Origin: Aquisalinus luteolus
GTDB taxonomy: Bacteria > Pseudomonadota > Alphaproteobacteria > Caulobacterales > Parvularculaceae
DNA length: 64,000 nt
NCBI RefSeq assembly: GCF_009712425.2
Contig: NZ_VCJR02000001.1
Location: 1,678,001 to 1,742,000, forward strand
Direction of reading: 5' to 3'
Numbering within the stretch: the first letter of the stretch is position 1; every line of letters starts with the position of its first letter. A program made the position numbers and the translations under genes. Below are positions 1 to 64,000 of this stretch, in pieces. The notes under the pieces are model-generated. The model did no database searches. It had not been told where the DNA came from and saw nothing but the letters and a program-made list of their open reading frames with translations.

Positions 1-1
1 G

Positions 2-1078
2 GAGATCGTCGAGGCCCACGACATCACCTTTATTGGTCCCTCGCCCAGCCATATCCGTGTCATGGGCGACAAGATCGCCGCGAAAGACACGATGGGCAAG
101 GCCGGCATCCCGCTGGTGCCGGGCTCCGATGGCGGCATCACCGATGCCGATCACGCGATGAAGATCGCACGGGAGATCGGCTTCCCGGTCCTGATCAAGG
201 CTGCCTCAGGCGGCGGCGGGCGCGGCATGAAGCTGGCCCGCGAGGAAGGCGACCTCGCCAATGCCATTTTCACCGCCCAGTCGGAAGCAAAAGCCGCCTT
301 TGGCGACGACGCTGTCTATCTTGAAAAATATCTCGAGCTGCCGCGCCATATCGAGATCCAGATCGCAGCCGACACCCACGGCAATGTCGTCCAGTTCGGC
401 GAGCGCGACTGCTCGCTCCAGCGCCGTAACCAGAAGGTCCTCGAAGAGGCCCTGTCACCGGCCCTGACGCCGGAACAGCGCGCCGAGATCGGCGAGATCA
501 CCCGCGCCGCCATCGAGAAGCTCGGCTATCGCGGAGTCGGCACGATCGAATATCTCTACGAGAACGGCCAGTTCTATTTCATCGAGATGAACACCCGGAT
601 CCAGGTGGAGCATCCGATCACGGAACAGGTCACCAATACCGACCTGATCCGCGAGCAGATCCGCATCGCCGCCGGTGAAAAGCTGTCGATGAAGCAGGAA
701 AACATCAAGTTCCAGGGCCACGCCATTGAATGCCGCATCAATGCCGAGGACCCGCGCACCTTCACGCCGTCGCCCGGCAAGATCACGGATTTCCATGCCC
801 CTGGCGGCATCGGCGTGCGTTTCGATTCTGCTGTCTATACGGGCTATACGATCCCGCCCTATTACGACTCCATGATCGGCAAGCTGGTCGTCTTTGGCGA
901 CAGCCGCGAGCTGGTTCTGGCGCGCCTGCGCCGGGCCCTGTCTGAGACGGTGATTACCGGCATCAATACCACTATCCCGCTTTTCCTCGACCTGCTTGAC
1001 GAACCTGCCTTCCAGAAGGGTGACTACAACATCCACTGGCTGGAACATTGGCTTGAGGAAAAGCACAAGTCGGACTGA
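2..1078 (+). CDS. accC: Acetyl-CoA carboxylase biotin carboxylase subunit, 5' end cut by window
   Basis: Biotin carboxylase uses ATP and bicarbonate to carboxylate biotin on AccB, the first half-reaction of malonyl-CoA synthesis for fatty acids. The open frame runs from base 2 and gives the C-terminal 358 residues; about 90 residues are missing compared with the usual 450. Visible signatures are the Gly-rich ATP-grasp loop (GGGGRGM, near base 208) and the strongly conserved EMNTRIQVEHPITE active-site segment near base 585. The in-frame ATG at 62 is internal, not the start. accB would be expected just upstream, outside the window. The gene ends at a TGA and is followed by about 150 bases carrying a DnaA-box match. 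Confidence 0.96.
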   Translation, partial: EIVEAHDITFIGPSPSHIRVMGDKIAAKDTMGKAGIPLVPGSDGGITDADHAMKIAREIGFPVLIKAASGGGGRGMKLAREEGDLANAIFTAQSEAKAAFGDDAVYLEKYLELPRHIEIQIAADTHGNVVQFGERDCSLQRRNQKVLEEALSPALTPEQRAEIGEITRAAIEKLGYRGVGTIEYLYENGQFYFIEMNTRIQVEHPITEQVTNTDLIREQIRIAAGEKLSMKQENIKFQGHAIECRINAEDPRTFTPSPGKITDFHAPGGIGVRFDSAVYTGYTIPPYYDSMIGKLVVFGDSRELVLARLRRALSETVITGINTTIPLFLDLLDEPAFQKGDYNIHWLEHWLEEKHKSD

Positions 1079-1102
1079 CCCGACGACTGACAGCTAACGG
1101 TT

Positions 1103-1111
1103 TTATCCACA
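1103..1111 (+). promoter_or_regulatory. Perfect DnaA-box match TTATCCACA
   Basis: The 9-mer TTATCCACA is the high-affinity E. coli DnaA box. It lies between accC and the EAL gene. Two TTAAC half-sites follow at about 1143 and 1175. That DnaA binds here is inference; one 9-mer can occur by chance, but its intergenic position and the cluster 3.8 kb away make it worth recording. Confidence 0.45.
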
Positions 1112-1225
1112 TTTTTCACCCGACTCACGGCAGGGTGGGTTGTTAACCATGTTTGAGGCACCACCTCAGCAATGTGTTAACCCGTAACGGGCATGATGCC
1201 CTTTCGAGCAAGCGCGGGAGCAGGC

Positions 1226-3745
1226 ATGGATACGGGGTCGCAGGCCGTAAGGCTGACCAATGTCGACATTGATAATGCCCTGGATAACAACCACTTCCAG
1301 GTCATTTTTCAGCCGATCTTCGATCTCGCTGATGGCTCCCTCATGCGCGTTGAAAGCTTTGTGCGCTGGACCCATCCGGGCCTCGGCGTACTGCCGCCCG
1401 GTGCCTTCATCTCCTTCTTCGAATCACAGGGCCGGATGGGCGAACTGACCCGACACGTGGTCACGACCGCCCTCGACGATTACATCGCCTGGCGCGGCAC
1501 GGACGGTCCGGGCCTCTCGATCAATCTTGCCCAGTCGGATGTGACCGAGCCGGACTTCGCCAAATGGTTCACCGCCACATTGAAAGACCGCAAGTTCCCG
1601 GCCCGCCTGATCACGCTGGAATGCCCGGCACTGCCCTCCACCATTTCCGTCAAGGACGCCGCCAAGCACTTCACCCGCCTGCGCAAGACCGGCGCAAGGC
1701 TTGCCATAGAGGTCCGCGGACGCGCCAACGACCTGTTGCGCACCATCGACCCGTTCCCGTTCGATGAACTGAAGACCGGCGGGTCAGCCATCCTGCGTTT
1801 TGCCCGCACCATGCGCGGCGGGCCCGGCCTGACCGCCATTTCGGAGCTGCTTGATCTGGCCAAGGCCAATAATGCCGGCATCATTGCCGTCGGGGTCGAG
1901 GACCAGCCGTCGCTCAAGGCCCTTGCCGGTCTCGGCTTTACCGGCGCTCAGGGCAATTATCTCGCCACCATCCGGGCGCTCGATTCCGTCGAGCCACGCC
2001 TTGTCAGCCATGCCCGCAGCGTGCTGTCGCTAGAGCCAGTGGGCGAGGAACAGCTGGAGCAGATGACGAGAGGCGTTTCGGTCGACACAGCACCGGCGGA
2101 AGCTATCAGCACGTCCGACGACGATACCGCCGAGGACAGCACTGACACATCAGAGGCTGCCGAAAAGAAAGCCAGAACGGCAAGAACCCGCAAGGCTATC
2201 GCCGAGGCGAAACTGACGCCTGAGAAGCTGGCCTTGTTGAAGAAAAAAGCCGCGGAAGTCGCCGCCCGCAAGCGCGCCGAGAAAAAGGCAGCCGAGGCCG
2301 AAGCTGCCGAGAGCGATGCGGTAGAAGAGGACACTCAAGAGACCACGGCTGATACTACAGACCTTACTGCATCCCCTGAGCAGGTCGCCGCCGATCTCAA
2401 CGAAACGCACAACACTTTGCGCGAGGTCGCGGCCCGCAAGCAGGCAGAGGAAAACGCCCGGCGTCTCCAGTCGCGCCTGTCCCAGGCCTATGAGCTGCCC
2501 CATGAGAGCGAAATCAGGCACGCGACAGCTCAAAACGGAAATTCCGTATCGAAAAGCGCAAGCAAGACGATAGAGGGCGATGAGGTCGTGATGCCGACGA
2601 TCACCCTGCCCGAACCTTATACGCAGGACGCTTTCAAAAAGGCAGAACCCGATCCCCAGGCGGGCATGGTGCTCGACGCGCCGAAGACCCGTGGCACCGA
2701 AAAATCCGTTGCCCGCACCACCGCTGACGAGGCCGATAGACCCACCGGATCTGGCAAGGCGTCGGAAGAGGCAGCTACCGCAGACACACCGGCAAGCAAC
2801 CATTCCGATGGTCAGGACGTTTCCGGTAGCGTGAAAACAAGCTCCAGATCACGCCGCTCTAAGGCCACTCAAGAGACTGCTTCTGAAGCCGAGGCGCAGG
2901 TCGAAACGGATGTTGAGGATCAGGTGGAAGTGGCTGCCGAGGAGGCGAAATCTGCTGCCGTCCCCCAGACACCCGGCGAGTTCAAGCCCGGCACCTCGGC
3001 GTCTGCTGCCCAACCGGTTGAAGAAACGCCTGAAGAGCAGGATAAAACAACGGATATTACAGCCGCAGCGCCGGACCGCGAGAGCGAATGGTATCCGAAA
3101 TTGCCGCATTTCCGCAGTGGCATCACCGGTTCTCTTCGTCTCACAGGCATATCGGAGACATCACCTGAAGATACAGGTGCAAACAAGGCTTCTGAACCGG
3201 CTAAAGCCGATCTGGATGAAGACATCTTCAACCAGGTTGTCGAGCCGGATAAGGCTACGGAAGGGTCTGCCGCAAAAGCACAGGCAGACACCAAGCCTGA
3301 TCTGATCGCCGAAGAGCTGCCTGTCGAGCCGGTCGTCGTCAGCGCCGAGAGCGATGTCGTGCCGCCACCGCAGGTCGACGAGAACGAAGAGATTTACGCT
3401 GCCGCTGATGAGGAAATCTTCAAGTCGGAAGACGAGGTTCTCGACGAGGCTTTCGAGGGCGCAGCCGAACTCGACCCGACCAAGGTTCATGCCGACGATA
3501 CCGAAGGCCCGATCGAGCTCGACAGCACGGAGCGTGAGATCGCCGGTCGCCTGCGCGGCCTGAGCCGTCCCAGGCGCAAGAGCTGGCTGATGCGTCGCCA
3601 CCGCATCATGCCGACTCATTTCTGGCCGCGGGCGTGGAAACGCAAATGGGAAGAGCTTCGCGCCGACAATGATGCCGACAATGATGACGGCGATTACGAG
3701 CCGGAAGCCGAACCAGCTGCGAAGACAGGCTCCGAAAAAGCTTAG
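1226..3745 (+). CDS. Degenerate EAL-domain protein with long disordered acidic/Ala-rich tail
   Basis: Residues about 10-245 match the EAL (cyclic-di-GMP phosphodiesterase) fold, but the signature EAL is ESF (residues 43-45). The segment that normally reads DDFGTGYSS is replaced by EVRGRANDLLRT, so the paired metal-binding aspartates are gone. Hydrolysis is therefore unlikely; c-di-GMP binding or scaffolding is inferred. Residues about 270-780 are low-complexity, rich in Ala, Glu, Asp, Lys and Thr, with a charged KKKAAE-type helical stretch. The last 70 residues contain a basic Arg/Trp-rich patch and an acidic end. The ATG at 1226 is preferred over 1193 because GGGAG lies five bases upstream of it. 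The stop overlaps the convergent thiO stop by four bases. Confidence 0.8.
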   Translation: MDTGSQAVRLTNVDIDNALDNNHFQVIFQPIFDLADGSLMRVESFVRWTHPGLGVLPPGAFISFFESQGRMGELTRHVVTTALDDYIAWRGTDGPGLSINLAQSDVTEPDFAKWFTATLKDRKFPARLITLECPALPSTISVKDAAKHFTRLRKTGARLAIEVRGRANDLLRTIDPFPFDELKTGGSAILRFARTMRGGPGLTAISELLDLAKANNAGIIAVGVEDQPSLKALAGLGFTGAQGNYLATIRALDSVEPRLVSHARSVLSLEPVGEEQLEQMTRGVSVDTAPAEAISTSDDDTAEDSTDTSEAAEKKARTARTRKAIAEAKLTPEKLALLKKKAAEVAARKRAEKKAAEAEAAESDAVEEDTQETTADTTDLTASPEQVAADLNETHNTLREVAARKQAEENARRLQSRLSQAYELPHESEIRHATAQNGNSVSKSASKTIEGDEVVMPTITLPEPYTQDAFKKAEPDPQAGMVLDAPKTRGTEKSVARTTADEADRPTGSGKASEEAATADTPASNHSDGQDVSGSVKTSSRSRRSKATQETASEAEAQVETDVEDQVEVAAEEAKSAAVPQTPGEFKPGTSASAAQPVEETPEEQDKTTDITAAAPDRESEWYPKLPHFRSGITGSLRLTGISETSPEDTGANKASEPAKADLDEDIFNQVVEPDKATEGSAAKAQADTKPDLIAEELPVEPVVVSAESDVVPPPQVDENEEIYAAADEEIFKSEDEVLDEAFEGAAELDPTKVHADDTEGPIELDSTEREIAGRLRGLSRPRRKSWLMRRHRIMPTHFWPRAWKRKWEELRADNDADNDDGDYEPEAEPAAKTGSEKA

Positions 3746-4857
3746 CCTGCAAACCTGTCCGGCGCCGTCAGTCCCGGATTGCCTGCCCCGCCGACAATCG
3801 CCGCCACCAGCCTTGCCGTCGCCGGAGCCAGCAGAATGCCATTGCGGTGATGACCGCTGGCATAGATCAGGTTTTCTACCCCACTTGACCGGCCAATTAC
3901 CGGCAGGCGATCGGGTGTCGTCGGGCGCAACCCGGCCCAGGCATCGGTGACGGTACACCCCTTCAGCCCCGGCGCGACGGATGCGGCCCCCTCACTCAGA
4001 CTGTCTATGCGGTCTTCATCTGTTGTAAGCGTTTCGATGTGCCGCTCCTCTGTTGCCCCGACAACGAGACGCCCGCCGGCTTTCGGGCACAGATAGGTGC
4101 CGCTGGTCCGGATCACGCAGGAAAGGCTGGCGGTCGCCGCATCGAGGCTCAGCGCCTGCCCTTTGATAGAGAAGAATGGCACCGGTCCCTTCTCAAGCCA
4201 GAAATCGCGTGAAGCGAGCCCGGCAGCAGCGATCACCTGCCCCGCCTCGATCCGCTCTCCGTTGCTGGTCTTCACCGCGCAGATCCTGTCTGCCTCTCTC
4301 TCGAGACTGGTGACAGCGACATCCTCTATCAGCTTCACGCCCATCGCCTTGCACGTCTTCGCTAACGCAGACGCAGCGAGGCGCGGATCGACCTGACCCT
4401 CGTCAGCCAGATAGAGAGCGGTTCCAAACCGTGCATGCAGGCCAGGCTGCAGCTGGTCGAGTTCACCGCGCGACAACATCACCGGTCGCCGCCCGAAGCC
4501 CGAAAGTCTCTCTGCAAGCGACTTCAAGCCCGCCGCCTCCCTGGCGGAGGCCGCCAGCCCGAGCGCACCTGTCATGCGCAGGTCGATATCGATACCGCTG
4601 GTCTCGACAAGCGCCTGTGCCAGCTCCCGCCAGCTGGCGAGCGAGGCCATGGCGAAACGGTGAAAGCTCTCCTGCCTGTCCTCATCGACATGGGCAAGTT
4701 CGAAACCCGGGCACAGCATACCCGCAGCCGCACTCGTGGTGCCCGCTCCCGGCTGCCCGGCCTCGATGAGGCACACATCAGCGCCCTCGCCCGCCAGCCG
4801 GTGCGCGATTGCAAGGCCGATCAGCCCGCCGCCGATGATGACGATGTCCGCTTGCAT
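3742..4857 (-). CDS. thiO: Glycine oxidase-like FAD-dependent amine oxidase (ThiO family)
   Basis: This 371-residue protein is a D-amino-acid-oxidase-type flavoenzyme. It starts with a dinucleotide-binding GGGLIGLAIA motif and an acidic residue ending the second strand, then a Gly/Ala-rich stretch around residue 40 (GTTSAAAGML). The C-terminal part has the GLRPTTPDRLPVIG and GHHRNGILLAPAT signatures of ThiO, which oxidises glycine to iminoglycine for the thiazole ring of thiamine. No other thi gene is adjacent, so glycine oxidase is inferred from family; another small-amine substrate is possible. It converges on the EAL gene with overlapping stop codons. Confidence 0.85.
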   Translation of the reverse strand: MQADIVIIGGGLIGLAIAHRLAGEGADVCLIEAGQPGAGTTSAAAGMLCPGFELAHVDEDRQESFHRFAMASLASWRELAQALVETSGIDIDLRMTGALGLAASAREAAGLKSLAERLSGFGRRPVMLSRGELDQLQPGLHARFGTALYLADEGQVDPRLAASALAKTCKAMGVKLIEDVAVTSLEREADRICAVKTSNGERIEAGQVIAAAGLASRDFWLEKGPVPFFSIKGQALSLDAATASLSCVIRTSGTYLCPKAGGRLVVGATEERHIETLTTDEDRIDSLSEGAASVAPGLKGCTVTDAWAGLRPTTPDRLPVIGRSSGVENLIYASGHHRNGILLAPATARLVAAIVGGAGNPGLTAPDRFAG

Positions 4858-4920
4858 AGCGCGCCTGTCTAGACGAGGTCAGCCTTACTGTCACCTGTGC
4901 AAACCTGTCTCCACGAAGGG

Positions 4921-5041
4921 TTTTCCACAGGTTTTCTCCACCTCTTTTCCACATACAAGCTGGATAACCACAGCCTGGAGTGTCGGATGATCCGCCTTGT
5001 GGAAAACCGGTGGAAAAACTGTTGGAAAATGCTGTGGAAAA
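4921..5041. promoter_or_regulatory. Cluster of inverted DnaA-box-like 9-mers (TTTTCCACA)
   Basis: Four exact copies of TTTTCCACA, which fits the DnaA consensus TTWTNCACA, lie within 121 bases. Two are forward (4921-4929 and 4945-4953) and two are reverse (4998-5006 and 5033-5041). Near matches fill the gaps: ATAACCACA at 4964, the complement of TTTTCCACC at 5009-5017, and a one-base variant at about 5020-5029. A short inverted repeat CGGATGATCCG (4984-4994) sits between the halves. GANTC (CcrM) sites follow at 5072 and 5128. The block lies between divergent thiO and a transporter gene. A DnaA-titration site, a replication origin element or a DnaA-controlled promoter are candidates; none is proved. 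Confidence 0.6.
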
Positions 5042-5133
5042 CTCTCCGCGCTCCGCCCTGCAATGGACAAAGAATCATTGCGATAAGGGCCGCATCACTT
5101 CACCTTTCAACCTGCAGCGGAAAACGAGATTCC

Positions 5134-6366
5134 ATGGCGTATTTTGTGGCGATAGCCGCGATGGTGCTTATTGCCGTCGCGCTGACCCGGCTTACCCGTT
5201 CAGGCCTGATGCAGCGCTTGTCGACCCGGCCAGCTGTCATCCTGTCCGTGGCAGTGGGGGTTGGCTGCCTCTACCAGCTGCTACGCCTGCCTGAACTGGA
5301 ACATGACATCCTCAGCCGGCTCGCCGCTGGCGGTCTCGCCGCGCTTGCCTTCATCGCCGGACTGCAGTTCCGCGTCTCGAAACTGATGCGCCAGTCGCCT
5401 GCCGCGCTCCGGCTCGCGACCATCGCCGGCCCCCTCTTCCTGATTGCTGCGGCCATCTCCGCCTTTATCTTCATGCCCAGCCTGTCAATCTGGTCGGCGC
5501 TGCTCATTGGCGGAGCGCTGATGCTGAACGGCGCGGCCATCGACCGCCGGGCCATCACCGGGTCCTCAGCCCCCGGCGACGTGAAGACAACCGTAGAGCT
5601 GGAAAGCGCCGCCGCCCTCGTCATTGGCCTGCCCCTCGTCATCATTATCGAGCTTCTTTCAGACGCGCCTTTCTCCGCCGCCAATGGCGTGATCGAGACC
5701 GGCGTGTTCCGGGCGACCATCGGCTTCGGCATTGGCGGTGCCATCGGCCTGATCGGCGGTCGTCTTTCCAAGCGTTATGCCGGACCGCGCAAACAGGACG
5801 AAGGCGACTATCGCCGCCTCGCCTTCGCTTTTGGCAGCGGCATCGCTGCCTTCCTGCTTGCGCCTCTGTTACAGGGCGAAGCCATTATCGCTGCCGGGGC
5901 TGCCGGCCTGATCTGGTCGGAGGAAGGCTGCCTTTCCGCCACCCGCCGCCGCGACCTGCGCCAGAAATTCGACCATGCGATCAAGCCGGTCGCCTATGCC
6001 GTCTTCGGCTTCATCCTCGGTCCCAGCCTGTTGCAGGCGGATATTCTCATCATCCTGTTCTCCATTGGCGCGATCACCGTATTGCGCATCGGTCCGCGCC
6101 TCATCGCCCTGTCGTCGCTGGGCATGAACTCCCACCAGCAGGCTTTCCTTGCCTGGTTCGGCGGCGCGCCCGGTGCCGCCTCGGCTCTTTATCTCATCAA
6201 ACTGATGGGCATCAGCGCCCTGATGGATCAGGAGATGGTACTGACCATTGGGACGACCTGCGTCTTCATCGCCATTATCGGCACGCGCCTTTCATCGAAA
6301 CCCCTTGCGAGCTATTTCATCCGCCAGCACGCCCTCGCCCGCAAGCGCCGCTTCTACACCTCCTGA
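5134..6366 (+). CDS. CPA-type cation:proton antiporter-like membrane protein, ion-site motif altered
   Basis: A 410-residue protein with about 12 hydrophobic segments. Its layout resembles CPA1-family Na+/H+ exchangers: LAFIAGLQFR near residue 71 corresponds to the FxAGL helix and AFLAWFGGAPGA to the late GWFGPRG helix. Where CPA1 members have a GESxxND motif, this protein has LESAAAL (residues 156-162), so the Asn-Asp pair is missing. It may transport by another mechanism or have a regulatory role. The open frame extends back to 4897, but that part crosses the box cluster and looks non-coding; ATG at 5134 begins directly with the first membrane helix. Confidence 0.65.
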   Translation: MAYFVAIAAMVLIAVALTRLTRSGLMQRLSTRPAVILSVAVGVGCLYQLLRLPELEHDILSRLAAGGLAALAFIAGLQFRVSKLMRQSPAALRLATIAGPLFLIAAAISAFIFMPSLSIWSALLIGGALMLNGAAIDRRAITGSSAPGDVKTTVELESAAALVIGLPLVIIIELLSDAPFSAANGVIETGVFRATIGFGIGGAIGLIGGRLSKRYAGPRKQDEGDYRRLAFAFGSGIAAFLLAPLLQGEAIIAAGAAGLIWSEEGCLSATRRRDLRQKFDHAIKPVAYAVFGFILGPSLLQADILIILFSIGAITVLRIGPRLIALSSLGMNSHQQAFLAWFGGAPGAASALYLIKLMGISALMDQEMVLTIGTTCVFIAIIGTRLSSKPLASYFIRQHALARKRRFYTS

Positions 6367-6394
6367 CTGGTCTCAAGATTGCAGGGCTTTTCCT

Positions 6395-6412
6395 GCCGGA
6401 CTATGATCCGGC
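6395..6412. repeat. Inverted repeat upstream of the crotonase gene
   Basis: GCCGGA and TCCGGC are separated by CTATGA, 20 bases before the crotonase start and 29 bases after the antiporter stop. No T-run follows, so this is either a weak terminator or an operator. Confidence 0.3.
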
Positions 6413-6431
6413 ATCAGGGAGCAAACGGACC

Positions 6432-7211
6432 ATGAGCAATCGCATCATCAGTGAGACCAGCGACAAGGGGGTCGTAACCCTGCGCCTTAACCGTCCCGAA
6501 GCGCATAACGCCATCGACGACGCGACCATCGACGAGATGTCGGAGCTGATCGCCCATCTGCACACGTCCTCGACGGTGCGTGCCGTCGTCATTCGCGGCA
6601 CGCCGGATTCATTCTGCTCCGGGGTCGATATCGCGTGGATGCAGCACATGGCAGAGGCCGGCACCGCCGATGACGCCCGCCGCGTCGCCCATATCCTGCT
6701 TGCGCTGCGCAATCTCAACAAGCCGACCATCGCCGTGTTGGAAGGTCCCTGCCTTGGCGGTGGGCTTGCCCTTGCTGCCTGCTGCGACATCACCATCGCT
6801 GCAGAAGATGCCTGGTTCGCCCTGCCCGCCGTGCATCTCGGCACGGTGCCGGCTGTGATTGCACCGTTTGTGATGGAGGCAATGGGTCAGGCAAATGCAC
6901 GGCGCTACTTTCTCACCGGCGAGCAATTCTCGGCCAGCGAGGCGCGCCGGATGGGCCTTGTTCAGGCCGTTTGCATGCAGGCGCAGATAGAGGAAACGGT
7001 CGAAACCTTCGTCGGCCATCTGCTGAAAGGTGCGCCGCGCACCCTCGCGATCTGCAAGGAAATGCTGCACGTCTATGCCGACAAGCCAATCGGACCGTCG
7101 CTGATCAATGACATGGCAGAACGCGTCGTGCGCAACCGCAAGAGCGCCGAAGCGCAGGAGGGGCTGGAGGCATTCCTGGAAAAACGCCAGCCCAACTGGC
7201 AGAAGGGCTGA
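6432..7211 (+). CDS. Enoyl-CoA hydratase/isomerase family protein, LiuC-like
   Basis: This 259-residue crotonase-fold enzyme has the oxyanion-hole elements FCSGVDIAWM (about residues 60-69) and GPCLGGGLALAACCD. The segment APFVMEAMGQANARRYFLTGEQFSASEA resembles methylglutaconyl-CoA hydratase (LiuC) of leucine breakdown, split here only by its variable sites. The residue equal to Glu144 of mitochondrial enoyl-CoA hydratase is Ala (PAVHLG instead of PEVxLG), and the Glu164 position is Arg, as in LiuC proteins. The exact reaction is therefore uncertain. No other leucine-degradation gene is in view. ATG follows a GGGAGCAAACGGACC ribosome-binding region. Confidence 0.8.
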   Translation: MSNRIISETSDKGVVTLRLNRPEAHNAIDDATIDEMSELIAHLHTSSTVRAVVIRGTPDSFCSGVDIAWMQHMAEAGTADDARRVAHILLALRNLNKPTIAVLEGPCLGGGLALAACCDITIAAEDAWFALPAVHLGTVPAVIAPFVMEAMGQANARRYFLTGEQFSASEARRMGLVQAVCMQAQIEETVETFVGHLLKGAPRTLAICKEMLHVYADKPIGPSLINDMAERVVRNRKSAEAQEGLEAFLEKRQPNWQKG

Positions 7212-7223
7212 CAGGCAAGCTGC

Positions 7224-8114
7224 CTAGTCAGGCTTTTCCTCAGGCGCCCGCCCCCGCGCCTCAATCGTCTCGACCAGCGCCGTCAGCGTCCTGATTTCCT
7301 TGCGCAGGGCCTGAACTTCCAGCTGGACCTCGTCGGTCTCCTTCACCAGAAGGTCTTCGGTATGCTCTGAATCCTCCTCGACCACGCGCACGACGATGGC
7401 AACGAAAAGGTTCAGCATGGTGAAGGTGCCGATCAGCACGAAGGTGATGAAGAATATCCATGAATTAGGATGAGTGCGCGCGACCGTGTTGGCGATCTCG
7501 GCCCAGCCCTCCAGCGTCATCACCTGGAACAGCGTGTACATCGACACGAACACGTCGCCGAACAATACCGGATGCGCCGCGCCATAGAGGTTAGAGGCAA
7601 TGACCGCGAATACATAGACGATCAGCACAACTATGACCCCGACAGAGAGGATGCCGGGAATTGAGTCGATCAGCGAGCGCACCACCGTGCGCATGCGCGG
7701 TATCATCGTGACCACATGCAACACCCGCAACACGCGGAACGCACGCAAGGCGGCAAACAGGTTCGACGTCGCCAGCGCGGAGATCAGGATGATGATGAAA
7801 TCGAAGACATTCCAGCCATCGCGAAAGAACCGTTTTCGCCAGGCATAGATGCGCAGGGCCAATTCAATCAGGAATACGACAAGGAAGCCACGATCGATCG
7901 TCAGGAAAAGCGCGAGGTGGTTTTCCTTTATATGCGGCATCGTTTCCAGGCCCAGCAACGCCGCATTGGCGAAGATCAGGATCAGGATCGCATACTGAAA
8001 CGGTCGCGAATTGATGAAATTGCGCAGGCGCAGGATATGGCGCGGCGGCGCAGTCTCTTCCGGCGCAAGGTCCAGCCGCGCCTGTTGCCGATTTCCCCCG
8101 GTATTCACTGACAT
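7224..8114 (-). CDS. Prokaryotic voltage-gated cation channel (NaChBac/NavAb type) with TLEGWAE filter
   Basis: A single-repeat six-helix channel subunit, expected to form a tetramer in the inner membrane. Helices S1-S4 span about residues 40-150. S4 carries Arg at three-residue steps (R124, R127, R130) and then His133 where NavAb-type channels usually have a fourth Arg. The pore region has TLEGWAE (residues 200-206, bases 7497-7517); classic sodium channels have TLESWxx. Gly at the fourth position is known from the calcium-selective CavMr channel. S6 (FVLIGTFTMLNLFVAI) leads into a C-terminal coiled coil of about 45 residues. The ATG at 8114 has GGAAC upstream; an ATG at 8153 has no ribosome-binding site. 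Confidence 0.9.
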   Translation of the reverse strand: MSVNTGGNRQQARLDLAPEETAPPRHILRLRNFINSRPFQYAILILIFANAALLGLETMPHIKENHLALFLTIDRGFLVVFLIELALRIYAWRKRFFRDGWNVFDFIIILISALATSNLFAALRAFRVLRVLHVVTMIPRMRTVVRSLIDSIPGILSVGVIVVLIVYVFAVIASNLYGAAHPVLFGDVFVSMYTLFQVMTLEGWAEIANTVARTHPNSWIFFITFVLIGTFTMLNLFVAIVVRVVEEDSEHTEDLLVKETDEVQLEVQALRKEIRTLTALVETIEARGRAPEEKPD

Positions 8115-8307
8115 CCCTGTTCCGTGTAGCGGTGCGATCTGGCACCATTCCATAGTTGTTTTACCAGATGTCCGCGAAGTGATAAGACATTGCTTGGCAG
8201 GAAGCTGAATCTTATAACATTTTTAAGTGGTTCGATAGATATCGTTAACCAGAATACCCGATTTGGGTGCAGCATGGCCGATATCTCGGCGTCTTGGCGG
8301 AAACTCG

Positions 8308-10251
8308 ATGGCTCATACGCATGACATGGATGACAAGGATGACGAGCGCCCTGCCGGCGCATCCGTGTCCCGGCTGCCCTATCCACCTGTCGAGGCAGAT
8401 ACGGATTATGGTGACGAGGATTACGAGCCGCCGCTGCGCCGCGATCCGTCTGCGTGGGAACGTGCCTCTTCCCAGGTGAAGTTCTGGTTCCGCACGGCCG
8501 CGATCATCTTTATCTGCTGTTTCGTCGTTGGCTGGCCAGTCGGCATGTCGCTGTCGGCCTATAACCGCACCGGGCTGTTCTCGATCGAGTTCGGGCTGAC
8601 CTTCCCGATTCTCGCCATCGTCATCGCGCTTGCCGCCCTCATCTATATTATTGGCCATATGCTTTCGCTCTCCTTCCGCATGATCGCCAAGGCGGAAGAG
8701 CTGGAGATGTCGTCATCGCGCTTCACCATGCCTGAGACCCATGCCGTTACCAATGTCCGCTCGGTCGGCAAGGCGGTGCGCTCCGAGATCACGGCGCTGA
8801 ACAGTTATCTGGACGATGCGCTGGTCAAGCTCGCCTCGGCGGAAAGCATGATCCGCCAGCAGGTCCAGGCGATCGACACGGTCGGTTCCTCCCTGCGCGG
8901 CGGCAATGACGACCTCGTCGGCTCCGTCGCCCGCGAGCGCGAAAAGCTGATCGAACTGACCGAGATGATGAACGCCCAGGCCGATGCCTTTGCCGAAGCG
9001 ATTGCCGAAAAGGCCAAGCTGGGCGAGGAGCATTCCCGCGCGGCGAGCGAGCGCGTCAGCGGCGCCGAGGCCGAGCTGGAAGCGCGACTCAGTCGGCTTG
9101 AAGAAACCGCCGAAAAGGCCCTGACCGCGTTCGAGACACTGGCAACCTCGTTCGAGGAGCGACGCCACAAGGTAGAGGAATCAGGCTCTGCCTTTGAAAA
9201 CCTTTCAAAGGAAGCCGCCGACAAATCTGCCAGCGTTACCAGGGCTTTCCAGGAGAATACTGAAGCGATTTCCGCGGCGCAGGCCCGCCTGCACGAAGAA
9301 AGCGAACGCCTCGAACAATTGATCACCCAGCAGCGCGAACGCGCCGACAAGCTGGCCGAGGCGATCTCTCAACAGACCGAAAAACTCAGCTCCCTGTCGG
9401 AGAAAAGACTGCAGGCCGAGAAGCTGGAAGCGGCAAGAGCGGAGAGTGCCCGCAACCTCACGCCAAAGGCGCCCAAGCGACCCATCTCGATCATGCGTAT
9501 CGATGAAGACGAGAAGGAGGAGCTGCCACGCCTGTCGCTGCGCCCTGCGTCATCCTCTCCCGATATCTCTACAAAGCCTGAAGAAAAACCGGCACCGGAT
9601 AAATCACTGATTGCCGAGCGCCCCACACTGTCATCATCGCGCGGACCGGTTTTCGGGTCTGGCACCAGCATCCAGAAATCTGGCGAACGCCGTGAACCGA
9701 CCTTGACCCGGCCGGACATGCCCGCTTCGCGCGAGGAGCGCCAGTCGACATCGTGGCGGGATATCCTCGCTGCCGCAGACGATCCTGAGACAACGAGTGA
9801 GCCACGCGGCCAGTCCCAGCTACGCCTGCAACAGGTCACGCCCGCTGCGCCGACCTCGCCCCCGCTCACGCGTCAGGAGCCAGATCCGGCGGACAATGAC
9901 ATCGTATGGCTGATCCGCCAGATGCAGTCCTTCATGGTGGAGATCGAAACACGCCTCTATGGCCGTCCCGATACGGACAAGCTGATGCGTTACAAGAATG
10001 GCGAGCGCAACATCTTCGCCAACGAGATCCTGCGCCGGGATGACATGGAATTCCGCCGCAAGCTGAAGGCCGAAGTCGACCGCAATGAAGTTTTCGAACG
10101 CGCCGTCTTCGACTTCCTCGCCAATTTCGATGCGTTGCTGGAGCCTGATGAGGATGGCGACGACGCCGATGGCCTCATCGACGACTATCTCGGCTCACCC
10201 CTCGGCCAGGTTTACGTACTGGTCGGTGGTGCGCTCGATTATTTCGGTTGA
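8308..10251 (+). CDS. Two-helix membrane coiled-coil protein, TipN-like polarity factor
   Basis: The 647-residue product has a short acidic N-terminal tail, two membrane helices (about 62-84 and 97-118), and then a long Ala/Glu/Lys-rich coiled coil (about 120-400). A Pro/Ser-rich linker (about 400-540) follows, then a conserved-looking globular C-terminus of about 110 residues (from DIVWLIRQMQSF). This order matches TipN, the Caulobacter new-pole marker, and the C-terminus looks related, but this is a judgement by eye. GTG/TTG codons upstream open the frame to 8263; the ATG at 8308 has GGCGGA six bases before it. It is divergent from the channel gene. Confidence 0.6.
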   Translation: MAHTHDMDDKDDERPAGASVSRLPYPPVEADTDYGDEDYEPPLRRDPSAWERASSQVKFWFRTAAIIFICCFVVGWPVGMSLSAYNRTGLFSIEFGLTFPILAIVIALAALIYIIGHMLSLSFRMIAKAEELEMSSSRFTMPETHAVTNVRSVGKAVRSEITALNSYLDDALVKLASAESMIRQQVQAIDTVGSSLRGGNDDLVGSVAREREKLIELTEMMNAQADAFAEAIAEKAKLGEEHSRAASERVSGAEAELEARLSRLEETAEKALTAFETLATSFEERRHKVEESGSAFENLSKEAADKSASVTRAFQENTEAISAAQARLHEESERLEQLITQQRERADKLAEAISQQTEKLSSLSEKRLQAEKLEAARAESARNLTPKAPKRPISIMRIDEDEKEELPRLSLRPASSSPDISTKPEEKPAPDKSLIAERPTLSSSRGPVFGSGTSIQKSGERREPTLTRPDMPASREERQSTSWRDILAAADDPETTSEPRGQSQLRLQQVTPAAPTSPPLTRQEPDPADNDIVWLIRQMQSFMVEIETRLYGRPDTDKLMRYKNGERNIFANEILRRDDMEFRRKLKAEVDRNEVFERAVFDFLANFDALLEPDEDGDDADGLIDDYLGSPLGQVYVLVGGALDYFG

Positions 10252-10260
10252 AACCTGACC

Positions 10261-10914
10261 TTAATTGGTCGGGACCGGGTTTGCCCGCATCAGTTCCAGC
10301 GTCCAGTCTACAGTCTCTACCGCGCTGCGCCGTGCGGCCCGGTTCAGGGCTTCGACAGAGCCATCGAGCCCCGGGCCCGGCACAGGTTCACTGGTCGAGA
10401 AGATGCGTGTGGCTATCGCCTCGTTGCGGCTGTTGAACAGCTTTGCCGAATAGCTGACGAGCGCAGTGCGGTCATCGCCCCGGCGCTGGATGTGGAAGGC
10501 CCTGATATCGGTCCGCAGGACATAGTCGCCGAGAGGCACGGAAACGCGGTCGCCGACAGTACCGACGCGACCATCATTCTCGAAATTACGCTGCAGGAAG
10601 ATGCCGAACAGCAACGGCAGCTGGTCGGTCCATTCACCCTCGACATAATACTCGAACCGCAACGGTTCCGGCGAGAAGCTGATCCGCGAGGTATCGAAGG
10701 CAGCTTCGGATTGCGGATCGGTGACGACAAGGCGAACCCGCAGCGGGTCCACTGTCTCCGTCGAAATCGCGATTGGCTGAAGCGTATAGCGCGGCGGCAC
10801 TTCACCATCGCCGAGGATCAGGGAGGCGCAACCAGTCAGTGACGCCATGGCAAGGCCGGCGACAGCCAGTTTCAGGATCGAGAAGAAAGTTGTTCTTGTC
10901 ATTGTATTATCCAT
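10261..10914 (-). CDS. ABC-type transport auxiliary lipoprotein of the Mla-like operon
   Basis: A 217-residue lipoprotein whose signal peptide ends in the lipobox LTGC (SLTGCAS), placing it in a membrane facing the periplasm. It belongs by context and pattern to the auxiliary lipoproteins that accompany MCE transporters (PqiC/LetB-type partners). It is the last gene of a four-gene operon, ten bases after mlaD. The start at 10914 has AGGA nine bases upstream; the frame extends to 11133 but that part runs antiparallel within mlaD and is not coding. It likely supplies the outer-membrane-side contact for lipid transfer. Confidence 0.8.
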   Translation of the reverse strand: MDNTMTRTTFFSILKLAVAGLAMASLTGCASLILGDGEVPPRYTLQPIAISTETVDPLRVRLVVTDPQSEAAFDTSRISFSPEPLRFEYYVEGEWTDQLPLLFGIFLQRNFENDGRVGTVGDRVSVPLGDYVLRTDIRAFHIQRRGDDRTALVSYSAKLFNSRNEAIATRIFSTSEPVPGPGLDGSVEALNRAARRSAVETVDWTLELMRANPVPTN

Positions 10915-10924
10915 TTTTTCCTGA

Positions 10925-11863
10925 TCAGTTTGATTGAGCCTGCGGGCGGGTCTCGCCGAACAGGAAGCGGGCCGGATCGCGCTCAACCTCGCGCAGGATC
11001 TGGTCCATGGTACGGATGAGGCGGCGGCTCTCGGCGATGGCAGCAGCGGCCTCGCCAAGGCCCTGCTGGGCAAAGGCGTCGATGGCGGCGCGGTTATCGC
11101 CAAGGGTAGAGCGCAGTTCCTCGGCAAAGGCACGAGCCTCTTTCACGACACCGTCGATTTCATCCAGCGAAGCCTGCAAATCTTCGTTCACGAAGCTGTC
11201 GGCCCCCTGCAGGATGCTCTCAAGCTCGGCGGAGCGCTCGTCGAGCGTATCGGCGAAAGCAGCCAGCTGGTCGCTGGCCGTCGCAAGGTTGTCGATCGTG
11301 CGGACGATCTCTTCATCCTTCTGGGCCAGCGCATCGGTCAGTGTCTCTACATCGGCGAGGATGCGGGCGACCGTGTCGGTATTTTCCTGGGTCAGCAGGC
11401 GCTGGACACTGGCGACGATGTTACCGCCGCCTTCGAGCAGCCTCGTGATTGGCGACAGGGAGGCCTGAATCTGCGGCGGTCTGCGGCGGGAGACTTCTTT
11501 CAGCATCGGGCTTGCCGGCGAGCCGCCGGAGAACTGGATCACGGCAAGGCCGGTAACGCCCTGCAATTCCAGTTCGGCTTTGGTGTCGAGCTTGATCGGC
11601 GTATCCTGGTTGACGCGTACCCGGGCGATAACCCGCTCAGGATTATCCTCATCGAGCTTCAGGTCGCGCACTTCGCCGACATCGATACCGTTGAACAACA
11701 CCGCCGCGCCTTCAGACAGGCCGGAGACGCGCTCGTTGAAGACGACGTCATATTCGTCGAACTCGCGCTCGACGGAGCCGAGCCACAGGGCGAATAGCAC
11801 GGCCATGAAGATGGCCAGCAGCATGAAGGCGCCAATCAGAATGTAATGTGCCCGTGTTTCCAT
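10925..11863 (-). CDS. mlaD: MCE-domain periplasmic lipid-binding subunit MlaD
   Basis: A 312-residue protein with an N-terminal membrane anchor (about 7-28) and an MCE domain (about 38-115, with the GAAVLFNGIDVGEV and QGVTGLAVIQ motifs). A long helical C-terminal region follows (about 150-290, heptad-like). In the Mla system MlaD hexamers form the lipid channel above the MlaE permease. The helical extension is longer than E. coli MlaD (183 residues), resembling actinobacterial and alphaproteobacterial forms. It starts four bases after mlaF ends. Confidence 0.92.
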   Translation of the reverse strand: METRAHYILIGAFMLLAIFMAVLFALWLGSVEREFDEYDVVFNERVSGLSEGAAVLFNGIDVGEVRDLKLDEDNPERVIARVRVNQDTPIKLDTKAELELQGVTGLAVIQFSGGSPASPMLKEVSRRRPPQIQASLSPITRLLEGGGNIVASVQRLLTQENTDTVARILADVETLTDALAQKDEEIVRTIDNLATASDQLAAFADTLDERSAELESILQGADSFVNEDLQASLDEIDGVVKEARAFAEELRSTLGDNRAAIDAFAQQGLGEAAAAIAESRRLIRTMDQILREVERDPARFLFGETRPQAQSN

Positions 11864-11867
11864 CGGT

Positions 11868-12695
11868 TTACTCTACTCTTGCTTCTTTATCGCCCGAACT
11901 GTCCTGTTCTTGCACAGATGAGGCCAACGCAGCCCGGCCGCGCGGGCCGGAAAAATATTCCTGTATCCAGGGGTGATCGGTCTTGCGGACTTCTTCCAAT
12001 GGCCCGATCGCCCGGACTTTCTTCTCCGCCAGCACGGCGATGCGGTCGCAGGCGCGGTGCAGGCTGTCGAGGTCGTGGGTAACCATAAACACGGTTAACC
12101 CTAAGGATTCTTTGAGATTTATGATCAAATCGTCGAATTTCGCCGCCCCGATGGGGTCGAGACCAGCCGTCGGCTCGTCGAGGAAGACAATATCAGGGTC
12201 CATGGCGAGCGCCCTTGCGAGGCCTGCACGCTTGCGCATGCCCCCTGATAGCTCAGAAGGATATTTGGTCGCCGCATCGAGCGGCAGGCCCGACAGGGTG
12301 ATCTTCATTGAGGCGATTTCCTGCTGCAGTTCAGGGCTGAGATGCAAATGCTCCCGCAACGGAGCGATGACGTTCTGGGCCACCGTCATGGCAGAAAACA
12401 GCGCACCGTCCTGAAACAGCACACCGAGGCGGCGGTCGATTGCCCGGTGCTCGCGGTCGCTCATCTGCAGCACATCTTCGCCGAAAATACGGATCGACCC
12501 CGCCCGCGGCTTGACGAGGCCGATGATTGCCTTCAGCAGTACCGACTTGCCGGTGCCGGACCCGCCGACAATGCCGATGATCTCGCCACGCTTGATGGTA
12601 AGGTCGAGATCCTTGTGGATGATCTGCGAGCCGAAGCCGGTCGTCAGCTTCTCGATCTCGATGATCGGCTCGCCCTTTTCTCCTCTCTGGGTCAT
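11868..12695 (-). CDS. mlaF: Phospholipid ABC transporter ATP-binding subunit MlaF
   Basis: This is the ATPase that powers MlaED. It has Walker A GGSGTGKS (about residue 45), the ABC signature LSGGMRKR, Walker B IVFLDEPTAGLD and an H-loop (MVTHD). The Met-Arg-Lys form of the signature is typical of MCE-associated ATPases. The ATG overlaps the mlaE stop by four bases (ATGA), so the two are translationally coupled. Confidence 0.94.
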   Translation of the reverse strand: MTQRGEKGEPIIEIEKLTTGFGSQIIHKDLDLTIKRGEIIGIVGGSGTGKSVLLKAIIGLVKPRAGSIRIFGEDVLQMSDREHRAIDRRLGVLFQDGALFSAMTVAQNVIAPLREHLHLSPELQQEIASMKITLSGLPLDAATKYPSELSGGMRKRAGLARALAMDPDIVFLDEPTAGLDPIGAAKFDDLIINLKESLGLTVFMVTHDLDSLHRACDRIAVLAEKKVRAIGPLEEVRKTDHPWIQEYFSGPRGRAALASSVQEQDSSGDKEARVE

Positions 12696-13843
12696 ATGTT
12701 CAGCTCCATGAAGAAGATGGCGAACGCCGCGTCCAGCAGGATGACGATAAACAGCGACTGAACCACGGAAATGGTTGTATGGCGCCCTAGTTCCTCAGCC
12801 GAGCCCTCGACCCGCATGCCCTGGTAACAGCCGATGACGGAGATAGCGAAGGCAAAGAACGGCGCCTTGACCATACCGACCATGAAGTTTTCGACGACGA
12901 TGATGTCTTGCGTACGCGTCAGGAACATGGCCGGGGAGATATCCATCTGCAGCCAGGCGACAAGCCCGCCGCCGATGAGGCCCATCATGGTGGCGATGAA
13001 GGTCAGCGCCGGCAGCACGAAAACCATGGCGATCAGCCGCGGCAGCACCAGCGCCTCCAGCGGGTCAATGCCCATGGCCTCCATCGCGTCGACTTCCTCG
13101 CGCAGCTTCATAGAGCCGATGGCGGCGGTAAAGGCACTGCCAGAACGGCCGGCGATGAGGATCGCCGTCAAAAGCACGCCGAATTCCCTGAGCACGGTAA
13201 TGCCTATCAGTTCGACGACAAATATCTGCGCCCCGAACTGGGCAAGAACCGTTGCGCCCATGAAGGCGATCACGGCACCGATGAGGAACGACATCAGGCC
13301 GACAATCAGCGTGGCGTTGAGACCGGATTCCTCCATGTGGTGCACGATGGAAGTCATGCGCAGGCGCTTCGGGCGGGAGAGTACGGTGTAAAGACCGACA
13401 AGAACCTCACCTAAATAGCTGACAAGCCTCAATATCTCATACATCAGCTCTTCAGTGCCGCGCCCGACGCGCTCCAGCATCAACACGAACGCGCTGCCCT
13501 GTTTCACATCGATTTCGCAGGGCGACAGGTGGTTGGCGGCGGCAGCCAGAAGGGACTTGTAGCCCTCCTTCACATGCTCGAAGCCGAACAGGGCGTTGTC
13601 TTCGGCCATTTCCTCGCGCTGGGAACAGGCCCGCATGGTCCGCTGCAGCATCATCGCGCCGGCAGTATCCATGGTCTCGACGCCTGAGAGGTCGATCTTC
13701 AGCGACTTGCTCATCGTCTTGTCGGAGAAGCGGCGCAGCTTGCCGTCTATGTCGCCGAGACCGGCGCCGAGGGACCATGTCCCTTTCGCCTCAAGGCGCC
13801 ACCCGTCCCCCGTTTCCTGTAACTCAAAAGCCGCGACAGACAT
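12692..13843 (-). CDS. mlaE: MlaE permease with N-terminal STAS domain
   Basis: The 383-residue product fuses an N-terminal STAS domain (about 1-105, the role played by separate MlaB in E. coli) to the MlaE permease (about 125-383, five to six hydrophobic helices, with the conserved GRSGSAFTAAIGSMKLREEVDA loop, of which E and the Gly-Ser run are the key residues). It is the first gene of the mlaEFD-lipoprotein operon, which moves phospholipids between the membranes. AAGGG precedes the ATG. No MlaC gene is present here. Confidence 0.93.
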   Translation of the reverse strand: MSVAAFELQETGDGWRLEAKGTWSLGAGLGDIDGKLRRFSDKTMSKSLKIDLSGVETMDTAGAMMLQRTMRACSQREEMAEDNALFGFEHVKEGYKSLLAAAANHLSPCEIDVKQGSAFVLMLERVGRGTEELMYEILRLVSYLGEVLVGLYTVLSRPKRLRMTSIVHHMEESGLNATLIVGLMSFLIGAVIAFMGATVLAQFGAQIFVVELIGITVLREFGVLLTAILIAGRSGSAFTAAIGSMKLREEVDAMEAMGIDPLEALVLPRLIAMVFVLPALTFIATMMGLIGGGLVAWLQMDISPAMFLTRTQDIIVVENFMVGMVKAPFFAFAISVIGCYQGMRVEGSAEELGRHTTISVVQSLFIVILLDAAFAIFFMELNI

Positions 13844-14072
13844 CTTTTACCCTTACTCGACGCAGTTTATTCTTTTTGGCAATAAACGGCATTCACCATG
13901 GCGTGTTATGACACAAGATCCTGAACTTGGTCTAAACGCCGGGTTTACCAAATATTACGATGAAAATTGGGCACGAAACCTGCTTGACCGGCGGCATGTT
14001 GAGTGAGATTCCCGCGACCAGACAGCGCCCTCTCCTGCGAGAGATGGGGCCAGTGAGAGAGAGACGAAACCC

Positions 14073-16379
14073 TTGTTCGAGAAAAAACTGACGCCCCAGC
14101 ATCACTGGCTGTCGATCCTGCCTATCTTGATTATCATGACCGTGGTTGGCTTGACGCTCGGCACATCGGTGAATACTGGCGTCCAGCCACGCGAAACGTT
14201 TTTTGACCTGTTCATGCGCCTCGATCCGCGCGATGTGAATTCGGATGATGGATTCACGCCGGCGATCGTCATGATCGACGAGGAAAGCATCGAGCGCGTC
14301 GGCCCGTGGCCATGGCCCCGGACGGCGCTTGCAGAACTGGTCGGCTCGGTTCGCCAGGCTGGTGCCCGCGCCGTGGTCATCACTGTGCCTGTCGAAGGCC
14401 CGGACCCGCTGTCGCCGGAGGTCGTCGGCCAGTACTGGTTCAATCGTCAGGGACCGACGAGCGGCGCGGTTGCCGAAGCCGTCGCGCGCCTGCCGAGCAA
14501 CGATGTCAGCCTCGGCAATGCCCTGTCGACCATTCCCTCCGCCGTTGCCATTGCACCGGAAGCTTATGCCGAGCTTTCCAGCGGTCAGGCATGGATCCGG
14601 ACGGAAGCGGTCTCATCCCCATGGCTCAACCTGGAAATAGAGGAAGGCGCGAGCACGGACTTCCTCGCCCTGCCCCTCAGCCGTCCACAGGGGCAGCTCG
14701 CCAGCAATATCGCCGCCAATGCGCGCTCTTCCGTCAGCGCCCTGCCTGCAGACAGTGACGGCACGGTGCGGCGGGTACCATTGGCGTGGAATGCCTATGG
14801 AACGCCGATGCCGAGCACTGCGCTTGCATCTGTCATCCTTCAGGATGGTACGGCCACTGCCGTGCCCCATCGCAGTGTCGTGCGCTCTTCGGGTCGCACC
14901 TTCACGCAGATGATCATCGATGGCGAGACTATCGCTCTTGACCGGCAGAACGCGGCAACGCTGTACCTGCCGAGCGATGTCTCCATCCCGACCATCTCCG
15001 CCTGGCGGGTCCTGTCCGGCAGTGACAGCTGGACCAGCGCGCTGCAGGGCAATGTCGTCTTCATCGGCGAGAATGTGAACGCCTCTTCCATCGTCGAGAC
15101 CGCCCGTGGCGAGATGTCGAAAACACAGGTTCATGCGCTTATGGCCGACCAGCTGGCTGATGGCGTCAGCCTCAATCGCCCGGAATGGGCTGGCTTTCTG
15201 GAGGCCGGTCTCGCCCTCCTCCTCGGTGTCGGCGCTGTCATCTGCGCCCTCGTCCTCGCACCGGTTCTGGCAGCGAGCTATACGCTCGTGCTCTCCATCG
15301 CGATGTTCATCCTCTCCTGGGTGATCTTCTCGAACTCTTCGATGCTGATCGATCCATCACCAGCGATCTCGGCGATGATCGGCGGGCAGATCGGGGTCGT
15401 GCTCAGCCGCCTTGCCGGTTCCGTCTTGCGGGACGACGCCGTACGCGGAGCATTCCACGGTGCCCTGCCACCCTCGACAATGGCCAAGCTGCAGCGTGGC
15501 CGCGCCGCCCACCTGCTGGACGGCACGCGCCGCCAGGTCACGGTCCTGTCCTGCAATGTCCGCCTGCCGGATGCGATCCGTGCTGAGTTCCTGAAGGACC
15601 CCGCCGCCTACATGGCCTTCAAAGCCCAGACGAACGACCGCCTGCGCCAGACGATCCTCAATCTCGGCGGCACCGTCGACTATGGCGAGGATGGCCGCCT
15701 GCTCGGCTACTGGAACGTGCCGGAGGAAGAAGCCGACCATATCGAGGATGCCTGTTCCTGTGCCCTGCAGATGATCGAGGATATCAATCAGCTGGCGGAA
15801 GATACGGAGCTTGCCCAGTCGGTCAGGCCTGCGCGCCTGCTTGGCAAGGAGATCCCGTCCCCCTTCGGTCAGGGACGCCTTGAGGTTGGCATCTCCAGCG
15901 ATGTCTGCTTCTCAGGCCCGGTCGGGCGGGGCAACCGTAACCGTTATTCGGTTATCGGCCCGGCTGTCGCCTTCGCCAATCTGCTGCGCAACCGTTCGCG
16001 CCTCTATGGCCCGGCGATCATCTGCGACGAGACGGTCTTTACCGCCCTGCGCCATCACTTCGCTTTCCTCGATCTCGACGTGCTGAAGGTGAATGACGAC
16101 ACGACGCCGCGCCCGGTCTATGGCCTTGTCGGCAATCCGTTCCTGAAAGCCTCGAAGGCCTTCCGCAACATGTCCGATACACAGCGTGCGCTCGTCGTGT
16201 CATGGCGGGAAGGTTCAATCGCAGCGGCAGAAGCTTATCTGAAGCAGCTGGAAGAACTGCCCGGCACGCATGAGGCCTATGTCGGCCTGTTCCGTGAACG
16301 GATCGAGCATGCCCGCAAGGAAGGCGCCACAGAGGTCAAGGCACCGCTATGGGACGGCAGCCAGCAGGTCTATCTGTAA
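14073..16379 (+). CDS. CHASE2-domain receptor with degenerate class III nucleotide cyclase domain
   Basis: The 768-residue protein has an N-terminal helix (about 12-32), an extracellular CHASE2 sensor (about 35-330), three membrane helices (about 365-445) and a cytoplasmic cyclase-like domain (about 485-680). The cyclase signatures are altered. The first metal-binding Asp of FSDIRGFT is Asn495 (LSCNVRLPD); the second Asp position in the VDxxxGD strand reads GEDG; and in the VIGDAVNLA motif the Asp is Pro and the Asn is Phe (VIGPAVAFA). It is thus probably not an active adenylate cyclase. TTG at 14073 is the best start, after a GAGAGAGAGA tract; the first ATG would cut the first helix. Confidence 0.82.
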   Translation: MFEKKLTPQHHWLSILPILIIMTVVGLTLGTSVNTGVQPRETFFDLFMRLDPRDVNSDDGFTPAIVMIDEESIERVGPWPWPRTALAELVGSVRQAGARAVVITVPVEGPDPLSPEVVGQYWFNRQGPTSGAVAEAVARLPSNDVSLGNALSTIPSAVAIAPEAYAELSSGQAWIRTEAVSSPWLNLEIEEGASTDFLALPLSRPQGQLASNIAANARSSVSALPADSDGTVRRVPLAWNAYGTPMPSTALASVILQDGTATAVPHRSVVRSSGRTFTQMIIDGETIALDRQNAATLYLPSDVSIPTISAWRVLSGSDSWTSALQGNVVFIGENVNASSIVETARGEMSKTQVHALMADQLADGVSLNRPEWAGFLEAGLALLLGVGAVICALVLAPVLAASYTLVLSIAMFILSWVIFSNSSMLIDPSPAISAMIGGQIGVVLSRLAGSVLRDDAVRGAFHGALPPSTMAKLQRGRAAHLLDGTRRQVTVLSCNVRLPDAIRAEFLKDPAAYMAFKAQTNDRLRQTILNLGGTVDYGEDGRLLGYWNVPEEEADHIEDACSCALQMIEDINQLAEDTELAQSVRPARLLGKEIPSPFGQGRLEVGISSDVCFSGPVGRGNRNRYSVIGPAVAFANLLRNRSRLYGPAIICDETVFTALRHHFAFLDLDVLKVNDDTTPRPVYGLVGNPFLKASKAFRNMSDTQRALVVSWREGSIAAAEAYLKQLEELPGTHEAYVGLFRERIEHARKEGATEVKAPLWDGSQQVYL

Positions 16380-16395
16380 GTCACGACTTTCCCGG

Positions 16396-17670
16396 TTATG
16401 GCCTGTCAGGCACGGGCACAGGTTCCTTTGTGATGTCACCATCCGGATCGCCATCTGGGTCACTGGTGGCGTCATCCTCATTGCCGCGCTCGGAGCGGAT
16501 GATGCCGCCATCCCAGTGCCGCCACAGGCCAAGCGTGGCGAGCACCGCGACGCCGCCCATCGCCCCCATCATCGCGTAAGCCGGGAACGGGTTGGCGGCA
16601 GTGAAGAACAACCCTGAAATAATCGTCGCCACACCGGTCAACGCCCCGATCCCGATCGTCGACACCAGCGTCATGCCGGTATTTTCCAGATTGCGCGGTA
16701 CGGCACGGGAGATGAATTCAACCGTACCGAGATAAACGGTGGCAAATGTAAAGGCGTGCAGCGTCTGTAGCAGGACCACGACCGGCAATGGCGGTGACAG
16801 GCCGATCAGCGGCCAGCGGATGAAGGCGGCCAGCGCACCGGCGCCGATGAACAGGACCGGCCCGAACCGCTTCAACAGGGGCCGCCCGAAGAACAGGATC
16901 ATGATTTCCGCGACAACGCCGATGGTCCACAACACACCGATAAGATCACTGCCATAACCGAGCGATGACCAGTGCAGCTTGGAGAAGGCGTAATAGACCG
17001 CATGGGCGCCTTGGGTGAGTCCGGCCGCGGTCAGCATCAGCAGGAACGATTTCGAGCGGAACAGGCGTATGGCATCCGACAGCTTCGGCGGTGCCAGTCG
17101 GCTTGCTGCCTCGCCTTCCGCCCGCTTTGCGCCCTTGGGCAGTCCGATGATGACGACGAGAGACAACAGCGCAGCGCCCGCCATCCACACAACGCTTGCC
17201 GCATCGCCGGTACGGGCGATCAGCACCCCGCCCGCCAGGTTGGCGAAAACGAAGGCACCGGAACCGAACGCACGCGTGCGCCCGTAATTGAGCGTCCCTG
17301 CCCGGTCTTCCCGCATCACGGCTGTATCCGTCAGCGGCACCAGGCAGCCGAAACTCCACATCATGGTGATCGTCAACAGAGCTATGGACCACCCCGGCTG
17401 GCCCAGCAGCAATAGCGAGGCGGAAACGAACATCAGCGCGCTGATGATACCGAGGATGATCCGCTGGTCGCGCTGGCCCTCGGCCCAGTAGGCAACGACC
17501 GGTCCCAGCAGCAGGCGCAGGATCAGCGAGCCGCCGGTAACAAGACCGATCGCCTTTTCCGAGAATCCGGTTTCATACAGCCAGCCCGGAAAGAACGGCA
17601 GTTGCACACCGAGAAAAAGGAACTGGGCGATGTAAAGCAGCGTGAAGCCGCGGGCGGGGGTCAGCAGCAT
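16396..17670 (-). CDS. Major facilitator superfamily transporter, HcaT/phenylpropionate-type
   Basis: A 424-residue carrier with about 12 hydrophobic helices. The start (FTLLYIAQFLFLGVQLPFFP GW, residues about 9-30) and the TRAFGSGAF motif resemble the MFS_1-like family that includes E. coli HcaT, a proposed 3-phenylpropionate:proton symporter. The last 40 residues form an acidic Asp/Gly/Pro-rich tail (SDPDGDPDGD). The substrate cannot be read from the sequence. It converges on the CHASE2 gene with a 16-base gap. Confidence 0.8.
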   Translation of the reverse strand: MLLTPARGFTLLYIAQFLFLGVQLPFFPGWLYETGFSEKAIGLVTGGSLILRLLLGPVVAYWAEGQRDQRIILGIISALMFVSASLLLLGQPGWSIALLTITMMWSFGCLVPLTDTAVMREDRAGTLNYGRTRAFGSGAFVFANLAGGVLIARTGDAASVVWMAGAALLSLVVIIGLPKGAKRAEGEAASRLAPPKLSDAIRLFRSKSFLLMLTAAGLTQGAHAVYYAFSKLHWSSLGYGSDLIGVLWTIGVVAEIMILFFGRPLLKRFGPVLFIGAGALAAFIRWPLIGLSPPLPVVVLLQTLHAFTFATVYLGTVEFISRAVPRNLENTGMTLVSTIGIGALTGVATIISGLFFTAANPFPAYAMMGAMGGVAVLATLGLWRHWDGGIIRSERGNEDDATSDPDGDPDGDITKEPVPVPDRP

Positions 17671-17751
17671 GGGCCGCCTCTTGCGTTACGACAGAGGTCA
17701 TGGCTTAGCCTGTTCGGGACCAGAATGTCGAGACAGGGAATGTCTCGAGAA

Positions 17752-18465
17752 CTATTGGTTGGAGGTTTCGCTGGATGCGAGTTCGGAAGCCTGATGCCTG
17801 TCCATGCTGCGTGCTGCAACCATGTCGGCAGTCGAACCGATATCGCGGATGGTCTGGGAAAACGCCGCCTGCAGCTCAGCCACGTCGCCATCGGGCACGA
17901 TGTGCCCGTCGGATTTCAGCCGCTTCAGGGCTGCGATATACATGTCGCGACTGGCGCGCACATCGCCGATCGCTTCCTCCAGCACGGCGATATCATCTGC
18001 ACTCGGATTGATTGCTGTCGCCGCCATGCGCCCGCGCTCGGCCACCTTTCGGGCGGCGCGCAACGTATTGTCGGCGTGGCGCATCAGGGTCGATGGCGCG
18101 TTGCTCGGTGACGCGTTCAGCGAGGCGAGATAGATATCCAGCGCTTCTTCCCGGCTGGTGCCCTCGGAAACCTCCTCGCGCCCGAACAGGACGGAGACCA
18201 TGCGGTTGGTCAGCGAGGCTTCCGTCACCTCCGGCCACGGCGTGCTTTCCAGCTGGCGCGCAGCCTGCACCAGTTCCTGACGCTCGGAATAGCCGGATGA
18301 GGCTGGCTGATGAGAGCTTGCGACGGAGGTTTCAGGCGGCAGGATCTTGACGCTCGCACAGGCAGAGAGTCCGCCTGCGACTAAAAAAATCGTAAGAGAA
18401 TGAAGTATGAAACGGGAGCGCTGTGTTTTTGTCCGGTCTGATGAGGAGAAAAACGGAATGCTCAT
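17752..18465 (-). CDS. Lipoprotein of unknown function
   Basis: The 237-residue product has a basic N-terminus, a hydrophobic segment and the lipobox LSAC followed by ASVK, so it should be lipidated. The rest is helical and Ala-rich with no recognised family; residues about 120-215 look like a helical bundle. The ATG at 18465 is chosen over the TTG at 18495. The gene is divergent from proline iminopeptidase and 81 bases upstream (in map order) of the MFS gene, in the same direction. Confidence 0.65.
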   Translation of the reverse strand: MSIPFFSSSDRTKTQRSRFILHSLTIFLVAGGLSACASVKILPPETSVASSHQPASSGYSERQELVQAARQLESTPWPEVTEASLTNRMVSVLFGREEVSEGTSREEALDIYLASLNASPSNAPSTLMRHADNTLRAARKVAERGRMAATAINPSADDIAVLEEAIGDVRASRDMYIAALKRLKSDGHIVPDGDVAELQAAFSQTIRDIGSTADMVAARSMDRHQASELASSETSNQ

Positions 18466-18635
18466 TACGCCCGCCACCTTTGATTTACTGCCCAATACTT
18501 ACCCACACCATCGGTGCAGACGCCTGTTTCACTCTCCCCCGCGGAAACTGGCCCCTGAAACTGCCATAAACCGGCTTGTTTCTTACCCAATGGTTGTTAA
18601 ACACATACCATCGAACAGGGACGCAAGACAATAAT

Positions 18636-19592
18636 ATGATAAAGAAATACGGCCTTTTTCCGGCAATTGAGCCTTTTCAGTCCGGTCACCTGAAAGTCTC
18701 CCCCCTGCACGAGATATATTATGAGGTTTCCGGTGCGCCGGATGGCAAACCTGTGGTTGTCTGCCACGGGGGCCCCGGTGGCGGCACGACGCCGTCCATG
18801 CGGCGCTATTTCGATCCGCGTACATACAAGATCATCCTGTTCGACCAGCGCGGCTGCGGCCGCTCTACGCCCCATGCGGAACTGCGCGAGAACACGACTT
18901 GGACCCTGATCGAGGACATGGAGGTCCTTCGCGAACATCTGGGTGTCGAGCAATGGCAGGTCTTCGGTGGCTCATGGGGCTCGACCCTGTCGCTTGCCTA
19001 TGCCCAGACCCATCCGGAGCGCGTGACCGAGCTTGTCCTGCGCGGCATCTTCACCCTGCGCCGGGCAGAGCTTGAATGGTTCTATCAGGAAGGTGCCAAC
19101 TGGCTTTACCCGGACCAGTGGGAGAAGTTCATCGAACCGATCCCCGAGGACGAGCGCGGCGACATGATGGCCGCCTATTACAAGCGGCTGACCGGCGACA
19201 ATGCCACCGAACAGGTCACATGCGCCAAGGCATGGAGCGTGTGGGAAGGATCGACCGTTTCCCTTTATCCGTCGATGGAGCGGATGACGAGCTTCGCGTC
19301 GGACTATTTCGCCCTCGCCTTCGCCCGGATCGAATGCCACTACTTCGTCAATGGCGGCTTCTTCGATGCCGATGACAAGCTGCTGCGCGACATGGACAGG
19401 ATCGCCCATATTCCGGGCACGATCGTACAGGGCCGCTACGATGTCGTCACGCCAATGAAATCCGCTTGGGAACTGCACAAGGCCTGGCCGCAATCAGACC
19501 TCATCGTCGTGCCGGATTCAGGTCATGCGGCGAGCGAGCCCGGCATCATCGCTGGCCTTGTCGGCGCAACCGAGAAATACAAGCGGCTCTGA
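18636..19592 (+). CDS. pip: Proline iminopeptidase
   Basis: A 318-residue alpha/beta hydrolase that removes N-terminal proline from peptides in the cytoplasm. It shows the oxyanion motif HGGPGGG (residues 44-50), FDQRGCGRS (69-77), and the nucleophile Ser113 in GGSWGS. The acid is in GRYDVVTP and the base His in PDSGHAASEPG near the C-terminus. These match S33-family Pip closely and the length is normal. ATG at 18636 is preferred to the upstream TTG at 18576, because the MIKKYGLFPAIEP start is typical. A strong terminator follows. Confidence 0.95.
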   Translation: MIKKYGLFPAIEPFQSGHLKVSPLHEIYYEVSGAPDGKPVVVCHGGPGGGTTPSMRRYFDPRTYKIILFDQRGCGRSTPHAELRENTTWTLIEDMEVLREHLGVEQWQVFGGSWGSTLSLAYAQTHPERVTELVLRGIFTLRRAELEWFYQEGANWLYPDQWEKFIEPIPEDERGDMMAAYYKRLTGDNATEQVTCAKAWSVWEGSTVSLYPSMERMTSFASDYFALAFARIECHYFVNGGFFDADDKLLRDMDRIAHIPGTIVQGRYDVVTPMKSAWELHKAWPQSDLIVVPDSGHAASEPGIIAGLVGATEKYKRL

Positions 19593-19607
19593 GCGAGATG
19601 CAGAATC

Positions 19608-19637
19608 AAAAAAGCCGGCCTCGAAGGCCGGCTTTTT
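19608..19637. terminator. Bidirectional intrinsic terminator between pip and the NSS gene
   Basis: A perfect 8-bp stem, GCCGGCCT (19614-19621) and AGGCCGGC (19625-19632), has a three-base loop with six A on the left and five T on the right. It can stop both the rightward pip transcript and the leftward NSS transcript. Confidence 0.92.
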
Positions 19638-19664
19638 GCGTTCATGAAGGCTGGCGCCCCACTC

Positions 19665-21146
19665 TTACGGGATCAATCCGTAGACCATCACCGCGCCGAC
19701 GGCGATCGGGCAGACATAGCGCACCAGTACATGCCAGATCTTGAACATGCGCTCTGACTTGAAGCCAATCTCCTCGCGTGCGGAGGATGACGTCACCACC
19801 CAGCCCGCAAAGACCGAAATCAGCAATCCGCCCAGCGGCAACATCACGTTGGATGTCAGCTTGTCAGCAAAATCGAAAATCGTCGAACCGGCGAAGATGC
19901 CGAAATCCAGAGGTACCCACTGGTTAAAGAAATTCGGCGTTTCAGTCGGCACCATCGAGTAGATATGGGCAATGCCGAACAGGAAGCAGGCAAAGCCGAT
20001 GATCACGGCGCCATAGAGCCGGCGTGATTTCTTCTTCTCCGGCGACAGGTCACGGTCGCCATCGGCAAACGCGGTCGACACTTCAAGGAGTGCGATAGAC
20101 GAGGTCAGCGCTGCGAACGTCGCCATCAGGAAGAAGGCAATGCCGAACAACGCCCCGAATGGCATCTGCTGGAAGGCGAGCGGCAGCGTGTTGAAGATCA
20201 GCGCCGGACCGGCCGCTGGCTCCATGCCGAACTGGAAGACGATGGGGAACATGGCAAGACCGGCGATCAGGGCAACGCCCGTGTCGGCGACGACGACAGT
20301 GCGCGCCGATGACGGGATGCTCTGGTCCTTGCCCATATAGATGCCGTAGGTGACCATCATCACCGAGCCGAGGGAGATCGAGAAGAACGCCTGCCCCAGC
20401 GCATTGGTCAGCATCGACCCATCCGTCAGCCGCTGGCCGAGGATCTCGAAATTCGGCTTGAACAGATAGTCGAGCGCCATCAGCGCTTCGCCTTGCACGA
20501 GAGAGAAGACAACCAGCACCATCAGCATGATGAAGAAAGCCGGCATCAGGATCGTCACGGCGGATTCGATCCCGCCCTTCACGCCCCGGGCGACGATGAA
20601 CACCGTCACGCCCATGAAGATCGCGTGATAGACCATGACCATCGCCGGGTTCTGGAACAGGCCGCGCAGCTTGTTGTTGATGTCAGCTTCCGTTTCTCCG
20701 GCAAAGCCGCCACCGAAGATCGCGCCTAGGCCCTGCTGGTCGATGCCGGTAAACAGGTCACGCACCATCTCGACGAGATAGAAGATCACCCAGCCGGCGA
20801 TCATCGAGTAGAAGGACAGGATCAGGAAACAGGCAATCATGCCGACCCATGACAGGACGGACCAGGCGACTGTATTGCCGGAGTTGCGCGCCAGGCGTGC
20901 CACGGCGGAAACGGCAGAACCGCCGCCGCGCCGGCCGACCATCAGTTCGGCAACCAGAACCGGCAGGCCGATAACGGCAACGCACAGAATATAGACGAGA
21001 ACGAAGGCCCCGCCCCCGTTCTCCCCGGCCACATAGGGAAAGCGCCAGAGGTTGCCGAGGCCGACTGCAGAGCCGATAGCCGCGAGCGTAAACGCCGCCT
21101 TGCCGGACCAGTGTTCCTCGTTATTCACCTGCGTCGGTCCAGCCAT
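19665..21146 (-). CDS. Sodium-dependent transporter of the NSS (SLC6) family
   Basis: A 493-residue, roughly 12-helix symporter. The N-terminal helix has the family hallmark GSAVGLGNLWRFPYVAGENGGG, whose unwound Gly-Leu-Gly-Asn core forms the Na+/substrate site. Later helices include GWVIFYLVEM and the Ser/Thr-rich FAALTSSIALLEV (TM8), which lines the second sodium site. NSS proteins import amino acids or related amines; the substrate here is unknown. It is alone, ending at a shared terminator and divergent from the HPt gene. Confidence 0.93.
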   Translation of the reverse strand: MAGPTQVNNEEHWSGKAAFTLAAIGSAVGLGNLWRFPYVAGENGGGAFVLVYILCVAVIGLPVLVAELMVGRRGGGSAVSAVARLARNSGNTVAWSVLSWVGMIACFLILSFYSMIAGWVIFYLVEMVRDLFTGIDQQGLGAIFGGGFAGETEADINNKLRGLFQNPAMVMVYHAIFMGVTVFIVARGVKGGIESAVTILMPAFFIMLMVLVVFSLVQGEALMALDYLFKPNFEILGQRLTDGSMLTNALGQAFFSISLGSVMMVTYGIYMGKDQSIPSSARTVVVADTGVALIAGLAMFPIVFQFGMEPAAGPALIFNTLPLAFQQMPFGALFGIAFFLMATFAALTSSIALLEVSTAFADGDRDLSPEKKKSRRLYGAVIIGFACFLFGIAHIYSMVPTETPNFFNQWVPLDFGIFAGSTIFDFADKLTSNVMLPLGGLLISVFAGWVVTSSSAREEIGFKSERMFKIWHVLVRYVCPIAVGAVMVYGLIP

Positions 21147-21305
21147 ACTCCTAACCCCTCTTGGTTAATTCGAATTTCACAGTGTCTTTTAGACAAATTT
21201 TCACTTTTCATAGCAATATTATCGACTTGGAGACAGGGGGTTTTGTGCTGAAAGCCACTCGAACGGGGCAAGGCGCAGCGCAGAACGACAGAGAAGGTAA
21301 AGATT

Positions 21306-21674
21306 ATGGATTATTCCTCCCAAATGGACGTCATCAATGGCGAGCAGATGGAGATGCTTATCGCCTCTGCCGGTGTCGACACCGCCAAGATGATTCTGGA
21401 TGCGTTCTGGAAATCGAATAACGAGATCGTTGCGGCAATGACCGCACATCTGGATAACGAGAATTTCGTTGAAGCCAGCGCCAGCGCCCACGCGCTGAAA
21501 GGCTCGGCTGCAAACCTCGGTGCCACGCAAGTAGCCGACAGGGCAAAGACGATCGAAACCGCATGCCGCGCCCAAGATATTGCTGCTGCCCGTGCCGCGT
21601 TCGAAAAGGTCGATGCCGACATTCAGGCAACGCGCCAAGCATTCGACAGCCTGCTCGTCAGCAAGGCCGCCTGA
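21306..21674 (+). CDS. Histidine phosphotransfer (HPt) domain protein
   Basis: This 122-residue all-helical protein has the HPt signature AHALKGSAANLG with the phospho-acceptor His62. HPt proteins carry phosphate between response-regulator receiver domains in phosphorelays. No histidine kinase or receiver gene lies next to it, so it is an orphan; the HWE kinase 29 kb away is not of the hybrid type that usually needs an HPt. An AAGGTAAAGATT ribosome-binding region precedes ATG. A terminator follows directly. Confidence 0.88.
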   Translation: MDYSSQMDVINGEQMEMLIASAGVDTAKMILDAFWKSNNEIVAAMTAHLDNENFVEASASAHALKGSAANLGATQVADRAKTIETACRAQDIAAARAAFEKVDADIQATRQAFDSLLVSKAA

Positions 21675-21698
21675 CCCACCTCCCTACCAAGACGAGAC

Positions 21699-21720
21699 AG
21701 CCCCGCTTCAGGGGCTTTTT
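21699..21720 (+). terminator. Intrinsic terminator after the HPt gene
   Basis: AGCCCC (21699-21704), a six-base loop GCTTCA, and GGGGCT are followed by a T-run to 21720. Confidence 0.85.
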
Positions 21721-21748
21721 GTTATCCGCTAAAAGAGATCACGTCGCT

Positions 21749-22912
21749 CTAGTTGATGCGCCCGTAATAGGACATCGAGGTGCGCAGCGTGTCCTGATCA
21801 CGGTTGATCCATGTGCTCATGACGAGGCCGAAGGCTGCCATCATGGTCAGCATCACCGTCCCCCCATAAGAAACGAGCGGCAGTGGCACGCCGACGACGG
21901 GGGCCAGTCCCATCACCATGCCGGTATTGATCAGTACATAGCTGATGAAGGTGATGCAAATGCCCATCGTCACCAGCCGCCCGTAATGGGACTTCGCCTT
22001 CATCGCGATGTTGGTGCCTATGAGGAAGACCGCCAGATACAGCCCCAGCAGTGCGACGGTGCCGAAAAACCCGAACTCCTCACCGAAGATCGTGAAGATG
22101 AAGTCGGTATGCATTTCCGGCAGGAAGTCGAGCTGGCTCTGGGTGCCGTTCATGTAGCCCTTGCCCGTCACCCCGCCCGATCCGATGGCGATCTTCGACT
22201 GCGCAAGGTGATAGCCCGCCCCCAGTGGATCGGCATCGGGGTTGGTGAAGGACGTGATGCGCTCGATCTGGTATGGCTTGATCAGGTCCATCTGGATGAC
22301 TGTCACCACGCCCATCAGCCCGAGGATCGCGCCGACAATGACAATCCGCCAGCTAAGGCCAGCCAGCAGGATGACCACGACGCCTGACAGGCCGAGCAGG
22401 ATCGCCGTGCCAAGATCAGGCTGCAGGAAGACAAGCCCGACCGGCAGACCGATCATCGCCAGCGGAATGATGAGATAGAACGGGTTTGACACCCGTTTGA
22501 AGTCGAGCCCGTGATAATAGCGAGCCAGCCCCATGACGAGAGCGATCTTCATGATTTCCGACGGCTGCAGCTGGAAACCGCCAATGACGATCCAGCGCTG
22601 GGCGCCCATGTTCACTTCGCCGATAAAGGGCACCAGTGCCAACAGGCCCAGTGAGAAGAAATAGGCCGGATAGGAAAGCGACAGCCAGAAGCGCAGCGGG
22701 ATGAAAGCAGCGATCATCAGGATCACGAGACCCAGCGCATAGCGCATTATGTGGTTTGCCGCCCATGGCGTCCAGGAACCGTCAGCAACGGAATAGAGCG
22801 TCGCAACGCCCGTGGCAGCAAGCAGGCTCAAAAAGATCACCAGCCACCAGTTCACTGCAGCAAGGTTCTTGCGCAAGCCCCCGCGCCGGTCCGGCAAAAC
22901 GAGCGTATTCAT
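21749..22912 (-). CDS. rodA: Rod shape-determining peptidoglycan glycosyltransferase RodA
   Basis: A 387-residue SEDS-family membrane enzyme that polymerises lipid II into glycan strands during cell elongation. About ten helices are visible. Family motifs include GAQRWIVIGGFQLQPSE, whose Trp and Gln-Pro-Ser-Glu are conserved, QPDLGTA, and the catalytic-Asp region around residue 140; the C-terminus has GxPLPLVSYGGT. It is the last gene of mreBCD-mrdA-rodA and overlaps mrdA by four bases (ATGA), as expected for a polymerase made together with its transpeptidase partner PBP2. Confidence 0.96.
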   Translation of the reverse strand: MNTLVLPDRRGGLRKNLAAVNWWLVIFLSLLAATGVATLYSVADGSWTPWAANHIMRYALGLVILMIAAFIPLRFWLSLSYPAYFFSLGLLALVPFIGEVNMGAQRWIVIGGFQLQPSEIMKIALVMGLARYYHGLDFKRVSNPFYLIIPLAMIGLPVGLVFLQPDLGTAILLGLSGVVVILLAGLSWRIVIVGAILGLMGVVTVIQMDLIKPYQIERITSFTNPDADPLGAGYHLAQSKIAIGSGGVTGKGYMNGTQSQLDFLPEMHTDFIFTIFGEEFGFFGTVALLGLYLAVFLIGTNIAMKAKSHYGRLVTMGICITFISYVLINTGMVMGLAPVVGVPLPLVSYGGTVMLTMMAAFGLVMSTWINRDQDTLRTSMSYYGRIN

Positions 22913-24903
22913 CGCGACCCGCCCCCCGGATTGGTGCTGGCCGGCAGCTCATAGGCGAGCGATGCCATCTTGACCGGTTCATCCGTGGCCGGATTGAACC
23001 CGGGCAATGCAGACGGGTTTTTCGCTGTCACCGCCTTCATGATGTCCCGCGCCTTTGGCCCGGCAGCGCCGGAACCGGACGAGCCATGCTCGACCACGAC
23101 GGAGATCGCGTATTTCGGGTTCTCATAAGGTGCGAAGGCAACGAACAGGGCATGGTCGCGCAGGTGTCGCGGCAGGTCCTCGTTCTTGATGCGGTTGCCG
23201 CGGGCATCATATTGCAGGCTGGCGACCTGGCTGGTGCCGGTCTTGCCGGCCATCTGCCAGTCAGGATCTTCCAGACGGGACCGCGCGGCCGTGCCCCACT
23301 CATTGGTCACGGCATTCATGCCATCTCGCACGGCAATAAGGTCGTCGAGCTTGATGTTGATATCCGGGCTCGCCGGCGGCGGAACCACACCGTCCGCATG
23401 CGCCCTGATCAGGCGCGGCTGAACCTGCTTGCCTGTCGCAATCCGTGCCGTCATGACCGCCAGTTGCAACGGCGTCGCCGTGACATAGCCCTGCCCGATG
23501 GCAACGGACAGCGTTTCGCCAGGGAACCATGTCTGGCGCTCCGGCGTGGAGGCGAAATAGTTCTTCTTCCATTCGCGGCTCGGCACGACGCCAGCGCTCT
23601 GGTTGCCGATGCCGAGATCATAGGTCTCGCCAAGGCCGAAACGATGGGCGACTTCGGCGATCTTGTCGATGTCCACGCGCTGGGCGAGGTCCCAGTAATA
23701 GACGTCGCAGGAATGCTTGATCGAGCCCTTCATGTCGAGCGTGCCATGGCCGCCCCGCTTCCAGCAGTTGAAGTAGCGGTTGCCATACCAGATGCGCCCG
23801 CCGCAATGGACGCGGTGCGACGGCTTGATGCCGGCTTCCTGCGCGGCAATTGCCGTGATCAGCTTGAAGGTCGAGCCCGGCGGATAGTTACCGGCGAGCG
23901 GTTTGTTGATCAGAGGCTTCAGCGGGTCCTTGTTGAGGGATTCCCACAGCGACTGGCGTATACCGACGTTGAACTCGTTCGGATCATAAGCGGGCGTCGA
24001 GGCCATGACGATGACATCACCGGTCTCCACATCCATGACGACGGCAGAGGCGCTGATCTTTTCCGGCTCCTCGCCTTCCTTCGGCTCGATGACGGGGCGT
24101 GCAAGCACTTCCATCGCCGCCATCTGCAGCTCGGCGTCGATCGTCAGGCCGAGCGTGCCGCCCTGGATCGACTTGTCGCTTTCGTTTGGATATTCCTCGA
24201 TGACCCGGCCATGGGCGTTGACCTGCACGATGGTCGAGCCTGCCTTGCCGCGCAATTCCTCGTCATGGGACCGTTCCAGCCCGGCCTTGCCGATGCGGAA
24301 GCCCGGCTGGCGCAGCAATCGTTCTGTCTTCTCGTCATCGCCGACAGCATCGATATCAACATCCGAAGGCGCACCGACATAGCCGACGACGAAGGCCGTC
24401 TGATCCTTGAACGGATAATCGCGCGTATAGCCGACTTCGGTATGGATACCGCGCAGCTTCGGGCCCTGGAAATTGACCTTGGCGAAGTCTTCCCAGCTCA
24501 GATTGTCGGCGACCTCGATCGGGGTGAAGGCTCGCTTGCGCTGGACCTCGCGCAGCACTCTCTCCTGTTCCTGCGGGGTCAGGTCGACGATCTTGGAAAC
24601 CTCCGCCAGCGTACCGGCGATGTCCTTGACCTCCTCGGCGACCAGCAGCACCCGGAAGTTCTGGCGGTTCGTCGCTAGTGGCACGCCGAACCGGTCATAG
24701 ATCTCCCCGCGCAGCGGTACGATCACCCGCTGGTTGAAGCGGTTATTGTCGGCGCGAACCTGATAGTCCTCGTGATCCCGGACCTGCAGCTGCCACAACC
24801 GATACCCGATACCGCCGAAAAGCAGCATCGATCCGCCGCTGAACAGGGCAGCCCGGCGGGAAAAGACCATGTGTCGTTGGGTATCAAATGGTTCTACGCG
24901 CAT
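22909..24903 (-). CDS. mrdA: Penicillin-binding protein 2, elongation transpeptidase
   Basis: A 664-residue class B PBP with one N-terminal membrane helix (about 13-34), a pedestal domain and a C-terminal transpeptidase. Visible motifs are the active-site PPGSTFK (SxxK), the SCD segment (HSCDVYYW) and KTGTSQ (KTG). It crosslinks peptidoglycan with RodA during sidewall growth. Its ATG directly abuts the mreD stop (TAAATG). Confidence 0.96.
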   Translation of the reverse strand: MRVEPFDTQRHMVFSRRAALFSGGSMLLFGGIGYRLWQLQVRDHEDYQVRADNNRFNQRVIVPLRGEIYDRFGVPLATNRQNFRVLLVAEEVKDIAGTLAEVSKIVDLTPQEQERVLREVQRKRAFTPIEVADNLSWEDFAKVNFQGPKLRGIHTEVGYTRDYPFKDQTAFVVGYVGAPSDVDIDAVGDDEKTERLLRQPGFRIGKAGLERSHDEELRGKAGSTIVQVNAHGRVIEEYPNESDKSIQGGTLGLTIDAELQMAAMEVLARPVIEPKEGEEPEKISASAVVMDVETGDVIVMASTPAYDPNEFNVGIRQSLWESLNKDPLKPLINKPLAGNYPPGSTFKLITAIAAQEAGIKPSHRVHCGGRIWYGNRYFNCWKRGGHGTLDMKGSIKHSCDVYYWDLAQRVDIDKIAEVAHRFGLGETYDLGIGNQSAGVVPSREWKKNYFASTPERQTWFPGETLSVAIGQGYVTATPLQLAVMTARIATGKQVQPRLIRAHADGVVPPPASPDINIKLDDLIAVRDGMNAVTNEWGTAARSRLEDPDWQMAGKTGTSQVASLQYDARGNRIKNEDLPRHLRDHALFVAFAPYENPKYAISVVVEHGSSGSGAAGPKARDIMKAVTAKNPSALPGFNPATDEPVKMASLAYELPASTNPGGGSR

Positions 24904-25416
24904 TTACTGTTCTATTATAACACGACGATGGAGTTGCGAAAAGGCGATGGCGATAATCGGATAGCAGGCAATCGTGACAAGCATCTGCATGGTCAGCGGT
25001 ATGGCCGGCACCCAGGTTCCCGCCAGCACACTGTGCTGGAGCCAGACCAGAAGCCCGCCACCGGCGCTGCAGATGGCAAAACCCAGCCAGACCACATGCT
25101 GGTCCCGGCCGAGGAAATAATCCCTCTGGGTAATGACCAGATATTGCACCAGCAGGTAGACCACCATCCAGATGCCGATCGGTCCCCCCAGTATCAGATC
25201 CTGAAACAGGCCGATCAGGAAGGTTGAAATCGACGGCACATAACCGGGGCCATAGATCGACCAGAAAAAGATCACCACCAGCGGGAACAGCGGCGTCGGC
25301 ACGCCGCCTTCAAACAGCCGGACTGGCGTTACCAGAAACAGGACACCGATAAAGCCAAGGAAGGTCGGGGTGATGGCCCGCGCCACCGATGTGAAAAGCG
25401 GGCGATCCTCAACCAT
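24904..25416 (-). CDS. mreD: Rod shape-determining protein MreD
   Basis: A 170-residue protein with five to six hydrophobic helices and the typical MreD segment IGLFQDLILGGPIGI. It links MreC and the elongasome enzymes in the inner membrane. The frame extends upstream to 25746, but that part is an Arg/Pro-rich shadow of mreC. The ATG at 25416 has GGAG six bases upstream and overlaps the mreC end by eight bases. Confidence 0.9.
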   Translation of the reverse strand: MVEDRPLFTSVARAITPTFLGFIGVLFLVTPVRLFEGGVPTPLFPLVVIFFWSIYGPGYVPSISTFLIGLFQDLILGGPIGIWMVVYLLVQYLVITQRDYFLGRDQHVVWLGFAICSAGGGLLVWLQHSVLAGTWVPAIPLTMQMLVTIACYPIIAIAFSQLHRRVIIEQ

Positions 25417-26530
25417 TGACGTCTCCGCTGTCTGCAATGGCCTCGGCGACCGGCGTATTTGGGGCCGGCGTATTCTGGAGCGGCGTGGATGCGGTGGTGC
25501 TTGGTACAGTCGAAGCAGCTTCCTGCGTCGTGCCCGGCTCAGTCGGGCTATCACCGACGGGCGCATCCTGCCTACCGGATTGCGGCGTACCGGCTCCCGC
25601 CGGACCGCCAGCCGGGGCCGTCTCGCCCGCTGGTGCATCACCGGTCTCCCCGGCCTCAGCCTCAAGGCTTTCTTCCTGCTCGGGGTCGGCTTCGGCAAAG
25701 GTATAGTCGACGATGCGCACAAAATCAGTGTCGTTATACTGGGCAAACAGCCTGACGGTGATCATGTCATCAGTGCTCTGCGCAATCTCCCCCACGGCAA
25801 GGCCGCGTGGCAGGTTACCGCCAGTGCCGGACGTGATGACCCTCATGCCCGGGCGAATACCGGCGCGGTCCCGTACGGCAAGGAATTTCAGTTCCGGGTC
25901 GTCCTGGAAGCGGCCGGCCAGGATGGCCTCGACCTCGACGCCCTCTATGAAGACCGGTGTGCGGTTGTTGAAGTCCGTCAGCATCAGCACGCGGGAGGAT
26001 GACTTGCCCGCCGTCACGATGTGACCTACCAGCCCGCTTGTGCCGATCACGCCATCGCCGACCTCTACCCCGTCAGCCGTACCGGCATTGACGATCAGCG
26101 AGCGCTGGTAAGGACCGCCGGACTCACCGATGACCTGCGCATCGACAAAGCTCGCCTCATCAGCGACCTTCACATCCATCATCTGCTTGAAGTAGTCGAC
26201 CTGCTGGCGCAGCGTCAGCGCTTCCTGCATCCAGGCGCGAAGCTCTTCGTTCTCTGCACGCAGCTGCTCGTTCTGGTCCAGCACGTTGAAATAGTCGCCG
26301 ACATCGCCGACCCGGTTATCGACCCAGTTGATCGGCATACTGAAAACCGTCAGCACCGGCTCGAACAGGTCGAGCACCATCGCCCGCGCCTTTTCGAACG
26401 CGGAGGCACGTGCCCCGTACATGCTGACGACCAGCATCAGCACGGAGACGGTGAGAAGAAATATCAGACTGAGACGTCGGCTGCCCTGCTTGCCAGGCCT
26501 TTGCCGGCGTTGCTGTCCGAAGTCGTTCAT
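25409..26530 (-). CDS. mreC: Rod shape-determining protein MreC with long Pro/Thr/Ala tail
   Basis: A 373-residue bitopic periplasmic scaffold of the elongasome: an N-terminal basic tail, a membrane helix (about 20-40), a coiled coil (about 80-115) and the two beta-rich MreC domains (about 125-275). The C-terminal 90 residues (from about 283) are low-complexity, rich in Glu/Ala then Pro/Thr/Gly/Ala, and are not part of the conserved fold. This makes it longer than many MreC proteins. It lies 43 bases after mreB. Confidence 0.93.
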   Translation of the reverse strand: MNDFGQQRRQRPGKQGSRRLSLIFLLTVSVLMLVVSMYGARASAFEKARAMVLDLFEPVLTVFSMPINWVDNRVGDVGDYFNVLDQNEQLRAENEELRAWMQEALTLRQQVDYFKQMMDVKVADEASFVDAQVIGESGGPYQRSLIVNAGTADGVEVGDGVIGTSGLVGHIVTAGKSSSRVLMLTDFNNRTPVFIEGVEVEAILAGRFQDDPELKFLAVRDRAGIRPGMRVITSGTGGNLPRGLAVGEIAQSTDDMITVRLFAQYNDTDFVRIVDYTFAEADPEQEESLEAEAGETGDAPAGETAPAGGPAGAGTPQSGRQDAPVGDSPTEPGTTQEAASTVPSTTASTPLQNTPAPNTPVAEAIADSGDVNG

Positions 26531-26573
26531 CGACTACCAATCCCGGGCAGCACCAGCCACCCGCCCTGTAAAG

Positions 26574-27617
<1,044 letters not shown>

Positions 27618-27869
27618 TTATCCTTTATGCGGGATGGCGGCAGAGAATACCTGCAATCTGGGTTCCCTGACCTGAACCATGTGAGCCTGCATCGTATCAA
27701 GCCCCAATTAACCTTAGATAAATGAGTCAAGGCTTGTTTTGTAGAAAATGCCTGAAATTGCTGAAAACAGCAATCACGATGACCTTAAACTCGTGTCATA
27801 AGGCGAAAAAATATAGGTATTTCTACACCTTGCAAATCCGACATGGCCGCCGGGCGCTGATTCGCCGCC

Positions 27870-28649
27870 CTATAGGTTCTGGCCGGTGCCAGTACCGGGC
27901 CGTGTAGCCCCCGCAGCCTCGGCAGCGTTGCGGCGGCGCATGCGCATGTATAGCCAGCGCACGAACAGGAGGAAGCCAAGCCAGCCAACGATCAGCACGG
28001 CGAGGATGACGAGATGCTGCGGATCGCGATTGGTGAAGAACTTCATCAGTTCGTCGACCTGGCCCGTAAAGGCGGCAATGAAAACGATCTTCGGTATGAT
28101 CCCGAGGCCCGTGCCGATCCAGAATTTCACGATCGATATGCGCGCCGCACCTGCGATGGAGTTGATGACGATAAACGGGGCCGACGGCGTCCAGCGCACG
28201 ATCATCGTCGTCATGATGCCATGGTCTCGCATCATGCCGACCATCTTGTTCATCCGACCGGCGGACAGCTTCTTGACGAAGGACCCGCCAAAGACGTGCC
28301 CTATGGCAAAGGTCAGCGTCGCCGAGGCCATGGTCGCGATCCATGAATAGATCCCGCCCTGCTGCGCGCCAAACACCGCCACGGTGCCCGCGATCAGCAG
28401 CATCTGGGGAAAGCCTGTCAGCGCCAGCAACGCGAAGACCGAAATCACGCCGACAATCGCGAAGGGCGATTCGGAGATACGGATCATCATGTCCTGGACA
28501 CGGACTTGCGATAGGCCAAGCCATTCGCGACCATACAGCGCCATGATCAGGATGAACCCGAGAAGGGAAAGAGAAACCAGCAGGGACGTCCACGCGCGGG
28601 CGTCCATATTGTTGATGAACCGGCCGATCATTTTGAAAAGACTGATCAT
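27870..28649 (-). CDS. VTT/DedA-family (TVP38/TMEM64) membrane protein
   Basis: A 259-residue protein with about six hydrophobic segments and the VTT-domain pattern: LLALTGFPQMLLIAG, GHVFGGSFVKK and the RWTPSAPFIVIN re-entrant motif containing Arg and Pro. Such proteins are proposed lipid scramblases or transporters. The N-terminus has an extra membrane helix before the VTT domain and the C-terminus a basic MRMRRRN patch. ATG at 28649 has AAGG upstream. Confidence 0.8.
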   Translation of the reverse strand: MISLFKMIGRFINNMDARAWTSLLVSLSLLGFILIMALYGREWLGLSQVRVQDMMIRISESPFAIVGVISVFALLALTGFPQMLLIAGTVAVFGAQQGGIYSWIATMASATLTFAIGHVFGGSFVKKLSAGRMNKMVGMMRDHGIMTTMIVRWTPSAPFIVINSIAGAARISIVKFWIGTGLGIIPKIVFIAAFTGQVDELMKFFTNRDPQHLVILAVLIVGWLGFLLFVRWLYMRMRRRNAAEAAGATRPGTGTGQNL

Positions 28650-28777
28650 CAGCGCCTTGCCCTAAAAACCCTACACTACCTTTGAGGCGCGCTGCTGCCC
28701 GGAAGAGACCCCCGCGATGACAAACATGGACACCGAAATCAAGCCTCCCCGACCTGCTGGCGAAAAGGTGGCCCGCT

Positions 28778-28795
28778 GGTGAACAGGTATTCACC
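28778..28795 (-). terminator. Possible weak terminator hairpin after the first DUF481 gene
   Basis: GGTGAA and TTCACC separated by six bases lie 22 bases past the DUF481 stop. No U-run follows, so termination is uncertain. Confidence 0.3.
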
Positions 28796-28816
28796 AAGGT
28801 GTAACAGATAGCAGAA

Positions 28817-29602
28817 CTAGAATCCCAAAAGCAATGATGCTTTCAGCATGGTGTCCTTGTTCTTGCGCCCGTCTGGTGGATCGGTCTCGTATTTGACCTG
28901 ATAGGAGACTTTCGATGACAGGGTCTCGGTCAGCTTGGTCTTCAGGCCGACCGCCGTGTCATATGTGGTGTTGGAGTCCGCATAGGTGACGTTCGCATTC
29001 TGCTCCAGGGAAACATTCTCGCGCAACTGAACGTTGAGGTCGCTGTCCGCATACGCCGCAAACTCGTGGCGCGCCCTCGCCGCACCCGGCGCAGACGGTG
29101 TTTCTGCCAGCTCGGACCAGCGATAGCCCGGGCCACCTTCGACGGACCAGGTGACCTGCTCGCCGGCGATAACGTCATGACCGAGACCGACGCCAACAAA
29201 CCAGCGCTTGTTGAAGCCCGAGAACTGGTCTTCGTCATACTGTCCCCGGACATAGCCATGGGTGCGGTCACGCAGCTGGGCATCGATCTGATAGGAAACC
29301 ATCCAGCGGTCCTGGGTGATCTTGGAGAATTCTTCGCCCTCTTCGTCATGGGCGACCTGTTCGGCGTAATTGACATTGCCGGACAGCACATGAATGAACC
29401 GGCCAACCTCGCGCTTGAATTTTGCCTTGAGACCCAGCTGGGTGTTCTCGGTATTCCCGGTTGTCTGGGATGCGGAGGCCTCAACCTCCCCGCTCCACTT
29501 GACGGCGTCTTCGCCATCACCTTCATCCGTAGCCAGAGCGTTCCCCGCCCCGAAAAGTATCAGCGCTGCACACACAAACGCAGCGGAATCACTACCCCGC
29601 AC
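28817..29602 (-). CDS. DUF481 outer-membrane beta-barrel protein (first of two)
   Basis: The 261-residue protein has a signal peptide ending near ALA (about residue 25) and then alternating amphipathic strands. It ends in LLLGF, the C-terminal aromatic typical of outer-membrane barrels. The pattern (WSGEVEASASQTTGNTE start, LSSKVSYQVKYETDPP near the end) fits DUF481 (YdiY-like), of unknown function. A GTG start at 29602 has GGAGGG eight bases upstream. It lies after a paralogue in the same direction. Confidence 0.82.
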   Translation of the reverse strand: MRGSDSAAFVCAALILFGAGNALATDEGDGEDAVKWSGEVEASASQTTGNTENTQLGLKAKFKREVGRFIHVLSGNVNYAEQVAHDEEGEEFSKITQDRWMVSYQIDAQLRDRTHGYVRGQYDEDQFSGFNKRWFVGVGLGHDVIAGEQVTWSVEGGPGYRWSELAETPSAPGAARARHEFAAYADSDLNVQLRENVSLEQNANVTYADSNTTYDTAVGLKTKLTETLSSKVSYQVKYETDPPDGRKNKDTMLKASLLLGF

Positions 29603-29777
29603 TTCAACGGCCCTCCGTTTTGATCGTTGCCCTTATTCTGCCACATTTGATTTGTGACAGGCTCGCTGTCAGGAAGGAAGTGGAAATTTTATAAAATAAC
29701 GTAATGAAACTTCGGTAAGTTTGAGTGAAATGATCATCAGCCCGCTGATGACCACTCCCACATGCCCCTACACTTCT

Positions 29778-30536
29778 CTAGAAGCCAAACAGAATCGAGG
29801 CTTTCAGCAAGGTGTCCGTGTTCTCGTTGCCCGCAGGCGGATCGGTTTCATAGCGCACTTCATAGGAAACCTTGGACGAGAGACTGTCCGTCAGCTTCGT
29901 CGTCAGTGCCGCAACCGTCTTCACGCTGGTGTTGGATTGTGTCCATGTCGACTCAAGCAGATGAGTGAACTGTACGCCCTCGCGGATCAGACGCTCATAT
30001 TCGCTGGAGGCATAGACAGCGAATTCGCTCTCGGACTCCTCGAAATCCATGGGCACAGGGTCCGGCTCTTCAAGCTTCGAATAGCGATAGCCAGGCCCGC
30101 CTTCGATCTTCCAGGTGGAGCCCTCTTCCTCGATCAGGTAATGGCCGAGACCGCCACCGACGAAAATGCGGTTCTCGAAGCCGGAGAATTCGTCCTGGTC
30201 ATATTGCACGCGGCCATAGGCATATGTCCGGTCGCGCAGCTGCACATCGAGATCGTAGGAGAGCTGCAGATTGTTCTGCGTCTCGATCTCTTCGGCCTCG
30301 GCATAGTTGAACGCGCCCTTGAAAAGATGGGTATAGCGACCGACCTCGTTCTTCACTTCAGTGGCGAGACCGACATTCAACGTTTCCGAGTTTCCGGTGG
30401 CGCTGGCGGCGGAAAATTCGACAGAGCCGCTCCAGCCTTCGGATTCCTCATCCTGCGCCATCGCCGACCCCGCGCCTGCAGACAGAACAAGCATTGTAGA
30501 CGCACACAGCACCCGGCTGATCGCTGAACGGGTCAT
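29778..30536 (-). CDS. DUF481 outer-membrane beta-barrel protein (second of two)
   Basis: A 252-residue paralogue of the neighbouring gene, with signal peptide (cut near AMAQ), the WSGSVEFSAASATGNSE opening and the LSSKVSYEVRYETDPP region, ending in LFGF. The two proteins align along their whole length with moderate identity, so this is an old tandem duplication. Start ATG at 30536 (GGAG upstream) is preferred over TTG at 30566. A 175-base AT-rich gap separates the genes, so each may have its own promoter. Confidence 0.82.
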   Translation of the reverse strand: MTRSAISRVLCASTMLVLSAGAGSAMAQDEESEGWSGSVEFSAASATGNSETLNVGLATEVKNEVGRYTHLFKGAFNYAEAEEIETQNNLQLSYDLDVQLRDRTYAYGRVQYDQDEFSGFENRIFVGGGLGHYLIEEEGSTWKIEGGPGYRYSKLEEPDPVPMDFEESESEFAVYASSEYERLIREGVQFTHLLESTWTQSNTSVKTVAALTTKLTDSLSSKVSYEVRYETDPPAGNENTDTLLKASILFGF

Positions 30537-30596
30537 GATCTTCTCCACGACAAACTCCCTTGGCAAAACAGTTTAAAGCCTTAAGGGGATTCTCTG

Positions 30597-32390
30597 TCAG
30601 GTCACATTGAAGCCGGCCGCCAGCGCCATGCACACGACCACACCGACAATGATGTTCATCGGCACACCGACACGCAGGAAGTCCACGAACCGGTAATTAC
30701 CGGCGGCATAGATGATCGTGTTGGTCTGGTAGCCGACTGGTGTGGCGAAACTGGCGCTCGCCCCGAACATCACGGCGATGACCAGCGCCCGCGGCTCGAT
30801 CCCGAGTTCCGCTGCGAGCGCGATTGCCAGTGGCGTGATGATGACGGCGACCGCGTTGTTGGTCACCGTTTCGGTCAGGATAGAAGTCAGGAAATAGATC
30901 GCCAGCAGCACCATGAAGGGCGAGGCATCGGCAATCAGCGGGCTGACGGCCGAGACGATCAGGTCTACCGATCCAGCCTGCTGAAGTGCCGTGCCGATGG
31001 CGAGCATGCCGACGATCAGCACAAGGACATCGCCATCAATGGTGCTCCAGGCCTCGCGCGCATCGAGGCAGTGGGTGATGAGAATCACCGCGACGGCGAT
31101 CAGCGCCAGCCCCGCAATCGGCATCACGTTCAGCGCCGCCAGCCCGACGACGCCGGCAATCGCCGCTGCCGCAATCGGCGCCCTGCCCCGGCGATAGGCG
31201 CGCGCGGCGGGCTCTGACACGTTGACGACTTCCGACCCGTCGACGATCTCGGCGATTGCCTCTGGCTGGCCCTCGATCAGCAGGCGGTCGCCCGGCTTCA
31301 GTTGCAATGTCTCAAGGTCCGGCCCCGGCGCGGCACCGAATCGGCCAACCCCCAGCACCCGCACCCTGAGGCGCGAGAGCAGCGGCAGGCCGCGCACGAT
31401 CCGCCCTGTGGAGACCCGGTTTGCCGGCACGATGGCCTCGATGACGATGGTATCCTCCCCATCCAGCGGCCGCCCGGTGATGCCAACCTGGAATGTCTTG
31501 CTGCCACGCAGGGTCAGGAGTTCGTCCGTCGTCACGGCAACGCTCAGCCGGTCACCGGCCTGCAGCACGATCTCCTCAACCGGGATGTCCCTGATCGGCT
31601 GGCCCTTGCGGCGCACGGCCTTCACCGTCAGCCCGCGCGGCATCAGCTCCTTCACCTCGGCGACTGGCTTGTCGATGGCGGAGGAGTTCTGCCGCACGCG
31701 CAGGTCGGTTAGCAGGGCAAGATCATCTTTTTCGGCCCCCAGCGCGGGCATGCGCTGGTCCTTTGGTAGCAGGAACTGCATGGCAGCCAGGGAGATGATG
31801 CCGACGACTGCCGCAGCAATGCCATAGAGAGATATCTCGAAAATCCCAAACGGCTCCATGCCGTTTTCCCGGGCGACACCGTCGACCAGCAGATTGGTGG
31901 AGGTACCGATCAGCGTGCACGACCCGCCGAGGATAGCCACATAAGACAGCGGGATGAGCAGTTTCTTGGCCGGTGTCTTCGTCGCGGCGGCAAGCTGGAT
32001 GACGATCGGCACCAGCACCAGCACGACCGGCGTGTTGTTCATGAATGCAGACGCGACCAGCGCCGCGAGGAAGACACCTGCGATGGCAATCCGTGGATGT
32101 GGTCCTGCCACCTGCAGCACCTGCCGCGCGGCAGCTTCCAGCAGGCCGGTCCGCACCAGCGCACCGGACAGGATGAACATCGCCCCGATGGTGATCGGCG
32201 CGGCGTTGGAAAAGACGCCGAGGAAGTCTTCAATGGGCAGATAGCCGAGCAGCGCAAAGACAGCCGCGCCGGCCACGGCGACAACGGCCGGTGCATATCG
32301 CTCGGTCACGAACCCGGCAAACACAATGCCGAGAATGATCAGCCCCAGCCACGCGCTGTTGCTATCGATGAATATCTGGATTTGTGTCAT
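30597..32390 (-). CDS. SLC13-family permease with paired TrkA-C (RCK_C) domains
   Basis: A 597-residue anion permease of the divalent anion:Na+ symporter type. N-terminal helices contain the FMNNTPVVLVLVPIV hairpin and GGSCTLIGTSTNLLV (SNT-like motif), repeated in the C-terminal half as TETVTNNAVAVIITP and FATPVGYQTNTIIY. Between the halves (about residues 215-390) are two RCK_C regulatory domains. Sulfate, phosphate or dicarboxylates are possible substrates; the sequence does not decide. Confidence 0.9.
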   Translation of the reverse strand: MTQIQIFIDSNSAWLGLIILGIVFAGFVTERYAPAVVAVAGAAVFALLGYLPIEDFLGVFSNAAPITIGAMFILSGALVRTGLLEAAARQVLQVAGPHPRIAIAGVFLAALVASAFMNNTPVVLVLVPIVIQLAAATKTPAKKLLIPLSYVAILGGSCTLIGTSTNLLVDGVARENGMEPFGIFEISLYGIAAAVVGIISLAAMQFLLPKDQRMPALGAEKDDLALLTDLRVRQNSSAIDKPVAEVKELMPRGLTVKAVRRKGQPIRDIPVEEIVLQAGDRLSVAVTTDELLTLRGSKTFQVGITGRPLDGEDTIVIEAIVPANRVSTGRIVRGLPLLSRLRVRVLGVGRFGAAPGPDLETLQLKPGDRLLIEGQPEAIAEIVDGSEVVNVSEPAARAYRRGRAPIAAAAIAGVVGLAALNVMPIAGLALIAVAVILITHCLDAREAWSTIDGDVLVLIVGMLAIGTALQQAGSVDLIVSAVSPLIADASPFMVLLAIYFLTSILTETVTNNAVAVIITPLAIALAAELGIEPRALVIAVMFGASASFATPVGYQTNTIIYAAGNYRFVDFLRVGVPMNIIVGVVVCMALAAGFNVT

Positions 32391-32402
32391 GTCCGCCCTG
32401 TC

Positions 32403-32430
32403 TGCCGGACCAGCCTAGCCCGGTCCGGCA
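32403..32430 (-). terminator. Perfect inverted repeat after ilvC
   Basis: TGCCGGACC (32403-32411) and GGTCCGGCA (32422-32430) form a 9-bp stem with a 10-base loop, 26 bases after the ilvC stop and just before the SLC13 start. There is no U-run, so it may attenuate, stabilise the ilv mRNA 3' end, or act as an operator. Confidence 0.45.
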
Positions 32431-32455
32431 TCAGGTCAAACACTTCTGCCGCGCT

Positions 32456-33484
<1,029 letters not shown>

Positions 33485-33548
33485 TTACCTCTGTCTGCGC
33501 CCTGCCCCGTCGCGCGGTGCTTCAGGCAATTTCAAAAAATAGTTGAGC

Positions 33549-34115
33549 TTAGTCCCCAGTCCGCCGGCGGTCGCCGATGCCCTCTTCCGGGCCGCGATTG
33601 ATCGACAACACGCCGGTGCGGGAAATGTCGGTCAGGCCGAGCGGTTTCATCAGCTCACGGAAGGCGTCGATTTTCTCGCGCGTGCCGGTCAGCTCGAAGA
33701 TGAAGGATGTGTTCGACACGTCGACCACCTTGGCGCGGAAGATATCGGCAAGGCGCGCCGCCTCGACGCGCTTCTCGCCCTCGGCGACCACTTTAAAGAG
33801 CGCCATTTCGCGCTCCAGCGCCTGCGGGTGGCCAGTGACCACCCCGACCCGGCGCACCGGCACCAGCCGGGCGAGCTGCAGCACGATCTGCTCCAGGATC
33901 GACGGCGTGCCGTCAGTAACGATGGTGATGCGCGAGCGGTGCTTGGCCTCGTCTGTCTCGGCGACGGTCAGGCTCTCGATGTTGTAGCCACGGGCGGAAA
34001 ACAGCCCGACGACCCGCGCCAGAACCCCCGGCTCGTTGTCGACGATACAGGCGATGGTCCGGCTCTCGATTGCTTCCTGCTTGGCTGATGGCGCGTATAC
34101 GGATGTGTTGCTCAC
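33549..34115 (-). CDS. ilvN: Acetolactate synthase regulatory (small) subunit
   Basis: The 188-residue subunit has an N-terminal ACT domain (IACIVDNEPGVLARVVGLFSARGYN, split here by its Gly-Val-Leu core, binding the feedback inhibitor valine) and the C-terminal ALS_ss domain (ending with ISRTGVLSINRG). It activates the large subunit and confers feedback control. The GTG at 34115 is chosen because GGAG lies ten bases upstream and the preceding gene stops four bases earlier; a TTG at 34130 would overlap that gene. Confidence 0.94.
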   Translation of the reverse strand: MSNTSVYAPSAKQEAIESRTIACIVDNEPGVLARVVGLFSARGYNIESLTVAETDEAKHRSRITIVTDGTPSILEQIVLQLARLVPVRRVGVVTGHPQALEREMALFKVVAEGEKRVEAARLADIFRAKVVDVSNTSFIFELTGTREKIDAFRELMKPLGLTDISRTGVLSINRGPEEGIGDRRRTGD

Positions 34116-34119
34116 TTGC

Positions 34120-34584
34120 TCATTCTCCAACCATCTCGACCATCGTGCCGTCCGGCAGGTCCTTTATCTTCTGATAGATGCGGCCCATCTTCTGGTGATA
34201 ATCGGCGAGCTTCGTCACATAGATATTGTTGAGGTCGATCTTGCCGCCGAGGAATGGCGGGACCTTGTAGCCATAGCACTCGCCCTGCCCCAGCGTCATG
34301 CCGGCATCGACACAGGCATTCGTCGCATTGACCATCAGCCAGTTGCCGAAATGCTCGTTCAGCAGCGCCACGAACTGGTCCTTGTTACCCGCAACCTTCT
34401 TGCAATTGCACGCGCCGATATCGAGCATGTGCACCGCCCCGTCGAGATCGACGAGAAACGCATCGCCGAACCGGTTGATGAGGTAGATGGTAAACGCCTC
34501 CGGCGTCAGCCCTTCCCAGTTGTTCATCACCTTCGCCCAGTCGAGCGAGTTGTCGACAAACAGATAATCGCCAGTATCAGCCAT
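34120..34584 (-). CDS. DUF1851 (Tdi1 C-terminal-like) protein inside the ilv operon
   Basis: A 154-residue soluble protein. The pattern FGDAFLVDLDGAVHMLD near residue 40, GQGECYGYKVPPFLGG near 100 and GRIYQKIKDLPDGT at the end fits the DUF1851 / T6SS immunity Tdi1 C-terminal family. It is translationally coupled to ilvB: the stop and start share a base (TAATG). It is followed four bases later by ilvN. Genes between ilvB and ilvN are unusual. No toxin gene is near, so an immunity role is unsupported; a role tied to acetolactate synthase is only suggested by position. Confidence 0.68.
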   Translation of the reverse strand: MADTGDYLFVDNSLDWAKVMNNWEGLTPEAFTIYLINRFGDAFLVDLDGAVHMLDIGACNCKKVAGNKDQFVALLNEHFGNWLMVNATNACVDAGMTLGQGECYGYKVPPFLGGKIDLNNIYVTKLADYHQKMGRIYQKIKDLPDGTMVEMVGE

Positions 34585-36398
34585 TACACCAGAACCTTCC
34601 CGTCATCATTGATCTCGTCGCCGCGGATCGCACCGGGCAGGATCATTTCGTTATGTGCCTTGCCCGACGGGATCATCGGGAAGCAGTTCTCTTCTTTCGT
34701 TACGCGGCAGTCAAACAGGACCGGGCCGTCATAGTCGATCATCGCCCTGATCTTGTCGTCGAGCTCGTCCGGCTTTTCGGCGCGCAGGCCGAGGCACCCG
34801 AACGCCTCCGCCATCTTCACGAAGTCCGGCAGCGCATCGGAATAGGAATGGGAATAACGCCCGCCATGCAGCAATTGCTGCCACTGGCGCACCATGCCCA
34901 TATATTCATTGTTCAGGATAAAGATCTTGATCGGCATGCGGTGCTGCACGGCCGCAGACATTTCCTGCATCGTCATCTGCACCGATGCCTCGCCGGCGAT
35001 ATCGATGACGAGCGCGCCGGGATGGGCCGCCTGAACGCCGAACGCTGCCGGCAGGCCGTAGCCCATCGTGCCGAGCCCGCCGGAGGTCATCCACCGGTTC
35101 GGCTCCTCGAAATGGAAATGCTGGGCCGCCCACATCTGGTGCTGGCCAACCTCGGTCGTGATGTAGGTCTCGCGATCCTTCGTCAGCTGGTACAGACGCT
35201 CGATCGCATATTGCGGCTTGATCGCATCGTCGGACTTTTCATAGCTGAAGCTTTTGACCGCCCGCCATTTGTCGATCTCGCCATACCATCCGGACAGGTC
35301 CGGACGAGCATCAGCATCGCCAAGTCCGTTCCACGCCTCAACCATATCTTCCAGTACATGGGCGCAATCACCGATCAGGGCGAGGTCGACCTTCACGTTC
35401 TTGTTGATCGAGGACGGATCGATATCGATGTGGATCTTTCGGCTGTTCGGCGAAAACGCATCGAGCCTCCCGGTGACCCGGTCATCGAAACGCGCACCGA
35501 CGCAGATCATCAGGTCGCAATCATGCATGGCGTTATTGGCTTCATAGCTGCCATGCATGCCCAGCATGCCCAGCCATTGCCTGTCGGAGGCCGGATAGGA
35601 GCCGAGCCCCATCAGCGTCGAGGTAATCGGGAAGCCCGTCGCGCGGACCAGCTCCCTCAACAGGCGGACGGCTTCCGGCCCGGAATTGATGACGCCCCCA
35701 CCGGTATAGAAAACCGGTTTCGACGCGCTCGCCATCATGCGGATCGCATCGGCAACCGCCTCCGGGCTGGCATCGACCTTCGGGTGATAGGTCCGGTGCT
35801 CCGCAGTCGGACCCGGCTTTTCATATTTCGCGGCGGCGAACTGGACGTCCTTGGGGATGTCGATAACGACCGGGCCGGGCCGGCCATTGGTCGCGACATA
35901 GAACGCCTCATGGATGATATGCGCCAGCTTGTCCGGATCATCGACCAGATAATTGTGCTTGCAGCAGGCCCGGGTGATTCCGACCGTATCGCATTCCTGG
36001 AACGCGTCTGACCCGATCAGCGCCCGCGGCACCTGGCCGGTCAGGACGACCAGCGGGATCGAATCCAGCATCGCATCGGCAATCGCGGTAACCGCATTCG
36101 TCGCGCCGGGGCCAGAGGTAACAAGAACGACGCCCGGCTTGCCGGTGGAGCGGGCATAGCCCTCCGCCGCATGGCCGGCCCCCTGCTCGTGGCGCATCAG
36201 CAGATGGCGGATTTTGTCCTGCTGGTGAATGGCATCATAGATGGGCAGGACAGCGCCGCCCGGATAGCCGAAAATCGTATCCACACCCTGATCGACAAGC
36301 GCACGAAGCACCACCTCGGCACCCGTCATGATTTCCGGGGTCTCGGTCTCGGTCGTTTGCTTCTCAGCTTCTTTCAGGGCGCTGCTCGCATCAGCCAT
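34584..36398 (-). CDS. ilvB: Acetolactate synthase catalytic (large) subunit
   Basis: The 604-residue ThDP enzyme condenses pyruvate with pyruvate or 2-oxobutyrate, the first step to valine, leucine and isoleucine. It has the catalytic Glu in RHEQGAGHAAEGYAR, FAD-binding middle domain and the GDG-type ThDP motif (DIAGEASVQMTMQE, here AGEAS rather than GDGS). A 25-residue Ala/Thr/Glu-rich N-terminal extension precedes the conserved MTGAEVVL. ATG at 36398 has AGGAG eight bases upstream; TTG at 36437 is unlikely. Expression is probably controlled by the upstream attenuator. Confidence 0.97.
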   Translation of the reverse strand: MADASSALKEAEKQTTETETPEIMTGAEVVLRALVDQGVDTIFGYPGGAVLPIYDAIHQQDKIRHLLMRHEQGAGHAAEGYARSTGKPGVVLVTSGPGATNAVTAIADAMLDSIPLVVLTGQVPRALIGSDAFQECDTVGITRACCKHNYLVDDPDKLAHIIHEAFYVATNGRPGPVVIDIPKDVQFAAAKYEKPGPTAEHRTYHPKVDASPEAVADAIRMMASASKPVFYTGGGVINSGPEAVRLLRELVRATGFPITSTLMGLGSYPASDRQWLGMLGMHGSYEANNAMHDCDLMICVGARFDDRVTGRLDAFSPNSRKIHIDIDPSSINKNVKVDLALIGDCAHVLEDMVEAWNGLGDADARPDLSGWYGEIDKWRAVKSFSYEKSDDAIKPQYAIERLYQLTKDRETYITTEVGQHQMWAAQHFHFEEPNRWMTSGGLGTMGYGLPAAFGVQAAHPGALVIDIAGEASVQMTMQEMSAAVQHRMPIKIFILNNEYMGMVRQWQQLLHGGRYSHSYSDALPDFVKMAEAFGCLGLRAEKPDELDDKIRAMIDYDGPVLFDCRVTKEENCFPMIPSGKAHNEMILPGAIRGDEINDDGKVLV

Positions 36399-36469
36399 TG
36401 TCGTTTCTCCTGCCTGGTAAGGGCTCATCATGGTCAACAGAAGTGATCTTCCGGTTCCGGGTAATAAAA

Positions 36470-36491
36470 AAGGGCCTCGATTGAGACCCTT
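36470..36491 (-). terminator. ilv operon attenuator hairpin
   Basis: On the minus strand AAGGGTCTC, loop AATC, and GAGGCCCTT pair (one G-U pair), followed by a U-run (36463-36470). It lies between the leader peptide and ilvB, 72 bases before the ilvB ATG. A shorter CTGTC/GACAG hairpin overlapping the leader stop codon could be the pause structure. Confidence 0.8.
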
Positions 36492-36518
36492 GCACGCGCT
36501 GGATTGAGGACCTGTCTT

Positions 36519-36569
36519 CTAGGACAGCCCGCCACCAGCGCTCATCACCACGAGAATAGAAAATTTCAC
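36519..36569 (-). CDS. ilv leader peptide (16 residues with Ile-Leu-Val-Val run)
   Basis: A GTG-started frame (AGGAG eight bases upstream) reads VKFSILVVMSAGGGLS and ends in TAG. The Ile-Leu-Val-Val run is the set of end products of the operon behind it. Followed by a pause hairpin and a terminator, it has all parts of a ribosome-mediated attenuator: stalling at scarce branched-chain tRNAs would favour read-through into ilvB. An in-frame GTG three codons earlier lies too near the AGGAG to be the start. Confidence 0.78.
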   Translation of the reverse strand: MKFSILVVMSAGGGLS

Positions 36570-36626
36570 GTTTTTCACTCCTGTTAGCCAAACGTGCTAA
36601 TAAGAGCGGCAAGATAAGTCAAGCCA

Positions 36627-37541
36627 CTATTTCATGACAAAATGGGATACGAGTTTTTCCGGCGTTTCGAAGACCGGCCAGTCCAGAGCCTGCCCGCGGA
36701 ACCAGGTCATCTGGCGCTTGGCGAACCGGCGGGTGTTCTGCTGTGCCAATGCCAGCGCCTCGTCCAGCGGCAGCTCACCAGCCAGATGCGCCGCGAATTC
36801 CGGCACGCCGAGAGATTTCATCACCGGCAGGGACGGATCGAGCTTGCGCGCCAGCAAGTCCCGAACCTCCTTCAACGCATCACGCTCCAGCATCAAATCC
36901 AGCCGCCTGTCGCAGTTTGCATAGAGCGCTTCGCGCGGCGGCTGCAGCACGGCGGGCCGGAAGTCGCCTGACACGACAGCCTCGCGCGGTTGCTTCTGCC
37001 AATCCGACAGCGGCGTGCCCGTTCCCTCATGCACCTCCCACGCCCGGATCAGGCGCTGGCGGTCATTCTCTTTCAGGTGCGCCATGCCCGGATCGCGGGA
37101 CAGAACTTCTTTCCGGAACGCTGCCGCGCCGACACCATCGAACAGCCGGTTGCCCTGCTCGCGGACCTCTTCCGGCACGTCCGGCATGGGTGAAAGGCCA
37201 TCGGTCAGTGCCTTGAAGTACAGCCCTGTGCCGCCGACCACGATCGGCACGCGCCCCCTGCCCCTGATCTCGCCGATCGCCTTTGCCGCCATTCGCGCCC
37301 AGCGCCCGGCGGAGCATCGCTCGGCCCCGTCCAGCACGCCGTAAAGGTGGTGGGGTGCCTGCGCCTCTTCTGCCGCATCAGGCCGCGCCGTCAGTATGCG
37401 GAGGTCGCGATAGACCTGCATCGCATCGGCGTTGACGATTTCGCCGTCCAGCGCCTTTGCAATCTCCAGCGCAGCAGCGGACTTGCCGCTCGCCGTCGGG
37501 CCTGCAATAAGCACGATGAGTTCCAAAGGGGTATGAGCCAT
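36627..37541 (-). CDS. miaA: tRNA dimethylallyltransferase
   Basis: The 304-residue enzyme adds a dimethylallyl group to A37 of tRNAs reading UNN codons. It has P-loop GPTASGKS near residue 15, the substrate Asp/Thr motif (NADAMQVYRDLRILTARP), GGTGLYFKALTDGLS and the C-terminal QNTRRFAKRQMTWFR region that contacts tRNA. The frame extends to 37820 across serB, but homology begins at MAHTPLELIVLIAGP. Its ATG (37541-37539) overlaps the divergent serB ATG within CCATGG. Confidence 0.95.
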   Translation of the reverse strand: MAHTPLELIVLIAGPTASGKSAAALEIAKALDGEIVNADAMQVYRDLRILTARPDAAEEAQAPHHLYGVLDGAERCSAGRWARMAAKAIGEIRGRGRVPIVVGGTGLYFKALTDGLSPMPDVPEEVREQGNRLFDGVGAAAFRKEVLSRDPGMAHLKENDRQRLIRAWEVHEGTGTPLSDWQKQPREAVVSGDFRPAVLQPPREALYANCDRRLDLMLERDALKEVRDLLARKLDPSLPVMKSLGVPEFAAHLAGELPLDEALALAQQNTRRFAKRQMTWFRGQALDWPVFETPEKLVSHFVMK

Positions 37542-38433
37542 GGCCCATGTCATGACAGTTATCTGCGATCCGCAAAAGCCCGAATTGACCGGCACGGCCA
37601 TAGACGAGTTCTGGGCGGCGCTGGAAATGGCCGATGCCCGGCCCGACGAGGTCGATGTGCTGGCCGAGGGCATCGCCGCCGACATCTTCTTTGAGCTCAA
37701 TGAAGACGAGACCCTGCCCGTGATCCGCAAGCAATGCCGGGGCCCGTTCGACATCAACATCCAGCCGGTCAAGGGCCGTGCCCGCCGGCTTCTGATTGCC
37801 GACATGGATTCGACCATCATCCAGCAGGAATGCCTAGACGAGTTGGCCGCCTATGCCGGCAAGAAGGACGAGATCTCCGCGATCACCGCCCGCGCCATGC
37901 GCGGCGAACTGGACTTCGAGGGTGCCCTGCGCGAGCGCGTCTCGATGCTGAAAGGCCTGTTCGTCGATGCGCTGGAAGCCACGTTGTCAGAGAAGATCAC
38001 CCTGATGCCCGGCGCGCTAGAGCTGGTCGCCACGATGAAAGCCCGGGGCGCGGTCACTGCCCTCGTCTCCGGCGGTTTCACCTTCTTTACCGCCCGCATT
38101 GCCGAACGGGTGGGGTTCGACACCAATCAGGGCAATCGCCTCGTCATCGAGGATGGCAAGCTGACCGGCGAGGTGGAGGACCCGATCCTCGGCAAGGAAG
38201 CCAAGCTGGAGGCACTGAATGCGCTGTGTGCGGAGCATGGCATCGAGCCCGACCGTGCAATGGCCGTCGGCGACGGCGCCAACGACCTTGCCATGCTCAA
38301 CGCTGCCGGTGCCGGTGTCGCCCTCCACGCCAAGCCGGTCGTCGCCGAGGCCGCGCGTTATCGCATCGACCATGGCAACCTGACGGCCTTGCTGTATCTT
38401 CAGGGAATCAGGAAAGAGCAATTCGCCGGATAG
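37540..38433 (+). CDS. serB: Phosphoserine phosphatase
   Basis: The 297-residue HAD enzyme releases serine from phosphoserine, the last step of serine synthesis. The catalytic motif DMDST has Asp88 (nucleophile) and Asp90; later motifs are SGGFTFF (motif II Ser) and GDGANDLAML (motif IV). The N-terminal 80 residues form the ACT-like domain of SerB. AGGGG precedes ATG at 37540; the fifth codon (ATG at 37552) is an alternative. It is divergent from miaA with overlapping start codons. Confidence 0.95.
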   Translation: MAHVMTVICDPQKPELTGTAIDEFWAALEMADARPDEVDVLAEGIAADIFFELNEDETLPVIRKQCRGPFDINIQPVKGRARRLLIADMDSTIIQQECLDELAAYAGKKDEISAITARAMRGELDFEGALRERVSMLKGLFVDALEATLSEKITLMPGALELVATMKARGAVTALVSGGFTFFTARIAERVGFDTNQGNRLVIEDGKLTGEVEDPILGKEAKLEALNALCAEHGIEPDRAMAVGDGANDLAMLNAAGAGVALHAKPVVAEAARYRIDHGNLTALLYLQGIRKEQFAG

Positions 38434-38448
38434 GGAAATTCTATCCGC

Positions 38449-39837
38449 TTACGGATTGATCAGCTCGATAAAGGTGATATTCCCGCGCTTGACCTCGATC
38501 TGAAGCGGGCCTGAATTCAGGTTGCGCAGCTTTTCCATGCGGTCTGCCATCTCCTTTGGCGTGCCGACATTGTTATAGCCAAGCTCCGTGATCACATCGC
38601 CGATCTGCAGGATACCGCTCATAGGGCTGTCGCTTTCGATCGCCGTCACCACCACGCCCTCGACATCATCGGCAAGGCCATAGGCCTCGCGCACTTGCGC
38701 GGTCGGCTGCTGCAGGATCAGGCCGGAAAGCACCACCGCATCATCCGGCAGGTCCTCGGCCAGCAGCGGCGCACTACCGAAATTGCTGGCAAGGTTCGTC
38801 TCGCGCCGGTCGACGGTCACCTGCACAGTGATCAGGCGGCCTTCGCGATAGAGTTTTACCGGCACGGTCGAACCGACCGGCGTATCAGCAACGGCGCGGG
38901 TCAGGTCGCGCATTTCGGAGATCTTGCGGCCGTTGAACTCCACGATGAAATCGTCGCGCCTCAGACCGGCCTTGGACGCCGGGCTGTCACCGCGCACAAC
39001 CATGACCAACGCGCCGTCATTATTCGGCAGCCCTGCGGTGCTTGCCCGCTGGTCGCTGATATCGTCGAGGGTTACACCCAGCCAGCCGCGGCGGGTTTCG
39101 CCATATTCCAGCAGCTGGTCGATCACACTTGAGGCGAGGTCGGAGGGCACGGCAAAGCCGACCCCGACCGATCCGCCGGTCTGAGAGAAGATCACCGTGT
39201 TGATGCCTATCACTTCACCATCCATGTTGAACAGCGGGCCGCCGGAATTGCCCCGGTTGATGGCCGCGTCAGTCTGGATGAAGTCGTCATAGAGACCAGC
39301 GCGGATATCCCGGTTGCGGGCGGAGATGATGCCAACGGACACCGAGCCGCCAAGGCCGAACGGGTTGCCGATGGCAACCACCCACTCCCCCACACGGGCA
39401 CCGTCGGAGCTGCCGAAATCGACAAAAGGCATGCGATCATCGGTCTCCATGCGCAGCACGGCAAGATCCGTCTCGCGGTCCATTGCGACGATTTCTGCCT
39501 GGTATTCATCGCCATTGGAGAGCGTCACGGTGATCTCGTCGGCCTTCTCGACGACATGTTTGTTGGTGACGACCACCCCATCGGCGGAAATGATGAAGCC
39601 TGACCCGAGCGAGGTTGCCTGCGAGCCAAATTTTTCCTCGAACTGCTCCAGCTGCGAGTTATTACCGAAATCGGCATTTACCCGCTGTGCGGAAGAGATG
39701 TTCACCACCGCCGGCGTCAGTTCCTCGACAAGGTCCGCAAAGTCCGTCGGCGTGCGCTGGGCCATTGCCGGGCCGGTCACGGCCAGCATCAGGGCTGTGG
39801 CAAGGGAAACGATGAAACCGTAAACGCTGGCGCGCAT
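38449..39837 (-). CDS. degQ: Periplasmic Do-family serine protease (DegP/DegQ type)
   Basis: A 462-residue protease/chaperone with a signal peptide (cut at AMAQ, about residue 27) and the catalytic triad His94 (TNKHVV), Asp124 (ETDLAVL) and Ser198 (GNSGGPL). Two PDZ domains follow (about 255-345 and 375-460). The loop before the protease domain is short, as in DegQ/DegS rather than DegP. It follows hflKC in the same direction, but a strong hairpin lies between, so it may have its own promoter. Gene name is by similarity. Confidence 0.92.
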   Translation of the reverse strand: MRASVYGFIVSLATALMLAVTGPAMAQRTPTDFADLVEELTPAVVNISSAQRVNADFGNNSQLEQFEEKFGSQATSLGSGFIISADGVVVTNKHVVEKADEITVTLSNGDEYQAEIVAMDRETDLAVLRMETDDRMPFVDFGSSDGARVGEWVVAIGNPFGLGGSVSVGIISARNRDIRAGLYDDFIQTDAAINRGNSGGPLFNMDGEVIGINTVIFSQTGGSVGVGFAVPSDLASSVIDQLLEYGETRRGWLGVTLDDISDQRASTAGLPNNDGALVMVVRGDSPASKAGLRRDDFIVEFNGRKISEMRDLTRAVADTPVGSTVPVKLYREGRLITVQVTVDRRETNLASNFGSAPLLAEDLPDDAVVLSGLILQQPTAQVREAYGLADDVEGVVVTAIESDSPMSGILQIGDVITELGYNNVGTPKEMADRMEKLRNLNSGPLQIEVKRGNITFIELINP

Positions 39838-39887
39838 AAATAACCTCTTTATCGATCAGTCTGGCTGATATGGTTACCCACAACGCA

Positions 39888-39922
39888 AAAGCGGGCAAGC
39901 CCTTCAATGGCTCGCCCGCTTT
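39888..39922 (-). terminator. Long hairpin between hflC and degQ
   Basis: AAAGCGGGC (39888-39896) pairs with GCCCGCTTT (39914-39922), with an inner AGCC/GGCT extension. Four T follow on the minus strand. It likely ends most hflKC transcripts before degQ. Confidence 0.75.
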
Positions 39923-39953
39923 GATTGGTCGCAAAATCAGGTGTTTGCGGCGC

Positions 39954-40856
39954 TTATCTGCCGTTCACATTCTCGAAATAACGGAAGAATTCGGAATCCG
40001 GCGACAGGATGATCGTCGTCTGGCCATCCTGCAGCGCCTGCTCGTAAGAGGTCAGGGAGCGATAGAAGGCAAAGAACTCAGGATCGCGGTTGTACGCCTC
40101 GTTATAGATGGCGTTGCGCTGGCGGTCGGCCCGGCCCCGGATACGCTGGGACTGCTCCTCGGCTTCGGCGAGGATCTGCGTGCGTTCCTTCTGGGCCGTC
40201 GCTTCGATGCGGGCTGCCTGCTCGCGGCCTTCGGCACGGATGCGCTGGGCCTGCTGCTGACGTTCGGAGCGCATGCGCTCATAGACGCGCTCGGCGTTCT
40301 GGTCCGGGAAGTCGGCCCGGCGGATGCGCACATCGACGATCTCGACACCGAAGCGGCGGGCTTCTTCTGCGACCTGCCGCTGGATCTGCTGCATCAGCTC
40401 GACCCGCTTGGTGGTGATGATCTCGTTGATCGTAACCTCACCCAGCGTGTTCCGCAGGGCACCGTTCAGGACGGAACCCAGACGAGCATCACCAGTGTCT
40501 TTCAGCGTACGCCAGCTATCGGCGCCAGACTTGAACGCCTCGTAATACATCAGCGGCTCTACGATGCGATAGCGCACATAGGCGTCGATGATCAGCCGCT
40601 CTTCATTGGCGGCGATGATCTCCAGCTCCTGACCCTGACGGATGTCATATTCCAGGTTCCAGCTGTCGAGCATGACGACGTCATACCAGGGCAGTTTCAC
40701 ATGCAGGCCCGGATCGTCGATCAGCACTTCCTGCGGATTACCGAAGGCAATGACGAGAGCATGCTGGCGTTCGCTGACGGTGAAGAAAACTGTGCGAGCG
40801 ACGATGAAGATGGCGACGAGTGCGACGCCGATCATGATGAGAAGTCCGTTTTTCAC
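39954..40856 (-). CDS. hflC: HflC, SPFH-domain regulator of FtsH
   Basis: A 300-residue membrane-anchored protein with one N-terminal helix (about 5-25), an SPFH/band-7 domain and a long Arg/Glu/Ala coiled coil (about 190-255). With HflK it forms a cage around the FtsH protease and modulates membrane-protein turnover. GTG start at 40856 with AGGAGG eight bases upstream, 12 bases after hflK. The C-terminus (YFENVNGR) is typical. Confidence 0.95.
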   Translation of the reverse strand: MKNGLLIMIGVALVAIFIVARTVFFTVSERQHALVIAFGNPQEVLIDDPGLHVKLPWYDVVMLDSWNLEYDIRQGQELEIIAANEERLIIDAYVRYRIVEPLMYYEAFKSGADSWRTLKDTGDARLGSVLNGALRNTLGEVTINEIITTKRVELMQQIQRQVAEEARRFGVEIVDVRIRRADFPDQNAERVYERMRSERQQQAQRIRAEGREQAARIEATAQKERTQILAEAEEQSQRIRGRADRQRNAIYNEAYNRDPEFFAFYRSLTSYEQALQDGQTTIILSPDSEFFRYFENVNGR

Positions 40857-40868
40857 TGTCCGGCCCTC

Positions 40869-42059
40869 CTAGTTCTGTGTCTGACGACGTTGCGTCAGTT
40901 CATTGAGATTGAGGAACGGCACTGTGCCGCCGGCGTCCTGGTCGACGACAATCTTGTCCATGTCGCCGAGCACGCGTTCCATTGTTTCCAGATACATGCG
41001 CTGGCGCGTCACATTCGGTGCCTTGGCATATTCCTCGTAGATATCGACGAAGCGGGCCGCCTGACCGCGCGCTTCCGCGACCACCTGTGCCTCATAGGCT
41101 TCGGCGTCGAGGATCACCCTGTCCGCCTGACCACGGGCAAGAGGAACGATCTCGTTGGCCGTACGCTGGGCGTTGTTGATGGTCGTTTCCGCATCCGAGC
41201 GGGCGTCAATGACGTCCCGGAAAGCCTGAATGACCTCTGTCGGCGGATCGGACCGCTGGAAGGTGATCCGGATGATCTCGATCCCGCTGTTATAGGCATC
41301 AAGCGTGCGCTGCATCACGTCGAGCGTGTTCTGAGGCACGATCGCACGGCCGTTGGAGATGATCGGGTCGAGTTCATTGCCGCCGACGACCTCGCGCAAC
41401 GCCGACTCCGCAACAGCGCGGACCATGTTCTCGGGATCTTCGTTGTTGAAGACGAATTTTGCCGGTCCCGGCAGTTCGCCATCCTCAACCGGTCCGACCT
41501 TGATGCGCCAGTTCACCTCGATCGATACATCGACGATGTTCAGGTCGCTGGTCAGCATGGTGCTTTCGTTCTGATTGCCCCTGCTTGTACCGATCTGCGT
41601 GACGCGTTCATTCGTCACCAATACGACATCCACATTCTGCACCGGCCACGGGACATGGAACTGCAGGCCCGGTCCGGTCATGGTCGTATATTTTCCAAAG
41701 GTCGTCACGACGCCGCGCTCGCCCGGTCCGACCGTGTATACACCGGAGGCAGCCCAAAGGCCGACGAGCAGGATGAGCACGACCGTGATGATTCCCTTGC
41801 CGGGCAGCTTCACGCCGCCACCGCCACCGGAGCCGCCACGTCCACCGCGCCCGCCCATGGAGCGCTTGAACCGTTCCCGGCCAGAGCGCAGAAGCTCTTC
41901 CAGGTCAGGCGACTGATTGTTGTTACCGCCGCCGCGATTGCCGCTGCCGTTATTATTGCCGTTGCCGCCGTTCGGGGGTTGCCCCCACGGCCCTCGGCCG
42001 CCGCCAGACCCGTTGCCGCCCTGCCCCGAGCCGCCGCCGGGCTTGTCTGTCCATGGCAT
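40869..42059 (-). CDS. hflK: HflK, SPFH-domain regulator of FtsH
   Basis: The 396-residue partner of HflC. The N-terminal 85 residues are Gly/Asn/Arg-rich (GGGNNNQSPDLEELLR), as in other HflK proteins. A membrane helix (about 92-112) and an SPFH domain follow, then a coiled coil. The gene starts 99 bases from the divergent mrp gene, so regulatory elements are shared in that short gap. Confidence 0.95.
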   Translation of the reverse strand: MPWTDKPGGGSGQGGNGSGGGRGPWGQPPNGGNGNNNGSGNRGGGNNNQSPDLEELLRSGRERFKRSMGGRGGRGGSGGGGGVKLPGKGIITVVLILLVGLWAASGVYTVGPGERGVVTTFGKYTTMTGPGLQFHVPWPVQNVDVVLVTNERVTQIGTSRGNQNESTMLTSDLNIVDVSIEVNWRIKVGPVEDGELPGPAKFVFNNEDPENMVRAVAESALREVVGGNELDPIISNGRAIVPQNTLDVMQRTLDAYNSGIEIIRITFQRSDPPTEVIQAFRDVIDARSDAETTINNAQRTANEIVPLARGQADRVILDAEAYEAQVVAEARGQAARFVDIYEEYAKAPNVTRQRMYLETMERVLGDMDKIVVDQDAGGTVPFLNLNELTQRRQTQN

Positions 42060-42173
42060 AGATTTTTCCTAACTGTTTCCTGCGTTTAGTTATGGCGATA
42101 GCCTGTATCGGTTATATATGTCACCCGAAAACGCAACCGCAACTGTGGTGCGGCGCTTTTGGCAGCGCCGAGG

Positions 42174-43340
42174 ATGGAATTTGTGCAAGAGCCCCCCAAA
42201 AGTCCCGATGAGGCACAGAAAAGAGCGCTGGAGACGCGCCTGCGCGCCGCTTTGTCCGGCATCATCGATCCGCGCACCGGCAAGGACGTTCTGACCGGCG
42301 GCCTCGTCACCGGCCATGCTGTCCGCATGACGGATACTGGCGCAAAGGCGACGATCACGCTGGAGTTGCCCGGCGGGCCGGGTCAGCAGAATGACCGGCT
42401 GAGTGCAGAGATCGAAGAAGTCGTGCGCGGAATTGACGGCATCGCCGATGTCTCCATCGTCCAGACGTCCCACCGCGCTGCGCCCAAATCGCCAGCACCG
42501 AAACCAGCTGGTGGTCACTCAAATCCGCTCGGTCTGGGGGGTAAAACAGCCGAAGAGGAAAGGCCCATTCCCGGCGTCAAGCACGTCATCGCCATCGCCT
42601 CCGGCAAGGGCGGCGTCGGCAAGTCGACGCTGGCCGCCAATCTCGCCGCCGCCTTCGCACAAGCCGGATTCCGCACAGGCATCGTCGATGCCGATATTTC
42701 CGGCCCGTCTCTGCCCGTCCTCTTCGGACTGAAAGGCCGGGGCGAGTTCCGTGACGGCAAGATCCAGCCGATGGAGGCCCATGGCGTCAAGGCGATGTCG
42801 ATCGGGCTTCTGGTCTCTGAGGAAAAGGCCGTCGCCTGGCGCGGGCCGATGGTGATGGGCGCGGTGCGCCAGCTCTTCACCGACGTGCACTGGGGCGATC
42901 TCGACATCCTCTTCGTCGATACCCCGCCCGGCACCGGCGATGCCCATCTCACGCTCCTCCAGAAAATCCCCGTCTCCGGCGCGGTCATCATCTCGACCCC
43001 GCAGGAGATGGCCTTGGCAGATGTCCGCCGCGGGGCTGCCCTGTTCACGTCCATGGACACGCCCGTGCTCGGCATCGTGGAGAACATGGCCTGGCTTACC
43101 CTGCCCGATGGCAGCCGCCAGAAGCTGTTCGGCGAAGGCGGCGTTGCCCGTACCGCGGAGGCGCTCGGCCTCGACATGCTCGCGACCCTGCCGCTGGAAC
43201 CGGCCATCGCCACCGCCTCCGATGCCGGCCGGCCTTACGTGCTCGAAGCCCCCCACAGCGACAGTGCCGGCGTGATCCGCGACATCGCCGTCCAGATTGC
43301 CGCCAAACTTGCGCTTGTTCCGGGTGGCGGAGATGCGTAA
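42174..43340 (+). CDS. mrp: Mrp/ApbC-family P-loop ATPase for Fe-S cluster handling
   Basis: A 388-residue protein with an N-terminal MIP18-like domain (about 15-100), a Pro/Lys linker, and the Mrp ATPase (about 130-380) with deviant Walker A SGKGGVGKS, DADISGPSLP (A') and VDTPPGTGDAH (Walker B). These proteins deliver Fe-S clusters. The CxxC motif that bridges the cluster in E. coli Mrp is absent: the segment reads ENMAWLTLPDGSRQKLFG. Start is uncertain: ATG 42174 is used; GTG at 42183 has a better-spaced GAGG; TTG 42159 is possible. Confidence 0.9.
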   Translation: MEFVQEPPKSPDEAQKRALETRLRAALSGIIDPRTGKDVLTGGLVTGHAVRMTDTGAKATITLELPGGPGQQNDRLSAEIEEVVRGIDGIADVSIVQTSHRAAPKSPAPKPAGGHSNPLGLGGKTAEEERPIPGVKHVIAIASGKGGVGKSTLAANLAAAFAQAGFRTGIVDADISGPSLPVLFGLKGRGEFRDGKIQPMEAHGVKAMSIGLLVSEEKAVAWRGPMVMGAVRQLFTDVHWGDLDILFVDTPPGTGDAHLTLLQKIPVSGAVIISTPQEMALADVRRGAALFTSMDTPVLGIVENMAWLTLPDGSRQKLFGEGGVARTAEALGLDMLATLPLEPAIATASDAGRPYVLEAPHSDSAGVIRDIAVQIAAKLALVPGGGDA

Positions 43341-43373
43341 GACTCCAGATGAAGCCACCTATCATGCGGATTG

Positions 43374-43895
43374 ATGACTGATAACGACATAGAACTCGAT
43401 TATGCCTTCCTGACCCAGCAGGCGCTGCGCGGTGTCATCCGCGACGTGCTGGAGATCACACGCGACCTTGGCGATGTGCCGGGCGACCATCATTTCTATA
43501 TCGAGTTCCTGACCCAGGCCCCGGGCGTGACGATATCGCCGGACCTGATCGAGGCCTATCCCGAACGCATGACCATCGTCCTGCAGAAGAAGTTCGAGAA
43601 CCTCGTCGTCGAGGACGATCATTTCGAGGTAACCCTGCATTTCAAGGGCATCCCCGATCATCTCATCATTCCCTATGCGGCAATCACGGCTTTCGTCGAT
43701 CCATCAGTGGAATTCAAGCTGCGCTTCGAGCCGGTACCTTACGATCCATCGCATACGGAAGAAGAGGAAACGCCTGCCGATGAGCCGCAGGAGGCTTCAG
43801 CCGAGGATGATGGCGACAATGACGATGACCCGTCAGGCGGCGCGCCCGATGGCGGGGCCGATGTCATAAGCCTGGACTCATTCCGGAAAAAATAG
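43374..43895 (+). CDS. sspB: SspB-family ClpXP adaptor (alphaproteobacterial type)
   Basis: The 173-residue protein has a peptide-binding SspB fold (about 1-118) with conserved GDHHFYIEFLT and ERMTIVLQKKFENL, then an acidic flexible linker rich in Glu/Asp/Pro and a short C-terminal ISLDSFRKK. That tail is the ClpX-docking element. SspB delivers ssrA-tagged and other substrates to ClpXP. ATG at 43374 follows a TTG codon. A terminator shared with the convergent XRE gene follows. Confidence 0.92.
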   Translation: MTDNDIELDYAFLTQQALRGVIRDVLEITRDLGDVPGDHHFYIEFLTQAPGVTISPDLIEAYPERMTIVLQKKFENLVVEDDHFEVTLHFKGIPDHLIIPYAAITAFVDPSVEFKLRFEPVPYDPSHTEEEETPADEPQEASAEDDGDNDDDPSGGAPDGGADVISLDSFRKK

Positions 43896-43905
43896 GTCGA
43901 GAAAA

Positions 43906-43923
43906 AGCCGGCTCTGACCGGCT
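43906..43923. terminator. Bidirectional terminator between sspB and the XRE gene
   Basis: AGCCGG, loop CTCTGA, CCGGCT, flanked by five A on the left and TTTCTT on the right. It just overlaps the XRE stop codon. Confidence 0.7.
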
Positions 43924-44179
43924 ATTTCTTGCGCTTGTTGAAATAGGTATCCGACCCTTCGTCATATTCGAATACTTCTGTCAGCGGCACACCGAACACG
44001 GCAGCGATCCGGAATGCAGCTTCCAGCGACGGGGAATATTTCCCCTTTTCGATAGAGGCGATCGTCTGGCGGGTCACGCCGATCCGCTCGGCCAGGTCGC
44101 CTTGAGTCATCTCGTCATGGGTGAACCGCAACAGGCGGATCTTGTTGCTGAACGCGGTACTGGACTTTTTATTGACCAT
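43922..44179 (-). CDS. XRE-family helix-turn-helix regulator
   Basis: An 85-residue DNA-binding protein made almost entirely of one HTH_3 domain: TQGDLAERIGVTRQTIASIEKGKYSPSLEAA, of which the QxxLAxxIGVTRQTI helix pair is typical. It resembles small regulators paired with a membrane protein gene. It starts nine bases after the membrane protein gene ends, so the two form an operon. Autoregulation is likely but no operator was identified. Confidence 0.88.
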   Translation of the reverse strand: MVNKKSSTAFSNKIRLLRFTHDEMTQGDLAERIGVTRQTIASIEKGKYSPSLEAAFRIAAVFGVPLTEVFEYDEGSDTYFNKRKK

Positions 44180-44188
44180 CGGGCGGCC

Positions 44189-44611
44189 TCAAGCGGAAAG
44201 CCGGTAAAGCACGACCTGCCAGGCGTTCTTGACGATCTCGGAAACAACCATCGCCATGAACAGCATGCTGGCGATCATATATTGTTCGGCTATCAGGCAG
44301 AAAGCGAGTGCTGCCAGCACGGCAAAGCCAAGTATGAAGCCGCCTGCCCGCTCCGCCTGCAACTCTATCGCCCGGTCACGCTCATCGCTTGAATCATCGA
44401 TATCGTCCTTGCCCGTCGCAATGGCCTGCAGGATCGCAACGACGATATGACCGATCACGACGAGAATGATGAACGCAATCATGCCGCCCAGGATGACCCC
44501 GCGCGTAGCGGCGCCGAACCCGCCGGTCACGTAGAAATTCCAGCCATACCAGCCGAACAGGGCGAGCATGCCGAGCAGGACAATCCAGCTGCTTTTTTCC
44601 TTGAAACTCAT
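44189..44611 (-). CDS. Four-helix membrane protein paired with XRE regulator
   Basis: The 140-residue protein has four predicted helices in two hairpins (about 9-26 and 36-60, then 86-105 and 108-130) with a short acidic cytoplasmic-type loop (GKDDIDDSSDERDRAI) between. No enzyme motif is visible; it resembles DUF2178-like proteins often encoded with small XRE regulators. ATG at 44611 has a strong GGGAGG four to five bases upstream; TTG at 44629 is rejected. Confidence 0.75.
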   Translation of the reverse strand: MSFKEKSSWIVLLGMLALFGWYGWNFYVTGGFGAATRGVILGGMIAFIILVVIGHIVVAILQAIATGKDDIDDSSDERDRAIELQAERAGGFILGFAVLAALAFCLIAEQYMIASMLFMAMVVSEIVKNAWQVVLYRLSA

Positions 44612-44785
44612 AAAACCTCCCAATGCCAAATGGTAATCTTGATCAACTTTATGTATATATTTTTTAACATGATGTCAATGCCGCTTTCCGCTCGTCATGG
44701 AATTCGTTCGGCACGGCCCAATTCCGTCGCATTTGAATGCCAACTCAACGATGCTTATAGTCAGGGGGATTGCAGGAGATTTTTG

Positions 44786-45454
44786 ATGACCCGTTCGACC
44801 AGATTCACCCTAGGCGCTGCGACACTCGGTATGGTCTTCCTGACCCTTGGCAGTGCAGCTGCGCAGGACAACCTGCCACCTGACGCCCGGCCCCGCCCAA
44901 CGCAGCCCCAGAACCCGGTCGCCGTCCAGGAACAGGAGCTTGAATCGGTCGATGACATCGTCACCGAAGAGGAAGCCGTTCTCACCAGCGTAAACTACAA
45001 GGCTCCGCCCGAGGACGAGACAGCCGAGCCGCTCGTCGAGTTCTCCCAGCTGCGCTATGCTTCAGAGATCGACTTGAACCGCGCCCTGTCGGCGGTCGAG
45101 GAAGGGCTGAAAGGCTGCATCGCCCTGCGCCACGATATCGAGGCCCGCATTGGCGATACTTACGGCTCCTATTCTGTCCATTCCGGCTGGCTGCGCGCCT
45201 ACAACGCCTGCATGCTCCAGCGGCACAAGGATATCCGCACTGTCGGTAACGCGATCGAGGCACGCCGCCGCGACATCATCTCCGGCGGTGCCGATGAAGG
45301 GGCGACGACGATGCTGGGCATGGTCGACCGCCTGATCGCCCGCCAGTCGGCGATCAAGCTCGCCATTTCCGAGGAGATGAACATGGTCCCCCCGTTATTT
45401 GAGTATTACAATACGGGTGTGCGATCCTATCCGTCAGACCAAGGCGATCAATAG
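44786..45454 (+). CDS. Secreted protein of unknown function
   Basis: A 222-residue product with a signal peptide cut at GSAAAQ (about residue 28), a Pro/Gln/Glu-rich stretch (to about 75) and a helical C-terminal domain with two Cys (GCIALRHD and YNACMLQ) that could form a disulfide. No family is recognised. ATG at 44786 with AGGAG eight bases upstream replaces the much longer open frame starting at 44447, which crosses the membrane gene. A very AT-rich stretch (44640-44670) lies upstream and probably holds its promoter. Confidence 0.72.
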   Translation: MTRSTRFTLGAATLGMVFLTLGSAAAQDNLPPDARPRPTQPQNPVAVQEQELESVDDIVTEEEAVLTSVNYKAPPEDETAEPLVEFSQLRYASEIDLNRALSAVEEGLKGCIALRHDIEARIGDTYGSYSVHSGWLRAYNACMLQRHKDIRTVGNAIEARRRDIISGGADEGATTMLGMVDRLIARQSAIKLAISEEMNMVPPLFEYYNTGVRSYPSDQGDQ

Positions 45455-45474
45455 GCTGATTGCCACCGCGGCAG

Positions 45475-45882
45475 TCAGATACTGAACAGCGCCTCGTCCA
45501 TCGGCACTGGCTCCAACTCATTGTCCAGCGGGCGTACGCGGATGCAGATCTCGTTGGCATCGCCCGTGAACCGCTCTGATATCAGCCGCACCACCTGTCG
45601 GTCATCGCGCCAGAACACGCCGGTCAGCGCGTCGAGACAGGCCTTGGCGACATTATCGACATCGTGGGCACCGCGCATATCCGGCAGTTTGGACGTCCAG
45701 ATGCGCACCTCGAACGGCCCGAAATATGGCCGGTTCACCGCAACCTCCTTGCGGCAGAATTCCGCGACCAGCCCTTTCAGCTTCCGGGTCTGGGTCGAGA
45801 CATGGCGCACGCGCAGCAAGACCGTATCGCCGTTATAGGCGACCTGAACCTTGCCCTTGCCGATGAACCCGCCCCCCTTCAT
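45475..45882 (-). CDS. RusA-family Holliday junction resolvase-like protein
   Basis: The 135-residue protein carries the RusA motif HDVDNVAKACLDALTG followed by WRDDRQV. The metal-binding aspartates correspond to Asp74, Asp76 and Asp93/94. RusA endonucleases cut four-way junctions and are mostly prophage-borne. No phage gene surrounds this one; it follows a secreted-protein gene six bases downstream and could be translated by re-initiation, as its own ribosome-binding site is weak. Confidence 0.82.
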   Translation of the reverse strand: MKGGGFIGKGKVQVAYNGDTVLLRVRHVSTQTRKLKGLVAEFCRKEVAVNRPYFGPFEVRIWTSKLPDMRGAHDVDNVAKACLDALTGVFWRDDRQVVRLISERFTGDANEICIRVRPLDNELEPVPMDEALFSI

Positions 45883-45888
45883 TCGATG

Positions 45889-46725
45889 TTATCGCGTTCG
45901 CTTCTCGACAAAGCTGACATCACCGCCGGAAACCTTCCAGACCAGGTCGTTCTCCATGGTCACGACGATCACATCCGTATCATAGAGCAGGCTCATGAAG
46001 ACGTGGTGCTCCTGCGGATAAGGCGTCAGCGAATGCGACAGGATCAGGCCTTCATCTTCATTGCCGCTCTTTTCCACGTCGAGGCAGTTGGTGTTGAACG
46101 GCATCTCGCCCTTCATCGTCTGTCCGTCGGCTGAATAATCGAACAGTTGATAACCCCCGGCCTTGATCAGGCCAGCCTCGATGCTCGCCGGGATCAGATA
46201 GACGAACAGCCCGCCCTCGGCACCCTCGCGACCCTTGTAGGGCATGATGACGGGGTTGTACTGGGTCGAGCATTCCTGCGTGTCGCGATCCAGCGCATCC
46301 TGCCTCGCAACCCAATAGCCCCGCTCGGCCCGGGACAGGCCCATGCCGCCCGGCGGGGCGAAACGGTCATAGATTTCGCCATTGCGGGCAAAGGCGATGA
46401 AATGGGCACGCGGTTCGCCGTTTTCCTCGCCGATGAACATCACCTTCAGCTCTTCGCCTTCCTTGACGCTGATCCAGCCATCGAGCCAGCCAAGCTCATC
46501 GTCGCCAAACTGATCCTGCAGATCCATCGCGGCCAGATAAGCCGCCGTGTCCCGCTCATAGATCGCCCGGCCCAGATTTTCCGTCAGCGCGATGTCCTGA
46601 TCGAAAGCCGCAGCCTCCCCGGCGCCCGGCACCGGCGCGGTCTGGGCACTGGCTGCACCAAATACCAATCCCGCCGACAGTATCGCTGCCGCAAATTTTT
46701 TGCCGATATCCGTTCCAAAAGCCAT
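45889..46725 (-). CDS. Exported protein of unknown function
   Basis: The 278-residue protein has a signal peptide (cut near ASAQ, residue 28) and a mixed alpha/beta body with no recognised family. The conserved-looking centre is RFAPPGGMGLSRAERGYWVARQ, followed by a region with Cys in QECSTQYNP and NTNCLDV that may form a disulfide. GAGG precedes ATG. It shares an operon with the RusA-like gene, though no functional link is obvious. Confidence 0.7.
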   Translation of the reverse strand: MAFGTDIGKKFAAAILSAGLVFGAASAQTAPVPGAGEAAAFDQDIALTENLGRAIYERDTAAYLAAMDLQDQFGDDELGWLDGWISVKEGEELKVMFIGEENGEPRAHFIAFARNGEIYDRFAPPGGMGLSRAERGYWVARQDALDRDTQECSTQYNPVIMPYKGREGAEGGLFVYLIPASIEAGLIKAGGYQLFDYSADGQTMKGEMPFNTNCLDVEKSGNEDEGLILSHSLTPYPQEHHVFMSLLYDTDVIVVTMENDLVWKVSGGDVSFVEKRTR

Positions 46726-46959
46726 TACGCATCCTCTTCCGGCCAGATCGGCCTTTTCCGATATGATTTCATTGCCCTACAGCTTTGGCAACAAACCTGT
46801 TCCGCCGTCCGCTCCGATCAATTCGTCTTGAAGAGCGCACCATTTGTCGCTCGCTTGGGGGACGGAGATCTGTTTTTGCGTTAATATGCATGAAAGAGGG
46901 CTGGAAAAGGGCAGACAAGACCACAGAAAACGTCCGGTCCGGGAAGGAAAGGCCTGAAC

Positions 46960-48042
46960 ATGCAGGTCCGGGGATGGAGAGCGTTCAGCAGGATGCCGTT
47001 CGCGGCAATACCCAACCTTTTGCTTCTTGTCGCCGTGGTCTGCCTGACAGGCTGCCAGACCCATCGCATCCAGGACAATTTCATCGAACTGCGTGAGGAC
47101 GGCGCCATCGTGATGCCCGTTACCTTTACCGATGACGGCGGCATGCTCATCGATGTGCTGGTAGACGGTCAGGGTCCCTACCCGTTTCTCGTCGATACCG
47201 GCTCGACCACGTCAGCCATTTTCAACGATGCCCGCGCGACACTGAACCTTGATGTCGTGCCAAACCGGCAGGTGCAGGTCAGGGGCATCGTCGGCACTGC
47301 CATGCGCCCGGTCGTGCGGATTGCCTCCATGGATATCGGCACCATTCGCGAGGAGGACAAGGTGCTCGTCGTCCTCGACAGCCGCCGCCAGAATGCCGGC
47401 GCTACCGCCTGGGGTCTTCTCGGCCTCGATATCCTCCACGATTTCGCCCTCGCCTGGTACCCGGAGGAGCAATCATTTTATTTCATCCCGCAGAAAAGCC
47501 TCGAGCCCTACGTCGAGACCGGCTGGATCGAGGTGCCCCTGCAGCGCGACCCCTATGCCACCGGGCTTGAAGAGCTGTATTTCGCCGATATCTCAATAGA
47601 CGAAAGGGTCATCCCCGGCCTCGTCGATCTCGGGTCTGCCTATACGCTGATGAACTGGGAAGACATTCAGCACCCGAACCTTCGCAAGTCACGCCAGAAC
47701 ATGCGACGCGAATGGCAGATGCAGGGCGCGGTGGAGGAATTCCTGCCAACCGTTGCCAGCATCTATCCGGTGCTGCGGATCGGCGATTACGCCTATTACG
47801 ATCATATGGTTCTGGTGCATGAATTCGATTCTGAGAACATCTCCGGCGCCCCGGGCCAGCCGCTGTTCATCGCCGGGGCCAGCATGTTCGCGCAGCATGA
47901 TTTCATCATGGACTTCGCAAACCGCAAGCTCTACCTGTCCCGCGCCTCCATGGACCGGCCCAAGCGTGGCGCGACGGGCACCAGGCTGCGCAGCTATGCG
48001 ACAGGCACCTTCAACGTTCAGTCTTTCTACTGGAACGACTGA
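46960..48042 (+). CDS. Retropepsin-like aspartic protease lipoprotein
   Basis: A 360-residue lipoprotein (lipobox LTGC, Cys32). The first domain has the aspartic-protease motif FLVDTGSTTS (Asp79) and a later hydrophobic-Gly flap partner (GLLGLDIL). A second motif, LVDLGSAYT (about residue 220), lies in a second similar half ending in GASMFAQHDFIMDF. This two-lobed arrangement would make a single-chain protease, unlike dimeric retropepsins. DLG in place of DTG may change activity. AAGGAAAGG precedes ATG. Confidence 0.8.
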   Translation: MQVRGWRAFSRMPFAAIPNLLLLVAVVCLTGCQTHRIQDNFIELREDGAIVMPVTFTDDGGMLIDVLVDGQGPYPFLVDTGSTTSAIFNDARATLNLDVVPNRQVQVRGIVGTAMRPVVRIASMDIGTIREEDKVLVVLDSRRQNAGATAWGLLGLDILHDFALAWYPEEQSFYFIPQKSLEPYVETGWIEVPLQRDPYATGLEELYFADISIDERVIPGLVDLGSAYTLMNWEDIQHPNLRKSRQNMRREWQMQGAVEEFLPTVASIYPVLRIGDYAYYDHMVLVHEFDSENISGAPGQPLFIAGASMFAQHDFIMDFANRKLYLSRASMDRPKRGATGTRLRSYATGTFNVQSFYWND

Positions 48043-48057
48043 ACCGTTTTTGTGGGA

Positions 48058-48783
48058 TTACTTCCGTGTACGCCATTCCCGCGCATAGGATGAAACCTCG
48101 TTATATTTCATCCTGTTGGCTTCATCCTGCTCGGCCATTTCTGCATCACTGGCGGCCCGTGCTTCATGGTCCCTCAGCAACGCGTCCCGCTTGATCGGCA
48201 CAAGCTGCGCGATCGGCATGCCCGCAGGCAGGGTAAAGTCGCCTACTGGCCCGGTCCACTGGAACGGGAAATTCACCGTCGTGTGGAAACGGTCGCAATC
48301 GACGAAGCCGGTGAAACAGGAAAACGGCAATTCGGCATGGTTGAACGGCTGGGTGAAGAGAACCGAATAGCCCTCCGGTACCCTGATGCGCCACGGATTG
48401 ATGAACTTCAGCGGCATCACCTGCTGGAATGGCGGCTCCGGCGCGCCGATCTGGCCGGGGTGATGTTGCTCGACCGGCTGGAACGGGGCATCCGCCGCCC
48501 AGCCCATCTGGATATTGATCCTGTCTTCCGGCACCAGCAGGCGCACGGACATCGGCAACGGGATCACATAGCCAAGGCCGAAGGCATCGGCCATCGGCAG
48601 GCAGGCTTTCGCGGTCAGCCCCGGCAGGCCTTCCTTCGTCGGCATGCCCATCTCCCGCTCCAGGCTGCGGTACCAGTCAGGGATGAACTTGCCGGCACGC
48701 TCCGGCGCTGGGATCACGCCTGCCAGATCGGGATTGCACAGGAACTCGATCTTGCCGCCGCTATCTTCCCTGCTCTCTTCCAT
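48058..48783 (-). CDS. Conserved hypothetical protein, DUF6065-like
   Basis: The 241-residue soluble protein opens with a conserved-looking NPDLAGVIPAPERAGKFIPDWYRSL and TAKACLPMADAFGLGYVIPLP, then a beta-rich centre (FTQPFNHAELPFSCFTGFVDCD) and a charged helical tail. It resembles DUF6065 proteins, whose function is unknown. ATG at 48783 is chosen; the frame extends to 48879 across the fumC promoter. It is convergent with the aspartic protease and divergent from fumC. Confidence 0.6.
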   Translation of the reverse strand: MEESREDSGGKIEFLCNPDLAGVIPAPERAGKFIPDWYRSLEREMGMPTKEGLPGLTAKACLPMADAFGLGYVIPLPMSVRLLVPEDRINIQMGWAADAPFQPVEQHHPGQIGAPEPPFQQVMPLKFINPWRIRVPEGYSVLFTQPFNHAELPFSCFTGFVDCDRFHTTVNFPFQWTGPVGDFTLPAGMPIAQLVPIKRDALLRDHEARAASDAEMAEQDEANRMKYNEVSSYAREWRTRK

Positions 48784-48893
48784 CTGGGGCCCCTTCCTCT
48801 CCAGCCATACTGAGAATGCTCTGAATGCTCTATGGCATTCATCATCATGACAGGATATACCGCGCCGGAATAACTGCAATCGAGGAGCCCATC

Positions 48894-50285
48894 ATGAGCG
48901 ATCATCGTACCGAAACCGACAGCTTCGGCCCGCTGGAAGTCCCTGCCGACAGATATTACGGCGCCCAGTCGGCCCGCTCCCTTATCAACTTCCCGATCGG
49001 CACAGAGACGATGCCGTCGCCGCTGATCCGTGCGCTCGGCATCATCAAGCGCTCCGCCGCCAATGTGAACATGGCGCAGGACAATCTCGAAGCGAAGGTC
49101 GGCAAGGCGATCGTAGATGCCGCGACCGAAGTCGCCGAAGGCAAGCTCGACGACCACTTTCCGCTGTCAGTCTGGCAGACCGGGTCCGGAACCCAGTCGA
49201 ACATGAACACCAACGAGGTCGTCGCCAACCGCGCCATCGAGATCCTCGGCGGCGAGATCGGCTCGAAATCGCCGGTCCACCCGAACGACCACGTCAACCG
49301 CTCACAGTCCTCCAACGATACCTTCCCGACGGCCATGCACATCGCTGCCGCCGAGGAGATCGTCCACCGCCTCGTCCCGGCGCTGCAGACCCTGCGCAAC
49401 GCCCTGAATGACAAGGCCAACAAGTTCGACGACATCATCAAGATCGGCCGCACCCATCTGCAGGACGCGACCCCGCTGACCCTCGGCCAGGAGTTCTCCG
49501 GCTACACCGCCATGGTCGAATACGGCATCGAGCGGGTCGAGGGCGTGTTGCCGCGTCTCTATGCGCTCGCTCAGGGCGGCACCGCGGTCGGCACCGGCAT
49601 CAATTCAAAGAAGGGCTTCGCCGAGAAGTTTGCGGAAGAAGTCGCCAGCTTCACCAAGCTGCCTTTCGTCACCGCCCCGAACAAGTTCGAGGCACTCGCC
49701 ACGCACGACGCGATGGTCGAAGCCCATGGTGCCCTGAACGAAGTCGCCGTCTCCCTGTTCAAGATCGCCAACGACATCCGCCTGCTTGGTTCCGGCCCGC
49801 GTTCGGGCATTGCCGAGATTTCCCTGCCGGAAAACGAGCCCGGCTCGTCGATCATGCCGGGCAAGGTCAACCCGACCCAGTGCGAGGCGATGACCATGGT
49901 CTGCGCCCAGGTCATGGGCAATAACACCACCGTCTCATTCGCCGGGTCGCAGGGTCATTTCGAGCTGAACGTGTTCAAGCCTGTCATCGCCTACAACACG
50001 CTGCAGTCGATCCGCCTGCTGAGTGATGCGGCCAATTCCTTCACCGACAAATGCGTCATCGGCATCAAGGCCAATACCGATCGCATCAAAGACCTGATGG
50101 AACGCTCGCTTATGCTGGTTACGGCGCTGGCGCCGACCATTGGCTATGACAATGCCACGAAGATCGCCAAGGAAGCGCACAAGAACGGCACGACCCTGCG
50201 CGAGGAAGCCGTCAAGCTCGGCTATGTCTCGGAAGAGGATTATGACGATATCGTCAAGCCGGAGCACATGATCTCGCCGCGCTAG
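48894..50285 (+). CDS. fumC: Class II fumarate hydratase
   Basis: The 463-residue iron-independent fumarase interconverts fumarate and malate in the TCA cycle. It has [12 protein letters not shown] near residue 100, the catalytic-His region [15 protein letters not shown], and the superfamily signature [13 protein letters not shown] with the catalytic Ser. ATG at 48894 has AGGAG six bases upstream; the open frame back to 48825 is not supported. The stop shares CTAG with the convergent kinase stop. Confidence 0.97.
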
Positions 50286-52003
50286 GGCGTGTCTTCCTCT
50301 TCGTCATCCTCTTGGGGGCGCAGCTTGTTGAGGGGAACACGGATGATGCAGGAAAACCCTTCCGGTGCGAATGTCCGCTTGACGTTCGCACCGATGGCGG
50401 CGCCCAGATAGGTCTCGACGATCTGGGTGCCGAACCCGGTGCGGGTCGGCTCGGTAACGGCAGGCCCGCCACTCTCCTTCCATCGCAGGATCAGGAAGCC
50501 GCCAGAACCATCTTCGGCGCTATCCGGCGGCAGGATATCCCACGTCACATTGAGTTTACCGCTGGGTACGGACAGGGCACCGTATTTGGCAGCATTCGTC
50601 GCCAGTTCATGCAAGGCGAGGCCCAGCGCCTGTGCCGCAGTCGGGCTGACTTCATAATCCGGCCCCTTCAATTCTGCCTGCCCGGCCCGCTCAGTCAGGA
50701 AGGAATCGAGCTGGATTTCGACAAGTGCTCTCAGCTCCGCCGCATTGAGGCGCGTACCGACGAGGCGGTCCAGTGACAGGGACAGGGCATTGATACGTTC
50801 CAGCAAGGCATCGGAAACGGTCGGATCAGCGCCCGAGCTGCGCAGGCTCTGCCGGGCAATGGAGCCGACAACGGTCAGCTGGTTCTTTGCCCGGTGCGAG
50901 ACTTCCTTGAGCAGGAACCGGATTTCCTCTTCCTTCTGAACCCGTTCACGGGATGCAGAGGCAAGCTGCTCTGAAACGATGTCGATTTCCGCGATACCTG
51001 TCTTGCGGGCGGCGACTAATTCCCCGGCACCAAGCGCATGGGCATCACGCGCCAGCTGTTTCATCGGGCGCGCCAGCACCCACGCTCCGCCCGCCGCCGC
51101 ACCGATCGAGATCAGCAGCAGCAGGAAGCCAGTCAACACCACCAGAAACCATGCCCGTCGCAACGGCGCCTCGACAACTTCCGCCGGCACCCATACAACG
51201 GCCAGCCATCCCTCCGGCTGGACCGACCGCACGGAGACGAGATAGCGCACGCCATCGCGTTCAACGAAGGTATGATCGTCCGGCTCCATCGCCTCGAGCA
51301 TGTCGTGTTCAAACAGGAAGGTCTGGCCGGTGGCGATATCGGCAGTGCCTGCCGCATACTGATTGTTCGGGTCGACAATCGCAAAATCCCAGCCTTGCGC
51401 CATTGGCAGGTCCACAGCGCGAACGAGGTCTCTGGCATTCTGCGTCAGCGCGAGGTTGATGGGCGCCATGCCTTCCCGAGGCAGGTGATAGGCCATGTTG
51501 AACACGATCTCGCCCGATGTCCGGCCGAAGAACAGGCTCGACATTTCGATCTGACCGGATTCCCTCGACGCATCGATCGCCTCCGTCGAGGAGCCCTTGC
51601 CCAGAGGGCTGCCATAGGCAACACGGGTGTTCAGGATCTGGTTGTACTCTTCATCGAGCACGAGGAAATACGTGCTGGAGCCAGCCAGTGCCGTCTGGGC
51701 ATCCTGGTGAATCCGGCTGAAATCATCAGTCAGCAATGCGCCCTTGGTCGACAGCAGCTGCAGCATATAGCGCATGCGCGCAGTCTCCCGCCTGAAACCG
51801 TCTGCAACGGTCGTCACCGCCGCTTCCGCCTGGGCATAGACCGCATCCCTGCGCGCATCGTCGTTGCGGTGGATCAGCGCTATGGAAAAAAGCAGGCTCG
51901 GCAGAAGGACGGCGAGAACGAGGAAAAACAGGACAAGGGCCAGCGGACGGCCCGGCCGGTCAGCATTCCCGGCATCGTTCTGTGTAGCGGGGCGAAAAAT
52001 CAT
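50282..52003 (-). CDS. HWE/HisKA_2-family sensor histidine kinase with Cache domain
   Basis: A 573-residue membrane kinase: N-terminal helix (about 22-45), a periplasmic dCache-type sensor (about 48-285), a second helix (about 287-312), a HAMP-like region (about 314-365) and a kinase core. The phospho-acceptor is His370 in [10 protein letters not shown]; the N-box [13 protein letters not shown] and the G-box TGFGTQIV are of the HWE/HisKA_2 type common in alphaproteobacteria. No response regulator is adjacent, so it is an orphan. The acidic tail ends EEEDTP. Confidence 0.9.
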
Positions 52004-52202
52004 TGCATGCCTTCTTCAGCCGTCCCTCGGAAGGCTCGCTAATAATCACAGCACGCAACCCTGCCCGAGGCGCACAAACTCTTGATATTAAGGCATATAT
52101 CACCCGGCGCATAAATCTAGGATAATTTTGAGGTGACTTTTTCAAAGGTCTCTGATATCCGGGCCGGCTGGCGACCGGGCTGGCGCACACTGGAGAGAGA
52201 TC

Positions 52203-54059
<1,857 letters not shown>

Positions 54060-56789
54060 TCATTCAAGGTACGGATAGTACCTCATGATAAGCTTTATCG
54101 TGTCGAACATCGAAATGAATTTGAACTGTTTGAAGTAGAGGTTTCTCAATTGCATCGCTGAAATAATAACCGAACTAGCGCTATCTGGTGCAGGGTTCAT
54201 GTCGAACAGCACCTGGGCATGGTCGAGCGACTGCTTGAATATACCGATCGCTACCGAGCTGTTGCCCTGCGCCGCTTCGAGTGACGCTGTCTGCTGTAAT
54301 GCAATAACCAGATCTCGCCTTGCACCCGCATCTCCAACCCAGTCATACAGCCTCTGGGCAATGCGCAGATTGTCATCAAACAGTTCACGCGCGACGTCGA
54401 AAGCCCTGTCTTCGAGCGCTATTCTGCCCAGTCGACCGAGGGCAGCAACCGGCATCCTTTGAGCAATTGGTGTCACTCTTTTCTCGGCAATGAACCGTGA
54501 GTGAGCCAACGATTCTTCAAAATGTCCTTTTGCAAGTTCTCTTTTACCAACTGCCAAATAGTAGTCTCCGGCACGCTCAAGGGCGGCGGATAGATTCTGC
54601 CTGTCCGTCATATCTTGCGTTTGCTCAAACAGCTCCCCTGCATGGGTCATCAATTCAGGAATCAGCGTCCCGACGCCCTCATGATTGTGCTTGGAGTTTT
54701 CAATATCACAAAGAATGCCAATCGCTTCGAGTAATCCCCGGCGATTGGAAAAGGTCCCTTTTTCTTTATAATATTCTCTTGAATAGGACAGCGCCTCTCT
54801 GGCAAATTGCTCAGCCCCTGTGATTTCTCCTTTCTGGAAAAGCAGCTTCGTCATCTCCTTGCAGGAGATAATGATTTTGTGATTGAATGCCGCTTCGGGC
54901 AGCCCAGCCATTTCAGTTCTTGCCAACTGTATAGACTGCTTCAGCACTGTCTCGGCTTCATCGAGCTGGCCTGCTTTCATCAGCGCCGTGCCGTACCTTT
55001 GCAGATAGTGGGCACGATCAAAATGATTCATGAAAACGTCCGCACCAGGGTCTTCTTTCAAAATCTGAGGCATCATCGCGCGGTACCAGCCAATGGCGTA
55101 ACCAGCTCTCCCCATCCCCAGGATCACACCCAGCATCTTGTCGAGTCCATAGATCGAGTGCGGATCGATCACTACTTTTTCGGGATCGAATTGATCCAGA
55201 ACGCTTCTCGCCAAGGCGTCACTTTCTCTGTATGCGTCCCTGTGCTCAAGCCTCAAGACAGCCATGTGTGCCACCTCGATAACGTCCCGAAAAGCCTCGC
55301 CGCCCTCGGCAATTGCCAAGTCCAGCAGCACTTCCAGCTCTGCATCCTCGGCAGTTTCAGTGGATATGCCCATCGCGGCTTCGCGAACTGCGCGCAACGC
55401 CTCCTGTGCCTGCGCTTCATCTACGAGATCCTGTAGTCTCTGGCGTGCCGCTTCCTGATAAAGGCGCGTGCGAAACTCCTGCTTATCCATTAGCGAGGAA
55501 GAAACAAAAGCGTAGGGATTTTCGGCGGCATCCAGACCTGCGTCCGGTTCCGGCAAGGCCAGTTTTTCCGCAACAGCCAAAGCGAGCTTGCGGGAGAACT
55601 TGACCCCCTGCAGGCTGGCCGCTGCCAGCGAACCCTGTACGCTCTGTGATGTTTCACACAGGCGCTCATAGATCAGGTCAATCAGATCGCATTCCATGAC
55701 ATAGCGCTCACCCTCTTCCGTCAGGGGGTTGAGCTGATCTCTTCCCGTGAAATAACGCGGTTTGGCGGCAAATTCCGCAACCAGCTCATCCATGAAAAGT
55801 GGATTGCCATCAGCCCGTTCCGCGAACAGCGTGACCTGTGCATCGCTCAAGCCCGGGAAAGCCGCTCTGACCATCGCCTCCAGACCGGAAAGACGGTCAA
55901 GTTCCAGCGTCGTCATACAGTCACCATGCGCAACGCTCAGGCTGGCCAAATGTTGCTGTTCACCACCGGAGGACCATTGTGCCCACTCACGCTGCCACGA
56001 AGTAATGACCACCATGATGGACCAGTTCTCCGTTCTGGCCTTCTGAAGCAGGTCCTCGACAAAGGCCGTGATCGACGCATCCTTGTCACTCCATTGTGCA
56101 TCGTCGATCAGCAGGACCACAGGTTTCGGCTCAATGCCGGGAGGGGGTTTATGGACGACCGCCCGCAACAGAAGCGCAATCTGTTCAGTCAGGTCCAATT
56201 CTGCGCGTTTGGCTGTCTCGTCGCCACTATGGCTGCGGATCTCATCTTCTTCGCGCGCGGCCTGTCTTTCATCATAAGCCGCCTTGCCGATATCATAAGC
56301 GGTCATGCCGAGACCTATAAACGTGCCAAAGACCGGAATGGCCGTAAGCAACGTGCCACCGGCAGCCATTGCCAATGTCTGGTTACGGGCATCCCGTCGG
56401 CTCTTGCCCTGAAACGAGGCTTCGAGCGAAGCCAGATGCGGCTTCAGTACCTGCAGCCCAGACCATAGGCACCCACCCGCATTGATGTTCCGTCGACCGG
56501 GATCGGAGATTCGCAATCCCCACCATAGAAAGGACGGATCGGTATCAGCTTGACCGCAATCACGCGGATCTGGATTGACCTCAAGATTTTTCCGATCCCG
56601 CGCAAGGCGGTCAGGCCAGTAGCCTCCCTGGTCTTCACTCAGGGAAAGCCAGTTATAGAACTCCTGGGCAAGGCGTGTCTTGCCAAACCCGCTCTCGGCC
56701 AAAAGCACCGCGACTTGGGGAGAACCAGCTTTCGCCTTCTCCCAGAGCTGTTGCAACGTATTCAGCTCACCTTTCCGGCCTATGAACAT
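54060..56789 (-). CDS. Large STAND-type ATPase with TPR-like repeats and internal hydrophobic hairpin
   Basis: A 909-residue protein. It opens with FIGRKGEL, as in AAA_16 STAND ATPases. Walker A is AESGFGKT (residues 31-38, Ala at the usual first Gly) and Walker B VVLLIDDAQW (about 224-233). The GxP element is DGNPLF. Between the Walker motifs, residues about 139-168 form a Gly/Ala-rich hydrophobic hairpin (AAGGTLLTAIPVFGTFIGLG). The C-terminal half (about 500-880) is helical repeats, TPR-like. There is no obvious DNA-binding or enzymatic effector domain. The coding DNA is visibly AT-richer than its neighbours, suggesting transfer. GGAGG precedes ATG. A sensor of stress, phage or peptides is conceivable but not shown. 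Confidence 0.82.
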   Translation of the reverse strand: MFIGRKGELNTLQQLWEKAKAGSPQVAVLLAESGFGKTRLAQEFYNWLSLSEDQGGYWPDRLARDRKNLEVNPDPRDCGQADTDPSFLWWGLRISDPGRRNINAGGCLWSGLQVLKPHLASLEASFQGKSRRDARNQTLAMAAGGTLLTAIPVFGTFIGLGMTAYDIGKAAYDERQAAREEDEIRSHSGDETAKRAELDLTEQIALLLRAVVHKPPPGIEPKPVVLLIDDAQWSDKDASITAFVEDLLQKARTENWSIMVVITSWQREWAQWSSGGEQQHLASLSVAHGDCMTTLELDRLSGLEAMVRAAFPGLSDAQVTLFAERADGNPLFMDELVAEFAAKPRYFTGRDQLNPLTEEGERYVMECDLIDLIYERLCETSQSVQGSLAAASLQGVKFSRKLALAVAEKLALPEPDAGLDAAENPYAFVSSSLMDKQEFRTRLYQEAARQRLQDLVDEAQAQEALRAVREAAMGISTETAEDAELEVLLDLAIAEGGEAFRDVIEVAHMAVLRLEHRDAYRESDALARSVLDQFDPEKVVIDPHSIYGLDKMLGVILGMGRAGYAIGWYRAMMPQILKEDPGADVFMNHFDRAHYLQRYGTALMKAGQLDEAETVLKQSIQLARTEMAGLPEAAFNHKIIISCKEMTKLLFQKGEITGAEQFAREALSYSREYYKEKGTFSNRRGLLEAIGILCDIENSKHNHEGVGTLIPELMTHAGELFEQTQDMTDRQNLSAALERAGDYYLAVGKRELAKGHFEESLAHSRFIAEKRVTPIAQRMPVAALGRLGRIALEDRAFDVARELFDDNLRIAQRLYDWVGDAGARRDLVIALQQTASLEAAQGNSSVAIGIFKQSLDHAQVLFDMNPAPDSASSVIISAMQLRNLYFKQFKFISMFDTIKLIMRYYPYLE

Positions 56790-57024
56790 TCGCCTCCCCC
56801 GTGATATGAACCAACCATTTCCTGACAGAAACTTGGTTTATAGTCTGAAGATCACGGCATCAACAAATAGCGCTGCGTCGAATCCTGGAGGGTGGCTTCG
56901 CCAGGTAACGCTGCTATTGGCGAGATATCAATCAGATGGCTCAGTCGCTACACCATCAGGCCCGCTAGAGACCACACCTTGAGTACTTCCCTCAGCTGAG
57001 TAACGGGCCGGGCATGCTGCATTA

Positions 57025-57933
57025 TTATTCCGCTTCCTGCCAGACGCGCACATAGTCGACTTCCATCCGTACCGGGAAGTCGGCCTTGTCGATCTGGTCC
57101 GGCTCGCCGCCCCAGCCGCCGACGGCGACGTTCAACAGCAGATAATGCGGGTCGTCGAACGGCCAGGAGCCATAGCCCTCGCCATTGTTCTTGAGCTCGA
57201 AATACATCTCGTCATCCATGCCGATGGCGATTTTTTCCGGCGTCCAGTGCAGCTGGTAGCGATGGAAGGCCTCGCACACATCCTCGACATAGATCTGGTT
57301 GGCGCGCTGGGTGTTGATGGTGTGGTTGAAGTCCTTGGTGTGCAGCGTGCCATGCACCGTGCCCGGGTCGCGACCGACATGTTCCATGATGTCGATCTCG
57401 CCGATCTCCGGCCAGTTCTTGTCCTCGGCCGTGCCCAGCGTCCAGATCGCCGGCCATGAACCATAGGCGCAGGGCAGCTTGGCGCTGATCTCGTAAAACC
57501 CATAAGTCCAGGTCTGCTTGCCGTTGGTGATCAGTCGGGCGGAGGTGAACTCCTGCCCGCCCCAATCGTCCATGTCGTCCAGCTCTTCGGCATGGGCCTC
57601 GATGATCAGTACGCCATCTTCCTGGCGGGAGTTTTTAAGCCGCGCATCGGAATAATATTGCAGCTCGTTATTATACCACCCGCCCTTGTTGGCATGGGTG
57701 TCGTAGGCCCACTTGGAACTGTCAGGCAGGCCGTCGCCATTGAACTCGTCAGCCCACACCAGGTCGTAACCGGCAGGCGGGGACTGCTCCAGCTTGTAGC
57801 TGACCTTGGATGCCTCTTTCGCGCCGAGATTCATGTCATCGTCAGCGGTGGCGCAGCCAACAATGGCAAACCCACTGGCCATGGCCAGCAGAGATGCCTT
57901 GAACATGTGCGAACGGTGTAGGGATAGTGCCAT
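57025..57933 (-). CDS. Family 16 glycoside hydrolase lipoprotein, endo-1,3-beta-glucanase-like
   Basis: A 302-residue lipoprotein (lipobox IVGC, Cys27) with a GH16 jelly-roll (about 55-300). The catalytic motif EIDIME gives nucleophile Glu179, Asp181 and acid/base Glu184; Trp-rich substrate-cleft segments ([22 protein letters not shown]) are present. The pattern fits laminarinases that cut beta-1,3-glucans of algae. RBS AGAGGA precedes ATG at 57933. It is divergent from the SulP gene. Confidence 0.92.
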
Positions 57934-58155
57934 TCCAGTTTCCTCTTGTTGTCTTTTCCCAGCTTATCTGTAATCGGCGCCTGCTCAAACCCGGTTGCGG
58001 TGAACCGGCTTGCTGGGCAAGCTGAAATGGACAAACGCTCCTTTGCTGCAGCGCAAAATCAAGACTGGCTATCGCCGCCCAACGCTGCTAAGCCCTGCCC
58101 ATCAACCAGACAGAACAGCATTATTGTACGCTCCCAGCCCCGTTGGAGACGATCA

Positions 58156-59646
58156 TTGACTACTGACTTTATCGCCCGCATGCAGCGCGAATGGCTCGGC
58201 AATATCCGCGCCGACCTCCTTGCCGGTCTCGTTGTCGCCCTGGCGCTGATCCCGGAGGCGATCGCCTTCTCGATCATCGCCGGTGTCGATCCCAAGGTCG
58301 GGCTATACGCCTCCTTCTCCATCGCCGTCCTCGTCGCGATAACCGGTGGGCGTCCGGGCATGATCTCCGCCGCCACTGCCGCCACCGCCGTGCTCATGGG
58401 CTCGCTTGTGCGCGATCATGGGCTAGACTACCTGCTCGCCGCCACGGTGCTCGCCGGTCTCATACAGATCGGCTGCGGTCTCTTGAAACTTGGCTATGTC
58501 ATGCGCTTCGTCTCGCGCTCGGTGCTCACCGGCTTCGTCAACGCGCTGGCCATCCTCATCTTCATGGCGCAGCTGCCGGAGCTGATCGGCGTGCCATGGC
58601 TGACCTATCCAATGGTCGCGGGCGGGCTTGCCATCATCTATCTCTTCCCGATGCTGACGAAGGCGATCCCGTCGCCGCTCGTCTGCATCGTCGTGCTCAC
58701 CGGCATCGCGCTGTTCTTCGGCTTCGACCTGCGCACGGTTGGCGATATGGGCGAGTTGCCGGACACGCTGCCTGTTTTCCTCCTGCCGGATATCCCGCTC
58801 ACATGGGAAACGCTGCAGATCATCCTGCCGTACTCAGCCGCCGTCGCCGTGGTCGGCCTGCTGGAATCCCTCCTCACCGCCTCCATCGTCGACGAGCTGA
58901 CCGACACGCCCTCCGACAAGAACCAGGAATGTATCGGCCAGGGCATCGCCAACACCGCAACCGGCTTTATCGGCGGCATGGCAGGTTGCGCCATGATCGG
59001 CCAGTCGATCATCAACGTGAAATCCGGCGGCCGCGGACGGCTCTCCTGTTTCGCCGCCGGTATCATCCTGCTGATACTCGTGGTCTTCCTCGGCGATCTC
59101 GTCTCGATGATTCCCATGGCAGCCCTCGTCGCGATCATGATCATGGTCTCCATCGGCACCTTCTCGTGGTCGTCGATCCGGAACCTGCGCGATCATCCGC
59201 GCTCCTCGTCCCTCGTCATGATCGCGACCGTCGTCACCGTAATCTTCACCCACAACCTCGCCATCGGCGTGCTGATCGGCGTGCTGCTCTCTGGCATTTT
59301 CTTCGCCTGGAAGATCGCCCAGCTGTTCGGTGTGAACTCGACCCTGTCGGAGGACGGCACCACCCGCACTTATCGCGTCACCGGCCAGCTGTTCTTTGCC
59401 TCAGTCGAAGACTTCAACGCCGCCTTCGATTTCAAGGAAGCGCTCGACAAGGTCGTCATCGATGTTTCACAAGCCCATATCTGGGACATCTCCTCGGTCA
59501 CGGCCATCGACATGACGGTCTTGAAATTCCGCCGCGAAGGCGCTGAGGTCGAGATCGTCGGCATGAACAAGGCAAGCGAGACCCTGGTCGACCGGCTGGC
59601 AGAACATGACAAGCCCGGCGCGATGGACCGGCTGCTGAACCATTAG
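58156..59646 (+). CDS. SulP-family (SLC26) anion permease with STAS domain
   Basis: A 496-residue transporter with about 12-14 helices. The hallmark [24 protein letters not shown] lies near the start, with Pro-Glu-Ala and Gly-Leu-Tyr as the key residues, and a C-terminal STAS domain (about 400-490) follows. SulP proteins carry sulfate, bicarbonate or dicarboxylates; the substrate is not known. The frame opens at 57946, but TTG at 58156 has GGAG seven bases upstream and the usual short lead into the first helix. It forms a two-gene unit with the following stress protein. Confidence 0.9.
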
Positions 59647-59656
59647 GGAGACAAGA

Positions 59657-60511
59657 ATGAGAAAAATCACCGCCCTGATCGATGGCTCCGCCTACTCGCA
59701 CAGCGTCTGCGATCACGCCGCCTGGGTCGCCGGCCGCACGGACCGCTCCATCGAGATCCTGCACGTGCTCGGCCGCCGTCACCTGTCCAGTTCAACCCAG
59801 AACCTGTCGGGCCAGATCGGCCTCGGCGCTCGCACCGCTCTCTTGAATGAATTATCCGAGCATGACGCCCAGCGCGCCAAGCTCGCCAAGGTGCGTGGCC
59901 GCGCCATCCTCGAGGATGCCCGCACGCACCTGACCGAAGCGGGCATCGCGAAAGTCGAGACACATCTGCGCCATGGCGGCGTTGTCGAGAATGTCCACGA
60001 GCTGGAAGACGGCACCGACCTCATCGTCATCGGCAAGCGCGGCGAGGCCGCCGATTTCGACAAGGGCCATATCGGCTCGAACCTGGAACGCGTCGTCCGC
60101 GCCACCAAGAAGCCAGTGCTCGTCGCCTCCCGCGCCTTCAGACCGGTGGGACGTGTACTGATCGCCTTCGATGGCGGCAAGAGCGCCTTGAAAGCGGTCG
60201 AACACCTCGCCGCCAGCAAGCTGCTGCAGGGCACCCACATCACCCTGCTCACCGTCGGCGAGCCGAAGGAAGAGACCCGCCGCCAGCTCGACGGCGCTGC
60301 CGCCCTCCTGAAGGAAGCCGGTTTCAGTGTCGAGAGCAACGTCAAACCCGGCCAGCCGGAAACGGTCATCGCCTCGACCGTCGAAGCCGACAAGCACGAC
60401 CTCCTCGTCATCGGCGCCTATGGCCATTCGCGCATCCGCACCATGATCATCGGCTCGACGACAACGGAGATGATCCGCTCCTGCAAGGTGCCGGTCATGC
60501 TGTTCCGGTAA
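59657..60511 (+). CDS. Tandem-domain universal stress protein
   Basis: The 284-residue cytoplasmic protein has two UspA folds (about 1-150 and 160-284). Nucleotide-binding patterns are GKRGEAADF... GSNLERVV in the first half and GAYGHSRIRTMIIGSTTTEM in the second, the latter fitting the G-2x-G-9x-G(S/T) ATP motif. It starts ten bases after the SulP stop with GGGAG upstream. SulP plus Usp pairs are common, and the Usp may regulate the permease, which is inference. Confidence 0.92.
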   Translation: MRKITALIDGSAYSHSVCDHAAWVAGRTDRSIEILHVLGRRHLSSSTQNLSGQIGLGARTALLNELSEHDAQRAKLAKVRGRAILEDARTHLTEAGIAKVETHLRHGGVVENVHELEDGTDLIVIGKRGEAADFDKGHIGSNLERVVRATKKPVLVASRAFRPVGRVLIAFDGGKSALKAVEHLAASKLLQGTHITLLTVGEPKEETRRQLDGAAALLKEAGFSVESNVKPGQPETVIASTVEADKHDLLVIGAYGHSRIRTMIIGSTTTEMIRSCKVPVMLFR

Positions 60512-60550
60512 GATGCTTTTCATGACGCCGGTTCGTGATACCATCGGTTT

Positions 60551-61222
60551 ATGCAAAGTGATTCTGTCCGCGGCTCAGCCCTGTCGACCGAAGACCTGTT
60601 GAAGGCCTACACCCTCGGTTATTTCCCGATGTCGGAGGCCCATGACGACCCGGACGTGTTCTGGGTGTTGCCGGAATATCGCGGCGTGCTCAGGATCGGC
60701 GAGTTTCACATTCCCAAATCGCTGAAGAAAGCCGTGCGGCAGGACCGGGTGGAAATCCGTGTGGATACCGCTTTTCGCGAAACGATGATCGGCTGTGCCG
60801 CGCCCGCGACGGGCCGGGAAGAGACCTGGATCAACGAGCGCATCCTTGAGACCTATTGCGCCCTGCACCGCCAAGGCCATGCCCATTCGGTCGAAGCGTG
60901 GCTGGATGGCGAGCTTGTCGGCGGGCTTTATGGTGTCTCGATCAATGGCGCGTTCTTCGGCGAAAGCATGTTTTCCCGCGTCACGGATGCGTCAAAGATC
61001 GCCCTTGTCCATCTCGTCGGTCGGCTGACGGCGGGCGGTTACACCCTGCTCGACACGCAGTTCTACACACCGCATCTCGGCCAGTTCGGCATCAGCGAGG
61101 TCCCGAAAGCACGCTATCAGAAATTGCTTGATGAAGCGCTCAGTACGCGGGGCAATTTCTTTGCCCTGCCCCGTCAGATCGCCGGATCGACCATCTTGCA
61201 ATCGACAACCCAGACGTCATAG
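60551..61222 (+). CDS. aat: Leucyl/phenylalanyl-tRNA-protein transferase
   Basis: The 223-residue enzyme attaches Leu or Phe to proteins starting with Lys or Arg, marking them for ClpAP (N-degron pathway). It shows YTLGYFPMSEA near residue 16, the GGLYGVSINGAFFGESMFS catalytic core, of which the Gly-Gly-Leu-Tyr-Gly run and Glu-Ser-Met-Phe-Ser are the hallmarks, and the LDTQFYTPHLGQFG motif. Its 3' end overlaps the convergent DUF2155 gene by 49 bases. Confidence 0.96.
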   Translation: MQSDSVRGSALSTEDLLKAYTLGYFPMSEAHDDPDVFWVLPEYRGVLRIGEFHIPKSLKKAVRQDRVEIRVDTAFRETMIGCAAPATGREETWINERILETYCALHRQGHAHSVEAWLDGELVGGLYGVSINGAFFGESMFSRVTDASKIALVHLVGRLTAGGYTLLDTQFYTPHLGQFGISEVPKARYQKLLDEALSTRGNFFALPRQIAGSTILQSTTQTS

Positions 61223-61932
61223 ACGGGATGTTCGAGCGCATTCAACGCAGGGCTTGAGGCGAACATCCAGCCATTGAACAGCGTCTTGTCGCCATCATCG
61301 TCCTCTGCAGTAATGCCACCTTCGGTCGTTTCGACTTCGGCATAGCTTACCTGTGTCGGGTCGAGATCGTCTTCGACGGCGCCTGCAGCAACGGTGTTGT
61401 CGACCTTCGACTCACCGGCGACCAAGGGCTCTTCCTCGACATAATCGCGATCCAGCGCGTCTGTCCCGTCACTCGTCGGCAGGCGGACGAAATCGTCCGT
61501 TGCCTCGATCTCGAGGAAGGCGGTGATTTCCGGCACCTCCTCCGGCGGGCGCTTGTCGCAGGTGCGCGGCACGATGGCAAGCGTCCCGAATTTCGCTTCG
61601 GCACCGATATCGATGACCAGGTCCGTATAGCGCGCGGTGATCTTGTCGAGCGCCCGCAGCGTTACCGACACCGGCTCGAGCGGGTTGTCTGAGCGGGGAT
61701 TGTAGGCATCGCCACCAAAGCTCAAGCCCGATTCGGAAATCGACAACCGCTCCAGCTCCGTCAGCGGGCGATCTACTTGTTCCGGGTCAATACTTTCCGG
61801 AGTCTTCTGCCAGCCGAATTCCTGCTCCGGCATCTGTGCTCGCCCCGCCCGAGACTGCTCGGACTGGGCATAGGCAACGGCAAGCCCTGTAACGGCAGCA
61901 AAGGAAGCAGTGATCAGCAACAGGCGCTTCAT
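61174..61932 (-). CDS. DUF2155 exported protein
   Basis: The 252-residue protein has a signal peptide (cut near AYAQ, about residue 24), an acidic middle and a C-terminal DUF2155 domain (LRALDKITARYTDLVIDIG, FNGWMFASSPALNALEHPVYDVWVVDC). The family is confined largely to alphaproteobacteria and has no known function. ATG at 61932 is used; the open frame to 62241 is a shadow of the next gene. The 3' end runs 49 bases into the aat coding region, so those bases are read on both strands. Confidence 0.88.
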   Translation of the reverse strand: MKRLLLITASFAAVTGLAVAYAQSEQSRAGRAQMPEQEFGWQKTPESIDPEQVDRPLTELERLSISESGLSFGGDAYNPRSDNPLEPVSVTLRALDKITARYTDLVIDIGAEAKFGTLAIVPRTCDKRPPEEVPEITAFLEIEATDDFVRLPTSDGTDALDRDYVEEEPLVAGESKVDNTVAAGAVEDDLDPTQVSYAEVETTEGGITAEDDDGDKTLFNGWMFASSPALNALEHPVYDVWVVDCKMVDPAI

Positions 61933-61940
61933 GAAAGTCC

Positions 61941-62399
61941 CTAACTCGCGACGGACCCTTCGATCCGCTTGACGTCTTTCGATTCCAGCTCGCCCTCGAT
62001 GCCTTCCGGCGTCCATGGCTGGTAGTCCTGCCATGGCTCCTGCCCCTTGCCGGCGAGATAGAGCGATCCTGCCGGGTGATAGGCGAGCGGCGTACCGGTC
62101 ATGTTCGGCAGGTGCGGCTTTTCCCACGGCTTGGGCACATATTGTTCTTTCGTCGGTGGTACATCGACCGTGTGGTGCAGCCAGCCATGCCATTCGGTCG
62201 GCACTCGAGAAGCCTCGGCAACGCCATGATAGACGACCCAACGGCGGGTGCGCCCGTCGGCATAGTCATGCTTGCCGGCGGCTTCGTAATATTTGTTGCC
62301 TTGCGCGTCCTCGCCGATCAGCTTGGCGCCAGTGCGCCACATTGTGAAGGAAAGGCCTATCGTTGCGCTGTCCCACCAGGCAAAAATACGTTTCAGCAT
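61941..62399 (-). CDS. NADH:ubiquinone oxidoreductase accessory subunit, NDUFA12 family
   Basis: The 152-residue protein matches the NDUFA12/B17.2 complex I subunit, found in mitochondria and alphaproteobacteria: DAQGNKYYE, RRWVVYHG and VPTEWHGWLHHTVDVPPT, with the Trp-His-Gly-Trp core. It probably sits on the cytoplasmic arm junction. It lies eight bases before the DUF2155 gene, so both are likely co-transcribed, a pairing seen in other alphaproteobacteria. Confidence 0.94.
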   Translation of the reverse strand: MLKRIFAWWDSATIGLSFTMWRTGAKLIGEDAQGNKYYEAAGKHDYADGRTRRWVVYHGVAEASRVPTEWHGWLHHTVDVPPTKEQYVPKPWEKPHLPNMTGTPLAYHPAGSLYLAGKGQEPWQDYQPWTPEGIEGELESKDVKRIEGSVAS

Positions 62400-62702
62400 C
62401 GTGTCTCGCTCTTGGATCTAGTATGGGCACGTTTAGCCCGTGATTTTGGCGCGACTATGGCGCAGTGCGCCCGACACGTCCAGTGACGAGATGGCGCGTC
62501 TCGGGGAATTTCCGTGTCAACTTGGTAAGCTGGCACCTTTGCGGGCAAATACGCCCCTTCTTGTGGTTCATGCCGCATTTCCTACATGATATGGTGCCAT
62601 TTCACTGTGGAAAACCCGCGCGAACAAGCTGACAAACAGGGTGAATTCCCATGTTAGTATGAGCTGCCTTCAAGCAGGACGCCCAGCAGGACATCAGACC
62701 CC
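62400..62702. other. Intergenic region between divergent NDUFA12 and nrdJ
   Basis: These 303 bases hold no gene that I can support. They contain a GGGC/GCCC hairpin (about 62542-62555), a CGAGA/TCTCG inverted repeat (about 62490), a TACATGATATGGTG stretch loosely like half of an NrdR box (near 62583), and one TTTTCCACA complement at 62606. A cobalamin riboswitch was looked for and not seen. Confidence 0.5.
62606..62614 (-). promoter_or_regulatory. DnaA-box-like 9-mer upstream of nrdJ
   Basis: TGTGGAAAA is the complement of TTTTCCACA, the same 9-mer as in the 4921-5041 cluster. It lies 89 bases before the nrdJ ATG. DnaA control of ribonucleotide reductase is known in E. coli (nrdAB); its use here is inference from one site. 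Confidence 0.35.
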
Positions 62703-64000
62703 ATGAAGATCGACCGTTATTACACCACCAAAGACACAGGCGCCTATGGCGACATGGCTTTCCGCGAGGCCTCCAGCGAACTGCGCAATCTGGACGGTGG
62801 CGGCACCAACCGGCTGGACGGCATCACCGTGCCGGAAGCCTGGTCACAGACTGCTGTCGATATCCTCGCCCAGAAATATCTGCGCAAGGCCGGTGTGCCA
62901 GCAGCGACGAAACCTGTCGACGAAAAGGGCGTCCCCTCATTCCTCGCCCGCCACGTCGCCGACGATAAGGCGCTGGAAGCGCTCCCGGAGGACCAACGGT
63001 ACGGCCCGGAACGCGACGCGACGAAGGTTTTCGACCGCATGGCCGGCGCCTGGGCCTGGTGGGGCTGGAAAGGCGGCTATTTCGATTCAGAGGAAGACGC
63101 GCGCGCCTATTACGACGAAATGCGGCACATGATCGCCGCCCAGGTCGCTGCGCCCAACTCACCGCAATGGTTCAACACCGGGCTGCACTGGGCCTATGGC
63201 ATAGACGGCCCGGCGCAAGGCCATTTCTTTGCCGACCACAAGTCTGGCGAGGTCAGCCTCGCCACCTCCGCCTATGAGCGGCCCCAGCCCCATGCCTGCT
63301 TCATCCAGTCGGTGAAGGACGATCTCGTCGGGGATGGCGGCATCCTCTCCCTGTGGCGGGACGAGGCGCGGCTGTTCAAGTTCGGCTCCGGGACCGGCTC
63401 CAACTTCTCGACCATTCGCGGCACGGGCGAGCCACTATCCGGTGGTGGCACCTCCTCCGGCCTCATTTCCTTCTTGAAGATGGGCGATGTCTCCGCCGGG
63501 TCGATCAAGTCCGGCGGCGTTACTCGCCGGGCGGCCAAGATGGTTATCGTCGATATCGACCACCCCGATGTCGAAGACTTCATCGAGTGGAAATCCCGCG
63601 AGGAACAGAAAGTCGCCGCCCTCGTCGTCGGCTCCAAGGCGCTGCAAAAGCATTTCAATGCGATCCTCAAGGCCACGCAGGTCGAGGGCGAGAAAGGCAA
63701 GCTCGCCGATCCGTTCAACCCGAAGAAGAACGAGACGCTGAAAGCTGCCGTGAAAGCCGCCCGCCGCGATGCCGTGCCCGACACAGCAATAAAGCGCGCG
63801 ATCCAGTGGGCCAGCCAGGGCTACAAGGAAATCACCGTCGACCAGTTCTCGACCGACTGGGATGGCGAGGGCTATCGTTCTGTCTTCGGCCAGAATGCCA
63901 ACAACTCCGTCCGCGTCACTAACGACTTCATCCGGGCTGTCGAGGAAAACCGCGACTGGGACCTGATCCGCCGTACCGATGGCAAAGTCCATCACACGGT
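62703..64000 (+). CDS. nrdJ: Adenosylcobalamin-dependent class II ribonucleotide reductase, 3' end cut by window
   Basis: The first 432 codons of a class II RNR, which makes deoxyribonucleotides without oxygen-dependent radical generation. Visible are SPQWFNTGLHWAYG (about residues 155-168), the active-site Cys region HACFIQSVKDD, and FGSGTGSNFSTIRG with GGGTSSGLISFLK, which bind substrate. The frame stays open to the window end. ATG at 62703 fits the usual MKIDRYYT start; AGGA lies about 12 bases upstream. The full gene should be around 1,200 codons, judging from alphaproteobacterial relatives. Confidence 0.93.
   Translation, partial: MKIDRYYTTKDTGAYGDMAFREASSELRNLDGGGTNRLDGITVPEAWSQTAVDILAQKYLRKAGVPAATKPVDEKGVPSFLARHVADDKALEALPEDQRYGPERDATKVFDRMAGAWAWWGWKGGYFDSEEDARAYYDEMRHMIAAQVAAPNSPQWFNTGLHWAYGIDGPAQGHFFADHKSGEVSLATSAYERPQPHACFIQSVKDDLVGDGGILSLWRDEARLFKFGSGTGSNFSTIRGTGEPLSGGGTSSGLISFLKMGDVSAGSIKSGGVTRRAAKMVIVDIDHPDVEDFIEWKSREEQKVAALVVGSKALQKHFNAILKATQVEGEKGKLADPFNPKKNETLKAAVKAARRDAVPDTAIKRAIQWASQGYKEITVDQFSTDWDGEGYRSVFGQNANNSVRVTNDFIRAVEENRDWDLIRRTDGKVHHT

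Follow-up and report, generated by a model that had tools for sequence, protein, structure and literature searches.

Origin-distant clusters of DnaA boxes

Clusters of DnaA boxes that lie at promoters, far from the replication origin, are already a known kind of feature. The datA locus of Escherichia coli is short, distant from the origin and furnished with strong and weak boxes, and it works with IHF in the hydrolysis of DnaA-ATP. Six DnaA-box clusters outside oriC are known from Bacillus subtilis (Okumura et al. 2012, cited in PMC13220808), with several boxes packed in an intergenic region off the origin. Tandem boxes 2-3 bp apart are found upstream of the DnaA-regulated E. coli genes mioC, nrdAB, purH and polA (PMC11317965, PMC8203912), and DnaA in vivo prefers box pairs separated by 2 or 3 bp in this species, an extra base strongly reducing the binding (PMC11317965). 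The word TTTTCCACA is the mioC/R5 box, whose C at position 5 is bound much better than other fifth-base variants in E. coli (PMC5835720). The oriC of Caulobacter is built from G-boxes and W-boxes with TCCACA and TCCCCA cores (Taylor et al. 2011; PMC4285127), the W-box being a weak DnaA site with the consensus TCCCCA.

In this study, we analyzed a cluster of such boxes in a 64,000-nucleotide stretch of Aquisalinus luteolus DNA (the window; 1.68-1.74 Mb of contig 1). With a probability of about 60%, we read it from its sequence as an extra-oriC set of four strong and three weak DnaA boxes at a divergent promoter, where it would control transcription with some titration of DnaA. It resembles the B. 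subtilis clusters in the dense packing of boxes between genes, and differs from them in number (one instead of six) and in its flanking genes, thiO and an antiporter gene. It shares the tandem spacing and the TTTTCCACA type of box with the E. coli double-box promoters, and especially with mioC, but seven boxes in two opposed arrays are found here, at a divergent promoter. Like datA it is a short, origin-distant locus with strong and weak boxes, whereas its position is that of a promoter element. The two Caulobacter cores match variants in the arrays and origins of Parvularculaceae; unlike the Caulobacter oriC, the cluster described here is no origin and its boxes are of the strong TTTTCCACA type, not TGATCCACA.

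Composition of the box cluster

The cluster spans 121 bp of a region of about 276 bp between two divergent genes. The features are as follows, with positions counted in the window.

3742..4857, minus strand: thiO, glycine oxidase, 371 aa (TIGR02352, 284 bits, cut-off 250.8); start codon 64 bp from the left array
4921..4929, plus strand: DnaA-type box 1, TTTTCCACA; identical in A. flavus
4934..4942, plus strand: box 2, near match TTCTCCACC; 4 bp from box 1 and 2 bp from box 3 (double-box score)
4945..4953, plus strand: box 3, TTTTCCACA; CTTTCCACA in A. flavus
4954..4997, no strand: 44-bp centre; diverged from A. flavus, 17/44 identical
about 4959-4967, minus strand: weak TTATCCAGC-like site inside the centre; TTTTCCCCG at the aligned A. 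flavus position
4998..5006, minus strand: box 4, TTTTCCACA; TTGTCCACA in A. flavus
5009..5017, minus strand: box 5, near match TTTTCCACC; 2 bp from box 4
5021..5029, minus strand: box 6, near match TTTTCCAAC; 3 bp from box 5
5033..5041, minus strand: box 7, TTTTCCACA; 3 bp from box 6, identical in A. flavus
5061..5133, plus strand: presumed antiporter promoter and leader, the promoter role being putative; 63/73 bases kept in A. flavus, GANTC at 5072 and 5128
5134..6366, plus strand: cation/proton antiporter-like membrane protein, 410 aa (Na_H_Exchanger PF00999, 60.5 bits, cut-off 26.2)

The preliminary description, made from the letters of the window, had reported four exact boxes within 121 bases, two per strand, with three near matches between them, and all seven were recovered. 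It had also named both flanking genes rightly, as the profile scores show. The seven boxes form two tandem arrays, three boxes on the thiO side (plus strand: 4921, 4934, 4945) and four on the antiporter side (minus strand: 4998, 5009, 5021, 5033), with edge-to-edge gaps of 4 and 2 bp in the former and 2, 3 and 3 bp in the latter. The same-strand spacing of 2-3 bp known from double-box promoters is thus found throughout the antiporter-side array and in part of the thiO-side array. Read towards its own downstream gene, each array is a series of TGTGGAAAA repeats, in identical orientation relative to that gene. The GANTC sites said to lie alongside are indeed present, two where 0.37 are expected in about 277 bp; they adjoin the cluster on the antiporter side and are not inside it.

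A density above chance had likewise been claimed, and it holds: shuffled versions of the window contain 0.22 TTTTCCACA matches in 64 kb, and not one shuffle out of 100 had as many as the five exact sites of the window. A total of 30 exact sites were found genome-wide, and the 26 outside the cluster are all isolated. The pattern TTTTCC-N4-8-TTTTCC, searched in the whole genome, gives three overlapping matches at the cluster and single matches only elsewhere. Chance can be ruled out as the source of the cluster by the shuffle rate, by the isolation of the other exact sites and by this local accumulation of TTTTCC tandems. When tandem double boxes were ranked over 471 kb, which is 13% of the genome, the cluster took the top four ranks, ahead of the oriC at hemE; the exact-pattern searches covered the entire genome. 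Recurrence of such clusters at many intergenic sites had been named beforehand as the observation that would speak against a replication role. The proposal withstood this count, for no comparable cluster was found elsewhere in the 3.68-Mb genome, and the cluster is also unique in A. flavus.

Several other explanations of the region were tried. A structured RNA or riboswitch of a thiamine gene was rejected, as no Rfam match was found, and so was a defence system, since PADLOC matches neither the thiO nor the antiporter protein. No sigma-70 consensus was found by a promoter scan, and no close relative of the antiporter was found among solved structures.

Conservation in Aquisalinus flavus

Among named relatives, Aquisalinus flavus D11M-2 is the closest, with an antiporter that is 93% identical. 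It has the same gene pair, and the intergenic region can be aligned. In A. flavus, 34 of the 36 bases in the exact boxes are unchanged, as against 46 of 97 among the non-box bases of 4900-5060, a difference with Fisher P=2e-7 in a comparison of two species only; all seven boxes together keep 53 of 64 bases. The two boxes that changed, to CTTTCCACA and TTGTCCACA, still resemble DnaA boxes; in Streptomyces and Mycobacterium the strong box is TTGTCCACA (PMC4285127). Because the exact boxes are conserved against a diverged background, they look selected, in the pattern expected for protein-binding sites.

Position relative to the replication origin

The preliminary description had offered three readings of the cluster: part of a replication origin, a DnaA titration locus, or a divergent promoter controlled by DnaA. 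The first, in which the cluster belongs to the chromosomal origin in a primary or auxiliary role, could call on dense DnaA boxes inverted around a short centre and on the GANTC sites. Its place is taken by hemE. This gene occurs in one copy, and the region upstream of it, which holds TTATCCACA, ATATCCACA, TTATCCACG and TTTTCCCCG and no TTTTCCACA, has by its sequence the classical anatomy of an alphaproteobacterial oriC.

GC skew was determined from 10-kb samples of the genomes (40 in A. flavus), and the cumulative curve places the origin at hemE and not at the cluster. On the complete A. flavus chromosome the minimum lies at 2.67-2.74 Mb, with hemE at 2.716 Mb, and the curve peaks near 1.10-1.18 Mb. 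The cluster of this species, at 0.919 Mb as against 2.72 Mb for oriC, lies within a stretch of constant positive skew, about 1.34 Mb from the hemE origin on a half-chromosome of 1.57 Mb and only some 180-260 kb away from the peak of the skew, which marks the terminus. In the genome that contains the window, one turn of the skew lies near hemE on contig 2 and the reverse turn on contig 1, at about 1.43-1.52 Mb; left and right of the cluster the skew is negative. Nor was an AT-rich unwinding region found: the 44-bp centre is short and of mixed composition by inspection, and the intergenic region has 52% GC. As the skew turns at hemE and has the same sign to the left and right of the cluster in A. 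flavus and in the window genome, we conclude that the cluster is not an origin, and we regard an origin role as very improbable. The cluster is located late in the replichore.

This position bears on the second reading as well. A locus that titrates or inactivates DnaA and so limits initiation, in the manner of datA or of the B. subtilis clusters and with its place at a promoter incidental, would agree with the uniqueness of the cluster in the genome and with its number of strong boxes, which in 121 bp exceeds that of the roughly 450-bp oriC region at hemE. The deletion of the B. subtilis clusters leads to early initiation (PMC13220808). Against it, a cluster so far from the origin has a low copy number and is duplicated late, the arrays that relatives retain at the antiporter promoter all point the same way, and other members of the genus of the window have no such array at the antiporter. 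Titration as the selected function is less likely, given so late a place in the replichore, and we consider a dedicated titration locus unlikely; some titration would be an unavoidable by-product of seven boxes.

Candidate binding protein

DnaA is the best candidate for the protein that reads the boxes. The word TTTTCCACA matches the E. coli consensus TTWTNCACA exactly, and the DnaA-type identity proposed in the preliminary description is well supported at the level of sequence by the motif, the 2-3-bp tandem spacing, the selective conservation and the motif classes shared with the oriC at hemE. The hemE-upstream regions of those Parvularculaceae with arrays hold the word classes of the arrays, namely TTATCCACA, TTTTCCACA and TTTTCCCCG. 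The TCCCCA class is a variant in the arrays of the genera g2 and g9, and it appears as TTTTCCCCG in the hemE-upstream regions of the family. It counts against DnaA that TTTTCCACA is missing from the oriC boxes at hemE in the window genome. A single DnaA is encoded there; it has an N-terminal domain, an ATPase domain and a C-terminal HTH domain, and the signature RDHTTV is kept in its DNA-binding domain. The ATPase domain of this protein (L040:949-2469) looks divergent, with the Walker A GGPGRGKTHLL and a PF00308 score of 110 bits.

Another regulator, for example one dedicated to the antiporter, might instead read the TGTGGAAAA / GGGGATAA direct repeats at 11-12 bp as an operator array. It is conceivable above all in g2, since the arrays of that genus consist mostly of TTATCCCCC/A, a weak-class word outside the strict DnaA consensus, and the single orientation of the arrays upstream of the antiporter would suit it too. 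On the other side, the word, its variants and the 2-3-bp gaps are all DnaA-like, the weak W-box class included, and the words of the arrays recur at the hemE origin. MraZ is a well-known reader of tandem TGG-type repeats. It is disfavoured here: the mraZ promoters of these genomes carry a different box, TGGGA-N5-TGGGA with a 10-bp period, and the cluster repeats are TGTGGAAAA at 11-13 bp. We judge a regulator other than DnaA improbable, slightly more so than a titration locus.

Arrays in other Parvularculaceae

The genes thiO and the antiporter are adjacent in most Parvularculaceae that hold both, usually with 0.8-1.3 kb between them. In the relatives checked (e.g. L086, L097, L105) a reverse-strand gene for a protein of about 190 aa lies in this space, and Aquisalinus has no such gene there. 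The protein shows apparent membrane helices near its C-terminus, and a Pfam search of it gave no match.

Arrays upstream of the orthologous antiporter were found in two other genera. Runs of TTTTCCACA, TTATCCACA and TTATCCCCA are present in three g9 genomes (G059, G060, G061), and TTATCCCCC/A repeats at 11-12 bp in two g2 genomes (G005, G009), with shorter remnants in G008 and G004. The array counts exceed those of shuffles in G059, G060 and G061 of g9 and in G005, G009 and G001 of g2, where none of 300 shuffles reached the count except for G009 (P=0.07); these P values should be taken as optimistic, since the motifs and thresholds were picked after the window was seen. The spacings across the relatives have modes of 11 and 12 bp, and the arrays upstream of the antiporter are always in one orientation. 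Among the genomes compared, no array was found upstream of the antiporter in the large genus g6 or in G006. G011 and G014, which belong to the genus of the window, have neither a close thiO nor an array; the antiporter follows directly after an EAL-domain gene in both (L084, L085). These absences speak against the main reading. From this patchy distribution over genera, the array is either old but patchily kept or has arisen more than once.

A possible counterpart of the left array was seen on the plus strand in G059, as a TTTTCCACG/TTTTCCACA pair, and as a pair in G061. Both were rejected and not counted as related because they are located in coding sequence, in the VEKAVEK codons of the gene for the protein of about 190 aa. 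In g6 and g2 genomes, a block near AATTCAATTTGC...CGGATCAATYCA...TGATTCGGCGC ahead of the antiporter start is strongly conserved and is probably a core promoter or leader element.

Putative function

Of the three readings first offered, control of a divergent promoter fits best, because the two arrays have the same orientation relative to their genes, the boxes precede the presumed antiporter promoter, and relatives carry similar arrays before their antiporter genes; titration may accompany it as a side effect, and the origin drops out. We infer DnaA as the binder, a transcriptional effect of its binding together with the sign of that effect, and whatever titration occurs. In the proposed mechanism, DnaA would assemble cooperatively along both tandem arrays, on 4921-4953 towards thiO and on 4998-5041 towards the antiporter. 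Depending on the level of active DnaA, the bound protein would activate or repress the antiporter gene and, in Aquisalinus, thiO as well, so that both genes would be coupled to the cell cycle, and the array while occupied would withdraw some DnaA from oriC. On the antiporter side, where the array ends 93 bp before the start codon, activation seems somewhat more natural than steric repression. Repression is equally possible on the thiO side, where the array is nearer (64 bp).

A wider proposal, which we put forward tentatively and hold to be doubtful, is that DnaA of Parvularculaceae directly controls the antiporter through a tandem array kept in several genera and thereby ties ion or pH homeostasis to replication status, the array of Aquisalinus having been doubled and inverted so that it captured thiO. 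What would be unusual is the connection of DnaA with an ion antiporter, a target gene that appears partly conserved. If DnaA binds the cluster, an alphaproteobacterial example would be added to the dense, origin-distant clusters of DnaA boxes, together with a testable link from the replication initiator to a membrane ion transporter. The review of transcriptional control by DnaA (PMC8203912) mentions neither an antiporter nor thiO as a target. The cross-genus series of strong TCCACA and weak TCCCCA boxes, at the origin and at the antiporter promoter, offers natural material for the evolution of DnaA sites and their affinity.

Other observations in the window

A single exact TTATCCACA occurs at 1103-1111 in the window, between accC (ending at 1078) and an EAL-domain gene (starting at 1193), and a near match precedes it by about 50 bp; it is one of only nine TTATCCACA sites in the genome. 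At 54060-56789 the window encodes a protein of 909 aa that has a P-loop-like stretch at its N-terminal end, in a local dip of G+C content (53-56%).
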